From contig CALEVZ010000005.1 in assembly GCA_937924755.1 (NCBI GenBank), positions 86,609 to 141,396 of the forward strand: a stretch of DNA of 54,788 nt, given 5' to 3'. Shown here one piece after another: positions 1 through 54,788 of this stretch. Under the pieces are notes generated by a model. It was given only the letters and a program-made list of their open reading frames with translations. It had not been told where the DNA came from and did not search any database. Source of the stretch: an uncultured bacterium (lineage in GTDB: Bacteria > Acidobacteriota > Thermoanaerobaculia > Thermoanaerobaculales > Thermoanaerobaculaceae). Every line of letters begins with the position of its first letter. Within the stretch, counting starts at the first letter, position 1. A program made the position numbers and the translations under genes.

Positions 1-3000
1 GTCGTCGCGGGAGTCGTAGGCCAGGCCCGCCCCCAGGTAGGGCAGAGTGAGGGTGATGTCCAGAGGGAAGAAGTCGGTGCGCTCGAACAGATGGGTCCGT
101 TGCCAGCGGCCGTAGGTGCGCGCCAGCCAGTGCTTGCCCAGTGGCCGGGAGAGCTGGAAGGTGAAGCGGGTGGAGTCCTCGACCAGTTCGGGCAGAAACT
201 CCTCGCCCGGGGTGATGCGCCGCCGCAGTTCCAGGTAGGTTTCCGAGAGGACTCCGGTGCCCAGGAGGTCGGGGGCGCTGAGGTAGAGGCGGCCAGCGCG
301 GGTGGTGGAGTCGAACAGACCGCGGGCGCCGAAGGTGAGGGCTCGCCCCAACAGATTGCGGTCCAGGTAGTCCACCACCCCCGCGGCTCCCCGCGAGGAC
401 TCCCACCGCACCCCGTAGGCGAGGGAGATGGGCGGGCGCTCCTCCAGCCGGTAGCGCACGGTGGCCGCGCCGGTCGGGTCTCGCACCACCTCGTCGGTGA
501 CGCCGGCGAACAGCCCGGTGCCCAGCAGGCGACGGCGACCCTCGCGCACCACGTCCAGGCGCAGGGGCTCACCCACCCTCACCCCGGCCAGCCGAAGGGC
601 AATGGCCGGCGAGGTGCGCCGTGAGTCGGCCAGCTCCACCGCCGCCACAGAAAAGGCGGACCCCGGCGAGATCTCGAAAGTGACCGTCATCGCCAGGGGG
701 TCGACGGGATCCGGGGTGAGCTCGGGCCGCACCTGCACGTCGGGATGGCCACGGGCCCGGTACCACTCGGCGATGCGCACCGCTCCCGCTGCCGCCTCAT
801 CGCGGCGCGCCGGACCACCCGCCGTCAACCCGACAAGCGTCTCCAGGTGAGCAAGATCCTCCTGGCGCGCACCGACGACCTGCACCTTGACGAGGTGCTG
901 GCGGGGGCCGGGATCCACGGTGACGGTGAGTCGTTCCCCATTTTCGTCCAGGGTTCGGCCGAGCACCCGGCCCGCCGGGTAGCCCAGCGTCGCCAAGGTG
1001 GCGAGGAGGCGCCGGTCCGCCTCCGGCAGCCCGGCGGCCAGTTCCATCAGCTCCACGGTACCGGCAAAGGCGGCGAGGAGGTGAGGCTCTACGTCGTCTT
1101 CCACCCCGGCCACGTGAGTCTGCTTTAGGGAGTCCAGGCGCCGTCCCGGGGTACTGGCGATGGTGACGGTGCGCGGGTGTTGGGGCGTGGCCGGCGCTGC
1201 GGTGACGGTGACCTGGGGCTCCACGTAGGCCAGACTGCGCCACACACGCACCGCCGCCAGGCGCATCTCTTCGAGAGACTGGGCTTCCCAGACGCCGGCG
1301 CGGTAGAGCGAGGTGATGAGGGGGCGGGCGCCGGCGGGGGGCAGCTCACCGGCGAACGCAATGGATACCGGGGCCCCGGGGTCAATGATCACGTGCAGGT
1401 CGACGCGCGCCCGACGGCCGATCACCGGCCGCGCCTCCACCTGGACGTCGGCGTCGGGGTAGCCCAGCTGGCGCAGCTGGTACTCCAGTTCCAGCTCGAG
1501 ATCCAGCTCCACCCCCTCGGGCAAAAGGTCGCCGCGGGCCAGGCCCATCGTCCGGCGCAGGCGGCCGCGCGGCAGCTCGGGCGGTGTCTCCAGGACGAGG
1601 CGGCGCAGGGCGGGGCGGGGGGTCTCCTGGCGCCGACGGGTGCCGCCCAGCTCCAGGGCCTGCTGCAGGGTGGCGCCGCTGTTGCCCTCGTCGTTGGTGA
1701 AGATCTGGGCGGTGAGGGTGGGCAGGCGAGGGAGGTTGTGCAGGTCGAGCAGATAGGTTTGCCGCTCGGCATTGCGCAGATCCAGCGACACGGCAAAGGC
1801 CACGGTGGGGCTCACGTCCCGGGCCACGGTGAGGCGGGCCGAGGGGTCGGCTTCTCCGAATACGAGCACGGGCTCCAAGGAGATGCGCGCCGCCCCTCCC
1901 AGCGATTCGGACAAGGAGGAGGCGATGGTGCCTCCCACGGCTCCGGCCGCCGCGGTGGCCAGGGCCGCCTCCAGCCCGGCCCCCGTCGGGCCGGCGTCGG
2001 CCTCCAGCAGAGCCAGCGCTCCGGCGCTGCCCCGTCCGATGCTGGGATCGTCCAGGGAGGAGGTGACGGATACCTCCAACTGAGGGTCGGTGAGCGGATT
2101 TCCGGTGAACGTGGCGATCGCCCGGTCCAGGCGCAGGGTCTGGCCCAGGGCGCGCACCAGTCCGCCGGGGTCGACGCTCACCACCCCCTCCAGATGGGGG
2201 GCCCAGGCGGTGCCGCGGATGAACAGGTCGTCCCAGCGCAGGCGCAGGTCGGCCAGGTTGTTGCGCACCCGTACGCCGTCCTCGGTGCGCACGGCGATGT
2301 CCAGATCGATGAGGTCCAGCTCGCCCCCAGCGGTGCCGGCGGTGGTGGAGGGGGCGAGGAGGAAGGGCAGCAGCTCGTGGCGCAGGGACAGGGGGCGGTC
2401 CAGGCGGCCGCGGGACACCGTCATCGTGCCGTGGATGCGGCTGCGCCCCTCGGGGGGGAGCTCGGCCACCAGCTGGCCGTCCAGCTGCACCAGCACCCCG
2501 AAATCCAGGCGGAAGCGGGTGCCGGCAAGCTCCACCTGGGCTTCGCTGCGGCCGTCGGCCGACCTGGATCCGACCACCCCCAGCCGGCCGCCGTTGAGGG
2601 TGCCACTGGCAGAAAAGAGGGCGTCGCCGGTGGCGGTGATGCCAGCGTCAGCCTTGAGCCCATCCAGCCGGGCGGCGTAGGGGGTAGGCCAGAAGAAGCT
2701 GGCGGCGGAGGCGTCCAGGGTAAGCCCCGCGCGGGGAGAGGCGGGAGTCCCGGAGAGCTGGGCGTCCAGGTGCACCGGCCCACTGGCCGCCGCCCCGGCC
2801 AGGTACGGCTGCATGAGGGCCGCCTCCAAGGTGCCCTGCGCCCGGCCGGCGAGGCTTTGCACCGCGGCGATGGGCGGATCCTCGGCTGGGCGCCAGCCGG
2901 GCGCCAGGGTCGCCTCGCCCACCACCTCCAGGGTGGTGCCGGCGGCGGTGAGGGCCACCGGGGCCAGAGTGGCGCGATGGCCGTCCAGCGCCAGCCGCAC

Positions 3001-5154
3001 CTCCTCGGCCCTCGCCAGCGCCCCCTGGCGACCGTCCACCTGAAGTCGCGAGAAGATCACTTCCCCCGTGGCGGAGGTGGGGTTGGCGGGATCGAGCACC
3101 GCCGCGGCGGTGATGCCGGCGGTCAGTCGCTCGGGCCGGTCCAGATCAGGAAGGAGGGAAGCCAGGGCGCAGCTGTCCAGGGAGGGGAGGGCGAACTGGA
3201 GAACCACGGGGCCGTCCTGCTGGTGGACGGGTAGCCGATCCAGGGCCTCGCCCAGCAGGGGCCGCAGGGCGCCCAGGGGCACGCTGGCCGCCAGCCACGC
3301 CGGGCCGGTCACCGTGTCGGCGCGGGGCACCGCCACTTCGAGAACTCCGTTCTCGAGGTGCACTTGCACCTGGGCCTCGTCGACGCCCGGGGCCGGCCTT
3401 CGAAGTTCAAGATCAGACATGACGTGGGTGATGGGCGGGGAAAGCGAGGCGGTGAGGGTGCCGGCGGCGAACCGCTCGCCCAGCAGGGCGGCCAGGCGAT
3501 CCAGGCGCAGCTCCCGCCCGTCACTCTCGCCCGCGAGGTGCAGGTAGTCCACCACCGGCTCGCCGGCACCCAGCGCCGCCGCGTCCAGGGTGAAGCGGGC
3601 GAGGAAATCCCCGGGAGTGCCGCTCACGTGAAGCCGGGCCGACACCGTGCCGGTGACGCCCTCGGCGAGCGGCTCGAGCCGCAGGGCGTCAGCCTGGATC
3701 TCCACCTCGCCGGTGAGGGCAGCGGGGCGGCCCTGCCCGCTCACCTCCACCAGCTGCCCCGGGCCGGGGTGCCAGGTCGCCCTCGCCCGCACCTCGGGGT
3801 CGACGGCGGCGCCGTCCAGGCGGGCGGAGAGCTGCAGGCCCCCCCGCAGGGGCACCTGGGGGGGCGGGGCAGGCACCAGGCCGGGCCAGCGGCGGCGCAG
3901 CTCGGCCACCGCTTGCGCCACCTCGGGTTCTTCCACCTCGAGGGTGAGGCCGTCCAGGTGCGCCTCCACGGGAGCGGACAAGTCGGCCAGGGCCACGCGC
4001 CCGTGCAGCCGCCGCCGCCCCGGCAAGGCGGGCAGCAGAGTCGCGTCCACCATGATGGCCGCCGTGCCCTCCGCCACGCTCCCCTGCGCCTGCACCGTCA
4101 GCAGGCCCTCCTCGCCTCGCCGCCAGAGCGCGGTGGCCTCGCCTTCCCCCCGGGGCGCTGCCCCCTCGGGGAGGGCGAAGGACGCCGTGAGGGTAAGATC
4201 GACCTGGGTCCCTGAAAGTGCGAGGTCCCCGCCAAGGTCGGGTGGCAGAAAGGGGCGTGCCGCCGCCGGGGACACCCCGGTGGCCCGCAGTCGCAAGGTG
4301 CCGCGGGGCGCAGGGACAAAGAGCTCACCCTCGATCTCCAGCTCCCCCCCCAATTCCAGCTCGGGGGCGAGGGCAGCGGGGGTGGCGAGGAGCTGGAATC
4401 GGGCCTGGTGCTGCCCGCCGGGGGCGAGGTTCCCGTCGCCGGTGAGGGTGACCTCGAGGCCCGGCCCCCGGAGAGACCCCTGTTCCACTCGCCAGGGCCC
4501 CCCCGGTGTGACCTCGGCCCGGGCGGTGAGGGCAAAGCGCTGCTCCCCGACCCCTGGCCGGTCCAGCAGGAGCTGGTCCAGGTGGAGCGCGAGCCGGGCC
4601 GTGCCGTCCCGGAAGGAGCCCTCCACTGCGATATCCTCCGCCCGCCAGGAGCGCAGCTGGGCGCGCAGTGCCTTCGGGACCTCACCGCCCGAGATGGCGG
4701 CATCGACAACCACCAGTCGTTCCACTACCAGGGGGGGGAACCCGGCGGGCGGGCTGTCTCGGGGGGGCGTGGGCAGGGTCGGTAGCGGTGCCGACAGGTC
4801 CAGCTTTAGGCCCTCGAGGGAGAGCAGGCGGATCACCGGCGTGCCCCGCCACAAGGAGGCCAGCTCCACTGTCACTTGCGCCCGCTGGATGGTCAGCGCG
4901 GGCGCCGCCCCGGGCATTCCTGCCCGCACCCCGATGAGCGCCAAGTCCCGTGCCAGGGGACGCACGACGACGTCCTCGGCTCGTACCTCCAGACCGGTGC
5001 GCTGCTGAAGCGTCGCGGCTACCCGGGCCAGCACCGCCCGTCGCACGCCGGCACTGCGCCAGGCGAGGAGGGCCCCCAGCACCCCCACCCCCACCAGGAG
5101 GAGGAGCACCGCCGGGAGGAGCAGCGCCCGGCGCCAGCGTCGCCGACGAGCCAC
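1..5154 (-). CDS. TamB-Omp85 fusion: AsmA/TamB-type translocation module joined to POTRA repeats and an outer-membrane barrel (3' end outside window)
   Basis: One uninterrupted frame runs from a GTG at 5154 to the window edge, at least 1,718 codons. I chose 5154 over the GTG at 5160 because an AAGG lies six bases upstream. Residues about 6-28 are a hydrophobic anchor. About 30-800 is long, repetitive, beta-rich AsmA/TamB-like sequence. About 800-1150 resembles the conserved TamB (DUF490) C-terminal domain. From about 1175 to 1560 come some five POTRA-like repeats. From about 1570 Omp85 barrel strands begin, and the last visible residues include [11 protein letters not shown], the Omp85 'DTRD' motif. 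In Proteobacteria TamB (inner membrane, periplasm-spanning) and TamA (POTRA plus barrel) are separate proteins inserting outer-membrane proteins or moving lipids; here both halves are in one chain. The remaining barrel strands lie beyond the window. The domain order is read directly; the function is inferred. Confidence 0.85.
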
Positions 5155-5209
5155 GACCACCCTTGTATGGTAACGGTTCCCTCTCGCTCCCCGCAGTGGG
5201 TGGATCCTG

Positions 5210-5218
5210 TGCTACTCT
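5210..5218 (+). promoter_or_regulatory. Extended -10 element, TGC-TACTCT
   Basis: A TGn extended -10 motif lies about 68 bases before the ATG at 5287, in the divergent region with the TamB fusion gene. The same TGTGC context occurs before the ferredoxin gene. No good -35 is visible. It is a weak prediction supported mainly by the shared motif. Confidence 0.3.
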
Positions 5219-5286
5219 CTGCGACAGGTTCTCGATCACGACAGGGAGCGGCCGCCCCCAGTGCCGGTCGCCCAGGAGGAAGAGAA

Positions 5287-5850
5287 ATGGTGGGATTTGA
5301 GGCGTTGTGGCTGCCGGTGCTGCTCTCAGCGGTGGCGGTGTTTATCCTGAGCTCCATCATCCACATGGCAACGCCCTGGCACAAGGGGGATTACCGGCGA
5401 CTGCCGGAGGAGGACAAGGTGCTGGATGCGCTGCGGCCTTTCCGCATCCCGCCGGGGGACTACATGGCGCCGCGGGCTTCCAGCATGGCCGAGCGGACAT
5501 CGCCGGCCTTCGAGGAAAAACTCAAGCGGGGGCCGGTGCTGATGATGACCGTCATGCCCTCGGGCGCCTCGGGAATGGGCGCCAGTCTGGCCCTGTGGTT
5601 CCTCTTTTCGCTCATCGTCGGGGTGTTCGCCGCCTACGTGGCGGGGCGGGCGCTGCCGCCCGGGGCAAGCTACCTGCAGGTGTTTCGCTTCGTCGGGGTG
5701 ACGGCGTTCCTGGGGTACTCCCTGGCGCTGTGGGAGATGTCCATCTGGTACAAGCGCTCCTGGGTGACCTCCCTGAAGAGCACCATCGATGGGTTGATCT
5801 ACGCCCTTTTCACCGCCGGCGTGTTCGGCTGGCTGTGGCCGCGGGGGTAA
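5287..5850 (+). CDS. Small integral membrane protein of unknown function
   Basis: The product is 187 residues. The ATG at 5287 follows AGGAGGAAG, a good ribosome binding site. A hydrophobic segment lies at residues 6-25, followed by a cytoplasm-like stretch containing ATPWHKGDY and a charged region up to about residue 78. Three further membrane segments lie at about 90-115, 128-150 and 165-185, so four in total. I do not recognise a named family; the MATPWH(K)xDY motif and overall layout are seen in uncharacterised membrane proteins of Acidobacteria-like genomes. It is divergent from the TamB fusion gene and stands alone, so context gives no functional hint. Confidence 0.75.
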
Positions 5851-5870
5851 GGCGCTCCCAGCGGGCGGTG

Positions 5871-5888
5871 GGCGGCAGCCCGGCCGCC
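5871..5888. terminator. GC hairpin between convergent genes
   Basis: GGCGGC (5871-5876) pairs with GCCGCC (5883-5888) across a six-base loop, 21 bases after the stop of the membrane-protein gene and just before the 3' end of the broken minus-strand gene. There is no T tract, so it may be only a weak or Rho-assisted bidirectional terminator. Confidence 0.35.
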
Positions 5889-5908
5889 GCCCGGCAGAGG
5901 AAGTGTTC

Positions 5909-7560
5909 CTACTGCAGATTGGGGGGGATGGTGGCGAGAGAGTTGGGCAGTCGCATGAGAGGGTCGGAGGTGCCCGGCTTGCCCTGTGCCGGGATGCCGT
6001 CGTTGATGGTGATGTAGGCGAAGTACGAGGTGTTGGTGTCGGGTGAGACCAGCTGCACCCACAGGCCGACGTTGGCCGCCTGGGCCGGGGTCAACCCCAT
6101 GTCGGTGAGCACGTCGTTGATCTGGAAGTAGCCGCTCGAGGGGCCGTAGGTCTTGGTCACCTGTGAAGGACTGCCATCCGGCGCGGCGGTCACCTTGATG
6201 GAGGTTCGCGCCCCGGCGTTGTGGCGGGGGATGTACCCCAGGTTGATCCGCCCCTGCCCGCCGGGCACCGCAACGAAGCGGGAGGTGCTCGCGGTGTCGC
6301 AGTGGTAAAGGAAGGGGACGTCCATGCCGCAGGTGCTGGAGGAGGCCTGGTTGTACACCTTCAGCTGTAGCCAGCGGTAGCTGCCGCGCAGGTGGTAGAA
6401 GTAGTGGAACTGCTAAAAGACCAGGAAGAACCCTTTCTCGCTTGTTGTGACCCCGAACAGCGACTCCAGGGTGTTGTCCAACATCTGGGTGCCTACGGCG
6501 CGACCACGAGCTGCTTGCTGGCGCTGGGGGTGCCGCTGTTGTTGCCCTCCTTGTAGTGGAAGAGGTGGCAACAGGGCATGTGGCAGCCGTTGAACACCGA
6601 CAGGAACGTTCGCCACTGACTGCCCCCGGCGCCTGCGAGCTTGGCAATGTTGGGCGCCCAGACGCGGCTGTAGATACCGGCGCTGCTGCCGGTGTCGGTG
6701 CAGTTGGGGTCGAACGCCGCCTGCAGATCGGTCATCGGGGTGCCGGCGGCATCGGTGACGAAGCGCACCGAGAACGACTTGGTCACATCGTCGGGGTTGG
6801 AGGAGCTGGAAGATCCGAGCTTGGGGAAGGGGTGCTTGAAGACGAGGAGGTTCCACCCCTGCCGGAGGTTGACCGGTGCCTTGTACTCGTCGGCGGTGTA
6901 GGTCCTGGCGCCGCCGCTGGTGCGCTGCAGCACCAGGGCGCCGTTGACCCACAGCTTGAAGTAGTCGTGCGCCCCCACCCACACTTGGCCGCTGCGGGCC
7001 GAGGGGGCGAAGATCCAGGTGACGAAATAGCGGGTGAGGTCCGTGTGATCGTAGTTTTAGCAGTAGCCGGTGGGAGTCTTAACGTATTCGCTGTAACCGT
7101 TCCGGGAGTAAGTCTGCACCCGCCCCTGGGAATCGGTCCAGTAGTTGACGTCGATGGACGGCGCCGACGAGCTGTTGGTCATTTTCTGATTGGAGCAGCG
7201 CCCGTCGATGTCCGCCTCGCCGACGCGATCCCCGTCGATGGCGCCCGGGATGACGTAGTAGTGGGTCAACCGGTGGTTGATGAACTGTTTCTGGTACAGC
7301 GGCGTGTTCATGGCGGACGCGGCGATCTCCTCGGCCGATCCGGCGGGGAGGAGGGGCGCGCCGATGATGGCAGCGAACTCCTCCGGGCTCACGCGACCGG
7401 CCAAGGCCTCCGCCAACAGCGCGGGCTGGGCGCGCTGCAGCATCTCGGGTGGACAGCGCGCCGGGAGATCCGCGGCGCTGCCGTGGGAGTGGGCAGAGGG
7501 AGCGCCCGTGACGAGGGCGGGAAGCAAAAACAGACATGCACATAGGGAAGGGCGACGCAT
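5909..7560 (-). pseudogene. Broken gene for a large secreted protein (two in-frame stops and a frameshift)
   Basis: The ATG at 7560 opens a signal peptide (MRRPSLCACLFLLPALVTG) and about 167 residues, then a TAA at 7057-7059. The same frame stays open and protein-like to a TAG at 6493, including VWVGAHDYFKLWVNG and WNLLVFKHPFP, a jelly-roll or PA14-like carbohydrate-binding pattern. Around 6495 sensible sequence switches to another frame (TQMLDNTLESLFGV), meets a TAG at 6413-6415, then continues as RWLQLKVYNQASSSTCGMDV to the stop at 5909. The intact product would be about 545 residues. The C-terminal part resembles adhesive or surface-exposed modules of secreted proteins in this type of genome. 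Three separate genes are less likely, since the second and third pieces lack ribosome binding sites and credible starts. The family is not identified. Sequencing error is an alternative. Confidence 0.6.
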
Positions 7561-7657
7561 GGCTGAGGCGTCTTTCGGAGGGTTTGCGAGCCCAATCTAC
7601 GCCGCGAGAATTGAGATTGTCATGTTTTCAACGTGCGATATTGCCCAGCAAACAGGG

Positions 7658-8542
7658 TCACGCGGCGGCCGCGACGAGGCCGCGGCGCAGGGTGATGAGA
7701 TCGATCTCCGGGGGAGAGCCGTAGCGCACCGGCAGTATCCCGCTTACCCCCACGCCCCGGGAGACGAAGAGGATGGCCTCGTCGCGCACGTAGGGGCCGA
7801 CGACGAAGGGGGTGGCCAGGCGGGCGAGGTTGAGGCGGCCGCCGGGATGGGTGATCTGGCCGCCGTGGGTGTGGCCGGAGAGGGTGATCTCCGCCCCCTG
7901 CTCGATGCCGCGTGGCCATCCGTTGGGCTGGTGGCACAGCAGCAGGCGGAGGTCAGCCGGGGTGGTGTGCAGCACGCCGAACTGCGGCCCCCACCCGGGG
8001 GGCGCGTCCACGTCGTCCACTCCCGCCACCAGCAGGCGGGCTTGCCCGCGCTCCAGCAGGGCGGCGCGGTTGACCAGCGGCGTGATACCCACGGCAGTCA
8101 GCGCCTCGATGGCGAGCTGCGCCCCGGCCATGTGGTCGTGGTTGCCCAGCACGCCGTACACCCCCAGGGGGGCGTCGAGCCCCGCGAAGCCGTGCACGAA
8201 GATGTCCGCGTCGACGTCGCGGCGGTCGAGCTGATCCCCGGTGAAGACCACCATGTCGGGAGCCAAAGCGTCGACCAGCTCGCGCACCCGCGCCAGGCGG
8301 GACGGGGGCATGTAGGTGCCGGCGTGGACGTCGGAGACTTGCACCAGGCGCAGCCCCTCGAACTCGATGGGCAGGGCCGGGTGCCGCAGGGTGACGATGC
8401 GCACCAGCGGCAGCTCCGACTCGGAGTGCCAGCGCGAGCGGACGTTGCGCAGGATGCGGCCGGGAAAGCGTCCATGCCGGAGTCGGGGGGGAAAATTGCT
8501 CTCCGTCAGATAGCTGACCGTACGCATGGCGGCTCGCCGCAC
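7658..8542 (-). CDS. Calcineurin-like metallophosphoesterase (YaeI-like)
   Basis: The product is 294 residues, or 289 if translation starts at the second ATG (8527). It carries the dinuclear-metal phosphoesterase motifs in order: SDVHAG (D-x-H, about residue 90), GDQLDRRD, GNHDH, LCHQPNGW and SGHTHGGQ near residue 223. This arrangement matches the YaeI/YkuE group of phosphodiesterases, some of which act on UDP-diacylglucosamine or other lipid-linked phosphoesters. No clear membrane anchor is present, unlike its relative at 10199. The substrate cannot be read from sequence. It is divergent from the FHA-PP2C gene with about 40 bp between starts, so the two may share a control region. Confidence 0.85.
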   Translation of the reverse strand: MRRAAMRTVSYLTESNFPPRLRHGRFPGRILRNVRSRWHSESELPLVRIVTLRHPALPIEFEGLRLVQVSDVHAGTYMPPSRLARVRELVDALAPDMVVFTGDQLDRRDVDADIFVHGFAGLDAPLGVYGVLGNHDHMAGAQLAIEALTAVGITPLVNRAALLERGQARLLVAGVDDVDAPPGWGPQFGVLHTTPADLRLLLCHQPNGWPRGIEQGAEITLSGHTHGGQITHPGGRLNLARLATPFVVGPYVRDEAILFVSRGVGVSGILPVRYGSPPEIDLITLRRGLVAAAA

Positions 8543-8570
8543 TGGCGAAGTGTAGCACGTCCTGATCCTC

Positions 8571-8579
8571 TGCTAAGAT
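8571..8579 (+). promoter_or_regulatory. Extended -10 element, TGC-TAAGAT
   Basis: TGC followed by TAAGAT ends four bases before the ATG at 8583. A start of transcription about seven bases downstream would fall at about 8586, just before the second in-frame ATG at 8589. This suggests a leaderless or near-leaderless mRNA; neither ATG has a Shine-Dalgarno sequence. Confidence 0.4.
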
Positions 8580-8582
8580 CCG

Positions 8583-10202
8583 ATGGCCATGTCAAAGGCC
8601 AGTGTCGGTGAGGCTCTGATGGTGGGCTTGCGGGGGGCGCCCGCCTTGGAGCGGCTGCGGATTGCAAGCGAGCGGGTGTTGGTGGGCCGCGATCCGGGGT
8701 GCGCCTTGGTTATTGCTGATCCGACTGTTTCGAGGAGACACGCCTATCTGTGGGTGGAGGATGGCCAGCTGGTGGTGGAGGACGCCGGCTCCTCGGGCGG
8801 GACGTACGTCAATGGGGTGCGCGTCGAGCGCCAGGTGGTGCTGCCCGGCGACTCCCTGCGCTTTGGCGTGCGCGCCGCCTACTCGGTGGAAATCGACGGT
8901 GCGTCCAGCGCCCTGGGCCGCGCCGCCCTGGCCGCCGGCGCGGACACCTTCCGCCACCTCAACATGCTGTTGGACGTGGCGCGCACCCTCAACTCCACGA
9001 CGGTCCTGTCGGAGGTGCTGGAGGTGGTGCTGCAGGCGGCGGTCCGCCTGGTGGCCGCCGATCAGGGGTGCGTGGTGCTCCGCGACGAGCAGGGGCAGCG
9101 GCGCATCGCCGCCGTGCACCCGGCCCACCAGTCGGAAACCAGCTGGGGTGAGGAGAGCACGCTCCTGGATCGCGCCATGGCCGAGCGTCGGACCATCACC
9201 GCGGAGGCGGGGACCAACCCCGACATGTCGGCGATTGTCCGGGGGTTTACCTCGGCGGTAGCGACCCCTTTGCTGGTGGCCCGGCGTCACCTGGGGACCG
9301 GCGGCCGGGACTCCTCCTTCGCCGCCAGAGTGGAGGTGCTGGGGGGGATCCTGCTGGAGCGCCGCGGGGTGGCCACCAGCTTTCGCAGCGAGGAGCTGGC
9401 CGTCTTCGAGTCCCTCGCTGCCGATGCGGCGGTGGCCATCGACAGCGCCCGCCTGTACCGGGAATCCCGCGCCAAGGCGCGCATCGAGCACGAAATGGAG
9501 CTGGCCCGCACCATCCAGCGGGCGCTGCTGCAGCAGCCTCCGGGGACGGCCTTCTGTGATGTATGCGCCCTCTCCGCCGCGGCGCGCACGGTGGGGGGTG
9601 ACCTCTACCACGGCTTCCTCCGGCACGACGGCACCCTCGCTGTGGCGGTGGGCGATGTGGCGGGCAAGGGCGTGGCGGCGGCGCTGATCATGGCCATGGC
9701 CCAGGGACTGCTGGCCATGCTGCACGACCTGGGGGTGCCGTTGAACGAGCTGGCGCACGCCCTCAACCGCAACCTGGCGCGATTCAACCCCGGCAACCGC
9801 TTCCTCACCCTGGCGATGGCGCTGATTGCCGCGGACGGCCGGGCGGAGGTGCTCAACGCCGGCCATTGCCCGGCGGCTGTGCTGCGCCGCGGCGGCCACG
9901 TGGAGCTGGTTCCCCCCGGCGGCGCCATTCTGGGCATCTTGGACGGGCTCGAGTGGGAGACGTCGGTGCTGCGTCTGGGCAAGGGCGACGCCCTGGTGTT
10001 GTACTCCGACGGGATCGTGGAGTCGTTTGCCCCGGACGGGTCGATGTTCGGCGAGGAGGGGGTGCGCAAGGCTCTGCAGGCCCGCGCCGGCCTGGCGCCG
10101 CCGGCCATCGCCGAAGGGCTGATGATCGCCGCCTCCAACCATCGGCATGGCGGAGATCCGGACGACGATGTGACGATTCTGGTCGCTTCCTACCGCGGTT
10201 AG
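8583..10202 (+). CDS. FHA-GAF-PP2C (SpoIIE/RsbU-type) protein serine phosphatase
   Basis: The product is 539 residues (537 from the ATG at 8589). Residues about 25-105 are an FHA domain (VGRDPGC, SRRHAYLW, GSSGGTYVNG), which binds phosphothreonine. About 118-295 is a GAF sensor domain. About 310-538 is a PP2C/SpoIIE phosphatase with GDLYHGF, GDVAGKGVAAALIMA, NAGHCP, YSDGIVES and DDDVTIL, including the acidic residues that bind metal. Such proteins usually dephosphorylate anti-anti-sigma (STAS) factors in partner-switching pathways. No STAS or RsbW-like kinase gene lies nearby, so the partner is elsewhere. It overlaps the convergent metallophosphoesterase gene by four bases. Confidence 0.9.
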   Translation: MAMSKASVGEALMVGLRGAPALERLRIASERVLVGRDPGCALVIADPTVSRRHAYLWVEDGQLVVEDAGSSGGTYVNGVRVERQVVLPGDSLRFGVRAAYSVEIDGASSALGRAALAAGADTFRHLNMLLDVARTLNSTTVLSEVLEVVLQAAVRLVAADQGCVVLRDEQGQRRIAAVHPAHQSETSWGEESTLLDRAMAERRTITAEAGTNPDMSAIVRGFTSAVATPLLVARRHLGTGGRDSSFAARVEVLGGILLERRGVATSFRSEELAVFESLAADAAVAIDSARLYRESRAKARIEHEMELARTIQRALLQQPPGTAFCDVCALSAAARTVGGDLYHGFLRHDGTLAVAVGDVAGKGVAAALIMAMAQGLLAMLHDLGVPLNELAHALNRNLARFNPGNRFLTLAMALIAADGRAEVLNAGHCPAAVLRRGGHVELVPPGGAILGILDGLEWETSVLRLGKGDALVLYSDGIVESFAPDGSMFGEEGVRKALQARAGLAPPAIAEGLMIAASNHRHGGDPDDDVTILVASYRG

Positions 10203-11326
10203 GGAGCGCTGCGCAGGGTGATCACCGTGATTTCGGCGGCGCGGGGCAGGCGCATGCGGGGGCCCCAGGTGCCGGTTCCGCGGGAGACGTACAGGGTCAT
10301 TCCACCCACCTGGTAGCGCCCCTCCATGTAGGGGTACTGCAGGCCGGTGATGTAGTTGAAAGGCCAGATTTGACCCGCATGGGTGTGTCCGGAGAGCATG
10401 AGGTCCACGCCGGCAGCAGCGGCCTCCTCCACTTTCCAAGGGGTGTGGCTGAGCAGGATCGTCAACCCCGGGGGGCGGCCGGCGAGCGTCGCCGGCAACG
10501 GGTCGCGCGAGTCGCCGAACTGGCGTCGGGCGGTGAGATCGTCCACCCCGGCGAGGACCACGCCGGGCACCAGCTCCGCCCACTCATCTCGGAGCACGTG
10601 AAACCCTGCTTGGCGCAGTACCTCGACAGACGCCTCCAGGCCGGCGTAGTACTCGTGGTTGCCGGTCACCGCCCACACCCCCAGCGGCGCGGTGAACTCC
10701 TGCAACTCGGGCAGCACCTGGGCCACCCGGCGGGCGTTGCCGTCTACCAGGTCGCCGGTGATCACCACCGCAGCCGGCTCGAGGTTCGCCACCTGCGTCC
10801 CGATTTTTTGTAACCACTTGGAGTTCAGTAGCGCCCCCACGTGCAGGTCGGAAAGCTGAACCAGCCGAAGACCATTCTGGTCAGGAGAGATCTTCGGCGA
10901 GGTGATGGTCACCTCTTCCACCACCGGCGACCGCGTTCCCTGCACCAGGGCGATGGTGGCCAAAAGCAGGGCTGCGCCCACCGCGGTGGTGCGCGCCGGC
11001 AGGGCGGCTGTCGGCCACACCCGGCCGAAGCCGGTGACCAGGTCGCCGAAGAAAAGGCAGACGACCAGAAAAAAAATGGTGCCCAGCCAGGCGGCGCCGA
11101 TCCACTCCAAGGGGTGGGCGAGGGTGACGTGGCCCCGGCGCTCCAGCACCCGTGCCACGGGATAGGCCAGCCACAGGAGGGCAAAGACCACCAGCAGGAG
11201 GCGGTGAGCGAGGGGAGAGTCGAGGCCCGGCAGCCGCCACAGGCGCGCCAGCACGTAGGCGTGCATGGCGGTCCAGATGGAAAGCACGGTAACGAAGAAC
11301 ACGGCGAACCTCCAGCTCTCGCTCAC
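10199..11326 (-). CDS. Membrane-anchored calcineurin-like metallophosphoesterase
   Basis: The product is 375 residues. Four hydrophobic segments occupy about residues 8-30, 43-60, 75-98 and 115-130. The catalytic domain follows with SDLHVG, GDLVDG, GNHEYY, LSHTPWK and SGHTHAGQ, the full dinuclear-metal set. This is the YkuE/YaeI type with a membrane region, and the catalytic domain should lie on one face of the inner membrane. It is a distant relative of the soluble enzyme at 7658, from which it is separated by the FHA-PP2C gene. Substrates of this class are often lipid phosphodiesters; here it is unknown. Confidence 0.88.
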   Translation of the reverse strand: MSESWRFAVFFVTVLSIWTAMHAYVLARLWRLPGLDSPLAHRLLLVVFALLWLAYPVARVLERRGHVTLAHPLEWIGAAWLGTIFFLVVCLFFGDLVTGFGRVWPTAALPARTTAVGAALLLATIALVQGTRSPVVEEVTITSPKISPDQNGLRLVQLSDLHVGALLNSKWLQKIGTQVANLEPAAVVITGDLVDGNARRVAQVLPELQEFTAPLGVWAVTGNHEYYAGLEASVEVLRQAGFHVLRDEWAELVPGVVLAGVDDLTARRQFGDSRDPLPATLAGRPPGLTILLSHTPWKVEEAAAAGVDLMLSGHTHAGQIWPFNYITGLQYPYMEGRYQVGGMTLYVSRGTGTWGPRMRLPRAAEITVITLRSAP

Positions 11327-11434
11327 GCTACTGTGGTACGTCGGAAACCCGGGAGGGATTCCCGCAGCGGTGCGGTACGGCAGGGCTGCAGCGACGCGGC
11401 GCCCTCATCACGCTTGGGGGGAAGGGTGGCTCCC

Positions 11435-11472
11435 AAAAAAAGCCGGCCTGGGGATTGCCTCGCTCGGCCAGC
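11435..11472 (-). terminator. Rho-independent terminator of the PC4-like gene
   Basis: Read on the minus strand, GCTGGCC (11472-11466) pairs with GGCCGGC (11448-11442), with one G-U pair, and is followed by seven T residues (11441-11435). It begins 28 bases after the PC4-like stop codon. This is the clearest intrinsic terminator in the window. Confidence 0.6.
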
Positions 11473-11499
11473 CTTGCGGGGATCACGGCAGGGTCCCGC

Positions 11500-11760
11500 T
11501 CACGAGCCCTCGGCCGAGGGGTGCCAGAGGTTGGCCTCGGTCAGCGCCTCCTCGGCGGCGGCAATCCCTTTGCGGAACTCGTCCCACAGCTCGGGGGTCA
11601 CCGTAATCCCCTTCTTGGTGGGCTGCAGCTCGCCGTTGGCGTCTTCGTAAAACAGCCGCACGTCGATGTAGGTGCGGCCCTTGAAGGTGGACAGGGAGAC
11701 GCGTAGGGTCTCCTCGGGGTTGCGTTTGAACTCGTGCAGTATCTTGCGATCGTTGGCCAT
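11500..11760 (-). CDS. PC4/p15-like DNA-binding protein
   Basis: The product is 86 residues. The ATG at 11760 is chosen because it follows GGGAGGGG and because the conserved domain begins at once; a longer frame reaching 11847 is unlikely to be used. The sequence ILHEFKRNPEETLRVSLSTF, then GRTYIDVRLFYEDANGE and KKGITVTPELWDEF, has the pattern of the PC4 transcriptional coactivator fold: an ssDNA-binding beta sheet followed by a helix. Bacterial members are small ssDNA-binding proteins of uncertain function. A terminator follows directly, so it is probably monocistronic. Confidence 0.75.
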   Translation of the reverse strand: MANDRKILHEFKRNPEETLRVSLSTFKGRTYIDVRLFYEDANGELQPTKKGITVTPELWDEFRKGIAAAEEALTEANLWHPSAEGS

Positions 11761-11977
11761 CGGCCCCTCCCCAAGGCCGTAGAGTCTAGCAGGGGAGCTT
11801 TCTAGGGGTGCCCGCCTCTGGACGCCGGCGGGTGGCGATGGGAGCATGGACGGTGGCGCCGGCGCGCACCTAGACCCGGCAGGAAAGGTTGCGGAGAGCT
11901 CGGCAGGGCCGGGTATTCCAAATGGTGAGCGGGCTCGAGATGGCGGGGGGTGCGGTCATGGCGAAGTGGAGGAAAGC

Positions 11978-12415
11978 ATGAGCGTGGGGCGACGATGGGC
12001 CGTGGTGCCGCAGCAGGAGGCACCGGAGCAGCCGGTTCAAAAAGCACAGGGGGCTCGCATGGCCGTGCTCATCGGGCCGGAGAGGGGTGCGGTGCGCTAC
12101 GTGACCAGGCGTTTCACGCTGGCCCCCGGGGGTCGTATCCCCGCCCATCGGCACGAGGACATCGAACACCAACAAGTGGTGGTGCGCGGCGAGATGGTGC
12201 TTACCCTGGATGGCGTGGAGCGGGTCGTACGGCCCGGCGACGCGGTGTTCATACCGGTCGGCACGGTCCACGCCTACGCCAACCGCTCGCTGGAAGAGGT
12301 GGAGTTTCTGTGCATCGTTCCGGCCACCTCCAACTACGCCACCGAGTGGCTGGAGGAGCTTTCCGGGTGCGCCCCGGTGGGCGAGGACACCGCGGCAGCC
12401 GTCGAACGCGGTTAG
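11978..12415 (+). CDS. Single-domain cupin protein
   Basis: The product is 145 residues. The ATG at 11978 follows TGGAGGAAAG; the frame is open further upstream but without a comparable start. Residues about 55-115 are a cupin barrel: PAHRHEDIEHQQVVVRGEM supplies the metal-binding histidines and glutamate of cupin motif 1, and PGDAVFIPVGTVHAYAN supplies motif 2. Single cupins of this type include sugar-phosphate isomerases, dioxygenases and sensor domains, so the reaction is open. It lies upstream of the LEA14-like gene with a 28-base gap and could be cotranscribed with it. Confidence 0.8.
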   Translation: MSVGRRWAVVPQQEAPEQPVQKAQGARMAVLIGPERGAVRYVTRRFTLAPGGRIPAHRHEDIEHQQVVVRGEMVLTLDGVERVVRPGDAVFIPVGTVHAYANRSLEEVEFLCIVPATSNYATEWLEELSGCAPVGEDTAAAVERG

Positions 12416-12443
12416 AATCGGCAACCTGAAGGAGATGACCGTC

Positions 12444-13259
12444 ATGCGCCGCCCGCTCATCGTGCTTTGCCTGTTGGTAGCTGCGCCGACGTTGCTCGCC
12501 CAGCCAGCCAGGACGCCCGCCACCCAGCCGGCGGCGGTGCGGGCGCTTTCCCTGCAGCGCGTCCTGGTGCAGGTCCCCGAGGCACGCCGCCTGAAGGTGA
12601 CGCTGTTTGCCACCCCCCTCTCCCAGGGCACCAGTCGCGCCTTCACTCGCGCCCGCTTGCTCCTCGCCGGACAGGACATCCCGCTGGCGACTGCGGGGGT
12701 GGCCACCGACCAGCCGGGGAACACCCTCATCCATTTCGAAGTGGATCTGGGCGCCGTTCCCGAGTCGGCACTCACCCTGCCCGCGGAGAACCTAACAGTG
12801 CGCTGGGAGGGGGTGAGCGACGGCGGCCGCACGGTGGTGACGGTGGCGGGCACCATCGATCCCGGCGACCGCTCCCAGCTCATCCTCAACCAGGACGACC
12901 TGCACACCCTCTACGCCCGTCTGGACAGCCCGTCGGTGACCCCGTCGGGGTTGATGCTGACCTTCCGGGGGCTCGCCAACATTCTGAATCCCTTCTCCTT
13001 CGACGTGGTGGTCAAGGGGCTGGATTACCGCGTGTTGGTGGGAGGAGAGGAAGTGATGGCGGCGCAGCGCCCGGGTTTCCGGCTGCGGGCCGGGCAGCGC
13101 TCGGACGTGCTGCTGGAGGCGGAGGTGTCGTTGGCGTCCGCCGCCCTCGCCGCCGCCGCGCTGCTGCGCGGTGCCGGCGTGGAGGTGACCGGGCAGCTGC
13201 GCCTGGCCACCCCCGACGGCGATCGCCTGGTGCCCGTCGTCCTGCGCCCCGGCTCCTAA
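12444..13259 (+). CDS. Exported LEA14/WHy-domain protein
   Basis: The product is 271 residues. The ATG at 12444 is preferred over the ATG at 12435 because AAGGAG (12429-12434) is then nine bases away instead of none. An N-terminal signal peptide runs to about residue 20 (LCLLVAAPTLLAQ). Residues about 160-265 resemble the LEA type 2 (water stress and hypersensitive response) fold, with NPFSFDVVVKGLDYRV followed by GGEEVM and a beta-rich tail. The region about 35-145 is another beta-rich domain without a recognised family. Bacterial members sit in the periplasm or as lipoproteins; no lipobox cysteine is present here. The role is unknown, possibly protection during drying or envelope stress. 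Confidence 0.7.
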   Translation: MRRPLIVLCLLVAAPTLLAQPARTPATQPAAVRALSLQRVLVQVPEARRLKVTLFATPLSQGTSRAFTRARLLLAGQDIPLATAGVATDQPGNTLIHFEVDLGAVPESALTLPAENLTVRWEGVSDGGRTVVTVAGTIDPGDRSQLILNQDDLHTLYARLDSPSVTPSGLMLTFRGLANILNPFSFDVVVKGLDYRVLVGGEEVMAAQRPGFRLRAGQRSDVLLEAEVSLASAALAAAALLRGAGVEVTGQLRLATPDGDRLVPVVLRPGS

Positions 13260-13303
13260 GGCCGCGGCGCCGACCGCCGCGAGCGCCCCTCAGCGCCCCC
13301 CTC

Positions 13304-13333
13304 TTGCCATCCCGACGTGACAGAGCCTACACT
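13304..13333 (+). promoter_or_regulatory. Possible sigma70-type promoter for the diguanylate cyclase gene
   Basis: TTGCCA (13304-13309) and TACACT (13328-13333) are separated by 18 bases, and the ATG at 13355 lies 22 bases downstream. Both boxes match four of six consensus positions, so the call is tentative. Confidence 0.3.
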
Positions 13334-13354
13334 TGGGTAGGATCAGGGATCAGG

Positions 13355-14695
13355 ATGGCAACAGAGAAGCCGGGCAGGGCGAACCGTTTCGATGCGATCG
13401 TACAAAAGAGCCGTGCCCTCGTCTACACCACCGCCGTGGCTCTGGGTATCGTCGGCAAGCTTTTGGGAGTCATCGACATCGGCTGGGGTTGGCTGGTCGT
13501 GTTTCTGGGCGTGGCCGACGCCTCGGCGGCGCTCTTCTTCTTCCTGGCCAGGCGTGGCATCGGGCGGCTGGCGGGGGTGCCGGTGCGCTTTCTGTGGATG
13601 GCCGCCGACGTGCTGATCGTTTCCTGGGCGGTTCTCCTGTCCGGTGGGGTGAAGTCCTTCTGGTTTGTATTCTACCTGACCAACGCCGCCGCGGCCACCT
13701 ACGTGGCGGGGGTGCGGGGCATGGTAGCGGTGATGCTGGCCAACACCGCCGCGTACGTGGGGGTGGCGGCGCTGGGGGGTGAGGTGAGCGGCGTGCTGCT
13801 CGCGCAGCTGGTGGGCCGCAAGGTGCTGTTGTACGGGGCGGCGTTCTTCGCGTTGCTGGGCATCCCCCGCCTGGAGCGCCGCCGCCAGGAGGTTCGGGAG
13901 CTGCAGCGGCAGGCGCTGGCGCGCGCCCGGGAGCTCGAGGAGCTGGCGGGGAAACTGGAGCAGGCCAACCACGCTCTGCACGAGCTGTCCATGCACGATG
14001 CGCTGACCCGTCTACCCAACCGCCGCTTCGTCGAAGAGCACGCCCGCCGCGATGTGTCCCTCGTCCGGCGGTCGCTGGATGCGGCGCGGCGGTACCGGCG
14101 AGCGGTGGACGCCAACTCCTCCCTGGGTTTTTTCATGGTGGATCTAGACCACTTCAAGGCGGTCAACGACAGCTGGGGGCACGAGATCGGCGATCGCCTG
14201 CTGGTGGAAACCGGTCGCACCTTGCAGCGGGCGCTGCGCGACGCCGACTCGGTGGTGCGCTGGGGCGGGGAGGAGTTCCTGGTGGTGGCGCGCAAGATCA
14301 ACCGCGCGTTCATGTGGACGGTGGCGGAGCGCCTGCGGCTGGCCGTGGAGGCGCAGCGCCTGAAGACCCGTACCGAGGAGTACATCACCATCACCTGTTC
14401 GGTGGGCTACTGCTGCTACCCGCTGGGGGCGCCGGAGCTGTTTTCCTGGAAGGAGGTGGTCCACCTCGCCGACGCGGCCCTGCTGCTGGCCAAGCGGGCG
14501 GGGCGCAATCGCTCCGTCGGGCTGGAGGTGGGTCTGCGCGAGCTCGAGCTCGGCGACCGCGAGCGGGTGCTGCGCAACCCGGCCTGGGCGGTGCGGGCGG
14601 GATTCTTGACGCTCATCGGCGAGGTGGACCTGGCGCTGCTCGACGGCGAGTTCGCGAGTTCAGGGGCGCGGCCGCCCGTGAGTGCGGCGCAGTGA
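13355..14695 (+). CDS. Membrane diguanylate cyclase (GGDEF)
   Basis: The product is 446 residues. The frame is open far upstream, but that region is the preceding gene read in another frame. The ATG at 13355 follows a weak CAGG and starts just before the hydrophobic region. Residues about 18-175 hold five or six membrane segments, about 175-215 a coiled coil (ERRRQEVRELQRQ onward), and about 220-400 a GGDEF domain. The active-site motif is RWGGEEF; GGEEF is a normal active variant. An RxxD inhibitory site (RDAD) lies five residues before it, so feedback inhibition by cyclic di-GMP is likely. DLDHFKAVND is the metal-binding motif. It should make cyclic di-GMP from GTP in response to a membrane signal. 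No EAL or PilZ gene is nearby. Confidence 0.9.
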   Translation: MATEKPGRANRFDAIVQKSRALVYTTAVALGIVGKLLGVIDIGWGWLVVFLGVADASAALFFFLARRGIGRLAGVPVRFLWMAADVLIVSWAVLLSGGVKSFWFVFYLTNAAAATYVAGVRGMVAVMLANTAAYVGVAALGGEVSGVLLAQLVGRKVLLYGAAFFALLGIPRLERRRQEVRELQRQALARARELEELAGKLEQANHALHELSMHDALTRLPNRRFVEEHARRDVSLVRRSLDAARRYRRAVDANSSLGFFMVDLDHFKAVNDSWGHEIGDRLLVETGRTLQRALRDADSVVRWGGEEFLVVARKINRAFMWTVAERLRLAVEAQRLKTRTEEYITITCSVGYCCYPLGAPELFSWKEVVHLADAALLLAKRAGRNRSVGLEVGLRELELGDRERVLRNPAWAVRAGFLTLIGEVDLALLDGEFASSGARPPVSAAQ

Positions 14696-14794
14696 GCGCC
14701 CCGTCCGACCGTGCCGGGGCCCCGCCGTCGCTCCAGCGGCGCGTCCGGCTTCGAGAAACCCGTGGTTTACAATGCCGCTCCGCATGGGGAAGAA

Positions 14795-15973
14795 GTGAGC
14801 GAGGATCCACGCACCGCGGCGGCGAACGACGCCCCCGCCTCCCTGGCGGGGAGCACGGCGGTGCTGGTGCTGGGCATGCACCGCAGCGGCACCTCGGCGG
14901 CCAGCGGCGCCCTGCAGTGCCTGGGGGTTTCCCTGGGGCGCACGGTGTCCTCGGCTGGACCCTCCAACCCCAAGGGGTACTTCGAGAACACCCGCGTCAT
15001 GCTGCTGCACGAGGAGCTGCTGGCGTCCCTGGGTGCCGGCTGGGACGATCCCCGGCCGCTGCCTCAAGGGTGGGCGGGGGAGAGCCGCCTGGCGCCCTGG
15101 CGGGACCGCCTGACCGCGATTTTAAATGAGGAGTTCACCGGGGCGCCGCTGTGGGGGGTGAAGGACCCCCGGCTGTGCCGCCTGCTGCCGCTGTGGGTGC
15201 CGTTGCTCGCGCGGGCGGGCGTCAAGACGACGGCGGTGCTGGTCCTGCGCCACCCCGGAGCGGTGGCGGCCTCCAACGGGCGGCGCACCGGCATGCCCCG
15301 GGAGCAGGCGTTCGAGCTTTGGCTGGAGCACGTGCTGGAGGCGGAACGGCACTCCCGGGGGCTGCCTCGCACGCCGTTGTCGTACCGGGCGCTGCTGGAG
15401 AACTGGCGGGGGGAGCTGGGCCGGGTGGAGAGGGACCTCGAGCTGCCCCTCGCCTGGGAGGCGGGGGAACAGGGGGTGGAGGCGCTGCTGGCGCGGGAGC
15501 TGGATCACCACCCGGCGGAGGGGGTGGGGGTGGCCGAGCCCCTGGTGGGGTGGGTCCGGCGGGCCTGGCAGGCAGTGGACCGCTGGCACCGGGAGGGGGT
15601 GGACCCCGGGTCGGCCCTGGACGAGGTGGCGCAGGAGCGAGCCCGGTGGGCGCCGGCGGCGCTGCCGGTGGCCCAGTACCTGGAGCGGCGGGCGGAGGGG
15701 TGGCGGCGGCGGTGCGAGGAGCTGCAGGCCCCGCCGCCGGCGGCGGCGGCCACGGCCCGCCAGGTGGAGGTGGAGCAGCGCCTGGCCGGCGTGGCGACGG
15801 AGCTGGACCGCACCCGCGCCGAGTTGGGGCGGGTCCGGGCGGAGCTGGAGGCCGAGCGGGCTCACCGACGGGGGGCGGAGGAAGAGCTCCAGCGGTTGGT
15901 CAACACGACCTGGATGCGGCTGGCCTCGCGCTACTGGCGCATCATGGCGCGGCTGCGTCGCAAGGGGAGCTGA
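14795..15973 (+). CDS. Sulfotransferase-family protein with C-terminal coiled coil
   Basis: The product is 392 residues. The start is a GTG at 14795 preceded by GGGGAAGAA; a TACAAT -10-like box lies at 14769-14774. Residues about 20-40 (VLVLGMHRSGTSAASGAL) form the P-loop-like PAPS 5'-phosphosulfate-binding motif, and VLVLRHPGAVAAS contains the Arg and Ser expected for 3'-phosphate binding. About 330-370 is a Glu/Arg-rich coiled coil, unusual for a simple sulfotransferase. It probably transfers sulfate to a glycan or lipid carrier. It converges on a minus-strand glycan operon ending with a second, different sulfotransferase, which strengthens the functional link. Confidence 0.8.
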   Translation: MSEDPRTAAANDAPASLAGSTAVLVLGMHRSGTSAASGALQCLGVSLGRTVSSAGPSNPKGYFENTRVMLLHEELLASLGAGWDDPRPLPQGWAGESRLAPWRDRLTAILNEEFTGAPLWGVKDPRLCRLLPLWVPLLARAGVKTTAVLVLRHPGAVAASNGRRTGMPREQAFELWLEHVLEAERHSRGLPRTPLSYRALLENWRGELGRVERDLELPLAWEAGEQGVEALLARELDHHPAEGVGVAEPLVGWVRRAWQAVDRWHREGVDPGSALDEVAQERARWAPAALPVAQYLERRAEGWRRRCEELQAPPPAAAATARQVEVEQRLAGVATELDRTRAELGRVRAELEAERAHRRGAEEELQRLVNTTWMRLASRYWRIMARLRRKGS

Positions 15974-15994
15974 CGCTCCGGCGGGGGGGCGCCC

Positions 15995-16849
15995 TCACCG
16001 CAGGAGGCTGGCCAGGAGCCCCCGCAGGCGGGAGCGCCAGGGCACGGGGTAGCCGAAGCGGGCCAGGGCGGGGGCGGCGATGGCTTCCAGGTGGGCCACC
16101 ACTTTGGGGTCATGGCCCAGAAAACGGCCCACGGTGGCCGGGGGCGAGACGACCTCCACCGCCCTCTCGGCGAGCTCCGGCGACAGGCCGAAGAAGGCCA
16201 GGACACGTCCCCCCGCCTCGGCGGGGGAGGCGCACAGTGCCTCGAAGCGCACCGCCAGGTAGCGCTCCTTGAGGGTTTTCTCGCCGTAGGCGGCGACCCG
16301 GGAGTTCACCCGCGCCCACAGGGCGATGGACCGTTCCGGCTGGGAGCGTTCCGCCCACGCCGGCCCCAGTACCGTGGCGCCGTGCTTGGCGAGCTGGTTC
16401 TGATTGCCGGAGAAGGCCATGTCCCGGCCGTCCCGCAGCAGGTGCAGGAAGCGCAAACCGGGGAAGAGGGAGCACCAGAACGGAAGCAGGTACATGCAGC
16501 GGGGCTCCTTCCACCCCCAGGCGGTCCACCGCCCCCGCTCCGGCCCTTCCAGGAGGGGCTTCAGGTGGCCGCGCAGCACCTGCGCCAGGTCCTCCGCCAT
16601 GGCCCCCCGCAACTCGGCGGGCAGCGGGTGCCGCCACCCCGCGGTGGCGCTCCAGAAGCGGTCGATCCAGCGGTTGGAGTACAGCCCCAGCGGCAGGGCG
16701 TCCCAGGAGTCGTTGAGCTCCGACCCGATCCACACGCCGGCCCGGTGCACCAGCTGGGCCACCGCCCGGGTGCCGGAGCCGCCGGTGGCGCCGATGAGCA
16801 GGGGGCCGGGGGGCAGGCCGGGGGGCAGGGGGAGGGGCTCGCCGGTCAT
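15995..16849 (-). CDS. Sulfotransferase-family protein
   Basis: The product is 284 residues. LLIGATGGSGTRAVAQLV (residues 17-34) is the nucleotide-binding loop. HLLRDGRDMAFSGNQ (about 136-150) is the R-D-x-R-D-x-x-x-S 3'-phosphate motif typical of PAPS-dependent sulfotransferases. WKEPRCMYLLPFW is also conserved in the family. Its ATG overlaps the end of the upstream glycosyltransferase gene by four bases, so it is the last gene of the operon starting at 19918. It presumably sulfates the sugar assembled by that operon. The acceptor is unknown. Confidence 0.82.
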   Translation of the reverse strand: MTGEPLPLPPGLPPGPLLIGATGGSGTRAVAQLVHRAGVWIGSELNDSWDALPLGLYSNRWIDRFWSATAGWRHPLPAELRGAMAEDLAQVLRGHLKPLLEGPERGRWTAWGWKEPRCMYLLPFWCSLFPGLRFLHLLRDGRDMAFSGNQNQLAKHGATVLGPAWAERSQPERSIALWARVNSRVAAYGEKTLKERYLAVRFEALCASPAEAGGRVLAFFGLSPELAERAVEVVSPPATVGRFLGHDPKVVAHLEAIAAPALARFGYPVPWRSRLRGLLASLLR

Positions 16850-17667
16850 CGGTCCCCGGCCTCACCTGCCGTGGGGCGAGCGAGGAAGAAGTGCCTGCGC
16901 CGGGGTTGGGAGAGGTCGAAGCGGCCATCGGGGCCGAGAACTTGGAAGAACTCCCGCGGCGGGAAGCGCACCCCCTCGGCGCGGAAGGCGGCGCGCTGGC
17001 CGTGCCAACCGCGGGACAGCTCGGCGGGGTCGAAGGTGCGCTCCCCGTACTTCCGGCAGAGGTGAGCCAGACTCAGGAACACGTAGTGGCGGAGGACGAA
17101 CGGCTGGGGATACAGGCGCTGCCGGGGAAACTGCACCCGGTGCCCCCCCGAGGAGGCCAGATCCACCCGCGCCCCGAGGTTCTTCCAGGCGTTCACGCGG
17201 TGCTCGGGGCGCGGGGCGAAGGGGTAGTAGTGGCGCATTTCCGCCACGTAGTCCCGCCCCTCGAAGGACTCCTCGGGTCCGGTGGGAGTGAACACCACCT
17301 CGGCGAAGTCGATGGCGTTGTAGCCCTCCTCGTCCACGGCGGCGATCCCCTCGGCCAGGGTGCGCCATGGGGCAGGAGCCTCGCGGATCTCGTCGGCGTC
17401 GTGGTGGATGAACCAGTCGGCGGGTAGGTGAGCGGCGAGTTCCTCCTTTCTCTGGAGGATCTTCCCCCACTCGTACAGGCCGCGGTAGGGGAAGCTCTCC
17501 ACCGTCACCCCTCCCCGCCGGGCGAACTCCCGAGCGATGGCCGGGGTTGCGTCGGTGGAGCCGTGGTCGATGAGGTGCACCTCGATGCCCTGGGCCAAGA
17601 GGTGCTCCAGGCAGCGGGCCAGGTACAGCTCCTCGTTGCGGACGGCCAGCAGCGCGACGATGCGCAC
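16846..17667 (-). CDS. Family 2 glycosyltransferase
   Basis: The product is 273 residues. It begins with the GT-A Rossmann start MRIVALLAVRNEELYLARCL. HLIDHGSTDATPAIA follows, and WFIHHDADEIRE (about residues 88-99) contains the DxD metal-binding motif. No membrane segment is present, so it acts in the cytoplasm on a nucleotide sugar. It lies 36 bases downstream of the methyltransferase gene and overlaps the sulfotransferase gene by four bases. The DADEIRE form is common in enzymes of surface polysaccharide or glycoprotein glycan assembly. Donor and acceptor are not readable from sequence. Confidence 0.85.
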   Translation of the reverse strand: MRIVALLAVRNEELYLARCLEHLLAQGIEVHLIDHGSTDATPAIAREFARRGGVTVESFPYRGLYEWGKILQRKEELAAHLPADWFIHHDADEIREAPAPWRTLAEGIAAVDEEGYNAIDFAEVVFTPTGPEESFEGRDYVAEMRHYYPFAPRPEHRVNAWKNLGARVDLASSGGHRVQFPRQRLYPQPFVLRHYVFLSLAHLCRKYGERTFDPAELSRGWHGQRAAFRAEGVRFPPREFFQVLGPDGRFDLSQPRRRHFFLARPTAGEAGDR

Positions 17668-17703
17668 GCTGGCAAGGATAGCGCGCCGGCGGCCGGCCTC
17701 GGC

Positions 17704-18399
17704 TCACTTCACCAAGTACGCCACCTTGCGGTGGAGGTGCACCGGGGTCCGGCCCACCCGCGCGGCGAACTCGGCAAAGGCCGGGGTCCAGCTGATGTCG
17801 TCGGAGGCCAGTACGCCCCCCGGGCGCAGGTATTGCCACGCCAGGCGGTACTCGAAGCTCTGGCACTGGTAGGAGTGCTCGCTGTCGTGCAGGAAGAAAT
17901 CGATGCTCCCCAGTCCCTGCAAGAGGTCGCCCAACAGCTCCTGGGAGCGCCCGAGGTGCAGCCGCCAGCGGCGCCGCAAAGGCGTGGGGACGAGCCAGCC
18001 GGGAGACTTGCCGCGGGGGACCGCCGCCCCCAGCTTGCCCTCCCAGAAGGTCCCCGGCGCGTAGGGGGTGTCGGTGTACTCGGGGAAGTCCAGGGAATCG
18101 AGCTGCCCCTCCCCGTTGCGCTCCAGGGCGGTGAGCAGCACGGCGGTGGAGGCGCCGTTACACACCCCGGTTTCGACCAGACGCCGGGGCCTGATCTCCC
18201 GCACCAGGGCGTAAAGCCCCTCGGCGATCTCCCGCCTCACCCCGCCGAAGGTGTAGGGGGTGCCGCGGCTGGTGGTGCCCGCCACGGTGGCGGCAAACTC
18301 CTCCTCGGCGCGGCGGATGTGCGCCAGGATGGCCTCCAAGGCCGGGTCGGGCAGGTGGCGGGCGAGGGCGGGGGGGAGGGGAGGAATGGTCGCGGTCAC
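17704..18399 (-). CDS. Class I SAM-dependent methyltransferase (Methyltransf_24/CmcI-like)
   Basis: The product is 231 residues. The frame is open far upstream, but the start is a GTG at 18399, whose bases overlap the stop of the preceding gene (GTGA). RRLVETGVCNGASTAVLL (about residues 70-90) is the SAM-binding motif I. DFFLHDSEHSYQCQSFEY and GGVLASDDI are characteristic of this methyltransferase group, which includes sugar and antibiotic O-methyltransferases. In this operon it most likely methylates a glycan sugar. An earlier, longer reading would run over the neighbouring gene in another frame and is rejected. Confidence 0.82.
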   Translation of the reverse strand: MTATIPPLPPALARHLPDPALEAILAHIRRAEEEFAATVAGTTSRGTPYTFGGVRREIAEGLYALVREIRPRRLVETGVCNGASTAVLLTALERNGEGQLDSLDFPEYTDTPYAPGTFWEGKLGAAVPRGKSPGWLVPTPLRRRWRLHLGRSQELLGDLLQGLGSIDFFLHDSEHSYQCQSFEYRLAWQYLRPGGVLASDDISWTPAFAEFAARVGRTPVHLHRKVAYLVK

Positions 18400-19199
18400 G
18401 TGGAAAGAGGGGTGCGGTCGAGGCGGAAGATGGCCAGGGGCACCTCGTACACCAGCGGGTGATGCACCCCGTGGCCCCAGTACCCGTCCTCGCCGAAACA
18501 CTCGCCGTGGTCGGCGGTGAGGATCACCACCGTGTCGCCGGGCAGGGCCGCGAACAGCGCCGGCAAGTGACTGTCGAGAAACTCCGCCGCCGCCACCTGG
18601 CAGCGGAAGCCGCAGGTGGCGGCCCCCACCGGGCCGGAGGGCACCGGGGGCCAGCGCATGAGGCGGGCCAGCACCCGATCCCGGCACGGCTCCGCCTTTC
18701 CGGCAAAGCTGTAGGGCGCGTGGGTTTCGCCGAAGTTGATGAAACCGAAAAACTTCTCTGCACCTTGCAGGTTCTCGATGAGGAACGAGATCTGCCTTTG
18801 GGCGTCGGTGCCGGTGAACAGGAAGCGCTCGAATCCGAAGGTGAGGGAGTCCTGGCGGAACCAGTTGGCGGCTCCCGCGCCCACCGTGCGGTACCCTGCC
18901 TCTTTGAGCCCCTGCACCAGGTTCCAGGGCGAGGACACCTTGAGGAGGGCGTCCTTGGCCACCTGCCCTTCGCCCACCGCTGCAAGCCCAAGCAACTGCT
19001 TGCGAAACCGGTTGTAGTACGGCAGGTCCTCGGGCACGTGGGGGAGGATGCCGACGAAAAACGCCTGATGGGCGGGGTAGGTGAAGTTGGCCGGGGAGTG
19101 GGCACGCTCGACGCGGCAGTAGGAATCCAGAACCGGCGTGCGGGCCGCGCAGAGCACGTCGTAGCGGCAGCTGTCGTAAACGAGCAGGAGGACGTTCAT
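18396..19199 (-). CDS. Alkaline-phosphatase-superfamily enzyme (sulfatase-like, Thr nucleophile predicted)
   Basis: The product is 267 residues. NVLLLVYDSCRYDVL supplies the first metal aspartate (D9). GETH (H160), TADHGE (D230, H231) and WGHGVHH (H243) supply the others, the sulfatase/phosphodiesterase pattern. The true-sulfatase motif C/S-x-P-S-R is absent; its place is taken by NFTYPAHQ with Thr40. This is the arrangement of phosphodiesterases and phospho- or phosphoethanolamine-type transferases, so hydrolysis of a sulfate ester is unlikely. It is short and lacks a signal peptide. It overlaps both neighbours by four bases within the glycan operon, so a role in adding or trimming a phosphate-linked substituent is plausible but inferred. 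Confidence 0.75.
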   Translation of the reverse strand: MNVLLLVYDSCRYDVLCAARTPVLDSYCRVERAHSPANFTYPAHQAFFVGILPHVPEDLPYYNRFRKQLLGLAAVGEGQVAKDALLKVSSPWNLVQGLKEAGYRTVGAGAANWFRQDSLTFGFERFLFTGTDAQRQISFLIENLQGAEKFFGFINFGETHAPYSFAGKAEPCRDRVLARLMRWPPVPSGPVGAATCGFRCQVAAAEFLDSHLPALFAALPGDTVVILTADHGECFGEDGYWGHGVHHPLVYEVPLAIFRLDRTPLST

Positions 19200-19918
19200 G
19201 GGCGGCGGGTGTCTCCCTGCGCTGGCCGCCCTTCACCGGCGTGGGCGGGGCGGAAGCGGATCACGCTGCTGTGCCAGAGCGTCGTCAGGTCTTCCTCCAG
19301 CACCTCGAACCCCGCGGCGGTGACGGCGTGCCGCATCTGTTCCGGGGTGGTGGCGGCAAAGCCGGGGTTGTTTTGCGCCATGATCTTCGTCTGGTCGGCG
19401 TACTGGAGCACCGCCTGCCCCTGCGGGGCGAGGATGGTCGCCAGGTTGGCGAGGTACGCCGCGATGATCGGCAGCTCGAGGTGGACGAACGTTCCGAAGG
19501 AAAAGACGAAATCGACACTGGCCGCCGGGATGCCGGGAAAATCGTCGCCGTGGTTGAGGATGAAGACCACGTGGGTGGAGCGGCGAAAGCGCCGGCGCGC
19601 CTCGGCCAGCACCTCCGGCACGTAGTCCACCAGGTACAGCCGGCGGAAGGGCAACAGGTACGACGTCCACCGCCCCCCGCCGGGGCCGATCTCCACCGCC
19701 ACCCGCTCGGGGTGTACGTAGGGGAGCAGAAAGTGGTCACGGACCCACACCAGCGGCGGCACGGTTTCCGGATCCCCCCAGCGCATCCCGTACACCCCGG
19801 CGGCGGCCCACTCCCGCCGGAAGGCCCCCCAGGCCCGCCCCAGCCGCCGCCACCACGCCCGCTCCCGCTGGAAGCGGGCGAACATGTGGCGGTGCAACGG
19901 CGTGTCGCGCTCGGGCAT
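19196..19918 (-). CDS. SAM-dependent methyltransferase, first gene of the glycan operon
   Basis: The product is 240 residues. RVAVEIGPGGGRWTSYLLPF (about residues 71-90) is SAM motif I. LYLVDYVPEVLAEARRRF is motif II, and VDFVFSFGTFVHLELP is the post-I region typical of class I methyltransferases. An N-terminal extension rich in Arg and Trp precedes the domain. The gene overlaps the sulfatase-like gene by four bases and opens a five-gene minus-strand series. Its target is unknown; sugar O-methylation fits the company it keeps. Confidence 0.82.
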   Translation of the reverse strand: MPERDTPLHRHMFARFQRERAWWRRLGRAWGAFRREWAAAGVYGMRWGDPETVPPLVWVRDHFLLPYVHPERVAVEIGPGGGRWTSYLLPFRRLYLVDYVPEVLAEARRRFRRSTHVVFILNHGDDFPGIPAASVDFVFSFGTFVHLELPIIAAYLANLATILAPQGQAVLQYADQTKIMAQNNPGFAATTPEQMRHAVTAAGFEVLEEDLTTLWHSSVIRFRPAHAGEGRPAQGDTRRP

Positions 19919-19959
19919 GGCCGGTCATTGTGCCACATCCGCCCTCGCCGGCAGGGAAG

Positions 19960-19996
19960 GCGGCGGCGGGCCGCCCGGAAAGCGACCCGCCGCCGC
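19960..19996 (-). terminator. Strong GC hairpin downstream of the trypsin-like protease gene
   Basis: GCGGCGGCGGG (19960-19970) pairs perfectly with CCCGCCGCCGC (19986-19996), an 11-bp stem with a 15-base loop, 20 bases after the protease stop codon. There is no T tract, so it may stabilise the 3' end rather than terminate by itself. Confidence 0.45.
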
Positions 19997-20015
19997 GCCT
20001 TTCGGCCTTGCGGCC

Positions 20016-21329
20016 TCAGGGATTGTTGTTGGCGTGAGAGAGGCAAAGCGCAAAAACATCTTCGGAGTCGTTGGCGTCGCTGCCGCTGCTGGTGAACGGC
20101 GGCGACCCCATCTCCTGCCAGTAGGTGCCGCTGGAGGCCGAGGGCGGCGTGCCGCACCACGTCTTGCAGCGCTTGTGGCTGTTGACGCCGTTGATCCAGG
20201 GGCCGCCCACCCAGCCGGTGTAGTTGACGCCGTCGGTGTCGGCGTAGTTGTTGGCCGGGTTGGCGTGGCGGGTGCCCAGCCACCACGGGCCGCCGGAGCT
20301 GCCGCCGGTCATGTCGGAGCCGATGTACTTGGAGGAAAGGTTCGGACTGGTCTCGCCGTCGTTGCTCATGTTCACCGAATACCACTCGGTGGCCGCCACG
20401 GTGATGATGTGGTAGCCGGGGAACGGCGACCCGGCGGGGTAGCCCCACGCCAGCGTCGCGTCGGTACCGCCCCAGTTCCAGGCGCGCCCCAGCCACCCGG
20501 TGACGTTACCCAGCTTGTTGCTGTGCACCGTGCCGGTGGTCGCGGTGACGATGCAGGCGTAGTCGCGGTCGAAGTTCGCAGAATTGTGCCACTGGGAGCT
20601 GGTGACGATTGTCACCCCGGACCAGCATCCGCGGGACGGGTGGCTGCCGCCCGATCCCCCCGCCTTGTAGTACGACGGGCAGAACAGATGATTGGTGTGC
20701 CAGGTCGGCGTGCCGCCGATCAGGCTCGACACGCAGTGCCCGGCGGTGGCGATGGTGCTGCGGCCGATGGCGGTCGCCGAACAGACGAAGTTGCCCTGTC
20801 CTGGAACGGTGAAGAACAGCTTGCCGATGGTCGAGGTGGGCCAGGTCAGGTAGTTGCCGTACCAGGTCCAGCGCGCGAACTTGCCGTAGCCCGGGTAGTC
20901 GACGGGGTCGGCCGGGGGTGAGCCGAACGCCTCCGGCGCGGCGGCCTTCAGGCGGCCGTCGTGCTCCCTCCAGTACCAGTCGAACGCCGGATCCCCCGGG
21001 GTGATCTCGTACCGGGTCAGCGGATCGGGGGGCTCCAGGCCGCTTTTGGGGTCCCAACCCGGCGCGAACCCGGGGTTGCCGAGGGGCGGCTGCGGGGAAA
21101 AGGCCGCGCCCCTCAGCTCCTCGTGGTCAATCACTTCCGGCATGGGCATGGGCTTGGCCGCCGCCATGCGCTCCGCCGTCCAGTAGGCCAGCACGGCTTC
21201 GTGATTCTCGGCCGGCGAAGAAACGGGTCCCTTGTCCTCGTCAGCGAAGGCCGACGACGGCGGCGCCACGGCCGTCAAAGCCGCGAGCGCGCCACTTAAT
21301 AAGCACACGAGGAATGCTGCACTGCGCAT
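20016..21329 (-). CDS. Secreted trypsin-like serine endopeptidase
   Basis: The product is 437 residues. The ATG at 21329 is nine bases after AAGGAGG (21345-21339); the ATG at 21338 directly abuts that site and is unlikely. A signal peptide runs to about residue 30 (SSAFA-DED), followed by a propeptide-like region to about 150. The protease domain has TAGHCV (His198), NFDRDYA (Asp256) and TGGSSGGPW (Ser345), a complete triad. Paired cysteines suggest disulfides and an extracytoplasmic location. It resembles glutamyl-endopeptidase and V8-like trypsin-fold enzymes. Cleavage specificity cannot be judged. It is preceded by a well-formed promoter and is probably monocistronic. Confidence 0.88.
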   Translation of the reverse strand: MRSAAFLVCLLSGALAALTAVAPPSSAFADEDKGPVSSPAENHEAVLAYWTAERMAAAKPMPMPEVIDHEELRGAAFSPQPPLGNPGFAPGWDPKSGLEPPDPLTRYEITPGDPAFDWYWREHDGRLKAAAPEAFGSPPADPVDYPGYGKFARWTWYGNYLTWPTSTIGKLFFTVPGQGNFVCSATAIGRSTIATAGHCVSSLIGGTPTWHTNHLFCPSYYKAGGSGGSHPSRGCWSGVTIVTSSQWHNSANFDRDYACIVTATTGTVHSNKLGNVTGWLGRAWNWGGTDATLAWGYPAGSPFPGYHIITVAATEWYSVNMSNDGETSPNLSSKYIGSDMTGGSSGGPWWLGTRHANPANNYADTDGVNYTGWVGGPWINGVNSHKRCKTWCGTPPSASSGTYWQEMGSPPFTSSGSDANDSEDVFALCLSHANNNP

Positions 21330-21351
21330 TGGGTTCATCCTCCTTGGACTG

Positions 21352-21380
21352 AAAATATTCTGTTCGATCGCTGTTGTCAA
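21352..21380 (-). promoter_or_regulatory. Sigma70-type promoter of the trypsin-like protease gene
   Basis: On the minus strand TTGACA (21380-21375) and TATTTT (21357-21352) are spaced by 17 bases. The predicted transcription start near 21345 puts AAGGAGG at the very 5' end, giving a leader of only about 16 bases. The surrounding 150 bases are visibly more AT-rich than the rest of the window. Confidence 0.6.
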
Positions 21381-21512
21381 GACGGGGACTCAATTCCATT
21401 TGCAACGAGACTGCCATGTAGGTGGCAAAGATGCTGTCACGGGGCGCTGTTTCGACCGTGTTTTCCAGCGCTTTGTTCCAGTTGCGCAGCGAATGTGTCG
21501 ATTACTATCGCA

Positions 21513-23303
21513 TCAGTCCACCGTCAGGGTCTTGGAGAGGTTGCGGGGGTAGTCGGGGTCGAGACCCTTGGCGGTGGCCAGAGCGTAGGAGAACAGCTGA
21601 AAGGGAATGGCGCCGACGACGGCGTACTCCAGGTCGCTGGCGGCCGGTAAGGGAAGGAAATGCGAGGCCTCGGCCTGCAGCTGGGCGTGCGGCGCCGCCA
21701 CCACGACGGCCTGGCCGCCGCGGCAGGTCACTTCGGTGATGTGGTTGGTGAGCATGTCGGCGCCGGAGGGAGAGGCGGTGAAGAGCACCGGCGTGCCCGC
21801 CTCGACCATGGCCAGGGGGCCGTGCTTGAACTCGGAGGAGAACAGGCCCTCGCACGGCAGGCCGGTGACCTCCTTGCACTTGAGCGCTCCTTCCAGGGCG
21901 ATGCCGTGGCCGAGCCCGTAGCCCAGCAGGAAGAGGCGGTCGCAGCTGACGAAGCGCCGCGCCAGCTCGGTGACGGCGGCGGCGGTGGCGTCGATGGTGC
22001 GCTCGATCCAGCGCGGAGCGTCGGTGAGGTGGTGGACCGGCTGGCCGGCCAGCGCCCCGGCGATGGCCAACAGGGCGATCACCTGATTGGTGTAGGTCTT
22101 GGTGGCGGGCACCGAGATCTCCCAGCCGCAGGCCAGCGGCAGGTACACCTCGGTCTTGCGGGTGAGGGTGGAGCCCAGCACGTTGACCAGGCCCAGCGGG
22201 GTGACGCCGCGCTCACTGGCGAAGGCCACCGCGTTGAGGACGTCCTTGGTTTCTCCCGACTGCGAGACGTACAGCGCCACGTCGCCTTTGCGCAGCGCGC
22301 CGCCGTATTGCTCGATAAGCTGCTGCGGCAGCACCGGAAGGGCGAGGGTGCCGGCCAGGCGGGAGAAGAACGCAGAGCCGACCAGGCAGGCGTGGTACGA
22401 CGAGCCGGAGGCCACCAGGTACAGTCGCCCGCCGCGGCGCAGCCGCTCCACCAGGGCAGGGAGGTGCTCGGCGTGTTCGAGCAGGTGGATCAGCTCCCGC
22501 GCCGTCTTGGGCTGCTCGTGGATTTCCTTGAGCATGAAGTGGGCGAACCCTCCCTTTTCGGGAGCGCCCATCTCGTCGGCGACTTCGCGGGCCGGCCGCA
22601 CCACCTCGGCGCCGTCGGCCACCCGGTACAGCCGGACGCCGTGCGGCTCCAGCACCACCATCTCGCCGTCCTCCACCGGGATGACGCGGCGGGTCAGGGG
22701 GAGGATGGACGGCAGGTCGGAGGAGCAGCAGGTGAAGCCGTCGCCGATCCCCACCACCAGGCCGGAGCCCTTCTTGACCGCCACCAGCCGGTTGCTGGTG
22801 CGGTCGGTGACGACGAAGGCGAAGTCGCCGGCGAGGTCGCGGTAGGCGGCGCGCACCGCCGCGGGCAGGTCGGCGCCCCGCCGGTGGTAGCGCTCCACGG
22901 CGTGCACGCACGACTCGCCGTCGTTGGTGCCGCGCACGGTCATGCCCTCGGCGACGAACTGGCGGCGCAGCTCGGCGTTGTTTACCACGTTGCCGTTGTG
23001 GGCCCCCACCAGCTGCCCATCGGAGTCCAGGTGCGGCTGGGCGTTGGCCACCGAGGGTGCCCCGAACGTCGCCCAGCGCAGCTGGGCGATGCCCCGCAGG
23101 CCGGTCAGCTCGTCGAAGCGGTGGCGTGCGGCGACCTCGCTCACCTTGCCGACGTCCTTGCGCAGGTCGATGACGCCGGCGGCGGACACCGCCGCCGCTC
23201 CCACCGAATCGTAGCCGCGGTACGACAACCGCTGCGCCGCGCCCGTCAGCACCTCACCGAGAGGTCTTTCTTGATCAAAGACAATTCCGAAGATGCCGCA
23301 CAT
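21513..23303 (-). CDS. glmS: Glutamine-fructose-6-phosphate aminotransferase, divergent glutaminase domain
   Basis: The product is 596 residues. The ATG at 23303 follows GGAGGT and exposes Cys2, the N-terminal nucleophile of class II amidotransferases (MCGIFGIV), once Met is removed. RLSYRGYDSVG, AHNGNVVNN and GTNDGES complete a glutaminase domain to about residue 230. Two SIS domains follow (LVASGSSYHACLVG, VSQSGETKDVLNA, EFKHGPLAMVEAG), ending in PRNLSKTLTVD, close to the GlmS C-terminus. It should make glucosamine-6-phosphate for peptidoglycan and lipopolysaccharide. Odd points: GlmS normally has HTRWATHG and NAHPH, but here LRWATFG and NAQPH replace two glutamine-contacting histidines. 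The overall family is clear; a specificity change is possible. Confidence 0.85.
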   Translation of the reverse strand: MCGIFGIVFDQERPLGEVLTGAAQRLSYRGYDSVGAAAVSAAGVIDLRKDVGKVSEVAARHRFDELTGLRGIAQLRWATFGAPSVANAQPHLDSDGQLVGAHNGNVVNNAELRRQFVAEGMTVRGTNDGESCVHAVERYHRRGADLPAAVRAAYRDLAGDFAFVVTDRTSNRLVAVKKGSGLVVGIGDGFTCCSSDLPSILPLTRRVIPVEDGEMVVLEPHGVRLYRVADGAEVVRPAREVADEMGAPEKGGFAHFMLKEIHEQPKTARELIHLLEHAEHLPALVERLRRGGRLYLVASGSSYHACLVGSAFFSRLAGTLALPVLPQQLIEQYGGALRKGDVALYVSQSGETKDVLNAVAFASERGVTPLGLVNVLGSTLTRKTEVYLPLACGWEISVPATKTYTNQVIALLAIAGALAGQPVHHLTDAPRWIERTIDATAAAVTELARRFVSCDRLFLLGYGLGHGIALEGALKCKEVTGLPCEGLFSSEFKHGPLAMVEAGTPVLFTASPSGADMLTNHITEVTCRGGQAVVVAAPHAQLQAEASHFLPLPAASDLEYAVVGAIPFQLFSYALATAKGLDPDYPRNLSKTLTVD

Positions 23304-23387
23304 GGAAACCTCCGCCCGCCGGGAGGACGGGCGCGCCATTGTAACGGGGCGGGCGAGGAGTCTGCACACGACGGGGCGGGAGAGGGT

Positions 23388-23450
23388 CACGATCGCCGTG
23401 GCCGTGACCGTGCCGGCGTCCGTGAGCTCGGGGCGGTCCGGCCGCATCGA
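23388..23450 (+). repeat. Possible degenerate copy (D) of the GC palindromic repeat
   Basis: The stretch GTGACCGTGCCGGCGTCCGT followed by GAGCTCGGG resembles the flank and first arm of the three repeats further right, but the hairpin arms are imperfect. It lies in the divergent region between glmS and the S9 peptidase gene. Confidence 0.3.
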
Positions 23451-23500
23451 TGAACCGCCGAGGAACGTGTACCATTCATTCCGACGAGATGGAGGACCTC

Positions 23501-25552
23501 ATGGTGCTCGCCTTGCTTTTTGCCTCAACCGCTGCCCTGGCAACCACCACGGCGGTCGCCGAGACGCACCCCTTCTCGGTGCACGACATGCTGGCCATGG
23601 ACCGGATCTCGGATCCGCAGGTATCGCCCGACGGTACCCTGGTGGCCTTTACCGTGCGGGTTACCGACCTGGCCGCAAATCGGGGCCGAACTGATATCTA
23701 TTTGGCCTCCGTGGATGGTGGGTGGACACGCCGGCTGACCACCCACGAGGCCTCGGACTCCTCCCCGCGTTGGGCGCGCGATGGCAAGAGCGTGTACTTC
23801 CTTTCCACGCGCTCTGGATCGTCGCAGGTGTGGCGTATCCCGGTGGACGGCGGCGAGGCCGAACAGGTCACGCGCTTACCGCTGGATGTGGACGCGCTTA
23901 AGGTATCGCCGTCGGGAAGTCATCTGGTACTGGGCATGTCGGTCTTTCCTGGGGCGTCGCCGGAGGACACCAAGGCGCGGCTGGAGGCCAAGGAGAAGTC
24001 CAAGGCCACGGGGATGCTCTTTGACCGCCTCATGGTGCGCCACTGGGATACCTGGCTGGATGGCCGGCGAAATCACCTCTTCGCCTTTGACCTGGCCAAA
24101 GGTTCGGCAACGGACCTCATGCCGGCCATGGACGCCGACTGCCCCACTCGCCCCTTCGGCGGCAGTGAGGACTTCGACATCTCGCCCGACGGCCGTACGG
24201 TGGTGTTCTCGGCCAAGGACGTGGGCCGGGAAGAGGCCTGGTCCACCAATTACGATCTTTTCGCCGTGCCCATGGATGCCGCCTCACCGCCCAGGAAGCT
24301 GACCTCCCACAACCCCGCCTGGGATGCCGCGCCGCTTTTTTCGCCCGACGGCAAGACCCTGGCGTACCTCGCCATGCGTCGCGCCGCCTACGAGGCGGAT
24401 CGTTTCGACATCGTGCTGCGGGACTGGGCCAGCGGAACGGAAAAGAGGATGACCGTGCGCGCCAACGAGTCGCCCTCGGGGGACCGCTCCGCCGGTGAGC
24501 TGGCCTGGTCGGAGGATGGCAAGGAGTTGTACTGCACCGCCGATCACCTGGGGCAGAAGGCCATCTTCGCGGTGGACGTCGCCACTGGCAGAAGCCGCAT
24601 CCTGGTGGAGGATGGCACTTGCCTGGCCCCGCAGCCCGCCGCCGGGGGGCGCATCCTTTACGGGATGCATTCGTTGCTCGGCCCGACCGAGCTGTACACG
24701 CTTTCCACCGACTGTCGGCAGGGTTGCCGGGTCACCCGCCTCAATGACGCCAAGGTGGCTGCGGCGCGCTGGGGACGCCCCGAGCAGTTCACCTTCAAGG
24801 GAGCTGGTGGCGATACCGTGTACGGGTACATCGTGTATCCGGTGGACTTCGTCCCGACAAAGAAGTATCCGGTGGCATTCCTGATCCACGGCGGACCACA
24901 GGGGTCCTTCGGCAACGACTTCCACTACCGGTGGAATCCCCAGGCCTACGCCGGGGCGGGGTACGCCGCGGTGATGATCGACTTCCACGGCTCTACCGGG
25001 TACGGACAGGCGTTCACCGACTCCATCAACCAGGACTGGGGGGGCAAGCCCCTGGAGGACCTGCTCCTGGGGCTGGAGTTCGTTCTCAGGCGCTACCCGT
25101 TCCTGGATAGCACCCGGGTGGGCGCTCTGGGGGCGTCCTACGGGGGCTACATGATCAACTGGATCGCCGGCAAGGCCCCCGACCGCTTCAAGGCGCTGGT
25201 GTGCCACGACGGTAACCTGGATGAACGGATGGCCTACTTCGACACCGAGGAGTTGTGGTTCCCCGAGTGGGAGCGGGGGGGCACGCCCTGGGAGGTTCCC
25301 CAGAACTACGCCAAGCACAACCCCATCGAGCTGGTAAAAAACTGGAGGACCCCCATGCTGGTAATCCACGGGGTAAACGACTACCGGGTGGTGTACACGC
25401 AGGGGCTGTCCACCTTCACCGCTCTGCAGCGCCGGGGGATCCCCTCCAAGCTGCTCATTTTTCCCGACGAGAATCACTGGGTCTTGAAGCCGGCCAACTC
25501 CATCCAATGGCACGAGACGGTGCTCGGCTGGCTGGACCAGTGGTTGAAGTAG
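23501..25552 (+). CDS. Secreted S9 prolyl-oligopeptidase-family peptidase
   Basis: The product is 683 residues. The ATG at 23501 is five bases after GGAGG (23491-23495); it begins a signal peptide (MVLALLFASTAALATTTAVA). Residues about 25-420 are beta-propeller repeats with TolB-like motifs (VSPDGTLVAFTV, ISPDGRTVVFSA, FSPDGKTLAYLA). The alpha/beta hydrolase domain follows, with Ser546 (GASYGGYM), Asp627 (GVNDYRV) and His659 (DENHWVL). This is the acylaminoacyl-peptidase/dipeptidyl-peptidase type of S9 that removes dipeptides or acyl amino acids from oligopeptides. Exported, it would act in the periplasm or outside, feeding the peptide transporter downstream. Confidence 0.93.
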   Translation: MVLALLFASTAALATTTAVAETHPFSVHDMLAMDRISDPQVSPDGTLVAFTVRVTDLAANRGRTDIYLASVDGGWTRRLTTHEASDSSPRWARDGKSVYFLSTRSGSSQVWRIPVDGGEAEQVTRLPLDVDALKVSPSGSHLVLGMSVFPGASPEDTKARLEAKEKSKATGMLFDRLMVRHWDTWLDGRRNHLFAFDLAKGSATDLMPAMDADCPTRPFGGSEDFDISPDGRTVVFSAKDVGREEAWSTNYDLFAVPMDAASPPRKLTSHNPAWDAAPLFSPDGKTLAYLAMRRAAYEADRFDIVLRDWASGTEKRMTVRANESPSGDRSAGELAWSEDGKELYCTADHLGQKAIFAVDVATGRSRILVEDGTCLAPQPAAGGRILYGMHSLLGPTELYTLSTDCRQGCRVTRLNDAKVAAARWGRPEQFTFKGAGGDTVYGYIVYPVDFVPTKKYPVAFLIHGGPQGSFGNDFHYRWNPQAYAGAGYAAVMIDFHGSTGYGQAFTDSINQDWGGKPLEDLLLGLEFVLRRYPFLDSTRVGALGASYGGYMINWIAGKAPDRFKALVCHDGNLDERMAYFDTEELWFPEWERGGTPWEVPQNYAKHNPIELVKNWRTPMLVIHGVNDYRVVYTQGLSTFTALQRRGIPSKLLIFPDENHWVLKPANSIQWHETVLGWLDQWLK

Positions 25553-25685
25553 ACCTGTAGCGGTTCGCGGTTACCACCTGAGGTGGGCTGCGCGGGCGGC
25601 GGCCGGTGCCGGTGCGCTGCCTAGCCTTTCCGACTCCTCCTAAGACTGCGCCTCCAACGGCGAACGCCGAAGTTTCCGCTCTGCG

Positions 25686-25790
25686 TGCCCGTTCCCGTGT
25701 CCCTGGGAGCTCGGGCCTCCGGCCCGCTATCAGGGCCGGCGCGGCTTGCCCCCTGCGGATCGGTGCCCGTGTGGTTGTCCGTGCCCGGGA
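25686..25790 (+). repeat. GC palindromic repeat, copy A
   Basis: A GTGCCC/CGTGTCC flank leads into CGGGCC-TCC-GGCCCG (stem 25712-25717 with 25721-25726), and a GTGCCCGTGTGG tail follows about 45 bases later. The same order occurs at 50931 and 54476. It lies in the intergenic stretch after the S9 peptidase gene, which holds nothing else that I can recognise. Confidence 0.6.
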
Positions 25791-25819
25791 TGCGCTGGAC
25801 GGGGGCAGGGGCCCGCAAG

Positions 25820-26398
25820 TCAGGGGTTGCGCAAGAGGTCGATAACCCTCGCCACGCCAGGCGTGTTCTGGGCGACGCGCAGCACCATGGCCTTGGTGTC
25901 GGCGTCGGGCAATACCCCGCGCAGGGACACCCACCCTTCGGAGGCCTCCACCTCCACCTGCCGGGCGCGCAGTCCGAGGAGGCTGGCGAGACGCATCTTC
26001 ACCCGCGACTCGAGGGCGCTGTCGCTGACCTCTCGCTCGGCACGGGCGACGGTGGCGGCGACGGGGGTGTCGGGCGAGGCGGGGCGGGGGCGCACGTCGA
26101 TGTAGTTGGACACCCGGGTGATGCCCGGCACCCACAGGGCCACCTCCTTGGCCAGCTCGGCGACCGCTTTGCGGGGGGCGCTGCCGAGGAGAACGGCCCG
26201 GTTGCCGGTCACTTGCACGGTGATGTCCCGAGCTTCATCGGCGAAGTGCTCGGCGAGGGCGCCGCGGATGTCACTGGCCAGGGCCTCCTCGTGGGAGACG
26301 GGGGCGGCCGGTTGGGGTTGGGTCGTCTCCTGCGCCAGTGCAACCACCGAGGTCGTGCCGGTGAGTGCGATAACTAGGCAGAAAACAGTGGCTTTCAT
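25820..26398 (-). CDS. Exported protein with two BON domains
   Basis: The product is 192 residues. The ATG at 26398 follows AGGAGG. A signal peptide ends near residue 22 (VVALAQ-ETT). Two BON domains follow: about 40-105 (DIRGALAEHFADEARDITVQ through GITRVSNYIDV) and about 125-190 (SRVKMRLASLLGLRARQVEV through GVARVIDLL). BON domains bind phospholipid or peptidoglycan-associated surfaces; OsmY is the best known two-domain periplasmic member, linked to osmotic stress. It is followed on the minus strand by nothing close and is preceded by slyD, 26 bases away, so the two may be cotranscribed. Confidence 0.85.
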   Translation of the reverse strand: MKATVFCLVIALTGTTSVVALAQETTQPQPAAPVSHEEALASDIRGALAEHFADEARDITVQVTGNRAVLLGSAPRKAVAELAKEVALWVPGITRVSNYIDVRPRPASPDTPVAATVARAEREVSDSALESRVKMRLASLLGLRARQVEVEASEGWVSLRGVLPDADTKAMVLRVAQNTPGVARVIDLLRNP

Positions 26399-26424
26399 TG
26401 GCGCCTCCTGACGGGATGTCGGCC

Positions 26425-26904
26425 TCAGTGCCGGTGGCTGCCGTCGTGGATGTGGCCGTGGGCCAGTTCCTCCGGCGTGGCCGCCCGCACGTGGATTACC
26501 TCCACCTCGAAGTACAGATCCTTGCCGGCCAGGGGGTGGTTGCCGTCCAGCAGCACGGTGTCCCCCTCCACCTTGGCGATGGTGAAGACCATCGGTTCCT
26601 TGGTGCCCTGGGCCATCACCTGGGAGCCGACGACGAGGTCGGCATCCACCGGGAACTGGTCCCGCCGTACGGATACCGTGAGCTCCGGCCGCCGCTCGCC
26701 GTAGCCGTCGGCGGCGGGTACCACCAGGGTGGCGTGGGCGCCATCGGTGAGACCGGTGAGTTGGCGTTCCAGGGCGGGGAAGAGCTGGCCGTGCCCGTGG
26801 AGGTAGGCCACCGGCTCCCGTCCGCGGCTGGAGTCCAGCACCTCGCCCGAGGCGTCGGTGAGGGTGTAGTGGAAGGAGACAACAGTATCCGAAGCGATGA
26901 GCAT
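26425..26904 (-). CDS. slyD: FKBP-type peptidyl-prolyl isomerase, SlyD family
   Basis: The product is 159 residues. The ATG at 26904 follows GGGAGGA. DTVVSFHYTLTDASGEVLDS opens the FKBP domain, and FPALERQLTGL and GYGERRPELTVSV are family hallmarks. The insert-in-flap chaperone domain covers about residues 70-125, and VDGN-type sequence LLDGNHPLAGKDLYFEVEV closes the FKBP fold. The tail is His-rich (HGHIHDGSHRH), as in SlyD, which binds nickel in E. coli. It should catalyse prolyl isomerisation and act as a cytoplasmic folding helper. No hydrogenase or urease genes lie nearby to indicate a metal-delivery role here. Confidence 0.9.
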   Translation of the reverse strand: MLIASDTVVSFHYTLTDASGEVLDSSRGREPVAYLHGHGQLFPALERQLTGLTDGAHATLVVPAADGYGERRPELTVSVRRDQFPVDADLVVGSQVMAQGTKEPMVFTIAKVEGDTVLLDGNHPLAGKDLYFEVEVIHVRAATPEELAHGHIHDGSHRH

Positions 26905-26970
26905 TGGCGTCCTCCCCCCCGCCATAACCCCCGAGGGCAACCCAGTAATCCTCGCACAATGTGGGTCGTC

Positions 26971-26987
26971 TCGGCCAGCCTGGCCGA
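26971..26987. other. Perfect inverted repeat in a 349-base gene-free stretch
   Basis: TCGGCCAG (26971-26978) and CTGGCCGA (26980-26987) are perfect inverted arms around one base. A second hairpin (CGGGCAA/TTGCCCG) lies near 27130-27148. Apart from these the 26905-27253 interval between divergent slyD and the MaoC gene shows no gene or RNA that I can support. Confidence 0.4.
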
Positions 26988-27253
26988 AAAGCAGCGGTCG
27001 ATGGCAGCCGTTGCTCCGGTCTGGCCATCTCCGCCGAGGCGCCAATCCGGTCGCCCCCGACGGTCGAGACCGAACGGCCTGAAGGCACCGGGCCCCTCCA
27101 GCTGCACCGACCCACGCAGGGCTCGTGCCGGGCAAGGCGTTGCCCGGGCCGAACAGGCCTGAAACTGCCGTGACGCAGGCCCCGGCGGGTCAGGGCACGC
27201 TAGCAGGGCTGATTGGGCGACGCCGCCCGGATGGTCGCTCGCTGGAGGTGGGT

Positions 27254-27706
27254 ATGGCGGAAACCGTTCGTTACGAGGAGCTGGCCGGACTGCTGGGGAA
27301 AATGTTCACCTCCGCCTGGCGGAGGGTGACGCAGGGAGAGGTCAACCTCTTCGCCCAGGCCACCGACGACCATCCGTGGATTCACTTGGACGTCGAGCGA
27401 GCTCGGCGCGAGTCGCCCTACGGGGGCACCATCGCCCACGGGTATTTTTCCCTTTCCCTCATGCCGGCGCTGTTGTTCAAGACGCTCGAGGTCACCGGCG
27501 CCGCGGCAGTGCTCAACTACGGCGCCAACAAGCTGCGCTTCCCGACACCGCTGCCGGTGGGCTCCCGGAAGTGGGGGGTGTTCGCCGTCGCTGGCGTGGA
27601 GCCAGTGAGCGGCGGAACCCAGGTGACGATGTCGTGGCTTGTGGAGGTGGAGGGCAACAGCAAGCCCGCCATGGCCGCCGAGATCCTCTTCCGCTGGCTC
27701 ATCTGA
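27254..27706 (+). CDS. MaoC-family (hot-dog fold) enoyl-CoA hydratase
   Basis: The product is 150 residues. The ATG at 27254 is placed after GGAGGTGGGT. The hydratase 2 motif is present: FAQATDDHPWIHLD supplies the catalytic Asp and His, and YGGTIAHGYFSLSL the oxyanion-hole region. LNYGANKLRFPTPLPVGSR is typical of single-domain (R)-specific hydratases such as NodN/PhaJ-like proteins. It should hydrate or dehydrate a short-chain acyl-CoA. A 3-hydroxybutyryl-CoA dehydrogenase is encoded at 37100, but the genes are 9 kb apart and the metabolic link is only suggestive. Confidence 0.88.
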   Translation: MAETVRYEELAGLLGKMFTSAWRRVTQGEVNLFAQATDDHPWIHLDVERARRESPYGGTIAHGYFSLSLMPALLFKTLEVTGAAAVLNYGANKLRFPTPLPVGSRKWGVFAVAGVEPVSGGTQVTMSWLVEVEGNSKPAMAAEILFRWLI

Positions 27707-27708
27707 GG

Positions 27709-27825
27709 GTGCCTGGTCTCGATTTCTTAATCCTCGCGCTGCTCATCCTCTCCGCAGGCATCGTCAAGGGTTCGAACGCGCTTGTAGCGCGGCGGGAAAG
27801 CTCCCCGGCTCCGGATGCCGGGTGA
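27709..27825 (+). CDS. Possible small membrane protein, 38 residues
   Basis: A GTG two bases after the MaoC stop opens 38 codons. Residues about 5-19 (LDFLILALLILSAGIV) form a plausible membrane segment followed by a basic-polar tail. The ribosome binding site is weak (TGAGG). It has no recognisable family and may be chance coding, but hydrophobicity in one frame only and the position argue for a second look. Confidence 0.2.
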   Translation: MPGLDFLILALLILSAGIVKGSNALVARRESSPAPDAG

Positions 27826-27982
27826 GTTGGCGGCATCGATTTACCTTGTCGACAGTTGCGAGCCGTGCGGCCCGCGCCTCTGGGGCCAAGGGGCCTGACG
27901 GCTGCAATCGTCGGGTTGCCCCGGCTGGCCCCTCCCCGGGGCCTGGGTCAGGGTCATTGGCGTTGGTGTCATACTCGCAGCC

Positions 27983-30058
27983 GTGAAAGGGATCTTCGCT
28001 GGTCTGGCAGTGGCGGCGGCGGGCGCGGCGCTGCTGATGGGCAGCGCCGGGCCGCCCGAGGAGGAGGCACACCCTTGCGCCCGCGCCAAGGCGGCGAGTC
28101 GCTGGCCTGGGCCGTCCTCGGCGCCGGAGCTGGCGCGCGCACTGCTCGCTACCGCCGCCGAAACCGACGTCCAGCATTACCAGCTGGAGCTGGAGGTGAT
28201 GCCGGCCAGTCGCACCCTGGCCGGCAGCAACGTGATGACCGTCACCGCCAGGGTGAATGGGGTGCGGCGGTTTCGCTTCCGGCTGGCGTCTGCTTATACC
28301 ATGACGGCGGTGACGGTGGACGGGATGGCGGCGCCGTGGTCGCGGCTGGACGCTGCCACGGTGGAGGTAGAGCTGGGTCGGGAGCTGGAGGTCGACGAAG
28401 AGTTTCGCCTGCGCGTCGCCTACCAGGGAGTGGCCCCCCTGGGGGGCGGGATCACGTTCGGGAGCCACTCGGGGCAGCCTATCGTTTGGACCCTCTCGCA
28501 GCCGTGGTTCGCCTACACCTGGTGGCCGGCCAAGGACGACAACACCGACAAGGCCACCGCCGAGCTGGCCTTCATCGTGCCGGCCACCATGACCGCCGTC
28601 GCCAACGGCGTCCTGGTGGGGTCCGAGGCGCTGCCAGGCTCCCGCCGGCGCTTTGTCTGGCGCACCCGCTACCCCACCGCCGATTACCTGATCTCGCTTG
28701 CCGCCACCAACTACCGCGAGAGCTCCCGAACGTTCTCCTGGGAGGGCGTGCTCGTGCCGGTGGTGGTTTACCTCTACCCGGAGAGCGACAGCGCCGCCCT
28801 ACGCGCCCAGGCGTTCGCCTCGGTGGATATGCTGGCGGCGTTCAGTCGCCTGTTCGGCCCTTACCCGTTCCTGGAAGAGAAGTACGGGCTCTACCAGTGG
28901 GGGTTCGGCGGCGGCATGGAGCACCAGACGATCACCGGCCAGGGGTCGTTCGGCGAGGCGCTCACCGCCCACGAGCTGGCGCATCAGTGGTGGGGGGACC
29001 TGGTGACCTGCGCCAGCTGGTCCGACATTTGGCTCAACGAGGGGTTTGCCACCTACTCCGAGGCGCTGTGGGAGGAGAGCAAGAGCGGCCGGCCGGGGTT
29101 GCTCGCCGCCATGCAGACCCGCCGCCCGTCCCGCGTGGACGACAGCGTGTACATTCCCAACCCCTCCAGCGTGGAGCGGATCTTCTCGGGTGACTTCTCT
29201 TACCGCAAGGCGGCCTGGGTGATGCACATGCTGCGGCTGGTGGTGGGCGACGAGAGTTTCTTCGAAATCCTCGCGCGGTGGCGGCAGCGCTACGGGTTTT
29301 CCGCCGCCACCACCGAGCAATTCCGTGTGGTGGCCGAGGAGGTTGCCGGAGTACCCCTGGAGTGGTTCTTCGACCAGTGGGTCTACGGCGTAGGGGCCCC
29401 CGCCTATCGTTGGGGGTGGCGGCCGGTCTCCGCCGGGGAGCGGCACTTCGTAGAGCTGTACGTGGAACAGACTCAGACGGCCACGTGGCCGGTGTTCACC
29501 ATGCCCCTGCCGCTGCGGGTGGGGCTTGGAAGCACGGCAACCACCCTGGTGGCCCGCAACGGCGCCCGCCGCCAGCACCTGCTGATTCGCACCCCGGCGC
29601 CGGTGGCGGCAGTGGAGTTGGATCCGGAGCGGTGGGTGCTGGCGTCGGCGGTGTTGCCGGTTCCCTTCCCGGAAGGCCCGCCCAAGCTGGTGGACAGCGT
29701 GCCGGATCCGGGGGGCACCCTGGCGCCGGGGGCGCCGGTGCGGGTGGTGTTCCACAAGGGGGTGGAGGTTACAGCCGACGACGTGGGTTGGAGGGGGCCG
29801 GACGGCGCCGAGGTTCGGTTCACTTTTCACTACGATGGCGCCAGCCACACCGCCGTTCTCCGGCCTCGCGGCGTCGTGGCACCCGGACCGCATGCGGTGA
29901 CCATCCGCGATAGCGTGCGCGATGCCGCCGCCGGCTTGGCTCTGGACGGCGAAATGGCCGGTGGCCTGCCCTCCGGCGACGGCATTCCCGGCGGCAGCGC
30001 GGTGCTCTCGTTCACCGTCAGCGAGTTGCGGGCGCCACGATCCGTTCTCGTGAGATGA
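27983..30058 (+). CDS. Secreted M1-family metallo-aminopeptidase with C-terminal Ig-like domain
   Basis: The product is 691 residues from a GTG at 27983, beginning with a signal sequence (IFAGLAVAAAGAALLMG). The N-terminal beta domain covers about 55-250. The thermolysin-like domain has GGGMEHQTITG in place of the usual GAMEN exopeptidase motif. The zinc site is HELAH (H330, E331, H334) with E353 in WLNEGFATY, exactly 18 residues later. The C-terminal 130 residues (VDSVPDPGG onward) look like a Big_5/SbsA Ig-like domain. It should trim amino acids from peptides outside the cytoplasm. The Asn-to-His change in GAMEN may alter substrate N-terminus recognition. Confidence 0.9.
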   Translation: MKGIFAGLAVAAAGAALLMGSAGPPEEEAHPCARAKAASRWPGPSSAPELARALLATAAETDVQHYQLELEVMPASRTLAGSNVMTVTARVNGVRRFRFRLASAYTMTAVTVDGMAAPWSRLDAATVEVELGRELEVDEEFRLRVAYQGVAPLGGGITFGSHSGQPIVWTLSQPWFAYTWWPAKDDNTDKATAELAFIVPATMTAVANGVLVGSEALPGSRRRFVWRTRYPTADYLISLAATNYRESSRTFSWEGVLVPVVVYLYPESDSAALRAQAFASVDMLAAFSRLFGPYPFLEEKYGLYQWGFGGGMEHQTITGQGSFGEALTAHELAHQWWGDLVTCASWSDIWLNEGFATYSEALWEESKSGRPGLLAAMQTRRPSRVDDSVYIPNPSSVERIFSGDFSYRKAAWVMHMLRLVVGDESFFEILARWRQRYGFSAATTEQFRVVAEEVAGVPLEWFFDQWVYGVGAPAYRWGWRPVSAGERHFVELYVEQTQTATWPVFTMPLPLRVGLGSTATTLVARNGARRQHLLIRTPAPVAAVELDPERWVLASAVLPVPFPEGPPKLVDSVPDPGGTLAPGAPVRVVFHKGVEVTADDVGWRGPDGAEVRFTFHYDGASHTAVLRPRGVVAPGPHAVTIRDSVRDAAAGLALDGEMAGGLPSGDGIPGGSAVLSFTVSELRAPRSVLVR

Positions 30059-30174
30059 GCGAGCTCGCGTGGGTGGCGAAGGAAGCTAAACCCCCGTGGG
30101 TGGACGATCGCCGGCTGTTCCGGAGCTCTTTCATCCCCCCGCCTCGCGCGCGAACCCCGGGGCGGTCATCGGGT

Positions 30175-31134
30175 TCAGGCGGGGTCGAGGCGGGCCAGTT
30201 CGGCCAAGCCGTCGGCCAGCAGGGCCGCGCCGATGACCACGGTGGCGACCGCCAATCCCGGCAACAGGATCAGCCACCAGGCGGTGCCCAGCACCTCGCC
30301 GGCCTCGGCCACCATGCCGCCCCAGGACGGCAAGGGCAGCGCTACCCCGAACCCCAGGAAGGACAGCGACGCCTCGGCGAGGATGAGGTCCCCCAGCCGC
30401 AGGGCGGCGTCCTGGGACAGCGGCGTCAAAGTGTTGGGCAGAAGGTGTACGAGGGCGATGCGCAGTGGGGAGGCACCGATGCCTCTGGCTGCGAGTATGA
30501 ATTCCCGCTCCTTGAGGGAGAGCACCTGGCCGCGCACCAGCCGCGCCACCCCCATCCACGACAGCCCCCCCAGCATCAGCACCAAAGCGGTGAGCGACGG
30601 GCGAAAAATGGCCGCCACCAGGAGCAGGAGGAAGAGGGAAGGGAACGCCAGGAGGGCATCGGCCAGGCGCATGAGGACCCCATCCACGAGACCTCCCCGC
30701 CAGCCGGCCAGCAGGCCCACCGAGGTGCCCAGGAGCATCGCCACCGCCAGGGCAGTCAGCCCTACCGCCAACGATACCCGCCCCCCCCACAGCAGCCTCG
30801 CCAGGACGTCCCGGCCCAACGTGTCGGTGCCCAGCCAGAAGGTGGTGCGGCGCAGCGCGACCACCTCCCCGGCGGCGATCAGGCGGGGCTCCCCGCGTCC
30901 GGTGAGGAGCCATCCCCCCTCCTGGCGTTGCACCTCTTGAGCCGCGGTGCGCGAGCCATCGCGATGCTCTACCACCCAGCGGGTGCTCCCCGGCGGCAGG
31001 AGGCTGGCCTGGGCCGGTTCGACGATGGTAGTCGGATCGCCGGCCACCCAGGGGCCGACCACGCAGACAGTGGTGAGCACGCCGAGCACCGCGAGACCGT
31101 GGCGCAGGTGGGCGGGCAGGGAACGCCAGCTCAC
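30175..31134 (-). CDS. Peptide ABC transporter permease, DppC/OppC type, with periplasmic insertion
   Basis: The product is 319 residues. A first membrane helix lies at about 12-31. The usual short link to the conserved FWLGTDTLGRDVLARLLWGG is expanded by about 50 polar residues (about 49-97) including WVVEHRDG and GGWLLTGRGEPRL. The core binding-protein-dependent transport domain has five more helices, and the EAA loop is around ILAARGIGASPLRIALVHLL. It overlaps the DppB-type gene by four bases. With DppB it would form the channel for peptide uptake. No ATPase genes follow; transcription would run into a gene-free stretch facing the M1 peptidase. Confidence 0.87.
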   Translation of the reverse strand: MSWRSLPAHLRHGLAVLGVLTTVCVVGPWVAGDPTTIVEPAQASLLPPGSTRWVVEHRDGSRTAAQEVQRQEGGWLLTGRGEPRLIAAGEVVALRRTTFWLGTDTLGRDVLARLLWGGRVSLAVGLTALAVAMLLGTSVGLLAGWRGGLVDGVLMRLADALLAFPSLFLLLLVAAIFRPSLTALVLMLGGLSWMGVARLVRGQVLSLKEREFILAARGIGASPLRIALVHLLPNTLTPLSQDAALRLGDLILAEASLSFLGFGVALPLPSWGGMVAEAGEVLGTAWWLILLPGLAVATVVIGAALLADGLAELARLDPA

Positions 31135-32108
31135 GCCGCGTCTCCCAGCCGGATGCGCGGGTCCGCCAGGGCGTACGCCAGATCGGCCAGCAGGTTGCCG
31201 GCCACCACGGCCACCGCCACGACCACCGTGCCCCCCAAAAGGGTGGGCAGATCGCGGGCCAGCGCCGCGCTGTACACCAGCTGGCCCATGCCCGGCCAGG
31301 AGAACACCACCTCGATGACCAGTGAACCCGAGACCAGGAACGGGAGCGACAGTCCGAGGATGGTGATGAGGGGCAGCAGGGCGTTGGGCAGCGCATGTAC
31401 CCTGAGCGCCCGGCGCGGCGAGCAGCCGCGCCCGCGCGCCGCCAGCACGTACCCCTGGGCGCGTTCGTCCAGTAGTGAGCCGCGCAGGTAGCGGGCAATC
31501 GCCCCCACCCCGGTGATGCCGATGGCCAGCACGGGCAGCACCGAGTGGTAGGCGAGGTCAGCCATGCGCTGCCAGCCCACCGCCATCTCCCCTGCCGGAG
31601 AGCGCATGTGGCTGGGGGGAAACAGGGGCAGGCGAAAGGCGAACACCTCCACCAGCAGCAAGGCGACCCAGAAGGTCGGCATGGCGAAGGCCAGGAGCGT
31701 GGCGAAGGTGAGGATGCGGTCGCCGGTGCCGAAGGGGCGGCGGGCCTGGTGCAGGGCAATGGCTACCCCGCCCAAAAGCTCCAGGAGCAGGCCGGCGCCG
31801 GCGAGGAGGACGGTGTTGGGGAGCGCCTCGGCGATCATCGTGGCCACCGGCCGATAGGTGGTCCAGGAGGTGGACAGGTCGCCCCGGGCCGCACCGGCCA
31901 TCCACCGGAGGTAGCGGGTCAGGAGCGGCTGGTCGAGGTCAAAGGTGCGACGCCACTGCTCCCGGATGGACGGGGAAACGCGGGTATCGGCCAGGCGCAG
32001 GGTGATGTCCCCGGGCGCCAGCGCGGCGGCGAAGAAGGTCGCCGTGGCCACCAACCAGACGATGAGCGCCGCGGCAGCCAGGCGACGCAGCAGCCAGCGC
32101 CCCATCAC
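31131..32108 (-). CDS. Peptide ABC transporter permease, DppB/OppB type
   Basis: The product is 325 residues. The N-terminal helix (LAAAALIVWLVATATFFAAAL) and a periplasmic loop with the GDITLRLADTRVSPSIREQW motif lead into a permease domain of five helices. YVLAARGRGCSPRRALRVHALPNA contains the EAA motif that contacts the ATPase, and VIEVVFSWPGMGQLVYSAAL is the family signature. It overlaps both neighbours by four bases, so the three genes are translated as one operon: substrate-binding lipoprotein, DppB, DppC. Confidence 0.9.
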   Translation of the reverse strand: MMGRWLLRRLAAAALIVWLVATATFFAAALAPGDITLRLADTRVSPSIREQWRRTFDLDQPLLTRYLRWMAGAARGDLSTSWTTYRPVATMIAEALPNTVLLAGAGLLLELLGGVAIALHQARRPFGTGDRILTFATLLAFAMPTFWVALLLVEVFAFRLPLFPPSHMRSPAGEMAVGWQRMADLAYHSVLPVLAIGITGVGAIARYLRGSLLDERAQGYVLAARGRGCSPRRALRVHALPNALLPLITILGLSLPFLVSGSLVIEVVFSWPGMGQLVYSAALARDLPTLLGGTVVVAVAVVAGNLLADLAYALADPRIRLGDAA

Positions 32109-33727
32109 GGCTCCCAGTACCAGTCCTGCACGTTGAAGAAGAGCCCCGCGGCGTTGATGTTGGCGCCACGGATACGGCGGGATAACCCCACCAGCTCGTT
32201 GCGCTCATAGAGGAACGTCACTGGCTGGTCGAGCACGATGAGCTCCTGAATGCGGTCCAGGAGCAGCTTGGCGCGGGCGTGGTCCGCCTCCAACCGCGCC
32301 CCCGCGATGAGACGGTCCACTTCGGGGTTGGAGTAGGAGATGAAGTTGTACGACCCCTGACCTGCCGAGCGGCTGGCCCACACGCTGGACAGCTCGATGC
32401 GCGTGGCTTCCGTCCAGGCCGCCAGCATGGCCGTGAACTCACCCCGCTCCTGACGCGCCAGAAACGTGGCCGCCTCCACCGGCAAGGGGCGCGCTCGCAC
32501 GCCGACGCGCGCCAGGTCGGCGCTGATCAGCTGCGCCAAATCGCGGCGGATCGCGTTGGTGGCCGGGTAGAGAATGTCGAACTCCAGCTTCTTGCCGCCA
32601 CGATCGAGAACGCCGTCGCCGTTGCTATCCCCCCAGCCCGCTTCGGCCAGGAGCGTGCGAGCGGCCTCGGGGTCATGGCCCAGGATCGGCAGGTTGCGGT
32701 TGAAGGCCCACATGGAAGAGAGGATCGGCCCCTGGGCAACTCGCGCGTGGCCCATGAAGACGCTGTCGACCGCCGCCTTGCGGTTGATGGCCAGGCTCAT
32801 GGCCCGGCGCACCCGGCGATCGTCGAAAGGCGGGCGGGCGTTGTTCCAGCCCAGATAGCCCCAGTCGCGGGACGGAAACTCGATGAGCTCCAGCTCGGCG
32901 TTAGCCCGCACCCGGTCGGCGTCGCGCGGCGGCACCACCCGCACCACGTCCACGTGGCCGGAGAGCAGCTGGTTGACCTGACTGGCGACGTCGGGGATGA
33001 CGCGAAAGACGAGGTGATCGAGGTACGGTCTGGGATGGCCCCACCATGCCGGGTCGCGCGCCAAAATGATGGTCTGGCCGCGGGTGTGCGCTGCCAGCCG
33101 GTACGGGCCGCAGGTGACCAGGAGCTGGGAAAAATCGGTAGTGCGCCACTCGGCGCGGGGCACGGCACCCCAGACGTGGGCCGGGATGATGTGGCCGTCG
33201 TTGGCGTCCATGAGCTGGTAGGGGTAGACGTGGGAGAAGGTGAAGCGCACGGTGAGTGGGTCGAGGACCTCCACGCCGGTGATGAACTCCTTAAATTCCA
33301 GTCCGATCGCCCCCAGCTGGGGGTCCTTCTGGACGGAGAAGGTGAAGGCAACGTCCTCGGCGGTCACCGGTACGCCATCGGACCACCGCGCCCCCGAACG
33401 GAGGTGAAAGGTGAGCTGGCGGTTATCGGGGGAGAACTCCCAGGAGGTGGCCAGCCGCTCCCCGAAGGACGGCGGGCGCAGGGCGAAGTCCGGCTGCTCG
33501 ATCATCAGGGAAGGGAAAAGGAGGTCCAGCACCTCGAACTCGGCCGCCTCCGGCGCCCACTGGTACTCGTTGAAGGTGGACAGGTCGCTGGAGATGGCCA
33601 CCACCACCTGCCCCCCCTGGCGCGGGCCGAGGCCGGATGCGACGGGTGTGATGGGTTGCTCGTTGCCACACGAAAGCGCCGCGGCGATGAAAGCCAGGGT
33701 CAGCAGGTTGTGCGTGAGTCGTACCAT
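32105..33727 (-). CDS. Peptide ABC transporter substrate-binding lipoprotein
   Basis: The product is 540 residues from the ATG at 33727. This start gives a lipoprotein signal peptide ending in AALSC, with Cys20 as the lipid-modified residue. A longer frame to 33781 exists but would bury the signal. Residues about 60-480 are the SBP family 5 fold: WEFSPDNRQLTFHLRSGARW, DGVPVTAEDVAFTF and GDSNGDGVLDRGGKKLEF are typical of DppA/OppA-type proteins. No Shine-Dalgarno is seen; eight T residues sit just before the start codon. It should bind peptides in the periplasm, where the S9 and M1 peptidases would release them. Confidence 0.9.
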   Translation of the reverse strand: MVRLTHNLLTLAFIAAALSCGNEQPITPVASGLGPRQGGQVVVAISSDLSTFNEYQWAPEAAEFEVLDLLFPSLMIEQPDFALRPPSFGERLATSWEFSPDNRQLTFHLRSGARWSDGVPVTAEDVAFTFSVQKDPQLGAIGLEFKEFITGVEVLDPLTVRFTFSHVYPYQLMDANDGHIIPAHVWGAVPRAEWRTTDFSQLLVTCGPYRLAAHTRGQTIILARDPAWWGHPRPYLDHLVFRVIPDVASQVNQLLSGHVDVVRVVPPRDADRVRANAELELIEFPSRDWGYLGWNNARPPFDDRRVRRAMSLAINRKAAVDSVFMGHARVAQGPILSSMWAFNRNLPILGHDPEAARTLLAEAGWGDSNGDGVLDRGGKKLEFDILYPATNAIRRDLAQLISADLARVGVRARPLPVEAATFLARQERGEFTAMLAAWTEATRIELSSVWASRSAGQGSYNFISYSNPEVDRLIAGARLEADHARAKLLLDRIQELIVLDQPVTFLYERNELVGLSRRIRGANINAAGLFFNVQDWYWEP

Positions 33728-33947
33728 TAAAAAAAATTCTATCGGGTCAACTATGGGTACCTGGTATAGCGTTTTTGTCATTTCTACTTCTCACGCCCCC
33801 GACTCACGCCGGAACCGAGAGGGGCAGGTCGCGCCGCGGACTGCCCAGGGCCGCGTGTCTCCGTCCTCCGGGTGGAGGGGCAACCAACGATCCCGTTGAT
33901 GAGCCGGCCCACCCTCCGGTCCAGGGCAGGCCGCGTTTCTGGGACAG

Positions 33948-33968
33948 TGGAGTTTTGACGCAACTCCA
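33948..33968. promoter_or_regulatory. Perfect inverted repeat in the divergent region upstream of the kinase gene
   Basis: TGGAGTT (33948-33954) and AACTCCA (33962-33968) are perfect inverted arms separated by TTGACGC, a spacing suited to a dimeric regulator. The 377-base interval 33728-34104 between the divergent transporter operon and kinase gene holds this repeat and an AT-rich stretch near 33725-33790, and no gene that I can support. Confidence 0.35.
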
Positions 33969-34104
33969 GCGTCACACTCCGAGTCGAGGTTCGGCGAGCG
34001 CCGTGGGCGCGTTCTCGGTGACTGCCTGCCCCGCAGCTCCCCGCTGGCAGCCCCTCACCACGGGCGAATACGCTGGCGCGGAGCTCGTCCGCGCCCGCCG
34101 TACA

Positions 34105-35457
34105 ATGGCCAGCGTGGCGGAGCGGGAGCCGCGGCTCGGGGTGCAGTACGTGGCGGTGGCAGTGACCTTCAGCGTCCTGCTGCTGGGCAGCTTCGCGCTA
34201 TTCTTCCACCTGCTGCAGGACCAGCTGTCGCGGGGGTATCTTGAGGACGTGCTGCTGTCGGGGAAGCTGCAGGCGGAAGAGGTGGCGCGCGAGCTGGCCA
34301 GCGGAGAGGGGCCGTTGTACCGGGTGGTGGAGACCCGCCGCGAGGCGCTGGCCCGCATCTCGGCGGTGCTGGCACAAAAGGAAGTGGTTGACAGCCTGCA
34401 GGTGTACGACGAGCGCGGCCGGCTGGTGTGGTCCACTACCGTGCGCGCCGAGGGGTTTGCCGGCGGTTTTCCCGATAGCAACGTGGAACTCATGGTGCTG
34501 CCGGAGCCGGAAAAGGTCGTGGAGACCAGTCGCGAGTATCAAATCCGCATGCCCCTGGAGGACTTCGGTACAGTCGTGGTGACGCTCTCCAAGCCCCTGC
34601 TAGAGCAGCGCATCGCCGCGCTGCGCGGTCGCCTCTTGAGGCACACGGCGATGGCGGGGGGATCGGCGCTGGTGCTGCTGGTGGCCGCGGTGGCGTTCAT
34701 CTGGCACTTGGTGCGGCGTAACGCCCGACTGGAGCAACGCCGTCGGCTGCAGGAGGACCTCGCGGCCCTGGGTGGGCTGGCCGCTAATCTCGCCCACGAG
34801 ATTCGCAATCCGTTGAACGCCCTGTCCCTCAACCTGGAGATGCTGGAGGAAGACCTGCGGGACAACACCGACACCGGCGGTGAGACGGTGCGGGTGGCGC
34901 GCCGCGAGGTGGGGCGCTTGTCCAAGCTGGTCAACGATTTTCTCGTCTACGCGCGGCCCACCCCGCCGGTCGTGGAGCGCTTCGCGGTGGCCGATCTGTT
35001 GGCGGAGGTGGCGGCACTGCTGACCGGGGCGTGCGACAAGGCAGGGGTTGAGCTGGTGGTGCGGGGCACGGCCGACGAGGCGGCCGCCGACCGCGCCCAG
35101 CTTTCCCAGGTGTTGGTGAATCTTGCGCTCAATTCGGTGCAGGCGATGGCGGGCAGTGCGGTGCGCCGTCTGGTGCTATCCGGGGGCTACGACGAAGAAC
35201 TGGAGGCGGTGGTGCTGGCCGTCGAGGACACTGGTCCTGGCATCCCCGCCGCGGAGCTGGATCGCGTGCGGCAGGCGTTCTACTCGCGGCGCAAGGGGGG
35301 TACCGGCCTGGGTCTGGCGATTGCCGAGCGCATCGTGAGCGCGCACGGCGGCACCCTCGAGCTGGCCAACCGCGACCAGGGGGGCCTGCTGGCGCGGGTG
35401 GTGCTGCCTGCCCCGACGGCGCAGGGCGGTGTACACTCCTGCGCCGGAGGTGCATGA
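34105..35457 (+). CDS. Orphan sensor histidine kinase
   Basis: The product is 450 residues from the ATG at 34105; an in-frame GTG at 34114 is an alternative, since a TACAAT -10-like box (34101-34106) overlaps the ATG. Membrane helices lie at about 15-37 and 185-210, with a periplasmic sensor domain between. No HAMP domain is evident. The dimerisation H-box is ANLAHEIRNPLNAL, the N-box NLALNSVQAM, and the ATP site has EDTGPGIP and GGTGLGLAIAERI. No response regulator lies nearby. The last codon and stop overlap the start of the next gene (ATGATG), so the kinase and a secreted protein are translationally coupled. Confidence 0.9.
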   Translation: MASVAEREPRLGVQYVAVAVTFSVLLLGSFALFFHLLQDQLSRGYLEDVLLSGKLQAEEVARELASGEGPLYRVVETRREALARISAVLAQKEVVDSLQVYDERGRLVWSTTVRAEGFAGGFPDSNVELMVLPEPEKVVETSREYQIRMPLEDFGTVVVTLSKPLLEQRIAALRGRLLRHTAMAGGSALVLLVAAVAFIWHLVRRNARLEQRRRLQEDLAALGGLAANLAHEIRNPLNALSLNLEMLEEDLRDNTDTGGETVRVARREVGRLSKLVNDFLVYARPTPPVVERFAVADLLAEVAALLTGACDKAGVELVVRGTADEAAADRAQLSQVLVNLALNSVQAMAGSAVRRLVLSGGYDEELEAVVLAVEDTGPGIPAAELDRVRQAFYSRRKGGTGLGLAIAERIVSAHGGTLELANRDQGGLLARVVLPAPTAQGGVHSCAGGA

Positions 35458-36548
35458 TGCGGGTACGGTGCCTGGCGCTGCTCGCCCTGATGCTGGTGGC
35501 GGCGCCCGCTGCGGCGATCTTCCGCGCCGCTGATCTGGTGGTGGTCCCGGTGGTGGCGTCGGTGCCGGGTCTCAACCAGTCCGGGTGGCACTCGGACGTG
35601 GAAATCTTGAACGTGGATTCGGTGGCCATCGATGTGATGATCATCTTGTTGCCCACCGGCGGCTTCTCCAATACGCTCTGGTTTGACAACATCGCCAACC
35701 ACCTGGGGGGTCGCAGCAGTGACGGGTTTGGCCACGTGAACGAGGTTCTCAAGGATATTCCGCCCGGTCGCTCGGTGATCCTGCGGGACATCGTCAAAAA
35801 GACCTGGGGAGATGGGCAGAAAGGGGCGCTGCTGCTGTTCGCCTACGAGGCGGGCTCGCTGATGACCACAACCCCCCCGGGGGGCAAGCCGAGGCTAATC
35901 CAGGTTACCAGCCGCACCTACGACCTGGATTTCGTCACCCCTCGGGACGAGGACCCCGACGACGGCAAGGATCCCGACCCAGTGCCGGTCACCTACGGGC
36001 AGCAGATGCCGGGTCTGCCGTGGTACTACTACATGGACATGTTTGAAACTGCCAGGGGGTTCAATACGGTGACCTTCACCGGCATCGAGGAGAGCGCCGA
36101 CTTTCGCACCGCCATCGGCTTCGTGAACATCTCCGATCGCCTGACGGCGCTGGAGGCCGAGTGCATTCTCAAGGCCGCTGACGGCACCGAGCTGAAGAAG
36201 ACCACCGTTTTCGTGGCCGCACTGGCGCACCAGCAGTTCGATCTGGCGGTGCGTTCGCTGTTTGAGCTGGATCCCAAGGACCACCCCGAGGTGAAGGGCG
36301 CGACGGTGACCATCAGCTTGAAGAACGCCCAGTCCAGCGCCGCCGATCCCACCCCGGCGTTGATCGTCTACGGCTCCCGCATCGACAACCGCACCAACGA
36401 CCCGGTGTACCTGGAGCAGGCGTTCGCCGCGGAGCTGCCGTGGGATTGCGTCTTCAACGGCAAGTGCGGCACGGCAACGGCAGCCTCTTTGCGGCTGCCG
36501 TGGCAGCGGCCGCACCCCTTGCGCCCCCCGCTGCCCGTTTCGCGGTGA
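35454..36548 (+). CDS. Secreted protein of unknown function, coupled to the histidine kinase
   Basis: The product is 364 residues, starting at 35454 (or 35457) in an ATGA overlap with the kinase gene. A signal peptide ends near residue 21 (VAAPAAA-IFRA). The mature protein is beta-rich: VPVVASVPGLNQSGWHSDVE, DIPPGRSVILRDIVKKTWG and GALLLFAYEAG recur in large exported proteins of this kind of genome, usually as repeated surface or adhesion modules. SRTY and YGQQMPG complete the pattern. No enzymatic motif is seen. Coupling suggests that it either feeds a signal to the kinase or is its regulated output. Confidence 0.7.
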   Translation: MMRVRCLALLALMLVAAPAAAIFRAADLVVVPVVASVPGLNQSGWHSDVEILNVDSVAIDVMIILLPTGGFSNTLWFDNIANHLGGRSSDGFGHVNEVLKDIPPGRSVILRDIVKKTWGDGQKGALLLFAYEAGSLMTTTPPGGKPRLIQVTSRTYDLDFVTPRDEDPDDGKDPDPVPVTYGQQMPGLPWYYYMDMFETARGFNTVTFTGIEESADFRTAIGFVNISDRLTALEAECILKAADGTELKKTTVFVAALAHQQFDLAVRSLFELDPKDHPEVKGATVTISLKNAQSSAADPTPALIVYGSRIDNRTNDPVYLEQAFAAELPWDCVFNGKCGTATAASLRLPWQRPHPLRPPLPVSR

Positions 36549-36570
36549 CACGTCAAGCTCTCCGATGAGT

Positions 36571-36588
36571 TTGTGCCCAGGGGCACAA
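36571..36588. terminator. Perfect palindrome after the secreted-protein gene
   Basis: TTGTGCCC (36571-36578) and GGGCACAA (36581-36588) are perfect inverted arms with AG between. It lies 22 bases after the upstream stop and about 49 bases before the predicted ferredoxin transcription start, so it could be a compact terminator hairpin or an operator. Confidence 0.4.
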
Positions 36589-36613
36589 GGCAACTTCCCA
36601 AGCAGGATGCGTG

Positions 36614-36622
36614 TGCTATGAT
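36614..36622 (+). promoter_or_regulatory. Extended -10 promoter of the ferredoxin gene, TGC-TATGAT
   Basis: TGC at 36614-36616 is followed by TATGAT (36617-36622), five of six matches to the -10 consensus with an extended -10. The -35 region is poor. The predicted start near 36629 gives a 50-base leader to the ATG at 36679. Confidence 0.45.
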
Positions 36623-36678
36623 GCGCGGCCGATCGCGACGGCGATGGCGCGCCGCCGTGCTGACGAAAGGAGCTGCTA

Positions 36679-36912
36679 ATGGCCAACGTTGACGATCGAC
36701 TTCCTGAGAACGCTCCGGGCAAGTGGTACGTGGATTCGAGCTGCATCGACTGCGACGTGTGCCGCACCACCGCCCCTAACAACTTCAAGCAGAACGAGGA
36801 CGAGGGGTACTCTTTTGTCTACAAGCAGCCCGAGAACGACGAGGAGTTGGCTCTCTGCGAGGAGGCCAAGGCTGCCTGCCCGGTGGAAGCCATCGGCGAC
36901 GACGGCGAGTGA
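36679..36912 (+). CDS. Single-cluster [4Fe-4S] ferredoxin
   Basis: The product is 77 residues, with a ribosome binding site AAAGGAG nine bases before the ATG. Cys22, Cys25 and Cys28 (SCIDCDVCRT) with Cys67 (AACPVEAI) bind one [4Fe-4S] cluster. An extra Cys60 could form a disulfide or be free. The second half of the usual bacterial two-cluster ferredoxin is replaced by a helix, as in Thermotoga- and Bacillus-type ferredoxins. It is highly acidic, as expected for an electron carrier to redox enzymes. No partner oxidoreductase is adjacent. Confidence 0.93.
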   Translation: MANVDDRLPENAPGKWYVDSSCIDCDVCRTTAPNNFKQNEDEGYSFVYKQPENDEELALCEEAKAACPVEAIGDDGE

Positions 36913-37099
36913 CGTAGCCTCGACACGATCGAGGATCCAAGCCCGGGATTGTCGACGCTCGCGTTGGAGTGATGAATGTTTTCCCCTTCCCGGTGAGGCC
37001 GGAAGGTTCGCTCTCGTTTGCCGTGCCACTTCTCCGGCGTTCCCCTTGACACCCCCCGAGGGGCACTTCTAGGCTCGCCACTTCGAGGAGGGCACCCTC

Positions 37100-37951
37100 A
37101 TGCCGAAGGTGGAAACCATAGGGGTCATCGGCGCCGGCCAGATGGGCAACGGCATCGCCCACGTGGCGGCGCTGGCGGGTTTTAAGGTGGTGTTGTCCGA
37201 TCTCGCCCCCGCGCTGTTGGACAAGGCGCTGGCGGTGATCGGCAAGAATCTGGACCGGCAGGTGGCCAAGGGGGTCATCGACGCCGGGGCCAGGGAGGCG
37301 GCGCTGGCGCGCATCACCACCACCACGCGGCTCGAAGATCACGCCGGCTGCGACCTGGTGGTGGAGGCCATCATCGAGAGCCTCGAGCCGAAGCTCGCCG
37401 TCTTTCGGGAGCTAGATGGCGTGCTGGGCCCTGGGGCAATCCTCGCCTCCAACACCTCGTCCATCTCCATCACTCGCCTGGCGGCCGCCACCTCGCGCCC
37501 CGACCGCTTCATCGGCATGCACTTTATGAACCCGGTGCCGATGATGCAGCTCGTCGAGGTGATCCGCGGCATCGCCACCGCCGATGAGACTTTTGCCACC
37601 GTCGAAGAGGTGGCGAAAATGATGGGCAAGACGCCGGTCGAGGTGAATGATTTCCCGGGCTTCGTGGCCAACCGGGTGCTCATGCCCATGATCAACGAGG
37701 CGATCTTCGCCGTGTACGAAGGGGTGGGCACCCCAGAGGCGGTGGACACCGTCATGAAGCTGGGGATGAACCATCCCATGGGACCGCTGACCCTGGCCGA
37801 TTTCATCGGCTTGGACACCTGCCTGGCGATCCTCAGGGTGCTGCATGAGGGGTTGGGGGATCCCAAGTACAGGCCCTGCCCACTGCTCATCAAGATGGTG
37901 GACGCGGGCTGGCTGGGGCGCAAGAGTGGGCGAGGTTTCTACCGCTATTGA
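37100..37951 (+). CDS. 3-hydroxybutyryl-CoA dehydrogenase
   Basis: The product is 283 residues, the usual length for single-function enzymes. [20 protein letters not shown] is the NAD(P)-binding Rossmann motif. [19 protein letters not shown] contains the catalytic histidine and the acyl-CoA site, and [17 protein letters not shown] opens the C-terminal helical domain, which ends in GRGFYRY. It converts acetoacetyl-CoA and (S)-3-hydroxybutyryl-CoA into each other, in fatty-acid oxidation, amino-acid degradation or butyrate-type pathways. No thiolase or crotonase gene is adjacent. Confidence 0.93.
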
Positions 37952-38055
37952 GTCGAGACGGGATTGATCGTCAACCGCCCGAGTGACGGCGGTCGGGCCC
38001 CGTCGGCCGTCGAGGACCGCCTGCTTCAGGCGATGGTCGGGAACGAGGAGTCCTG

Positions 38056-39906
38056 GTGACCATACTGTGCCAGTGGTGCGGAGCCTCCAACTCCGACGAC
38101 CGTGAGTTGTGTCAGCGCTGCGGTCTCAAGCTCATGGTCTTCTCCGGCGAGATCCGGGAGTTCGGCGAAGCGGCCAGTGAGGACGAGGAGCTGGAGCAGG
38201 AGGGTCTGCTCCTCGACGAGAACATGCTGGAGCGCATGTCCACCGTCGAGGATACGGTGCGACGTCAGAGAGCGATGCTCGAGCGGCTGGAACGCCGCGT
38301 GGACGAGTTGGAGCAGGGGGTAGCCCTGCTGGATGCCGGGATGCAGGCGCTCATCGAGCTGCTGGACCGTCGGAGGGTGCTGCGGGAATCCGACGTGATG
38401 GCGGCCTGGGAACGTTCCGCCGCCTCGGACCAGGCACGTCAGGAGCTGTTGGACAAGATCAAGGAGCGAAAGGAACTCATCATTTCGCGAACGCGGATCG
38501 TCGGAGCCGCCGCGGCAGCGGCGTGCGCCCGCGCGTTGCAGGCGGCTGAGCTGGCGCTGGTGGCCGGGCAACCCGAACGGGCAGCCGAGGTGCTGGCGGA
38601 GGCTCTCCGCAGAGGGCCGGCTAACCCGGAGCTGGCCATGCTGTTGGGGGAGATGGCATTCGAGCGGCAGGATGGGCTCGCCGCCGAGCGCCACTTTCGC
38701 CAAGTCTTGGAGTGGGATCCTGGCAACGCTCAGGCACTGATCTTTCTCGGTACGCTGCTGGCGGAGCGGGGCGCGGCCGATGAGGCGGCGGCGGCGTTGG
38801 AGCGGGCCGCGGCGCTGGCGCCGGACAGTTTTCTCCCCCACTTCTGCCTGGGGGCGCTGAACGCCGCCAGCCAGCGTTTCGACGAGGCCCGTCGGCATCT
38901 CGCCGAGGCGGCGCGGAGAGACGCCAACCCCCAGGTGCTGTTCCTGCTGGGGGTGACCGAATTGGACGCCGGCCGCCCCGCCGCCGCGGTGGCAGCGTTG
39001 GAGAGGGCCGTGATGCTCGACGGCGAGTTCGAGGACGCCGTGTACCACTTGGGGCTGGCGTACCTGGAGCGAGGATGGACGCGCCGGGCGCGGGATTGTT
39101 TTCAGCGCGTGCTCGCCATGGACCCGCAGCGGCTGCAGTACCAGCAGGCGATTCAGTTGGTGGAGTCGGGGGCCGGCGCGCTGCCGGCCATGCCCGAAGA
39201 GGCCGCGACCCTGATGCGGGAGGCGTCGGAGGCGGCGGAGCGCGGCGAGCTGGAAGTGGCGCTCGCCCGGCTGGGTCGGGCGCGCCGGCTGGTGGACCAC
39301 CCCAGCGTGCTGGCCTCTTTAGCGCTGCTGGCGTCGGCGGCCGGTCGTCACCGCCAGGCGCTGGAGGCCTCCCACGCGCTGCTGCGCCAGCAGGCGCGCG
39401 GGGCGCCGCAGCTGGCGGCGTGGACGGCGGTGCTGGAGACGCTGCGGGCCACCCGACGCTTCCGTTCGGTGGAGGAGTGGGCGGGGCGGCTGTTTCGCGA
39501 AGGGCCAGGGGCGCTGGAGCGGGCCATCGCCGCCTACGAGCTGGCCCAGGCGGAGCTGGACCGGGCGGGGGACGTGGCGCGGGCGGAGGAGTACGCCCAC
39601 GCCTCGCTGCAGCTCATTCCCCGCGAGCTGCGCCACTACCCGCTCGCGACACTGGGGCGCATTCATCTAGCAAGGAACGAGTTTTCCGATGCCGTGGATT
39701 ACCTGGAACAGGCCGCGGCGCTCTCGCCGATGCCGGCGGTGCTGACCCAGTTGGGTCTGGCGCTGCTGGGGATGGGGGAGGCGGCGCGGGCGCGGCAGGT
39801 CCTGCAGCGGGCCCGCCAGGGGTCGTCACGGGATCTGAAGACGGATATGCTGTCCCACCTGTCGCGGCTGGGGGCGCTGCGCGGCCGTGGCCGCCGCAAA
39901 GGGTAG
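38056..39906 (+). CDS. Zinc-ribbon TPR-repeat protein
   Basis: The product is 616 residues, starting at a GTG (38056) preceded by GAGGAG. Cys5, Cys8, Cys19 and Cys22 form a short zinc ribbon (CQWC, CQRC). About 60-110 is a heptad-rich coiled coil (TVEDTVRRQRAMLERLERRV). From about 150 to 600 there are at least nine tetratricopeptide-like repeats of about 34 residues rich in Ala and Leu. Such proteins serve as scaffolds; the partner is unknown. No signal peptide is seen, so it is cytoplasmic. It lies 10 bases upstream of proS and is probably cotranscribed with it. Confidence 0.8.
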   Translation: MTILCQWCGASNSDDRELCQRCGLKLMVFSGEIREFGEAASEDEELEQEGLLLDENMLERMSTVEDTVRRQRAMLERLERRVDELEQGVALLDAGMQALIELLDRRRVLRESDVMAAWERSAASDQARQELLDKIKERKELIISRTRIVGAAAAAACARALQAAELALVAGQPERAAEVLAEALRRGPANPELAMLLGEMAFERQDGLAAERHFRQVLEWDPGNAQALIFLGTLLAERGAADEAAAALERAAALAPDSFLPHFCLGALNAASQRFDEARRHLAEAARRDANPQVLFLLGVTELDAGRPAAAVAALERAVMLDGEFEDAVYHLGLAYLERGWTRRARDCFQRVLAMDPQRLQYQQAIQLVESGAGALPAMPEEAATLMREASEAAERGELEVALARLGRARRLVDHPSVLASLALLASAAGRHRQALEASHALLRQQARGAPQLAAWTAVLETLRATRRFRSVEEWAGRLFREGPGALERAIAAYELAQAELDRAGDVARAEEYAHASLQLIPRELRHYPLATLGRIHLARNEFSDAVDYLEQAAALSPMPAVLTQLGLALLGMGEAARARQVLQRARQGSSRDLKTDMLSHLSRLGALRGRGRRKG

Positions 39907-39916
39907 AGGAAGGGTC

Positions 39917-41632
39917 ATGCGCTGGAGTCACTATTTCCTGTTCACCCTGCGGGACAACCCCTCGGACGCCGAGGTGATCTCCCATCAACTGCTTGCCCGC
40001 GCGGGCATGATCGACAAGCTGGCGGCGGGGATTTACACCTACCTGCCGCTGGGGTGGCGGTCCATCGACAAGCTGATGCGCATCGTGCGCGACGAGATGA
40101 ACGCGGCGGGGGCCGTGGAGCTGATGATGCCGTGCGTGCAGCCGGCGGAGCTGTGGCAGAAGTCCGGGCGCTGGCAGGTCTACGGCAAGGAGCTCTTGCG
40201 CCTTAAGGACCGCCACGAGCGGGACTTCTGCTTCGGCCCCACGCACGAGGAGGTGATCACCGACGCGGTGCGTCGGCGTATCACGTCCTACCGCCAGTTG
40301 CCAGTGAACCTCTATCAGATTCAGACCAAGTTCCGGGACGAGATCCGTCCCCGCTTCGGGCTGATGCGCGGGCGGGAGTTCATCATGAAGGATGCCTATT
40401 CCTTCCACACCTCGGCGGCTAGCCTTGACGAGGCGTACCGCGCCATGGAGCGCGCCTACCGACGGGTGTTCGACCGTTGCGGCCTGCGTTACACGGCGGT
40501 GGAGGCGGACACCGGCAACATCGGCGGCTCGGAGTCCCATGAGTTCATGGTGCTGGCGGCCACGGGCGAGGATGCGGTGGTGTCCTGCCCTGCCTGCGGC
40601 TACGGGGCCAACGTGGAGAAGGCCGCGAGCGGTCCGCTCCCGCCACCGCCGGCGTGGCCGGGGCGGGTTCCGGCCGCCCCGGAGGCGGTGCTGACGCCCG
40701 GCACCACCTCGGTGGCCGACGTCGGGGAGTTCCTGTCGCTGCCGCCGGCCCGCTTCATCAAGACCATGATCGTGGAGACAGATCGGGAGTTCGCGGTGGC
40801 GCTGGTGCGCGGCGACGACGAGCTCAACGAGGTGAAGCTGAAGAACGTGCTGGGGGCGGTGCACCTGCAGCTGGCCTCCGAGGCCAAGGTGGAGCAGGTC
40901 ACCGGCGGGGCGATGGGGTTTTCCGGCCCGGTGGGCCTTAAGGGCGTGCGTATCGTCGCCGACTTCGAGGTGATGCGGCTGGAGGTGGCGGCCACCGGCG
41001 CCAACCGTGCCGATCATCATCTGGTGGGGGTGGTGCCGGGGCGGGATTTCACCCCCGATGTGGTCGCCGACCTGCGGGTGGTGCGGGGCGGAGACGCCTG
41101 TCCCCGCTGCGGGGCGCCGCTGGAGGTGCAGCGGGGCATCGAGGTGGGGCACATCTTCAAGCTGGGCACCAAGTACTCCGCTGCCATGGAGTGCTGCTAC
41201 CTGGACGAGCGGGGGCAGACCCACCCGATGATCATGGGGTGCTACGGCCTCGGCATCGGCCGCACGATGGCCGCGGCGGTGGAGCAGAACCACGACGAGC
41301 ACGGCATTGTCTGGCCCCGCCCGCTGGCCCCTTTTGAGGTGGAGCTGATCGCTTTGAACCCCGACGTGGCGGCGGTGCGGGAGGCCGCCGATGGCTTGTA
41401 TGGCCAGCTGCAGGCGGCGGGCGTGGAGGTGTTGTTTGACGACCGCGACGAGCGCCCCGGCGTGAAGCTCAATGACGCCGATCTCATCGGTTTCCCGGTG
41501 CGGGTGGTGGTGGGCAAGAAGGGGGTGGAGCAGGGACAGGTGGAGCTGTCGCTGCGTCGGGATCGGATCAAGTTGCCGGTGCCTCTGGCCGAGGGGGTGG
41601 CCCGGGCACGGGAAGCCCTGGCGTCGGTGTGA
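39917..41632 (+). CDS. proS: Prolyl-tRNA synthetase, bacterial type with editing domain
   Basis: The product is 571 residues, matching the bacterial (ProS1) class. The ATG at 39917 follows GAGGAAGGG. Class II motifs are visible: motif 1 near AAGAVELMMPCVQPAELW, motif 2 at KFRDEIRPRFGLMRGREFIM, motif 3 at GCYGLGIGRTMAAAVEQNH. The inserted YbaK-like domain (about 230-385) would hydrolyse misacylated Ala-tRNAPro. The C-terminal anticodon-binding domain begins near PFEVELIAL. Cysteine pairs (CPACG, CPRCG) flank the editing domain; the second lies in an unusually Cys-rich stretch. It charges tRNAPro with proline. Confidence 0.96.
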   Translation: MRWSHYFLFTLRDNPSDAEVISHQLLARAGMIDKLAAGIYTYLPLGWRSIDKLMRIVRDEMNAAGAVELMMPCVQPAELWQKSGRWQVYGKELLRLKDRHERDFCFGPTHEEVITDAVRRRITSYRQLPVNLYQIQTKFRDEIRPRFGLMRGREFIMKDAYSFHTSAASLDEAYRAMERAYRRVFDRCGLRYTAVEADTGNIGGSESHEFMVLAATGEDAVVSCPACGYGANVEKAASGPLPPPPAWPGRVPAAPEAVLTPGTTSVADVGEFLSLPPARFIKTMIVETDREFAVALVRGDDELNEVKLKNVLGAVHLQLASEAKVEQVTGGAMGFSGPVGLKGVRIVADFEVMRLEVAATGANRADHHLVGVVPGRDFTPDVVADLRVVRGGDACPRCGAPLEVQRGIEVGHIFKLGTKYSAAMECCYLDERGQTHPMIMGCYGLGIGRTMAAAVEQNHDEHGIVWPRPLAPFEVELIALNPDVAAVREAADGLYGQLQAAGVEVLFDDRDERPGVKLNDADLIGFPVRVVVGKKGVEQGQVELSLRRDRIKLPVPLAEGVARAREALASV

Positions 41633-41679
41633 CGGGAGTATCGGCCTCTCCCTCGATGTTGGGGAAAAGGGAGGTGATA

Positions 41680-42813
41680 ATGGGATATCGTGTTCCTTGT
41701 TCTACTCCGTCCCTGACCCGCCGCGCACCGGTGTGGGCGGTGCTGGCGGCCGCGTGTGTCGTCCTGCCCCATCTCCAGGCCGCCACCCTGGTGGTGGCCA
41801 ACAAGGCGGAAGCCACCGTGTCCCTGGTGGATCTGGAGAGTGGCCAGGTGCGGGCGACGCTGCCCACCGGCGACGCCCCCCACGAGGTGGCGGTGTCTCC
41901 CGATGGGCGGCTGGCGCTGGTGAGCAACTACGGTACCCGCCAGGCGCCTGGTTCGACTCTCACCCTCATCGACGTGGCGGCGGCGCAGGTGGTGCGTACG
42001 ATCGATCTGGGGGAGTACCGGCGCCCCCACGGCCTGGCGTGGCTCGGGGACAACCAGCGCGCCGTGGTGACCGCCGAGGGGAACAAGGCTCTGCTGGTCG
42101 TCGATGCGTTGGGTGGCGGCGTCCTGTTCGCCGTGACCACCGGGCAAGAGGTGTCGCACATGGTGGCGCTGACCCCCGACGGGCGCCGCGCCTTCGTGGC
42201 CAACATCGGCTCCGGTTCCCTTACTGCCATCGACCTGGAGAAGAGTCAGGTGCTGGCGTCGGTCCCCACCGGGGCGGGGGCCGAGGGGGTGGCGGTGACC
42301 CCCGATGGCCGGCAGGTGTGGGTGACCAACCGCGCCGCCGACACCGTGACGGTGCTCGATGCCATGTCCCTGGAGGTGCTCGCCAACCTGCCGGCGCCGT
42401 CTTTTCCCATCCGCGCCGTGGCCACCCCCGACGGGGCGCACGTGCTGGTGACGGCGGCCCGCTCCGGAGACATCAAGGTGTTCGAGGTGGCCTCCCGTCG
42501 TCTGGCCCGCGCCGTGACCCTGGAGGTGGCCGCCAGCGAGACCGCCGGCCGCCTCTTCGGCGACACCTTCGGATCGAGCTCGGTGCCCATCGGCATCATC
42601 ATCACTCCGGATGGCCGCCGTGCCTTCGTCGCCCACGCCAATGCCGACGTTATCTCGGTGGTGGACCTCGCCACCTGGCAGCGGGTGGGCTCCTTGCGCG
42701 CCGGCAAGGAGCCCGACGGCATGGGATACTCCCACCTGAAGGTGGAGGTGGCCAGCGCCGCGGTGGAGCTGCTGCCTCGCTGCGGCCCCAAGGGGGCCGG
42801 CGGCAGCCAGTAG
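41680..42813 (+). CDS. Exported YVTN/NHL-type beta-propeller protein
   Basis: The product is 377 residues. The ATG at 41680 follows GGGAGGTGA and opens a signal peptide (APVWAVLAAACVVLPHLQA). The mature protein contains about seven beta-propeller repeats of about 42 residues with the YVTN-type motif: VVANKAEATVSLVDLESG, VSPDGRLALVSNYGT, FVANIGSGSLTAIDLEKS, TPDGRQVWVTNRAADTVTVL. Known relatives include surface-layer proteins and substrate-sensing periplasmic proteins. There is no enzymatic motif. It starts 47 bases after proS. Confidence 0.85.
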   Translation: MGYRVPCSTPSLTRRAPVWAVLAAACVVLPHLQAATLVVANKAEATVSLVDLESGQVRATLPTGDAPHEVAVSPDGRLALVSNYGTRQAPGSTLTLIDVAAAQVVRTIDLGEYRRPHGLAWLGDNQRAVVTAEGNKALLVVDALGGGVLFAVTTGQEVSHMVALTPDGRRAFVANIGSGSLTAIDLEKSQVLASVPTGAGAEGVAVTPDGRQVWVTNRAADTVTVLDAMSLEVLANLPAPSFPIRAVATPDGAHVLVTAARSGDIKVFEVASRRLARAVTLEVAASETAGRLFGDTFGSSSVPIGIIITPDGRRAFVAHANADVISVVDLATWQRVGSLRAGKEPDGMGYSHLKVEVASAAVELLPRCGPKGAGGSQ

Positions 42814-42863
42814 GGATCGGCGACAGCGTCTAGTTTGGGTAGAATCGCCGGCGGCGGCGACCG

Positions 42864-44582
42864 GTGAAGCTGGTCAGTTCCCTCCTCGCCTTTGTTTTCG
42901 GCGACCGGCAGGTGCAGCGCAACCTGCGCTCCCTGGCCAAGTACCTCATCGTCCTGGTGGCGGTGATCACCGTCTACGCGGTGCTTTTTCACATCATCAT
43001 GGAGTACGCGGAAAGCCAGCGGCACTCCTGGCTCACGGGGGTGTACTGGACGCTCACCGTCATGAGCACCCTGGGGTTCGGCGACATCACCTTCCACAGT
43101 GACCTGGGGCGCGCCTTCAGCATCGTGGTGCTGCTGTCGGGGCTGGTGCTCTTGGTGATCATGCTGCCGTTCGCCTTCATCCGCTACTTCTACGCCCCCT
43201 GGTTGGAGGCGCGGCTGCGCCTGCGGGCGCCCAGGGAGGTGAGCGACCAACTCGCCGGGCACGTGGTACTGTGCGCCTGGGATTCCATTGCGCCGGGTCT
43301 CACCGACGAGCTCTCGGCGCTGGGCATCCCCTGGGTGTTGCTGGAGCCCGACCCCGTCCGCGCCGCCCAGCTGCACGGGGACGGCGTGCCTGTCCTGGCC
43401 GGCGAGGTGGACAGCGCCGACACTTACCGGCGGGCGGGGGTGGAGCGGGCGCGGGCAGTGCTGGCCAACTGCGACGAGGTCACCAACACCAATATCACCC
43501 TCACCGTCCGCGAGGTGTGCGCCACCGTGCCGGTGCTGGCGGTGGCCGAGAACGGTCGCTCGGTGGATATTCTCGAGCTGTCTGGGGCGACCAAGGTGCT
43601 GCCCCTGAAGCTCCAGTTGGGCGAGCAGCTGGCCGGCCGGGTCAACGCCGGTCGGGCGCAGACCCACCTCATCGGCAGCTTTCGCAACCTGCTGATCGCC
43701 GAAGTGCCGGTGCACAACACGCCGCTGGCGGGCAAAACGCTGCGCGACAGCAAGCTGCGGGAGATCTGCGGGGTCAACGCGGTGGCGGTGTGGGACTCGG
43801 CCCGGCTGGTGCCGGCGCGCCCCGATCTGGTGCTGGGGCCGTCCACCGTTCCGGTGGTGGTGGGGACCGCCGAGATGATTGCCGCCCTGGACGAGTTCCT
43901 CTGCATCTACGACGCCAACTACAACCCGGTGCTGGTGATCGGCGGCGGGCGGGTGGGCCGGGCGGCGGCGCGGGCCCTCAGGCAGCGGGGGGTGGCTTTC
44001 ACTCTGGTGGAGAAGCGGGAGGAGATGCGGCCGCGGCTGGAGGGACTGGCCGACCGCTTGGTGATGGGCGACGCCGCCCGCCGCGAGGTGCTGGATGAAG
44101 CCGGCATTGCCGAGGCCCCCTCGGTGGTCATCACCACCTCCGATGATGCGGTCAATCTGTACCTGTGCATCTACTGTCGGCGGCTGAACCCCGAGGCGCG
44201 CATCGTCTGCCGCATCACCCACCAGCGCAACGTCGCCTCCATGCAGCGCGCCGGTGCCGACTTGACCCTGTCCTACGCCCGGCTGGGGGTGGAGGCTGTG
44301 CTGGCGGTGTTGCAGCACCGGGATCTGGTCTTCATCGGCGAAGGGGTGGAGCTGTTCACCGCGGCCGTTCCCGAATCCCTGGCGGGGCAGACCCTGGCGC
44401 AGACCGCAATCGGCGCCCGCTTCGGCCTCAACGTCATTGCGGTCGCCGCCGGCGACGGCGGTCAGCTCTCCCCGCCCGGCCCCGCCACCGTGCTGTCCGC
44501 CGGCGGCGAGCTCTACATGCTGGGCTCCGCCGCCGCCTTCCGCGCCTTCCGGGAAACGATCGCCCAGAACAATTTACAGTAG
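42864..44582 (+). CDS. Two-RCK-domain potassium channel
   Basis: The product is 572 residues from a GTG at 42864; TAGAAT (42840-42845) is a possible -10. Helices at about 27-48 and 88-112 flank a pore loop with the filter STLGFGDITF, which has the GFGD form found in bacterial K+ channels. Two RCK (TrkA-N/C) regions follow: about 130-340 with HVVLCAWDSIAPGLTDEL, and about 350-570 with VLVIGGGRVGRAAARAL. The second has an intact nucleotide-binding loop; the first has lost the glycine-rich loop. A TrkA-C domain ends the protein. It converges with the ExoD gene, overlapping by nine bases. It should regulate K+ flux across the inner membrane. Confidence 0.88.
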   Translation: MKLVSSLLAFVFGDRQVQRNLRSLAKYLIVLVAVITVYAVLFHIIMEYAESQRHSWLTGVYWTLTVMSTLGFGDITFHSDLGRAFSIVVLLSGLVLLVIMLPFAFIRYFYAPWLEARLRLRAPREVSDQLAGHVVLCAWDSIAPGLTDELSALGIPWVLLEPDPVRAAQLHGDGVPVLAGEVDSADTYRRAGVERARAVLANCDEVTNTNITLTVREVCATVPVLAVAENGRSVDILELSGATKVLPLKLQLGEQLAGRVNAGRAQTHLIGSFRNLLIAEVPVHNTPLAGKTLRDSKLREICGVNAVAVWDSARLVPARPDLVLGPSTVPVVVGTAEMIAALDEFLCIYDANYNPVLVIGGGRVGRAAARALRQRGVAFTLVEKREEMRPRLEGLADRLVMGDAARREVLDEAGIAEAPSVVITTSDDAVNLYLCIYCRRLNPEARIVCRITHQRNVASMQRAGADLTLSYARLGVEAVLAVLQHRDLVFIGEGVELFTAAVPESLAGQTLAQTAIGARFGLNVIAVAAGDGGQLSPPGPATVLSAGGELYMLGSAAAFRAFRETIAQNNLQ

Positions 44583-45206
44583 GAGATGCAGCCCGAGGAC
44601 GGGCAGGACGATGAGGGAGAGGAACACGACGGCGACGGCTAGGAAGAGCATTCCGCCCAGGGCCACCCAGAGGCCGTCCTGCTCCAGGAGGCCCACCGAC
44701 AGCACGGCGATCACCAGGGCCGGCATGGTGTTGGTGAAGATGATGGGCAGCGGCAGCGCCAGCTCGACCCCCGAGACGGCGATGATCAGGCCGGCCATGG
44801 CGTTGGCCCACGGGTGCGCGTGCAGCCAACGCCCCCGCGGCCGGATGAAGCGCTCGGCGCGGGTGAGCAACCGCTGGCCGATCTTCACCGCCCGCAGCAC
44901 GACCTGGGGGGAGAGCTCCTTGTCCAGCCATCGTTGCGGCAGCCAAGGGGGCTTTCCCAGGGCCATGAACGCCCCCAGCAGGGCGAGGGCCAGGCCGATG
45001 GGGGTGGACAGACCCACCAGCGGCACCGGCTGCAGGAACGGCAGCACCAGGAGCAGCGCCAGCAGGGCGTGACCCCGCGCCGCCAGATGGTCCAGGAGCA
45101 GGCGCGCCGTCACGGGCCCCTCCTCGGCCAGGCGGAGGACCTCCTCGAGGTCCTCGGAGAGGCGGCAACAGCGCCACACCGGCCGCGTGAAACCGCTGTC
45201 AGTCAT
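44574..45206 (-). CDS. ExoD-like membrane protein
   Basis: The product is 210 residues with three or four membrane segments (about 47-80, 135-155, 158-178, 180-208). The pattern is that of the ExoD family: a soluble N-terminal helix with SEDLEEVLRLAEEGPVTARL, then LLLVLPFLQPVPLVGLSTPIG. ExoD is named from exopolysaccharide synthesis in Sinorhizobium, but its biochemical function is not known. It lies 58 bases downstream of tricorn gene 1 on the same strand and may be cotranscribed. Confidence 0.8.
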   Translation of the reverse strand: MTDSGFTRPVWRCCRLSEDLEEVLRLAEEGPVTARLLLDHLAARGHALLALLLVLPFLQPVPLVGLSTPIGLALALLGAFMALGKPPWLPQRWLDKELSPQVVLRAVKIGQRLLTRAERFIRPRGRWLHAHPWANAMAGLIIAVSGVELALPLPIIFTNTMPALVIAVLSVGLLEQDGLWVALGGMLFLAVAVVFLSLIVLPVLGLHLLL

Positions 45207-45263
45207 GACTGAGCATGGTACGCGATCCGTCAGCCTGCGGCCTGCCAGCGCCTGCGGCCCGCC

Positions 45264-48200
45264 TCACAGGTGGGCCATGAGCACCTCCACGGCCTTCTCT
45301 AGCTGCTGGTCGCGCCCGGCCGCCTCCAGGCCGGGGTCGTTGTCCACCTCGTAGTCTGGGTCCAGGTGCTTGTTTTCGGTGAGGTCGCCGTCGCGGTCCA
45401 GGTAGCCCACCTGGGGGATGCCGAAGGTGAGGGAGCGATCCTGCAGCCGCTCCCACCACACGGAGGTGCAGGTGCCGGGCACCTGCTTGCCGACGGTCTT
45501 GCCGAGGCCGAGCTGGGTGTAGGCGACGGGGAAGCAGTGGGCGTCGGAGTAGTTACCCTCGTTCATGACGACGATCGACGGCCTGGTCCAGCGCTGCCCC
45601 GGCTCGACGCCGATTTGGCGGCCGCGCGGCACGGCGCGGTAGTACACCTCACCGGAGAGAAAGATGGTGAGCGGCTCGACGAGGTTGCCGCCGCCGTTGA
45701 AGCGGGTGTCGAGAACGATGGCCTCCTTGTCCTGGGCGAGGCCGAAGATTTCCTGAAAGATCTCCCGGTAGGCGCCGTCGTTCATGCCGCGGATGTGGGC
45801 GTAGCCGATCCGTCCCCCCGACAGACGATCCACCTCAGCGCGGCGGGAGCGCACCCAGCGCTGGTAGAGAAGGCGCCCCTGCTCCCCCCAGGAGATGGGC
45901 TTGACCGTCTCCTCCCAGCGGGCTTTGGTGGCAGGGTCCGTCAGCGCCAGGCGGACCGGGGTGTCCGCTTTGCGATTCAGGAGGGGATACCAGTTGGACC
46001 CGGGGGCGATGGCCGCCCCGTCGATGGCCTCGATCACCACGCCGGCCCGGATGCGCGTGCCCGCCTTGGTGAGGGGCCCTCCCTCGAGGACTTCGAGGAT
46101 GCGGACGCCGGCGCCGCTGTGGGCGGGATCGGGAAAGAACCCCAGGGCCGCCGTCTCGTCCCCCTCCCGCTGGGGGCGGAAACGACCGCCGGTGTGGGAG
46201 GCGTTGAGCTCCCCTTGCATCTCCGAGATCAGTTCGGCGAAATCGCGGTTGTTGTCGATGTGGGGGAGGAAGCGGGCATAGGCGGTCTTCAGGCCGGCCC
46301 AGTCGACGCCGTGCATGTCCTCCACGTAGAACTTCTTCAGCGTCTGCCGCCAGATGTGCTCGAACAGGTAGGCACGCTCGGCCGCGGCATCCAGGTCGAG
46401 CACCGCCGAGAGCTTGACCGCAGTGACCTTGCCCGACTCCAGCTCGACGCTTTGCAGCCGGTTGTCGGCCAGCACCAGCGCCTTCTTCCCCTCGCGGTCG
46501 AGGGCGAAGGAGGCGCTGTCGGCCCCCAGCTTGGCGATGAGCTTGGCTTCCTTCTTGCGCGGGGTGTACTTCCATAGGTCGAACCCCTTCTCAAAGCGCG
46601 CCAGGTACACCAGGGTCTCGCCGTCGGCGGTGAGTTCGGCGCCGCGCAAACTGGCCGAGTGCAGCGACAGCCGCACCGTACGGTCTTTGAGGCCCCCGAG
46701 CTCGAATTTCACCGGCTCGGGGAGCTTCACCTCGTCCTCTTTCGCCCCCTCGTCGGCCTTCTTTCTGACGGCGCCCTTGGCGGCCGCCGGCTCTTTATCC
46801 TTCTTCTCCTCGTGCTTCTCCTCCTTTTCCTTCAGCTGCTCCAGCTCCACCTCGGAGAGGCGGAAGCGGTCCCAGGCCCTGGTGGTGAGGAAGGCGGCGA
46901 ACACGTCGTATTCGGCTCCCCAGCCGGCGTGCGAGCGGGCGCCGTGGCGGTCCGAGACCCAGTAGAACACGTCCCCCTTGCTGCCCCACCGCGGGCGCGC
47001 GTCTTCGTAGCCGCTGCGGGAGATGTTGATCACCTCGCCGTCGCCCGACGCCGCCACCAGACCCACCTCGGAGGACCAGCGGCCGGGGCTTAGGAACTCC
47101 ACCGCAAACCAGCGGCCGTCGGGGGACCACTCGTACCACTGGTCCCCGTCGGCGTAGGAGTAGTTGCGGTCGCCGGGCAGGACGGTGCGGGTGGTTCCGG
47201 TGGCGAGATTTAACACCTTCAAGGTGGTGCGCTCCTCGAGATAGGCGACTTCCTTGCCGTCGGGCGAGAAACGCGGCTGGAACTCCTCCGCCGATGTGGC
47301 CAGCACGACCTTCTCCGCGAGCGCGGTGGCGTTGAAGAACGCCGGCTCGGCGGGGTCGGTGAGGTCGGTGCGGTAAAGGTTCCAGCTGCCGCCCCGCTCG
47401 CCGGCGTAAAGCAGCGAGCGGCCGTCGGGGGAAAAGCTCACCGACCGCTCCTGCTCTGGCGTGGAGGTAATGCGGCGGGTGGCGCCGTCGCTGATGGAGG
47501 TGACGAACACCTCGCCGCGGGCGACGAAGGCGATCTCCTTGCCGTTGGGAGACAGCTCGAACTCGCTGATCTCTCCACTTACGTCCAGACGCTCGACGAG
47601 GTTGGTGCGTCTGTCGGTGGCCACCGTCACGGTGAGGCGGCGGCTGGCGGCACTGCCTGCGGGGCGCACCCAGAGGCCGCCATCGTAGGAGTAGCACAGG
47701 TCGCCGGCCCGGGAGACGGAGAGAAAACGCACCGGGTGCGTGACGTGGGTGGTCACCTGGACGGGGTTGCCGGGGTTCTGGAGGTCCAGGCGCCAGACGT
47801 TGAAGGAGCCGGAGCGCTCCGACAGGTAGTACAGCGAGCGCTCGTCGGGGGACCACACCGGCTGGCGGTCGTCGGCGCCCGAGGCAGTGAGCCGGGTGTG
47901 GGTGCCCGAGGCGACGTCATGCAGCCACACGTCGCGGGCGAAGGAGGAGTTGTCGTGCTTGCGCCACTCCATCTCGTACCCCTTGACGTCGCTGTAGGCC
48001 AGGCGGGTGCCGGTGCGGTCGAAGACGGCGTACAGCGCCGGAGTGGTGAGCAGTTGCACCGGCATGCCCCCGGCGAGCGGGACGCGGTACAGCTCCGGCT
48101 GGGCACCGGTCGGAAAGCCCGCGTGGCGTGCCGCATCCAGGCGGGCGGAGGAGAACAAAACCGCTGTGCCATCCGGAGTGAAGCTGGTGGGGATGTCGTC

Positions 48201-48542
48201 GGCGGAGTGAAAGGTCAGCCGCCGAGCCTCCCCGCCGCTGGCGGGCATGACGAAGACGTCGAAGTTACCGTAGCGGTCGGAGGCGAAGGCGATGTGGGAG
48301 CCGTCGGGGGACCACACCGGGGCGTACTCGTAGGCCGGGTGCACGGTCAGCGGCACGGCAGTCCCGCCGGTGGCCGGGACCTTCCACAGGTCGCCCCGGA
48401 AGCTGAACACGATGGTCGTGCCGTCGGGCGAAATGGCGGGGTAGCGCAGCCACAGCGCCTCCTGGGCGGCGAGGGCGTTCCCCCGCCCGCCGCCGGTCAG
48501 CAAGGCAGCTGCAATGGCGATGTGCAAGATATTTCTGATCAT
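45264..48542 (-). CDS. Tricorn-type protease 1 (PDZ and S41-like core), exported
   Basis: The product is 1,092 residues. The ATG at 48542 follows GGAGGAA and opens a signal peptide to about residue 24. The N-terminal region (about 30-430) holds six-bladed propeller repeats (ISPDGTTIVFSF, WSPDGSHIAFAS), then a second propeller to about 740 with a Lys/Glu-rich linker (EEKHEEKKDKEP). A PDZ-type domain covers about 800-880. Catalytic residues are Ser782 and His783 (NASHTGG), nucleophile Ser999 with Asp1000 (GNYSDAHCF), and Glu1056 (LTENKHL), matching S745, H746, S965, D966 and E1023 of Thermoplasma tricorn, including the 57/58 spacing. It should cut oligopeptides outside the cytoplasm. The paralogue lies at 51114. 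Confidence 0.92.
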   Translation of the reverse strand: MIRNILHIAIAAALLTGGGRGNALAAQEALWLRYPAISPDGTTIVFSFRGDLWKVPATGGTAVPLTVHPAYEYAPVWSPDGSHIAFASDRYGNFDVFVMPASGGEARRLTFHSADDIPTSFTPDGTAVLFSSARLDAARHAGFPTGAQPELYRVPLAGGMPVQLLTTPALYAVFDRTGTRLAYSDVKGYEMEWRKHDNSSFARDVWLHDVASGTHTRLTASGADDRQPVWSPDERSLYYLSERSGSFNVWRLDLQNPGNPVQVTTHVTHPVRFLSVSRAGDLCYSYDGGLWVRPAGSAASRRLTVTVATDRRTNLVERLDVSGEISEFELSPNGKEIAFVARGEVFVTSISDGATRRITSTPEQERSVSFSPDGRSLLYAGERGGSWNLYRTDLTDPAEPAFFNATALAEKVVLATSAEEFQPRFSPDGKEVAYLEERTTLKVLNLATGTTRTVLPGDRNYSYADGDQWYEWSPDGRWFAVEFLSPGRWSSEVGLVAASGDGEVINISRSGYEDARPRWGSKGDVFYWVSDRHGARSHAGWGAEYDVFAAFLTTRAWDRFRLSEVELEQLKEKEEKHEEKKDKEPAAAKGAVRKKADEGAKEDEVKLPEPVKFELGGLKDRTVRLSLHSASLRGAELTADGETLVYLARFEKGFDLWKYTPRKKEAKLIAKLGADSASFALDREGKKALVLADNRLQSVELESGKVTAVKLSAVLDLDAAAERAYLFEHIWRQTLKKFYVEDMHGVDWAGLKTAYARFLPHIDNNRDFAELISEMQGELNASHTGGRFRPQREGDETAALGFFPDPAHSGAGVRILEVLEGGPLTKAGTRIRAGVVIEAIDGAAIAPGSNWYPLLNRKADTPVRLALTDPATKARWEETVKPISWGEQGRLLYQRWVRSRRAEVDRLSGGRIGYAHIRGMNDGAYREIFQEIFGLAQDKEAIVLDTRFNGGGNLVEPLTIFLSGEVYYRAVPRGRQIGVEPGQRWTRPSIVVMNEGNYSDAHCFPVAYTQLGLGKTVGKQVPGTCTSVWWERLQDRSLTFGIPQVGYLDRDGDLTENKHLDPDYEVDNDPGLEAAGRDQQLEKAVEVLMAHL

Positions 48543-48649
48543 TGGGTTCCTCCGAGCGTTCCGGGGCGGGGCCGGGGCCGGGCCGCGCGCATCACAGAGA
48601 GTGTACGTATGCCGACGAGAAAGGTTGGCGGCCGGAGTAGACTCCCGCG

Positions 48650-49447
48650 GTGTCCCAGGTCCTCTTCCCCGGCGCAATTGGCGACGCTGCCCCCCGCGAG
48701 CTGGAGATCAGCCTCGAGGGCGTGACCCTGCGGGGCACCTCGGTGGCGGCCCGGGCCACTGCTCTGGCGGTGCCCCAGCTGGGGGTGGCCCTGGACCTGG
48801 GGCGGCTTTCGCCCACCGTGGCTTCCCAGCCGGTGGTGCTGGTCTCCCATACCCACCTGGATCACTTCTCGGCGGTGCTGGCCTATTTGAACCTGCGGGC
48901 ACGTTTCTGGCCTGAGGAACCGCCACGCCTGGCGGTACCGGCGGAGGTGGCCGAGCCGCTCAAGGCGGCGCTGCGCCTTTTCCCCGGGGTGGAGTCGGTG
49001 CGCAAGCGCCTGGACGTGGACGCCGCCATCGTGGGGGTGGGAGCGGGGGAACGGGTGGCGCTGCCCGGGGGGTGGGCGGAAGCCTTCGCCGCCGACCACG
49101 GCCGCCCCGCCCTCGGGTGGCGGCTGTTTCGGGACGGGGGAAAGCGGCCGGCCATGATCTTTGCCGGCGACGGCACCACCGAACCTTTCCTCGTCCGCCC
49201 GGAGTTGCTGGACGGCGGGGCGGCCGTGGTGGAGTGCACGTATCTGGAGGACAACCGCCGCATCGCCGCCCGGCTGGCCCGCCACGCCCATCTCAAGGAC
49301 TGGGTCGAGCTGGCCGCGCATCTGACTTGCGACACTCTGGTGCTGGCCCACCTGCCGGAGCTGGGGTGGGAGGAGCTGGAGCGGGCGGTGCGACCCCTGG
49401 CGCAGGTGTTCCGGGGTCGTATCGTCCTCTGGGCGGCCAAAGGCTGA
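48650..49447 (+). CDS. Metallo-beta-lactamase-fold hydrolase (RNase Z-like)
   Basis: The product is 265 residues, starting at a GTG at 48650 that is divergent from tricorn gene 1. VVLVSHTHLDHFSAVLAYL contains the HxHxDH dizinc motif. FAGDGTTEP supplies the bridging aspartate and VLAHLPELGW the last histidine. The long middle part resembles the ribonuclease Z/phosphodiesterase group rather than beta-lactamases, but RNase Z-specific exosite features are not obvious. The substrate is unknown. It is separated from glnA by a regulated promoter region and probably does not share its transcript. Confidence 0.8.
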   Translation: MSQVLFPGAIGDAAPRELEISLEGVTLRGTSVAARATALAVPQLGVALDLGRLSPTVASQPVVLVSHTHLDHFSAVLAYLNLRARFWPEEPPRLAVPAEVAEPLKAALRLFPGVESVRKRLDVDAAIVGVGAGERVALPGGWAEAFAADHGRPALGWRLFRDGGKRPAMIFAGDGTTEPFLVRPELLDGGAAVVECTYLEDNRRIAARLARHAHLKDWVELAAHLTCDTLVLAHLPELGWEELERAVRPLAQVFRGRIVLWAAKG

Positions 49448-49457
49448 CACATCAAGA

Positions 49458-49495
49458 CGTGCAAAATGACACAAGACAGCGTGTCAATTTGCACG
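49458..49495. promoter_or_regulatory. Operator: 15-bp-arm inverted repeat upstream of glnA
   Basis: CGTGCAAAATGACAC (49458-49472) and GTGTCAATTTGCACG (49481-49495) are inverted arms with 14 of 15 bases matching, around an eight-base spacer. The centre (49476.5) is about 62 bases before the predicted start at 49539, a class I activator position. The pattern is compatible with a CRP/FNR- or other winged-helix dimer. A direct TGACAC also occurs at 49445, 22 bases from the first arm. Confidence 0.7.
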
Positions 49496-49503
49496 AGATG
49501 ACC

Positions 49504-49532
49504 TTGACAGCAGGGTATTCATCGACGATAAT
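49504..49532 (+). promoter_or_regulatory. Sigma70-type promoter of glnA
   Basis: TTGACA (49504-49509) matches the -35 consensus exactly. GATAAT (49527-49532) matches the -10 at five of six positions. They are spaced by 17 bases. Transcription would begin near 49539, leaving a 23-base leader that contains AGGAGGT (49552-49558). No GlnRA, TnrA or RpoN box is seen. Confidence 0.75.
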
Positions 49533-49561
49533 CCGCCATCTGACGTTCGATAGGAGGTCAT

Positions 49562-50887
49562 GTGGACAAGAACGAGGTGTTGGAGCGGTGCAAGGCGGAG
49601 AAGGTGCACTTTCTGCGGCTGACCTTTACGGACATCGACGGCATCATCAAGAACGTGGAGGTGCCCGAGAGCCAGTTCGACAAGGCGCTGGACGGGCAGA
49701 TCATGTTCGACGGGTCGTCAATCGAGGGCTTCACCCGCATCGAGGAGTCGGACATGCTCTTGAAGCCCGACCTGGCCACCTTCCGGGTGTATCCGTGGGA
49801 GACCCCGCATGGACGGGTGGGCCGCCTGATCTGCGATGTCTTCAACCCCGACGAATCGCCCTTCCCCGGGTGCCCCCGCCTGGCCCTCAAGAAGGTCGTC
49901 GAGCGCGCCGCGCGGCAGGGGTGGACCATGATGGCCGGGCCGGAGGCGGAGTTCTTTCTCTTCCAGCGCAACCCCGACGGCTCCCCGAACCACCAGACCC
50001 ACGACGTGGGCGGCTACTTCGATCTCACCCCGGTGGACCTCGGCGAGGACGCGCGGCGGGACATCGTGCTGGCGCTGGAGCGGATGGGGTTCGAGGTCGA
50101 GGCGGCGCACCACGAGGTGGCGCCGGGCCAGCACGAGATCGACTTCAAGTACGCCGACGCCCTGACCACCGCCGACAATATCGTCACCTTCAAGTTCGTG
50201 GTCAAGAAGGTGGCCCAGGACCACGGCCTGCACGCCACCTTCATGCCCAAGCCCATCTTCGGGGTGAACGGCTCCGGCATGCACACCCACCAGAGCCTTT
50301 TCGACCGCTCCGGTGGCAACGTGTTTTACGACCCGGCGGCGCCCTGGGAGCTGTCCACCGTGGCGCGCGGGTACATCGCCGGCATTCTGGACCATGCGCG
50401 CGCCTTCGTGGCCATCACCAACCCGCTGGTGAACTCCTACAAGCGCCTGGTGCCGGGGTACGAGGCGCCGGTCAACGTGGCCTGGTCGGAGAAGAACCGC
50501 TCGCCGCTGGTGCGGGTGCCGGCGCGCCGCGGGCTGGGGACGCGCTGCGAGGTGCGGGTGCCCGACCCCTCCTGCAACCCCTACCTGGCGCTGGCGGTGA
50601 TGTTGGCGGCGGGCCTCGACGGCGTCGCGCGCGGCCTGGAGAGCGGTCCGCCCGTCAACCACAACATCTTCGAGATGTCCGAGCGGGAGAAACGGCGGCT
50701 GAAGATCAAGCAGCTGCCCGCCAACCTCGCGGAAGCGCTGGACAACCTCGAGCGCGACAAGGTGATGCGGGCCGCCCTGGGCGAGCACATCTTCTCCAAC
50801 TTCGTGCGCAACAAGCGGGAGGAGTGGCACCGCTACATCTCGGTGGTGCACGAGTGGGAGCGCGAGCAGTACCTGGTGGCCTTTTGA
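49562..50887 (+). CDS. glnA: Type I glutamine synthetase (GSI-alpha)
   Basis: The product is 441 residues from a GTG four bases after AGGAGG. DIDGIIKNVEVPESQ and MFDGSSIEGF are the N-terminal GS signature. GPEAEFFLF, VAPGQHEIDFKYADAL (metal ligands), NGSGMHTHQSLF and VPARRG give the catalytic core; NKREEWHRYISVVHEWE closes it. The length and the lack of the NLYDLPPEE-type adenylylation tyrosine place it in the alpha subtype, which is controlled by feedback or transcription rather than adenylylation. It makes glutamine from glutamate, ammonia and ATP. It is followed by a palindromic repeat and then tricorn 2, and its promoter has a strong operator. Confidence 0.96.
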   Translation: MDKNEVLERCKAEKVHFLRLTFTDIDGIIKNVEVPESQFDKALDGQIMFDGSSIEGFTRIEESDMLLKPDLATFRVYPWETPHGRVGRLICDVFNPDESPFPGCPRLALKKVVERAARQGWTMMAGPEAEFFLFQRNPDGSPNHQTHDVGGYFDLTPVDLGEDARRDIVLALERMGFEVEAAHHEVAPGQHEIDFKYADALTTADNIVTFKFVVKKVAQDHGLHATFMPKPIFGVNGSGMHTHQSLFDRSGGNVFYDPAAPWELSTVARGYIAGILDHARAFVAITNPLVNSYKRLVPGYEAPVNVAWSEKNRSPLVRVPARRGLGTRCEVRVPDPSCNPYLALAVMLAAGLDGVARGLESGPPVNHNIFEMSEREKRRLKIKQLPANLAEALDNLERDKVMRAALGEHIFSNFVRNKREEWHRYISVVHEWEREQYLVAF

Positions 50888-50930
50888 CGCCGCGGGGGGC
50901 GCCGCCGCCGGCGCCTCCATGACCGCATCA

Positions 50931-51020
50931 GCCCGGTGCCCGTGCCGCTGGGTGCGCGGGCCCCTGGCCCGCCCCCACGGTCGGTATGCTTCGCCCCGGC
51001 CGGAACGGTGCCCGCGCCCG
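50931..51020 (+). repeat. GC palindromic repeat, copy B
   Basis: A GGTGCCCGTGCC flank leads to GCGGGCC-CCT-GGCCCGC (50956-50962 with 50966-50972), then CGGTC and a GTGCCCGCGCCC tail. The arms are one base longer than copy A and are identical to copy C, while the loop differs. It lies 44 bases after the glnA stop. Apart from this the 226-base gap to tricorn 2 shows nothing else. Confidence 0.55.
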
Positions 51021-51113
51021 GGGCCGCGGCGGCGGGGGCGGGGGCGGGCGAAACCGGGGAGGCGGTGGCGCGTATACGACTTAGAGGTGGGTCTGCCACC
51101 GAGGGAGGAGTGT

Positions 51114-54100
51114 ATGTCCCTGGCAAAGCGCGCCTTGGCAACGGTGCTGGGGTTGGGGTTGGGCGGCGCGGCCGCCCTCGCTATCGACCTCGAGGACACC
51201 CGCCTGCTGGCCCAGCCGGCGGTGAGTGCCCGCCACGTGGCGTTCGTGTACGCCGGCGATATCTGGATTGTGGGGCTGGAGGGCGGCGCCGCGCGGCGGC
51301 TAACCTCCCACCCCGGGGAGGAGTCCCGACCGCGGTTTTCGCCGGACGGGCGGCTGCTGGCCTTTTCCGCCGAGTACGAGGGCAACACCGACGTGTACGT
51401 GGTGCCGGTGGAAGGGGGGGTGCCGCGGCGGCTCACCTGGCACCCCGGCGAGGACCTGGTGCAAGGGTTTACCCCCGACGGAGGCCGGGTGCTGTTCACC
51501 TCTCCCCGGGCGGTGTATACGCGCCGGCACACCCAGCTTTACACCGTGCCGGTGCAGGGGGGGCTGGAGGAGCGGCTGCCCATCCCTCACGCCGCCAAGG
51601 CCGCCTACTCCCCGGCTGGCACCCACCTGGCCTACCAGCCCCTGTACGACGCCTTCCGCCAGTGGAAGAACTACCGCGGCGGCACTACCGCCCGGATCTG
51701 GCTGTATGACGCGACCACCCATGCGGTGGGGCAGATCCCGCAACCCTCCGGCCGCTGCAACGACACCGACCCCATGTGGCTTCCTGATGGGGTCTACTTC
51801 CTTTCGGACCGGGACGGAGAGTTCAACCTCTACCGCTTTGACCCTGTCGGTGGGGCTCTACAGCGCCTCACCCACCACGACGACTTTCCCATCTTGGCCG
51901 CCTCCGCCGGAGGTGGCCGCATCGTTTACGAGCAGGCGGGATACCTACACCTCTTCGACCCCGCCAGCGGGACAGCGCGGCGGCTGGTCATCGCCGTCTC
52001 CGCCGATCTCCCGGACACCCGGCCGCGCTTCGTCAAGGGCTCCAAGTGGGTGCGCGGGGGGGACATCTCCCCCTCGGGGGCGCGGGCGGTGTTCGACGTG
52101 CGGGGGGACATCGTCACCGTGCCGGCGGAAAAGGGGGACCCGCGCATGCTGACGCAGAGCTCGGGGGCACACGAGCGCTTCCCCGTCTGGTCTCCGGACG
52201 GCACCCGCATCGCCTACTTCTCCGACGCCTCCGGGGAGTACGAGCTGCACCTGGTCCCCCAGGACGGCAAGGGCCAGGTGCGGCGCTACCCGCTGGCGGG
52301 GGCCGGGTTTTACGAGCGGCCGCGGTTTTCCCCCGACGGGCGCAAGCTGTCCTTCATCGACAACTCCCGCTCCCTCTATTGGATCGACCTGGATACGGGC
52401 AAGGTGACAAAGGTGTTCTCGGAGATCCTCTACGGCCCTGTGAACACCATGCAACACGCCTGGTCCCCCGACTCCCGCTGGCTGGCCTACACCCGCCTCA
52501 CACCCTCCTATCTGCAGCAGGTGTGCCTGTACTCCCTGGCCGAGGGGCGCTTTTACCCCATCACCGACGGCCTGGCGGACGTGGCGGAGGCGGTGTGGGA
52601 CGCCTCCGGCAAGTACCTGTACCTGGCCGCCTCCACCGACGCCGGCCCGGTCCGGGATTGGTTCTCCATGTCCAACAACGACATGGAGATGACCAACACG
52701 CTTTACCTGGTGGTGCTGACCCGAGGGGAGTCTTCACCGCTGGCCCGACAGTCGGATGAGGAGAAGCCGGCCGTCGGCGGGGAGAGCAAGCCGGCCCGTT
52801 CCGAGGAAAAAGACAAGGGGAATAAGGACCAGAAGGGAGGCACCGCCGAGCCGGAGGATGTCCGCGTGGTAGTGGACCTGGAGGGGATCGCCCAGCGCAT
52901 CCTGCCCCTGCCCGTCAAGGGCGCCCTCTTCACCGACCTGCAACCGGGGGCCAGGGGGCAGCTGTTCTACCGCCGTTCGGCCGGCGGCGCGAACCGCTTC
53001 TCCCGCCAGGGGGAAGCTGTGCTGGTGCGCTTCGATCTGGACAGGCGGGAGGAGACCGTTCTGGCCGAGAAAGTGGACTTCTTCACCGTGGCCAGGGACG
53101 GGGCCAAGGTGCTGCTGCGCCAGGGGCAGACCTGGTTCATCTCCGAGACCAAGGGCAAGATCGACACCGCCAAGGGCAAGCTGGACCTGGACGCCGTGGC
53201 GGTGCGCGTTGATCCCCGCGCCGAGTGGCGGCAAATCTTCCACGAGGCCTGGCGCATCAATCGCGACTACTTCTACGACCCCAACTTCCATGGCGCCGAC
53301 TGGGAGGCGATGCGGGCCAAATACGAGCCGTTCCTCACGCACGCCGCCTCCCGGGCCGACGTCAACCGCATCATCCAGTGGATGTGCTCGGAGCTGGCGG
53401 TGGGCCATCACCGCGTGGGTGGCGGAGACACGGGGGAGCGCCCCGAGGGCGTCAAGGGGGGCCTGCTGGGGGCCGATTTCGAGGTGGCCCACGGGCGCTA
53501 CCGCTTCGCTAAAGTGTTTGGGGGCCTCAACTGGAGCCCGGAGCTGCGCTCACCCCTCACCGAGCCGGGGGTGGACGTGCGGGCGGGGGAGTACCTGTTG
53601 GCGGTAGGGGGGCGGGAGCTGGCACCCCCGGAGAATCTCTACGCACGCTTCGAAAACACCGCCGGGCGAACGGTGGAAATCACGGTGGGGCCGGACCCCT
53701 CCGGTCGGGGGGCGAGGACCGTCACGGTGGTTCCCATCGAAGATGAGGCCGCCCTGCGCAACCGCGACTGGGTGGAGGGCAACATCCGCAAGGTCCAGCA
53801 GGCGACAGGCGGCCGGGTAGCTTACGTCTACGTGCCCAACACCACCTCCCTGGGGCACGAGTACTTCAAGCGCTACTTCTTCCCCCAAAGCCACCTGCAA
53901 GCCATCATCGTGGACGAGCGGCACAACGGCGGGGGCCAGGTGGCCGACTACTACATCGACATCCTGCGCCGCCCCCACATCGCCTGGTGGGCGATGCGTT
54001 ACGGCGCCGATCTGCGCACACCCCTGGCGGCCATCCATGGACCCAAGGTGATGCTCATCGACGAGACCGCCGGCTCGGGGGGCGACCTGCTGCCCTGGAT

Positions 54101-54416
54101 GTTCCGCAAGGAAAAGCTCGGTCCCCTGGTGGGGCGGCGCACCTGGGGTGGCCTGGTGGGCATCCTCGGCTTCCCCGTGCTGCTGGACGGCGGCTTCGTC
54201 ACCGCTCCCAACCTGGCCATCTGGACCGAGGACGGCTTCGTGGTGGAAAACGAGGGCGTCCCCCCCGACGTGGAGGTGGAGCAGCTGCCCGTTGACGTCA
54301 TCGCCGGTCGAGACCCGCAGCTCGAGAAGGCCATCGAGATCGTCCTGGCGGAGCTGGAAAAGTACCCACCGCTCTCGCCCCAGCGGCCCCCATTCCCGGT
54401 GCGGGTCCGGCGCTAG
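51114..54416 (+). CDS. Tricorn-type protease 2, exported
   Basis: The product is 1,100 residues. The ATG at 51114 follows GGGAGGAG and opens a signal peptide (VLGLGLGGAAALA). Propeller repeats (FSPDGRLLAFSA, WSPDGTRIAYFS, FSPDGRKLSFID) cover about 30-560. A Lys/Glu-rich linker (SEEKDKGNKDQKG) is followed by a second propeller to about 690 and a helical and PDZ-type region. Catalytic residues: His765 (VGHHRVGG), Ser988 (TAGSGGDLL), Glu1045 (VVENEGV), with the same 57-residue Ser-Glu spacing as its paralogue. Gly replaces the Ser that precedes the catalytic His, as is usual in this subgroup. It degrades peptides, probably in the periplasm. The two paralogues differ clearly and are an old duplication or separate acquisitions. 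Confidence 0.92.
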   Translation: MSLAKRALATVLGLGLGGAAALAIDLEDTRLLAQPAVSARHVAFVYAGDIWIVGLEGGAARRLTSHPGEESRPRFSPDGRLLAFSAEYEGNTDVYVVPVEGGVPRRLTWHPGEDLVQGFTPDGGRVLFTSPRAVYTRRHTQLYTVPVQGGLEERLPIPHAAKAAYSPAGTHLAYQPLYDAFRQWKNYRGGTTARIWLYDATTHAVGQIPQPSGRCNDTDPMWLPDGVYFLSDRDGEFNLYRFDPVGGALQRLTHHDDFPILAASAGGGRIVYEQAGYLHLFDPASGTARRLVIAVSADLPDTRPRFVKGSKWVRGGDISPSGARAVFDVRGDIVTVPAEKGDPRMLTQSSGAHERFPVWSPDGTRIAYFSDASGEYELHLVPQDGKGQVRRYPLAGAGFYERPRFSPDGRKLSFIDNSRSLYWIDLDTGKVTKVFSEILYGPVNTMQHAWSPDSRWLAYTRLTPSYLQQVCLYSLAEGRFYPITDGLADVAEAVWDASGKYLYLAASTDAGPVRDWFSMSNNDMEMTNTLYLVVLTRGESSPLARQSDEEKPAVGGESKPARSEEKDKGNKDQKGGTAEPEDVRVVVDLEGIAQRILPLPVKGALFTDLQPGARGQLFYRRSAGGANRFSRQGEAVLVRFDLDRREETVLAEKVDFFTVARDGAKVLLRQGQTWFISETKGKIDTAKGKLDLDAVAVRVDPRAEWRQIFHEAWRINRDYFYDPNFHGADWEAMRAKYEPFLTHAASRADVNRIIQWMCSELAVGHHRVGGGDTGERPEGVKGGLLGADFEVAHGRYRFAKVFGGLNWSPELRSPLTEPGVDVRAGEYLLAVGGRELAPPENLYARFENTAGRTVEITVGPDPSGRGARTVTVVPIEDEAALRNRDWVEGNIRKVQQATGGRVAYVYVPNTTSLGHEYFKRYFFPQSHLQAIIVDERHNGGGQVADYYIDILRRPHIAWWAMRYGADLRTPLAAIHGPKVMLIDETAGSGGDLLPWMFRKEKLGPLVGRRTWGGLVGILGFPVLLDGGFVTAPNLAIWTEDGFVVENEGVPPDVEVEQLPVDVIAGRDPQLEKAIEIVLAELEKYPPLSPQRPPFPVRVRR

Positions 54417-54475
54417 CAGCGCGGTCTTTCGGTGCCCCCGGCCGTGCACCGCTAGCGGCCAGCCGGCTCGGGGTC

Positions 54476-54601
54476 TGTGACGGTGACCGTGCCCGTGCCC
54501 CTCGGTGCGCGGGCCTCCGGCCCGCTCTCGCGATCGGAAACGGTTTATCCCGGCTGCCCCGGTGTCTTTGGCCGCATCTGTGTCGGTGTCCGTGTCGGTG
54601 G
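54476..54601 (+). repeat. GC palindromic repeat, copy C
   Basis: GTGACCGTGCCCGTGCCCCT leads to GCGGGCC-TCC-GGCCCGC (54509-54515 with 54519-54525), then a TGCCCCGGTGTC stretch and a GTGTCGGTGTCCGTGTCGG tail. It lies 60 bases after the tricorn 2 stop. This is the best preserved of the three copies. Confidence 0.6.
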
Positions 54602-54618
54602 AAAGGAGCGCGGCGCGC

Positions 54619-54624
54619 TATACT
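54619..54624 (+). promoter_or_regulatory. Possible -10 box for the last gene, TATACT
   Basis: TATACT lies 38 bases before the ATG at 54662, directly after repeat copy C. Five of six positions match; there is no obvious -35. The leader would contain GGAGGT (54651-54656). Confidence 0.35.
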
Positions 54625-54661
54625 GCGCCCACAACGGCAGGCAGCGGACGGAGGTCTCAGC

Positions 54662-54788
54662 ATGGACCAAGAGCTGGCAGGCGGTGGATCGGCGGGGGGC
54701 CAGGGGTCGGGGCAGGCGGCGCGGATCGCTGAGGGGGTGCGGGCTGAGCTGGAGCAGCTGGGGCTGTCGGTCACTGGAGTGGTGCACG
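54662..54788 (+). CDS. Start of an unknown gene (3' end outside window)
   Basis: The ATG at 54662 follows ACGGAGGTC, and 42 codons remain before the edge. The visible protein has a Gly-rich start (LAGGGSAGGQGSG) and then an amphipathic segment (IAEGVRAELEQLGLSV). No signal peptide or family is recognisable from this piece. Confidence 0.5.
   Translation, partial: MDQELAGGGSAGGQGSGQAARIAEGVRAELEQLGLSVTGVVH

Follow-up and report, generated by a model that had tools for sequence, protein, structure and literature searches.

As read from its nucleotide sequence, a single gene of an uncultured acidobacterium is shown to encode TamB followed directly by an Omp85 protein with five POTRA domains, with no second signal peptide between the two. 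The product is probably a single-chain translocation and assembly module (TAM). The gene lies at the left edge of the 54,788-nucleotide stretch of DNA analyzed here (the window; G000:C5:86609-141396), which comes from a 3.35-Mb draft genome.

TamB and Omp85 domains in one open reading frame

On the minus strand, positions 1-5160 of the window form one open frame of 1,720 codons, corresponding to residues 1-1720 of the protein. When the contig was extended to the left, the frame ran ∼570 bases further (L003:8040-8609, down to G000:C5:86039), and the remaining codons and the stop were found there. The gene is therefore whole on the contig, with 1,909 stop-free codons, a complete Omp85 barrel at its end, and the C-terminus ...KLYVGFGSVF, in which GFGSVF is of the Omp85 type. 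Translation probably starts at the GTG at 5160 (GTG GTC GTG) rather than at 5154. An earlier note on this DNA had placed an anchor, a TamB body and C-terminal domain, POTRAs and the beginning of an Omp85 barrel in one polypeptide, and all of these parts were recovered by Pfam and in AlphaFold models. The POTRA-like repeats, which the note put at about five, number exactly five in the predicted secondary structure, and the DSRDD motif that it singled out is a piece of a DxRDDxxDPxRG block conserved in the homologue alignment.

All domains described below are encoded on the minus strand, with window positions in parentheses. The inner-membrane signal anchor at residues 14-35 (5056-5121) is a predicted helix, a hydrophobic run aligned in all homologues. 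Residues 4-123 (4792-5151) resemble the AsmA/DUF748/YhdP N-terminal domain, with a Pfam score of 38 bits that is under the curated cut-off of 50; the DUF748 and YhdP matches at the N-terminus were both below their Pfam cut-offs. The long beta body, approximately residues 56-1040 (2041-4995), was assigned as the TamB beta-taco from the AlphaFold model and its structural match to TamB. Within it, the Pfam TamB domain (PF04357) matched residues 895-1038 (2047-2478) at 32.9 bits against a cut-off of 22.4, a weak and partial match that covers profile positions 52-211 of 381. Predicted strands and the alignment place the TamB C-terminal strands, the counterpart of the TamB pseudosubstrate strands, at residues 1109-1171 (1648-1836).

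The junction follows immediately, with GG at residues 1172-1173 and then a charged linker to residue 1183 (1612-1647). From AlphaFold secondary structure, the five POTRAs were assigned to residues 1184-1260 (1381-1611), 1265-1337 (1150-1368), 1347-1416 (913-1122), 1422-1498 (667-897), and 1504-1574 (439-651); Pfam matched the first of these at residues 1200-1262, and its POTRA score in the whole protein was 44 bits against a cut-off of 21. The 16-stranded Omp85 barrel, identified by Pfam, AlphaFold and structure matching, begins at residue 1578 and occupies positions 1-429 up to residue 1720, continuing to residue 1905 beyond the window. In the whole protein, Omp85 (PF01103) scored 122.9 bits against a cut-off of 24 over residues 1602-1909, covering the full profile (1-325 of 325), and the barrel carries the invariant RG of the Omp85 VRG(F/Y) motif. 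The C-terminal part thus has strong POTRA and Omp85 matches, both in Pfam and by structure comparison, as the earlier note had anticipated.

These properties place the C-terminal half in the Omp85 superfamily, given its full-length barrel profile, 16 strands and POTRAs. Its five POTRAs and 16-stranded barrel are those of BamA, and it aligned to BamA residues 24-808, but the fusion scored 156.7 bits with the BamA equivalog TIGR03303, below the required 297.15. With the TamA equivalog NF047950 it scored 73.7 bits, below the required 625, and it has five POTRAs rather than three. The N-terminal half has the PF04357 match above cut-off, the anchor and the beta body of a TamB. A TamB is expected to stop at its C-terminal OMP-like strand; here the strand is present and is followed by the linker and POTRA 1. 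Likewise, TamA and TamB are expected as separate partners, and here they share a single open frame.

Structure models and the junction

Two AlphaFold models together cover the protein, one of residues 857-1909 (pLDDT 83, 37 sequences) and one of residues 1-1193 (pLDDT 79, 12 sequences). They contain the anchor helix, a long run of beta-strands, the TamB C-terminal strands, five POTRAs and 16 barrel strands; the relative placement of domains was not trusted (pTM 0.67 and 0.47). The model of residues 857-1909 aligned with BamA across POTRA 1-5 and the barrel (Z up to 27), and with TamA at a TM of 0.74. For the model of residues 1-1193, the best structural matches were TamB in two TamAB cryo-EM states (Z 14.8 and 14.7, from residue 745 onward), the Z 14.8 match covering residues 745-1114 of the fusion in VIA-align. 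Weaker matches were to the bridge-like lipid transfer protein LPD-3 (Z 9.0), apolipoprotein B and LptD.

In the junction linkers examined, no signal peptide precedes the Omp85 half, and therefore the barrel is predicted to be exported in one chain with TamB. Between the last TamB strand and POTRA 1, fused members have 3-24 hydrophilic residues. The GG at 1172-1173 is invariant in a 12-sequence alignment and is not kept in all divergent members. In split Acidobacteriota TamBs the final residue is mostly aromatic (RRRY, RRRF), and in most fused proteins the strand end continues as (F/W/L)GG. Since split partners carry a stop and a signal peptide, fusion required the loss of both. A pair in the Desulfobacterota (L206:2691-9908, plus strand) has TamB and Omp85 in the same frame; TamB ends ...YRVEFR, followed by TAG, and the signal peptide begins a few codons on. 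An arrangement like that of this pair may have preceded fusion.

The fused gene is conserved across the Acidobacteriota

Ten full-length homologues, counting the window member, could be aligned throughout, anchor to final barrel strand, with identities of 23-43%. In 38 translated loci the gene is a single stop-free frame of 1,926-2,779 codons, with the domains in the order TamB_C, POTRA, barrel. Among the matches listed, ∼76 of 396 sampled Acidobacteriota genomes, from ∼29 families, had a stop-free match spanning the TamB part to the barrel. Only matches that themselves crossed the junction, or direct translations, were counted as fusions. Reported frame lengths were not relied on alone, because a 2406-aa frame in a Desulfobacterota genome (G1264), taken up as a candidate fusion, was rejected as two genes separated by TAG, the L206 pair described above. 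Three genomes (G227, G203, and G407) carry two different fused TamB-Omp85 genes each.

In a one-contig, 99%-complete genome (G097), the fused protein (L167) scored 131.5 bits for TamB (profile 9-381 of 381), 131.4 for POTRA and 148.8 for Omp85, all far above Pfam cut-offs, and passed the NCBIfam BamA cut-off (340.9 against 297.15). Around the junction, where the earlier note had suggested looking for a frameshift or lost stop, none was found; the frame is intact in the 38 translated loci, and dN/dS over the junction was 0.09 and 0.35 in two pairs, indicating purifying selection. The whole frame is kept in many independent genomes, which excludes chance. The comparison of fused and split forms proposed in the earlier note showed that both occur in related genomes and that the fusion is a phylum-wide family. 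The idea that it is a one-off of the source genome was accordingly rejected.

Split pairs, other Omp85 genes and neighbors

The source genome has five Omp85-type matches, which are the fusion, a TamA-like protein (P0003), BamA on contig C51 and two weaker ones. P0003 belongs to a split pair on contig C1, where its gene overlaps that of TamB (P0002), and the separate BamA (L005) scored 479.9 bits, over the cut-off. In all 32 fused genomes examined there are other Omp85 genes. The fusion is the only Pfam TamB match in eight of these 32 genomes, one of them a single contig; because Pfam misses some divergent TamBs, a lone fused TamB is not proof that another is absent. Many of the fused genomes carry a split pair as well, and so the fused gene may serve a specialized purpose.

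Within the flanks examined, a gene for a TPR protein (predicted periplasmic, with a signal peptide, 200-280 aa and a conserved C-terminus) was near the fusion in 13 of 38 fused loci, compared to 0 of 17 split loci. In the source genome it lies left of the window, convergent to the fusion (L003:6093-6869, approximately -2516 to -1740 in window coordinates, plus strand). Orthologues with the same C-terminal motif occur close to even very divergent fused genes, and the TPR protein is a candidate partner of the fusion. Inside the window, a small multi-pass membrane protein without a Pfam match is encoded divergently by the start of the fusion (5275-5850, plus strand). Further on, a gene at 8583-10202 (plus strand) has, by eye, FHA, GAF and SpoIIE-type phosphatase regions of signal transduction.

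Origin of the fused genes

In the split Acidobacteriota loci examined TamB comes first, an order reversed in the Gemmatimonadota, Latescibacterota and Krumholzibacteriota pairs, where Omp85 leads; only the TamB-first order allows fusion by simple joining. Among the matches listed, no one-frame TamB-to-barrel match was seen in ∼1,180 genomes outside the Acidobacteriota, comprising 14 reached by locus, 200 Gemmatimonadota, 398 Pseudomonadota, 247 Desulfobacterota, 80 Latescibacterota and relatives, and 241 Verrucomicrobiota, with strict thresholds in the large searches (E 1e-95 to 1e-105). In one split pair (L172:7933-17338) the TamB frame ends in unrelated sequence ∼1.7 kb before the Omp85 gene, and this TamB gene is possibly frameshifted or decaying.

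In a tree of the barrels, the fused proteins form part of an acidobacterial cluster that is separate from the split clade holding the source genome's TamA-like gene. Two fused proteins of one family (L170 and L190) group with split relatives with a support of 99.9, and their TamB part still ends in RRRF, exactly where the split relatives terminate. A single clade of all fused genes was rejected by the AU test (p 9e-5). At least two fusions, or one fusion and later splits, are needed. The genes at L190:4279-11133 (minus strand) and L192:4829-11659 (plus strand) represent a second, apparently independent fusion in another Acidobacteriota family, and one of the genomes with this second fusion (G048) also has a split pair (L193).

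Comparison with known systems

E. coli TamAB (PMC12800296) shares with the fusion the inner-membrane helix, beta-taco, C-terminal strands, POTRAs and Omp85 barrel, and the models match 9xdd_B (TamB) and 8us1 (TamA). It differs in having two chains, three TamA POTRAs and a free TamB end, whereas the fusion is one chain with five POTRAs and its TamB end runs into POTRA 1. The earlier note had described TamB and the barrel protein of the TAM as separate proteins meeting at POTRA 1. They are indeed separate, but in the TamAB structures the contact extends over all three TamA POTRAs and barrel strand 1 (PMC12800296). TamB also works with a five-POTRA BamA-like protein in Borrelia (BamA-TamB; PMC13382580) and with another Omp85 protein in Bacteroidota (TamL-TamB; PMC12045153); unlike the fusion, these are all separate proteins, although the Flavobacterium TamB2 and TamL2 genes overlap (PMC12045153). 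The words 'fusion' and 'fused' are absent from the main texts of both reports (PMC13382580, PMC12045153).

Other Omp85 proteins have additional N-terminal domains before the barrel (patatin, metallophosphatase-type PF00149, WD40-like) in the accessible part of the architecture survey of Heinz and Lithgow (2014; PMC4104836), and in that part TamB is named once, as the TamA partner, and no TamB-Omp85 chain was found. The text of the TAM survey of Heinz et al. (2015) contains neither 'fusion' nor 'fused', and for the Acidobacteria it records BamA-TamB operons. The elongated MlaD of Veillonella parvula (PMC10665443) likewise joins an inner-membrane anchor and an outer-membrane barrel in one polypeptide for lipid traffic, but it is an MCE protein with a 10-stranded barrel, unrelated to TamB and Omp85, and opposes TamB in lipid trafficking. 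A single-chain two-membrane protein thus has a precedent in MlaD, and the TamB-Omp85 variant, with its function predicted from homology, is new to the literature searched; no TamB-Omp85 fusion was found in that open-access literature. Such chains may already be present, unremarked, in sequence databases.

Discussion

In chloroplasts, the TamB homologue TIC236 is bound to the Omp85 protein TOC75 across two membranes, as two proteins, for protein import. The function of the TAM itself is debated between OMP assembly and lipid transport. TamAB has been linked to both (PMC12800296, PMC11341756), and a lipid-handling groove together with an outer-membrane insertase (PMC12800296, PMC11014939, PMC11341756) underlies our reading of the fusion as a single-chain TAM. 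The chain would be tied to both the inner and outer membranes. By analogy with the TAM, its greasy groove would let phospholipids pass to the outer membrane, and its barrel end would help insert some outer-membrane proteins or lipids. The covalent link would ensure a 1:1 complex and tether the TamB C-terminal strands to the first POTRA; the fixed stoichiometry and the bridge between membranes are predicted to hold only if the chain stays uncut after synthesis.

Three other explanations were weighed. An assembly error, lost stop or frameshift comes to mind because the source genome is a draft, and the Desulfobacterota pair, one frame with a single TAG between, makes lost stops easy to imagine. 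However, dozens of independent genomes share the fusion down to 23% identity, and the junction is under purifying selection between halves with no signal peptide separating them. On the homologue alignment, translated loci, 396-genome sample and dN/dS, this explanation was rejected as exceedingly improbable. The chain could instead be a polyprotein, made in one piece for a 1:1 ratio and co-export and then cut in the linker to give ordinary TamB and Omp85 halves. A short, charged linker starting with GG could be a protease site, and co-export is the only route for a downstream half that lacks a signal peptide, but beyond the GG, itself lost in some divergent members, there is no conserved protease motif, and the linker varies from 3 to 24 residues, so that we consider cleavage quite unlikely.

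It is also unlikely, if less so, that the fusion is a specialized paralogue, a port for the secretion or assembly of certain surface proteins or lipids, acting with the TPR neighbor while the split pair does the general work of the TAM. The presence of both forms in the source genome, in different clades, is consistent with such a division, as is the distribution of the TPR gene, near 13 of 38 fused loci and 0 of 17 split ones. Yet the fused gene is the sole TamB match in eight genomes, and the TPR neighbor is mostly convergent, not part of an operon, and absent in 25 loci.

If the fusion is a single-chain TAM, its geometry matters. The final TamB strand of E. coli TamAB is able to pair with strand 1 of the barrel, with the strands ahead of it folded into the lumen of the barrel (PMC12800296). 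POTRA 1 is furthest from the barrel along the chain and the tether is short, which makes a hybrid barrel in cis a sharp question. With a linker of only ∼10 residues, the last TamB strand could pair with barrel strand 1 of its own chain only if the POTRA arm curled back; otherwise it would pair with another barrel. A fuller scenario seems plausible to us, though short of probable. It holds that the chain is a covalent inner-to-outer conduit for lipids or OMPs that arose at least twice in the Acidobacteriota when a TamB-Omp85 gene pair fused, and that it is the only TamB in some lineages; as its TamB C-terminal strands would be hard to bring to its own barrel gate, it may cycle differently from TamAB or hand the strands to another barrel, possibly with the TPR neighbor.

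The fusion bears on whether TamB and Omp85 form a lasting 1:1 complex or make a passing contact, and on whether TAM cargo is lipids, proteins or both. It provides a ready-made single-chain construct for tests of structure, stoichiometry and transport, and raises the question of how BAM inserts a barrel when the other end of the chain is already anchored in the inner membrane. In some bacteria a single chain seems to span both membranes, and the retention of a natural fusion by many families argues strongly that a lasting 1:1 association can work and is selected for.
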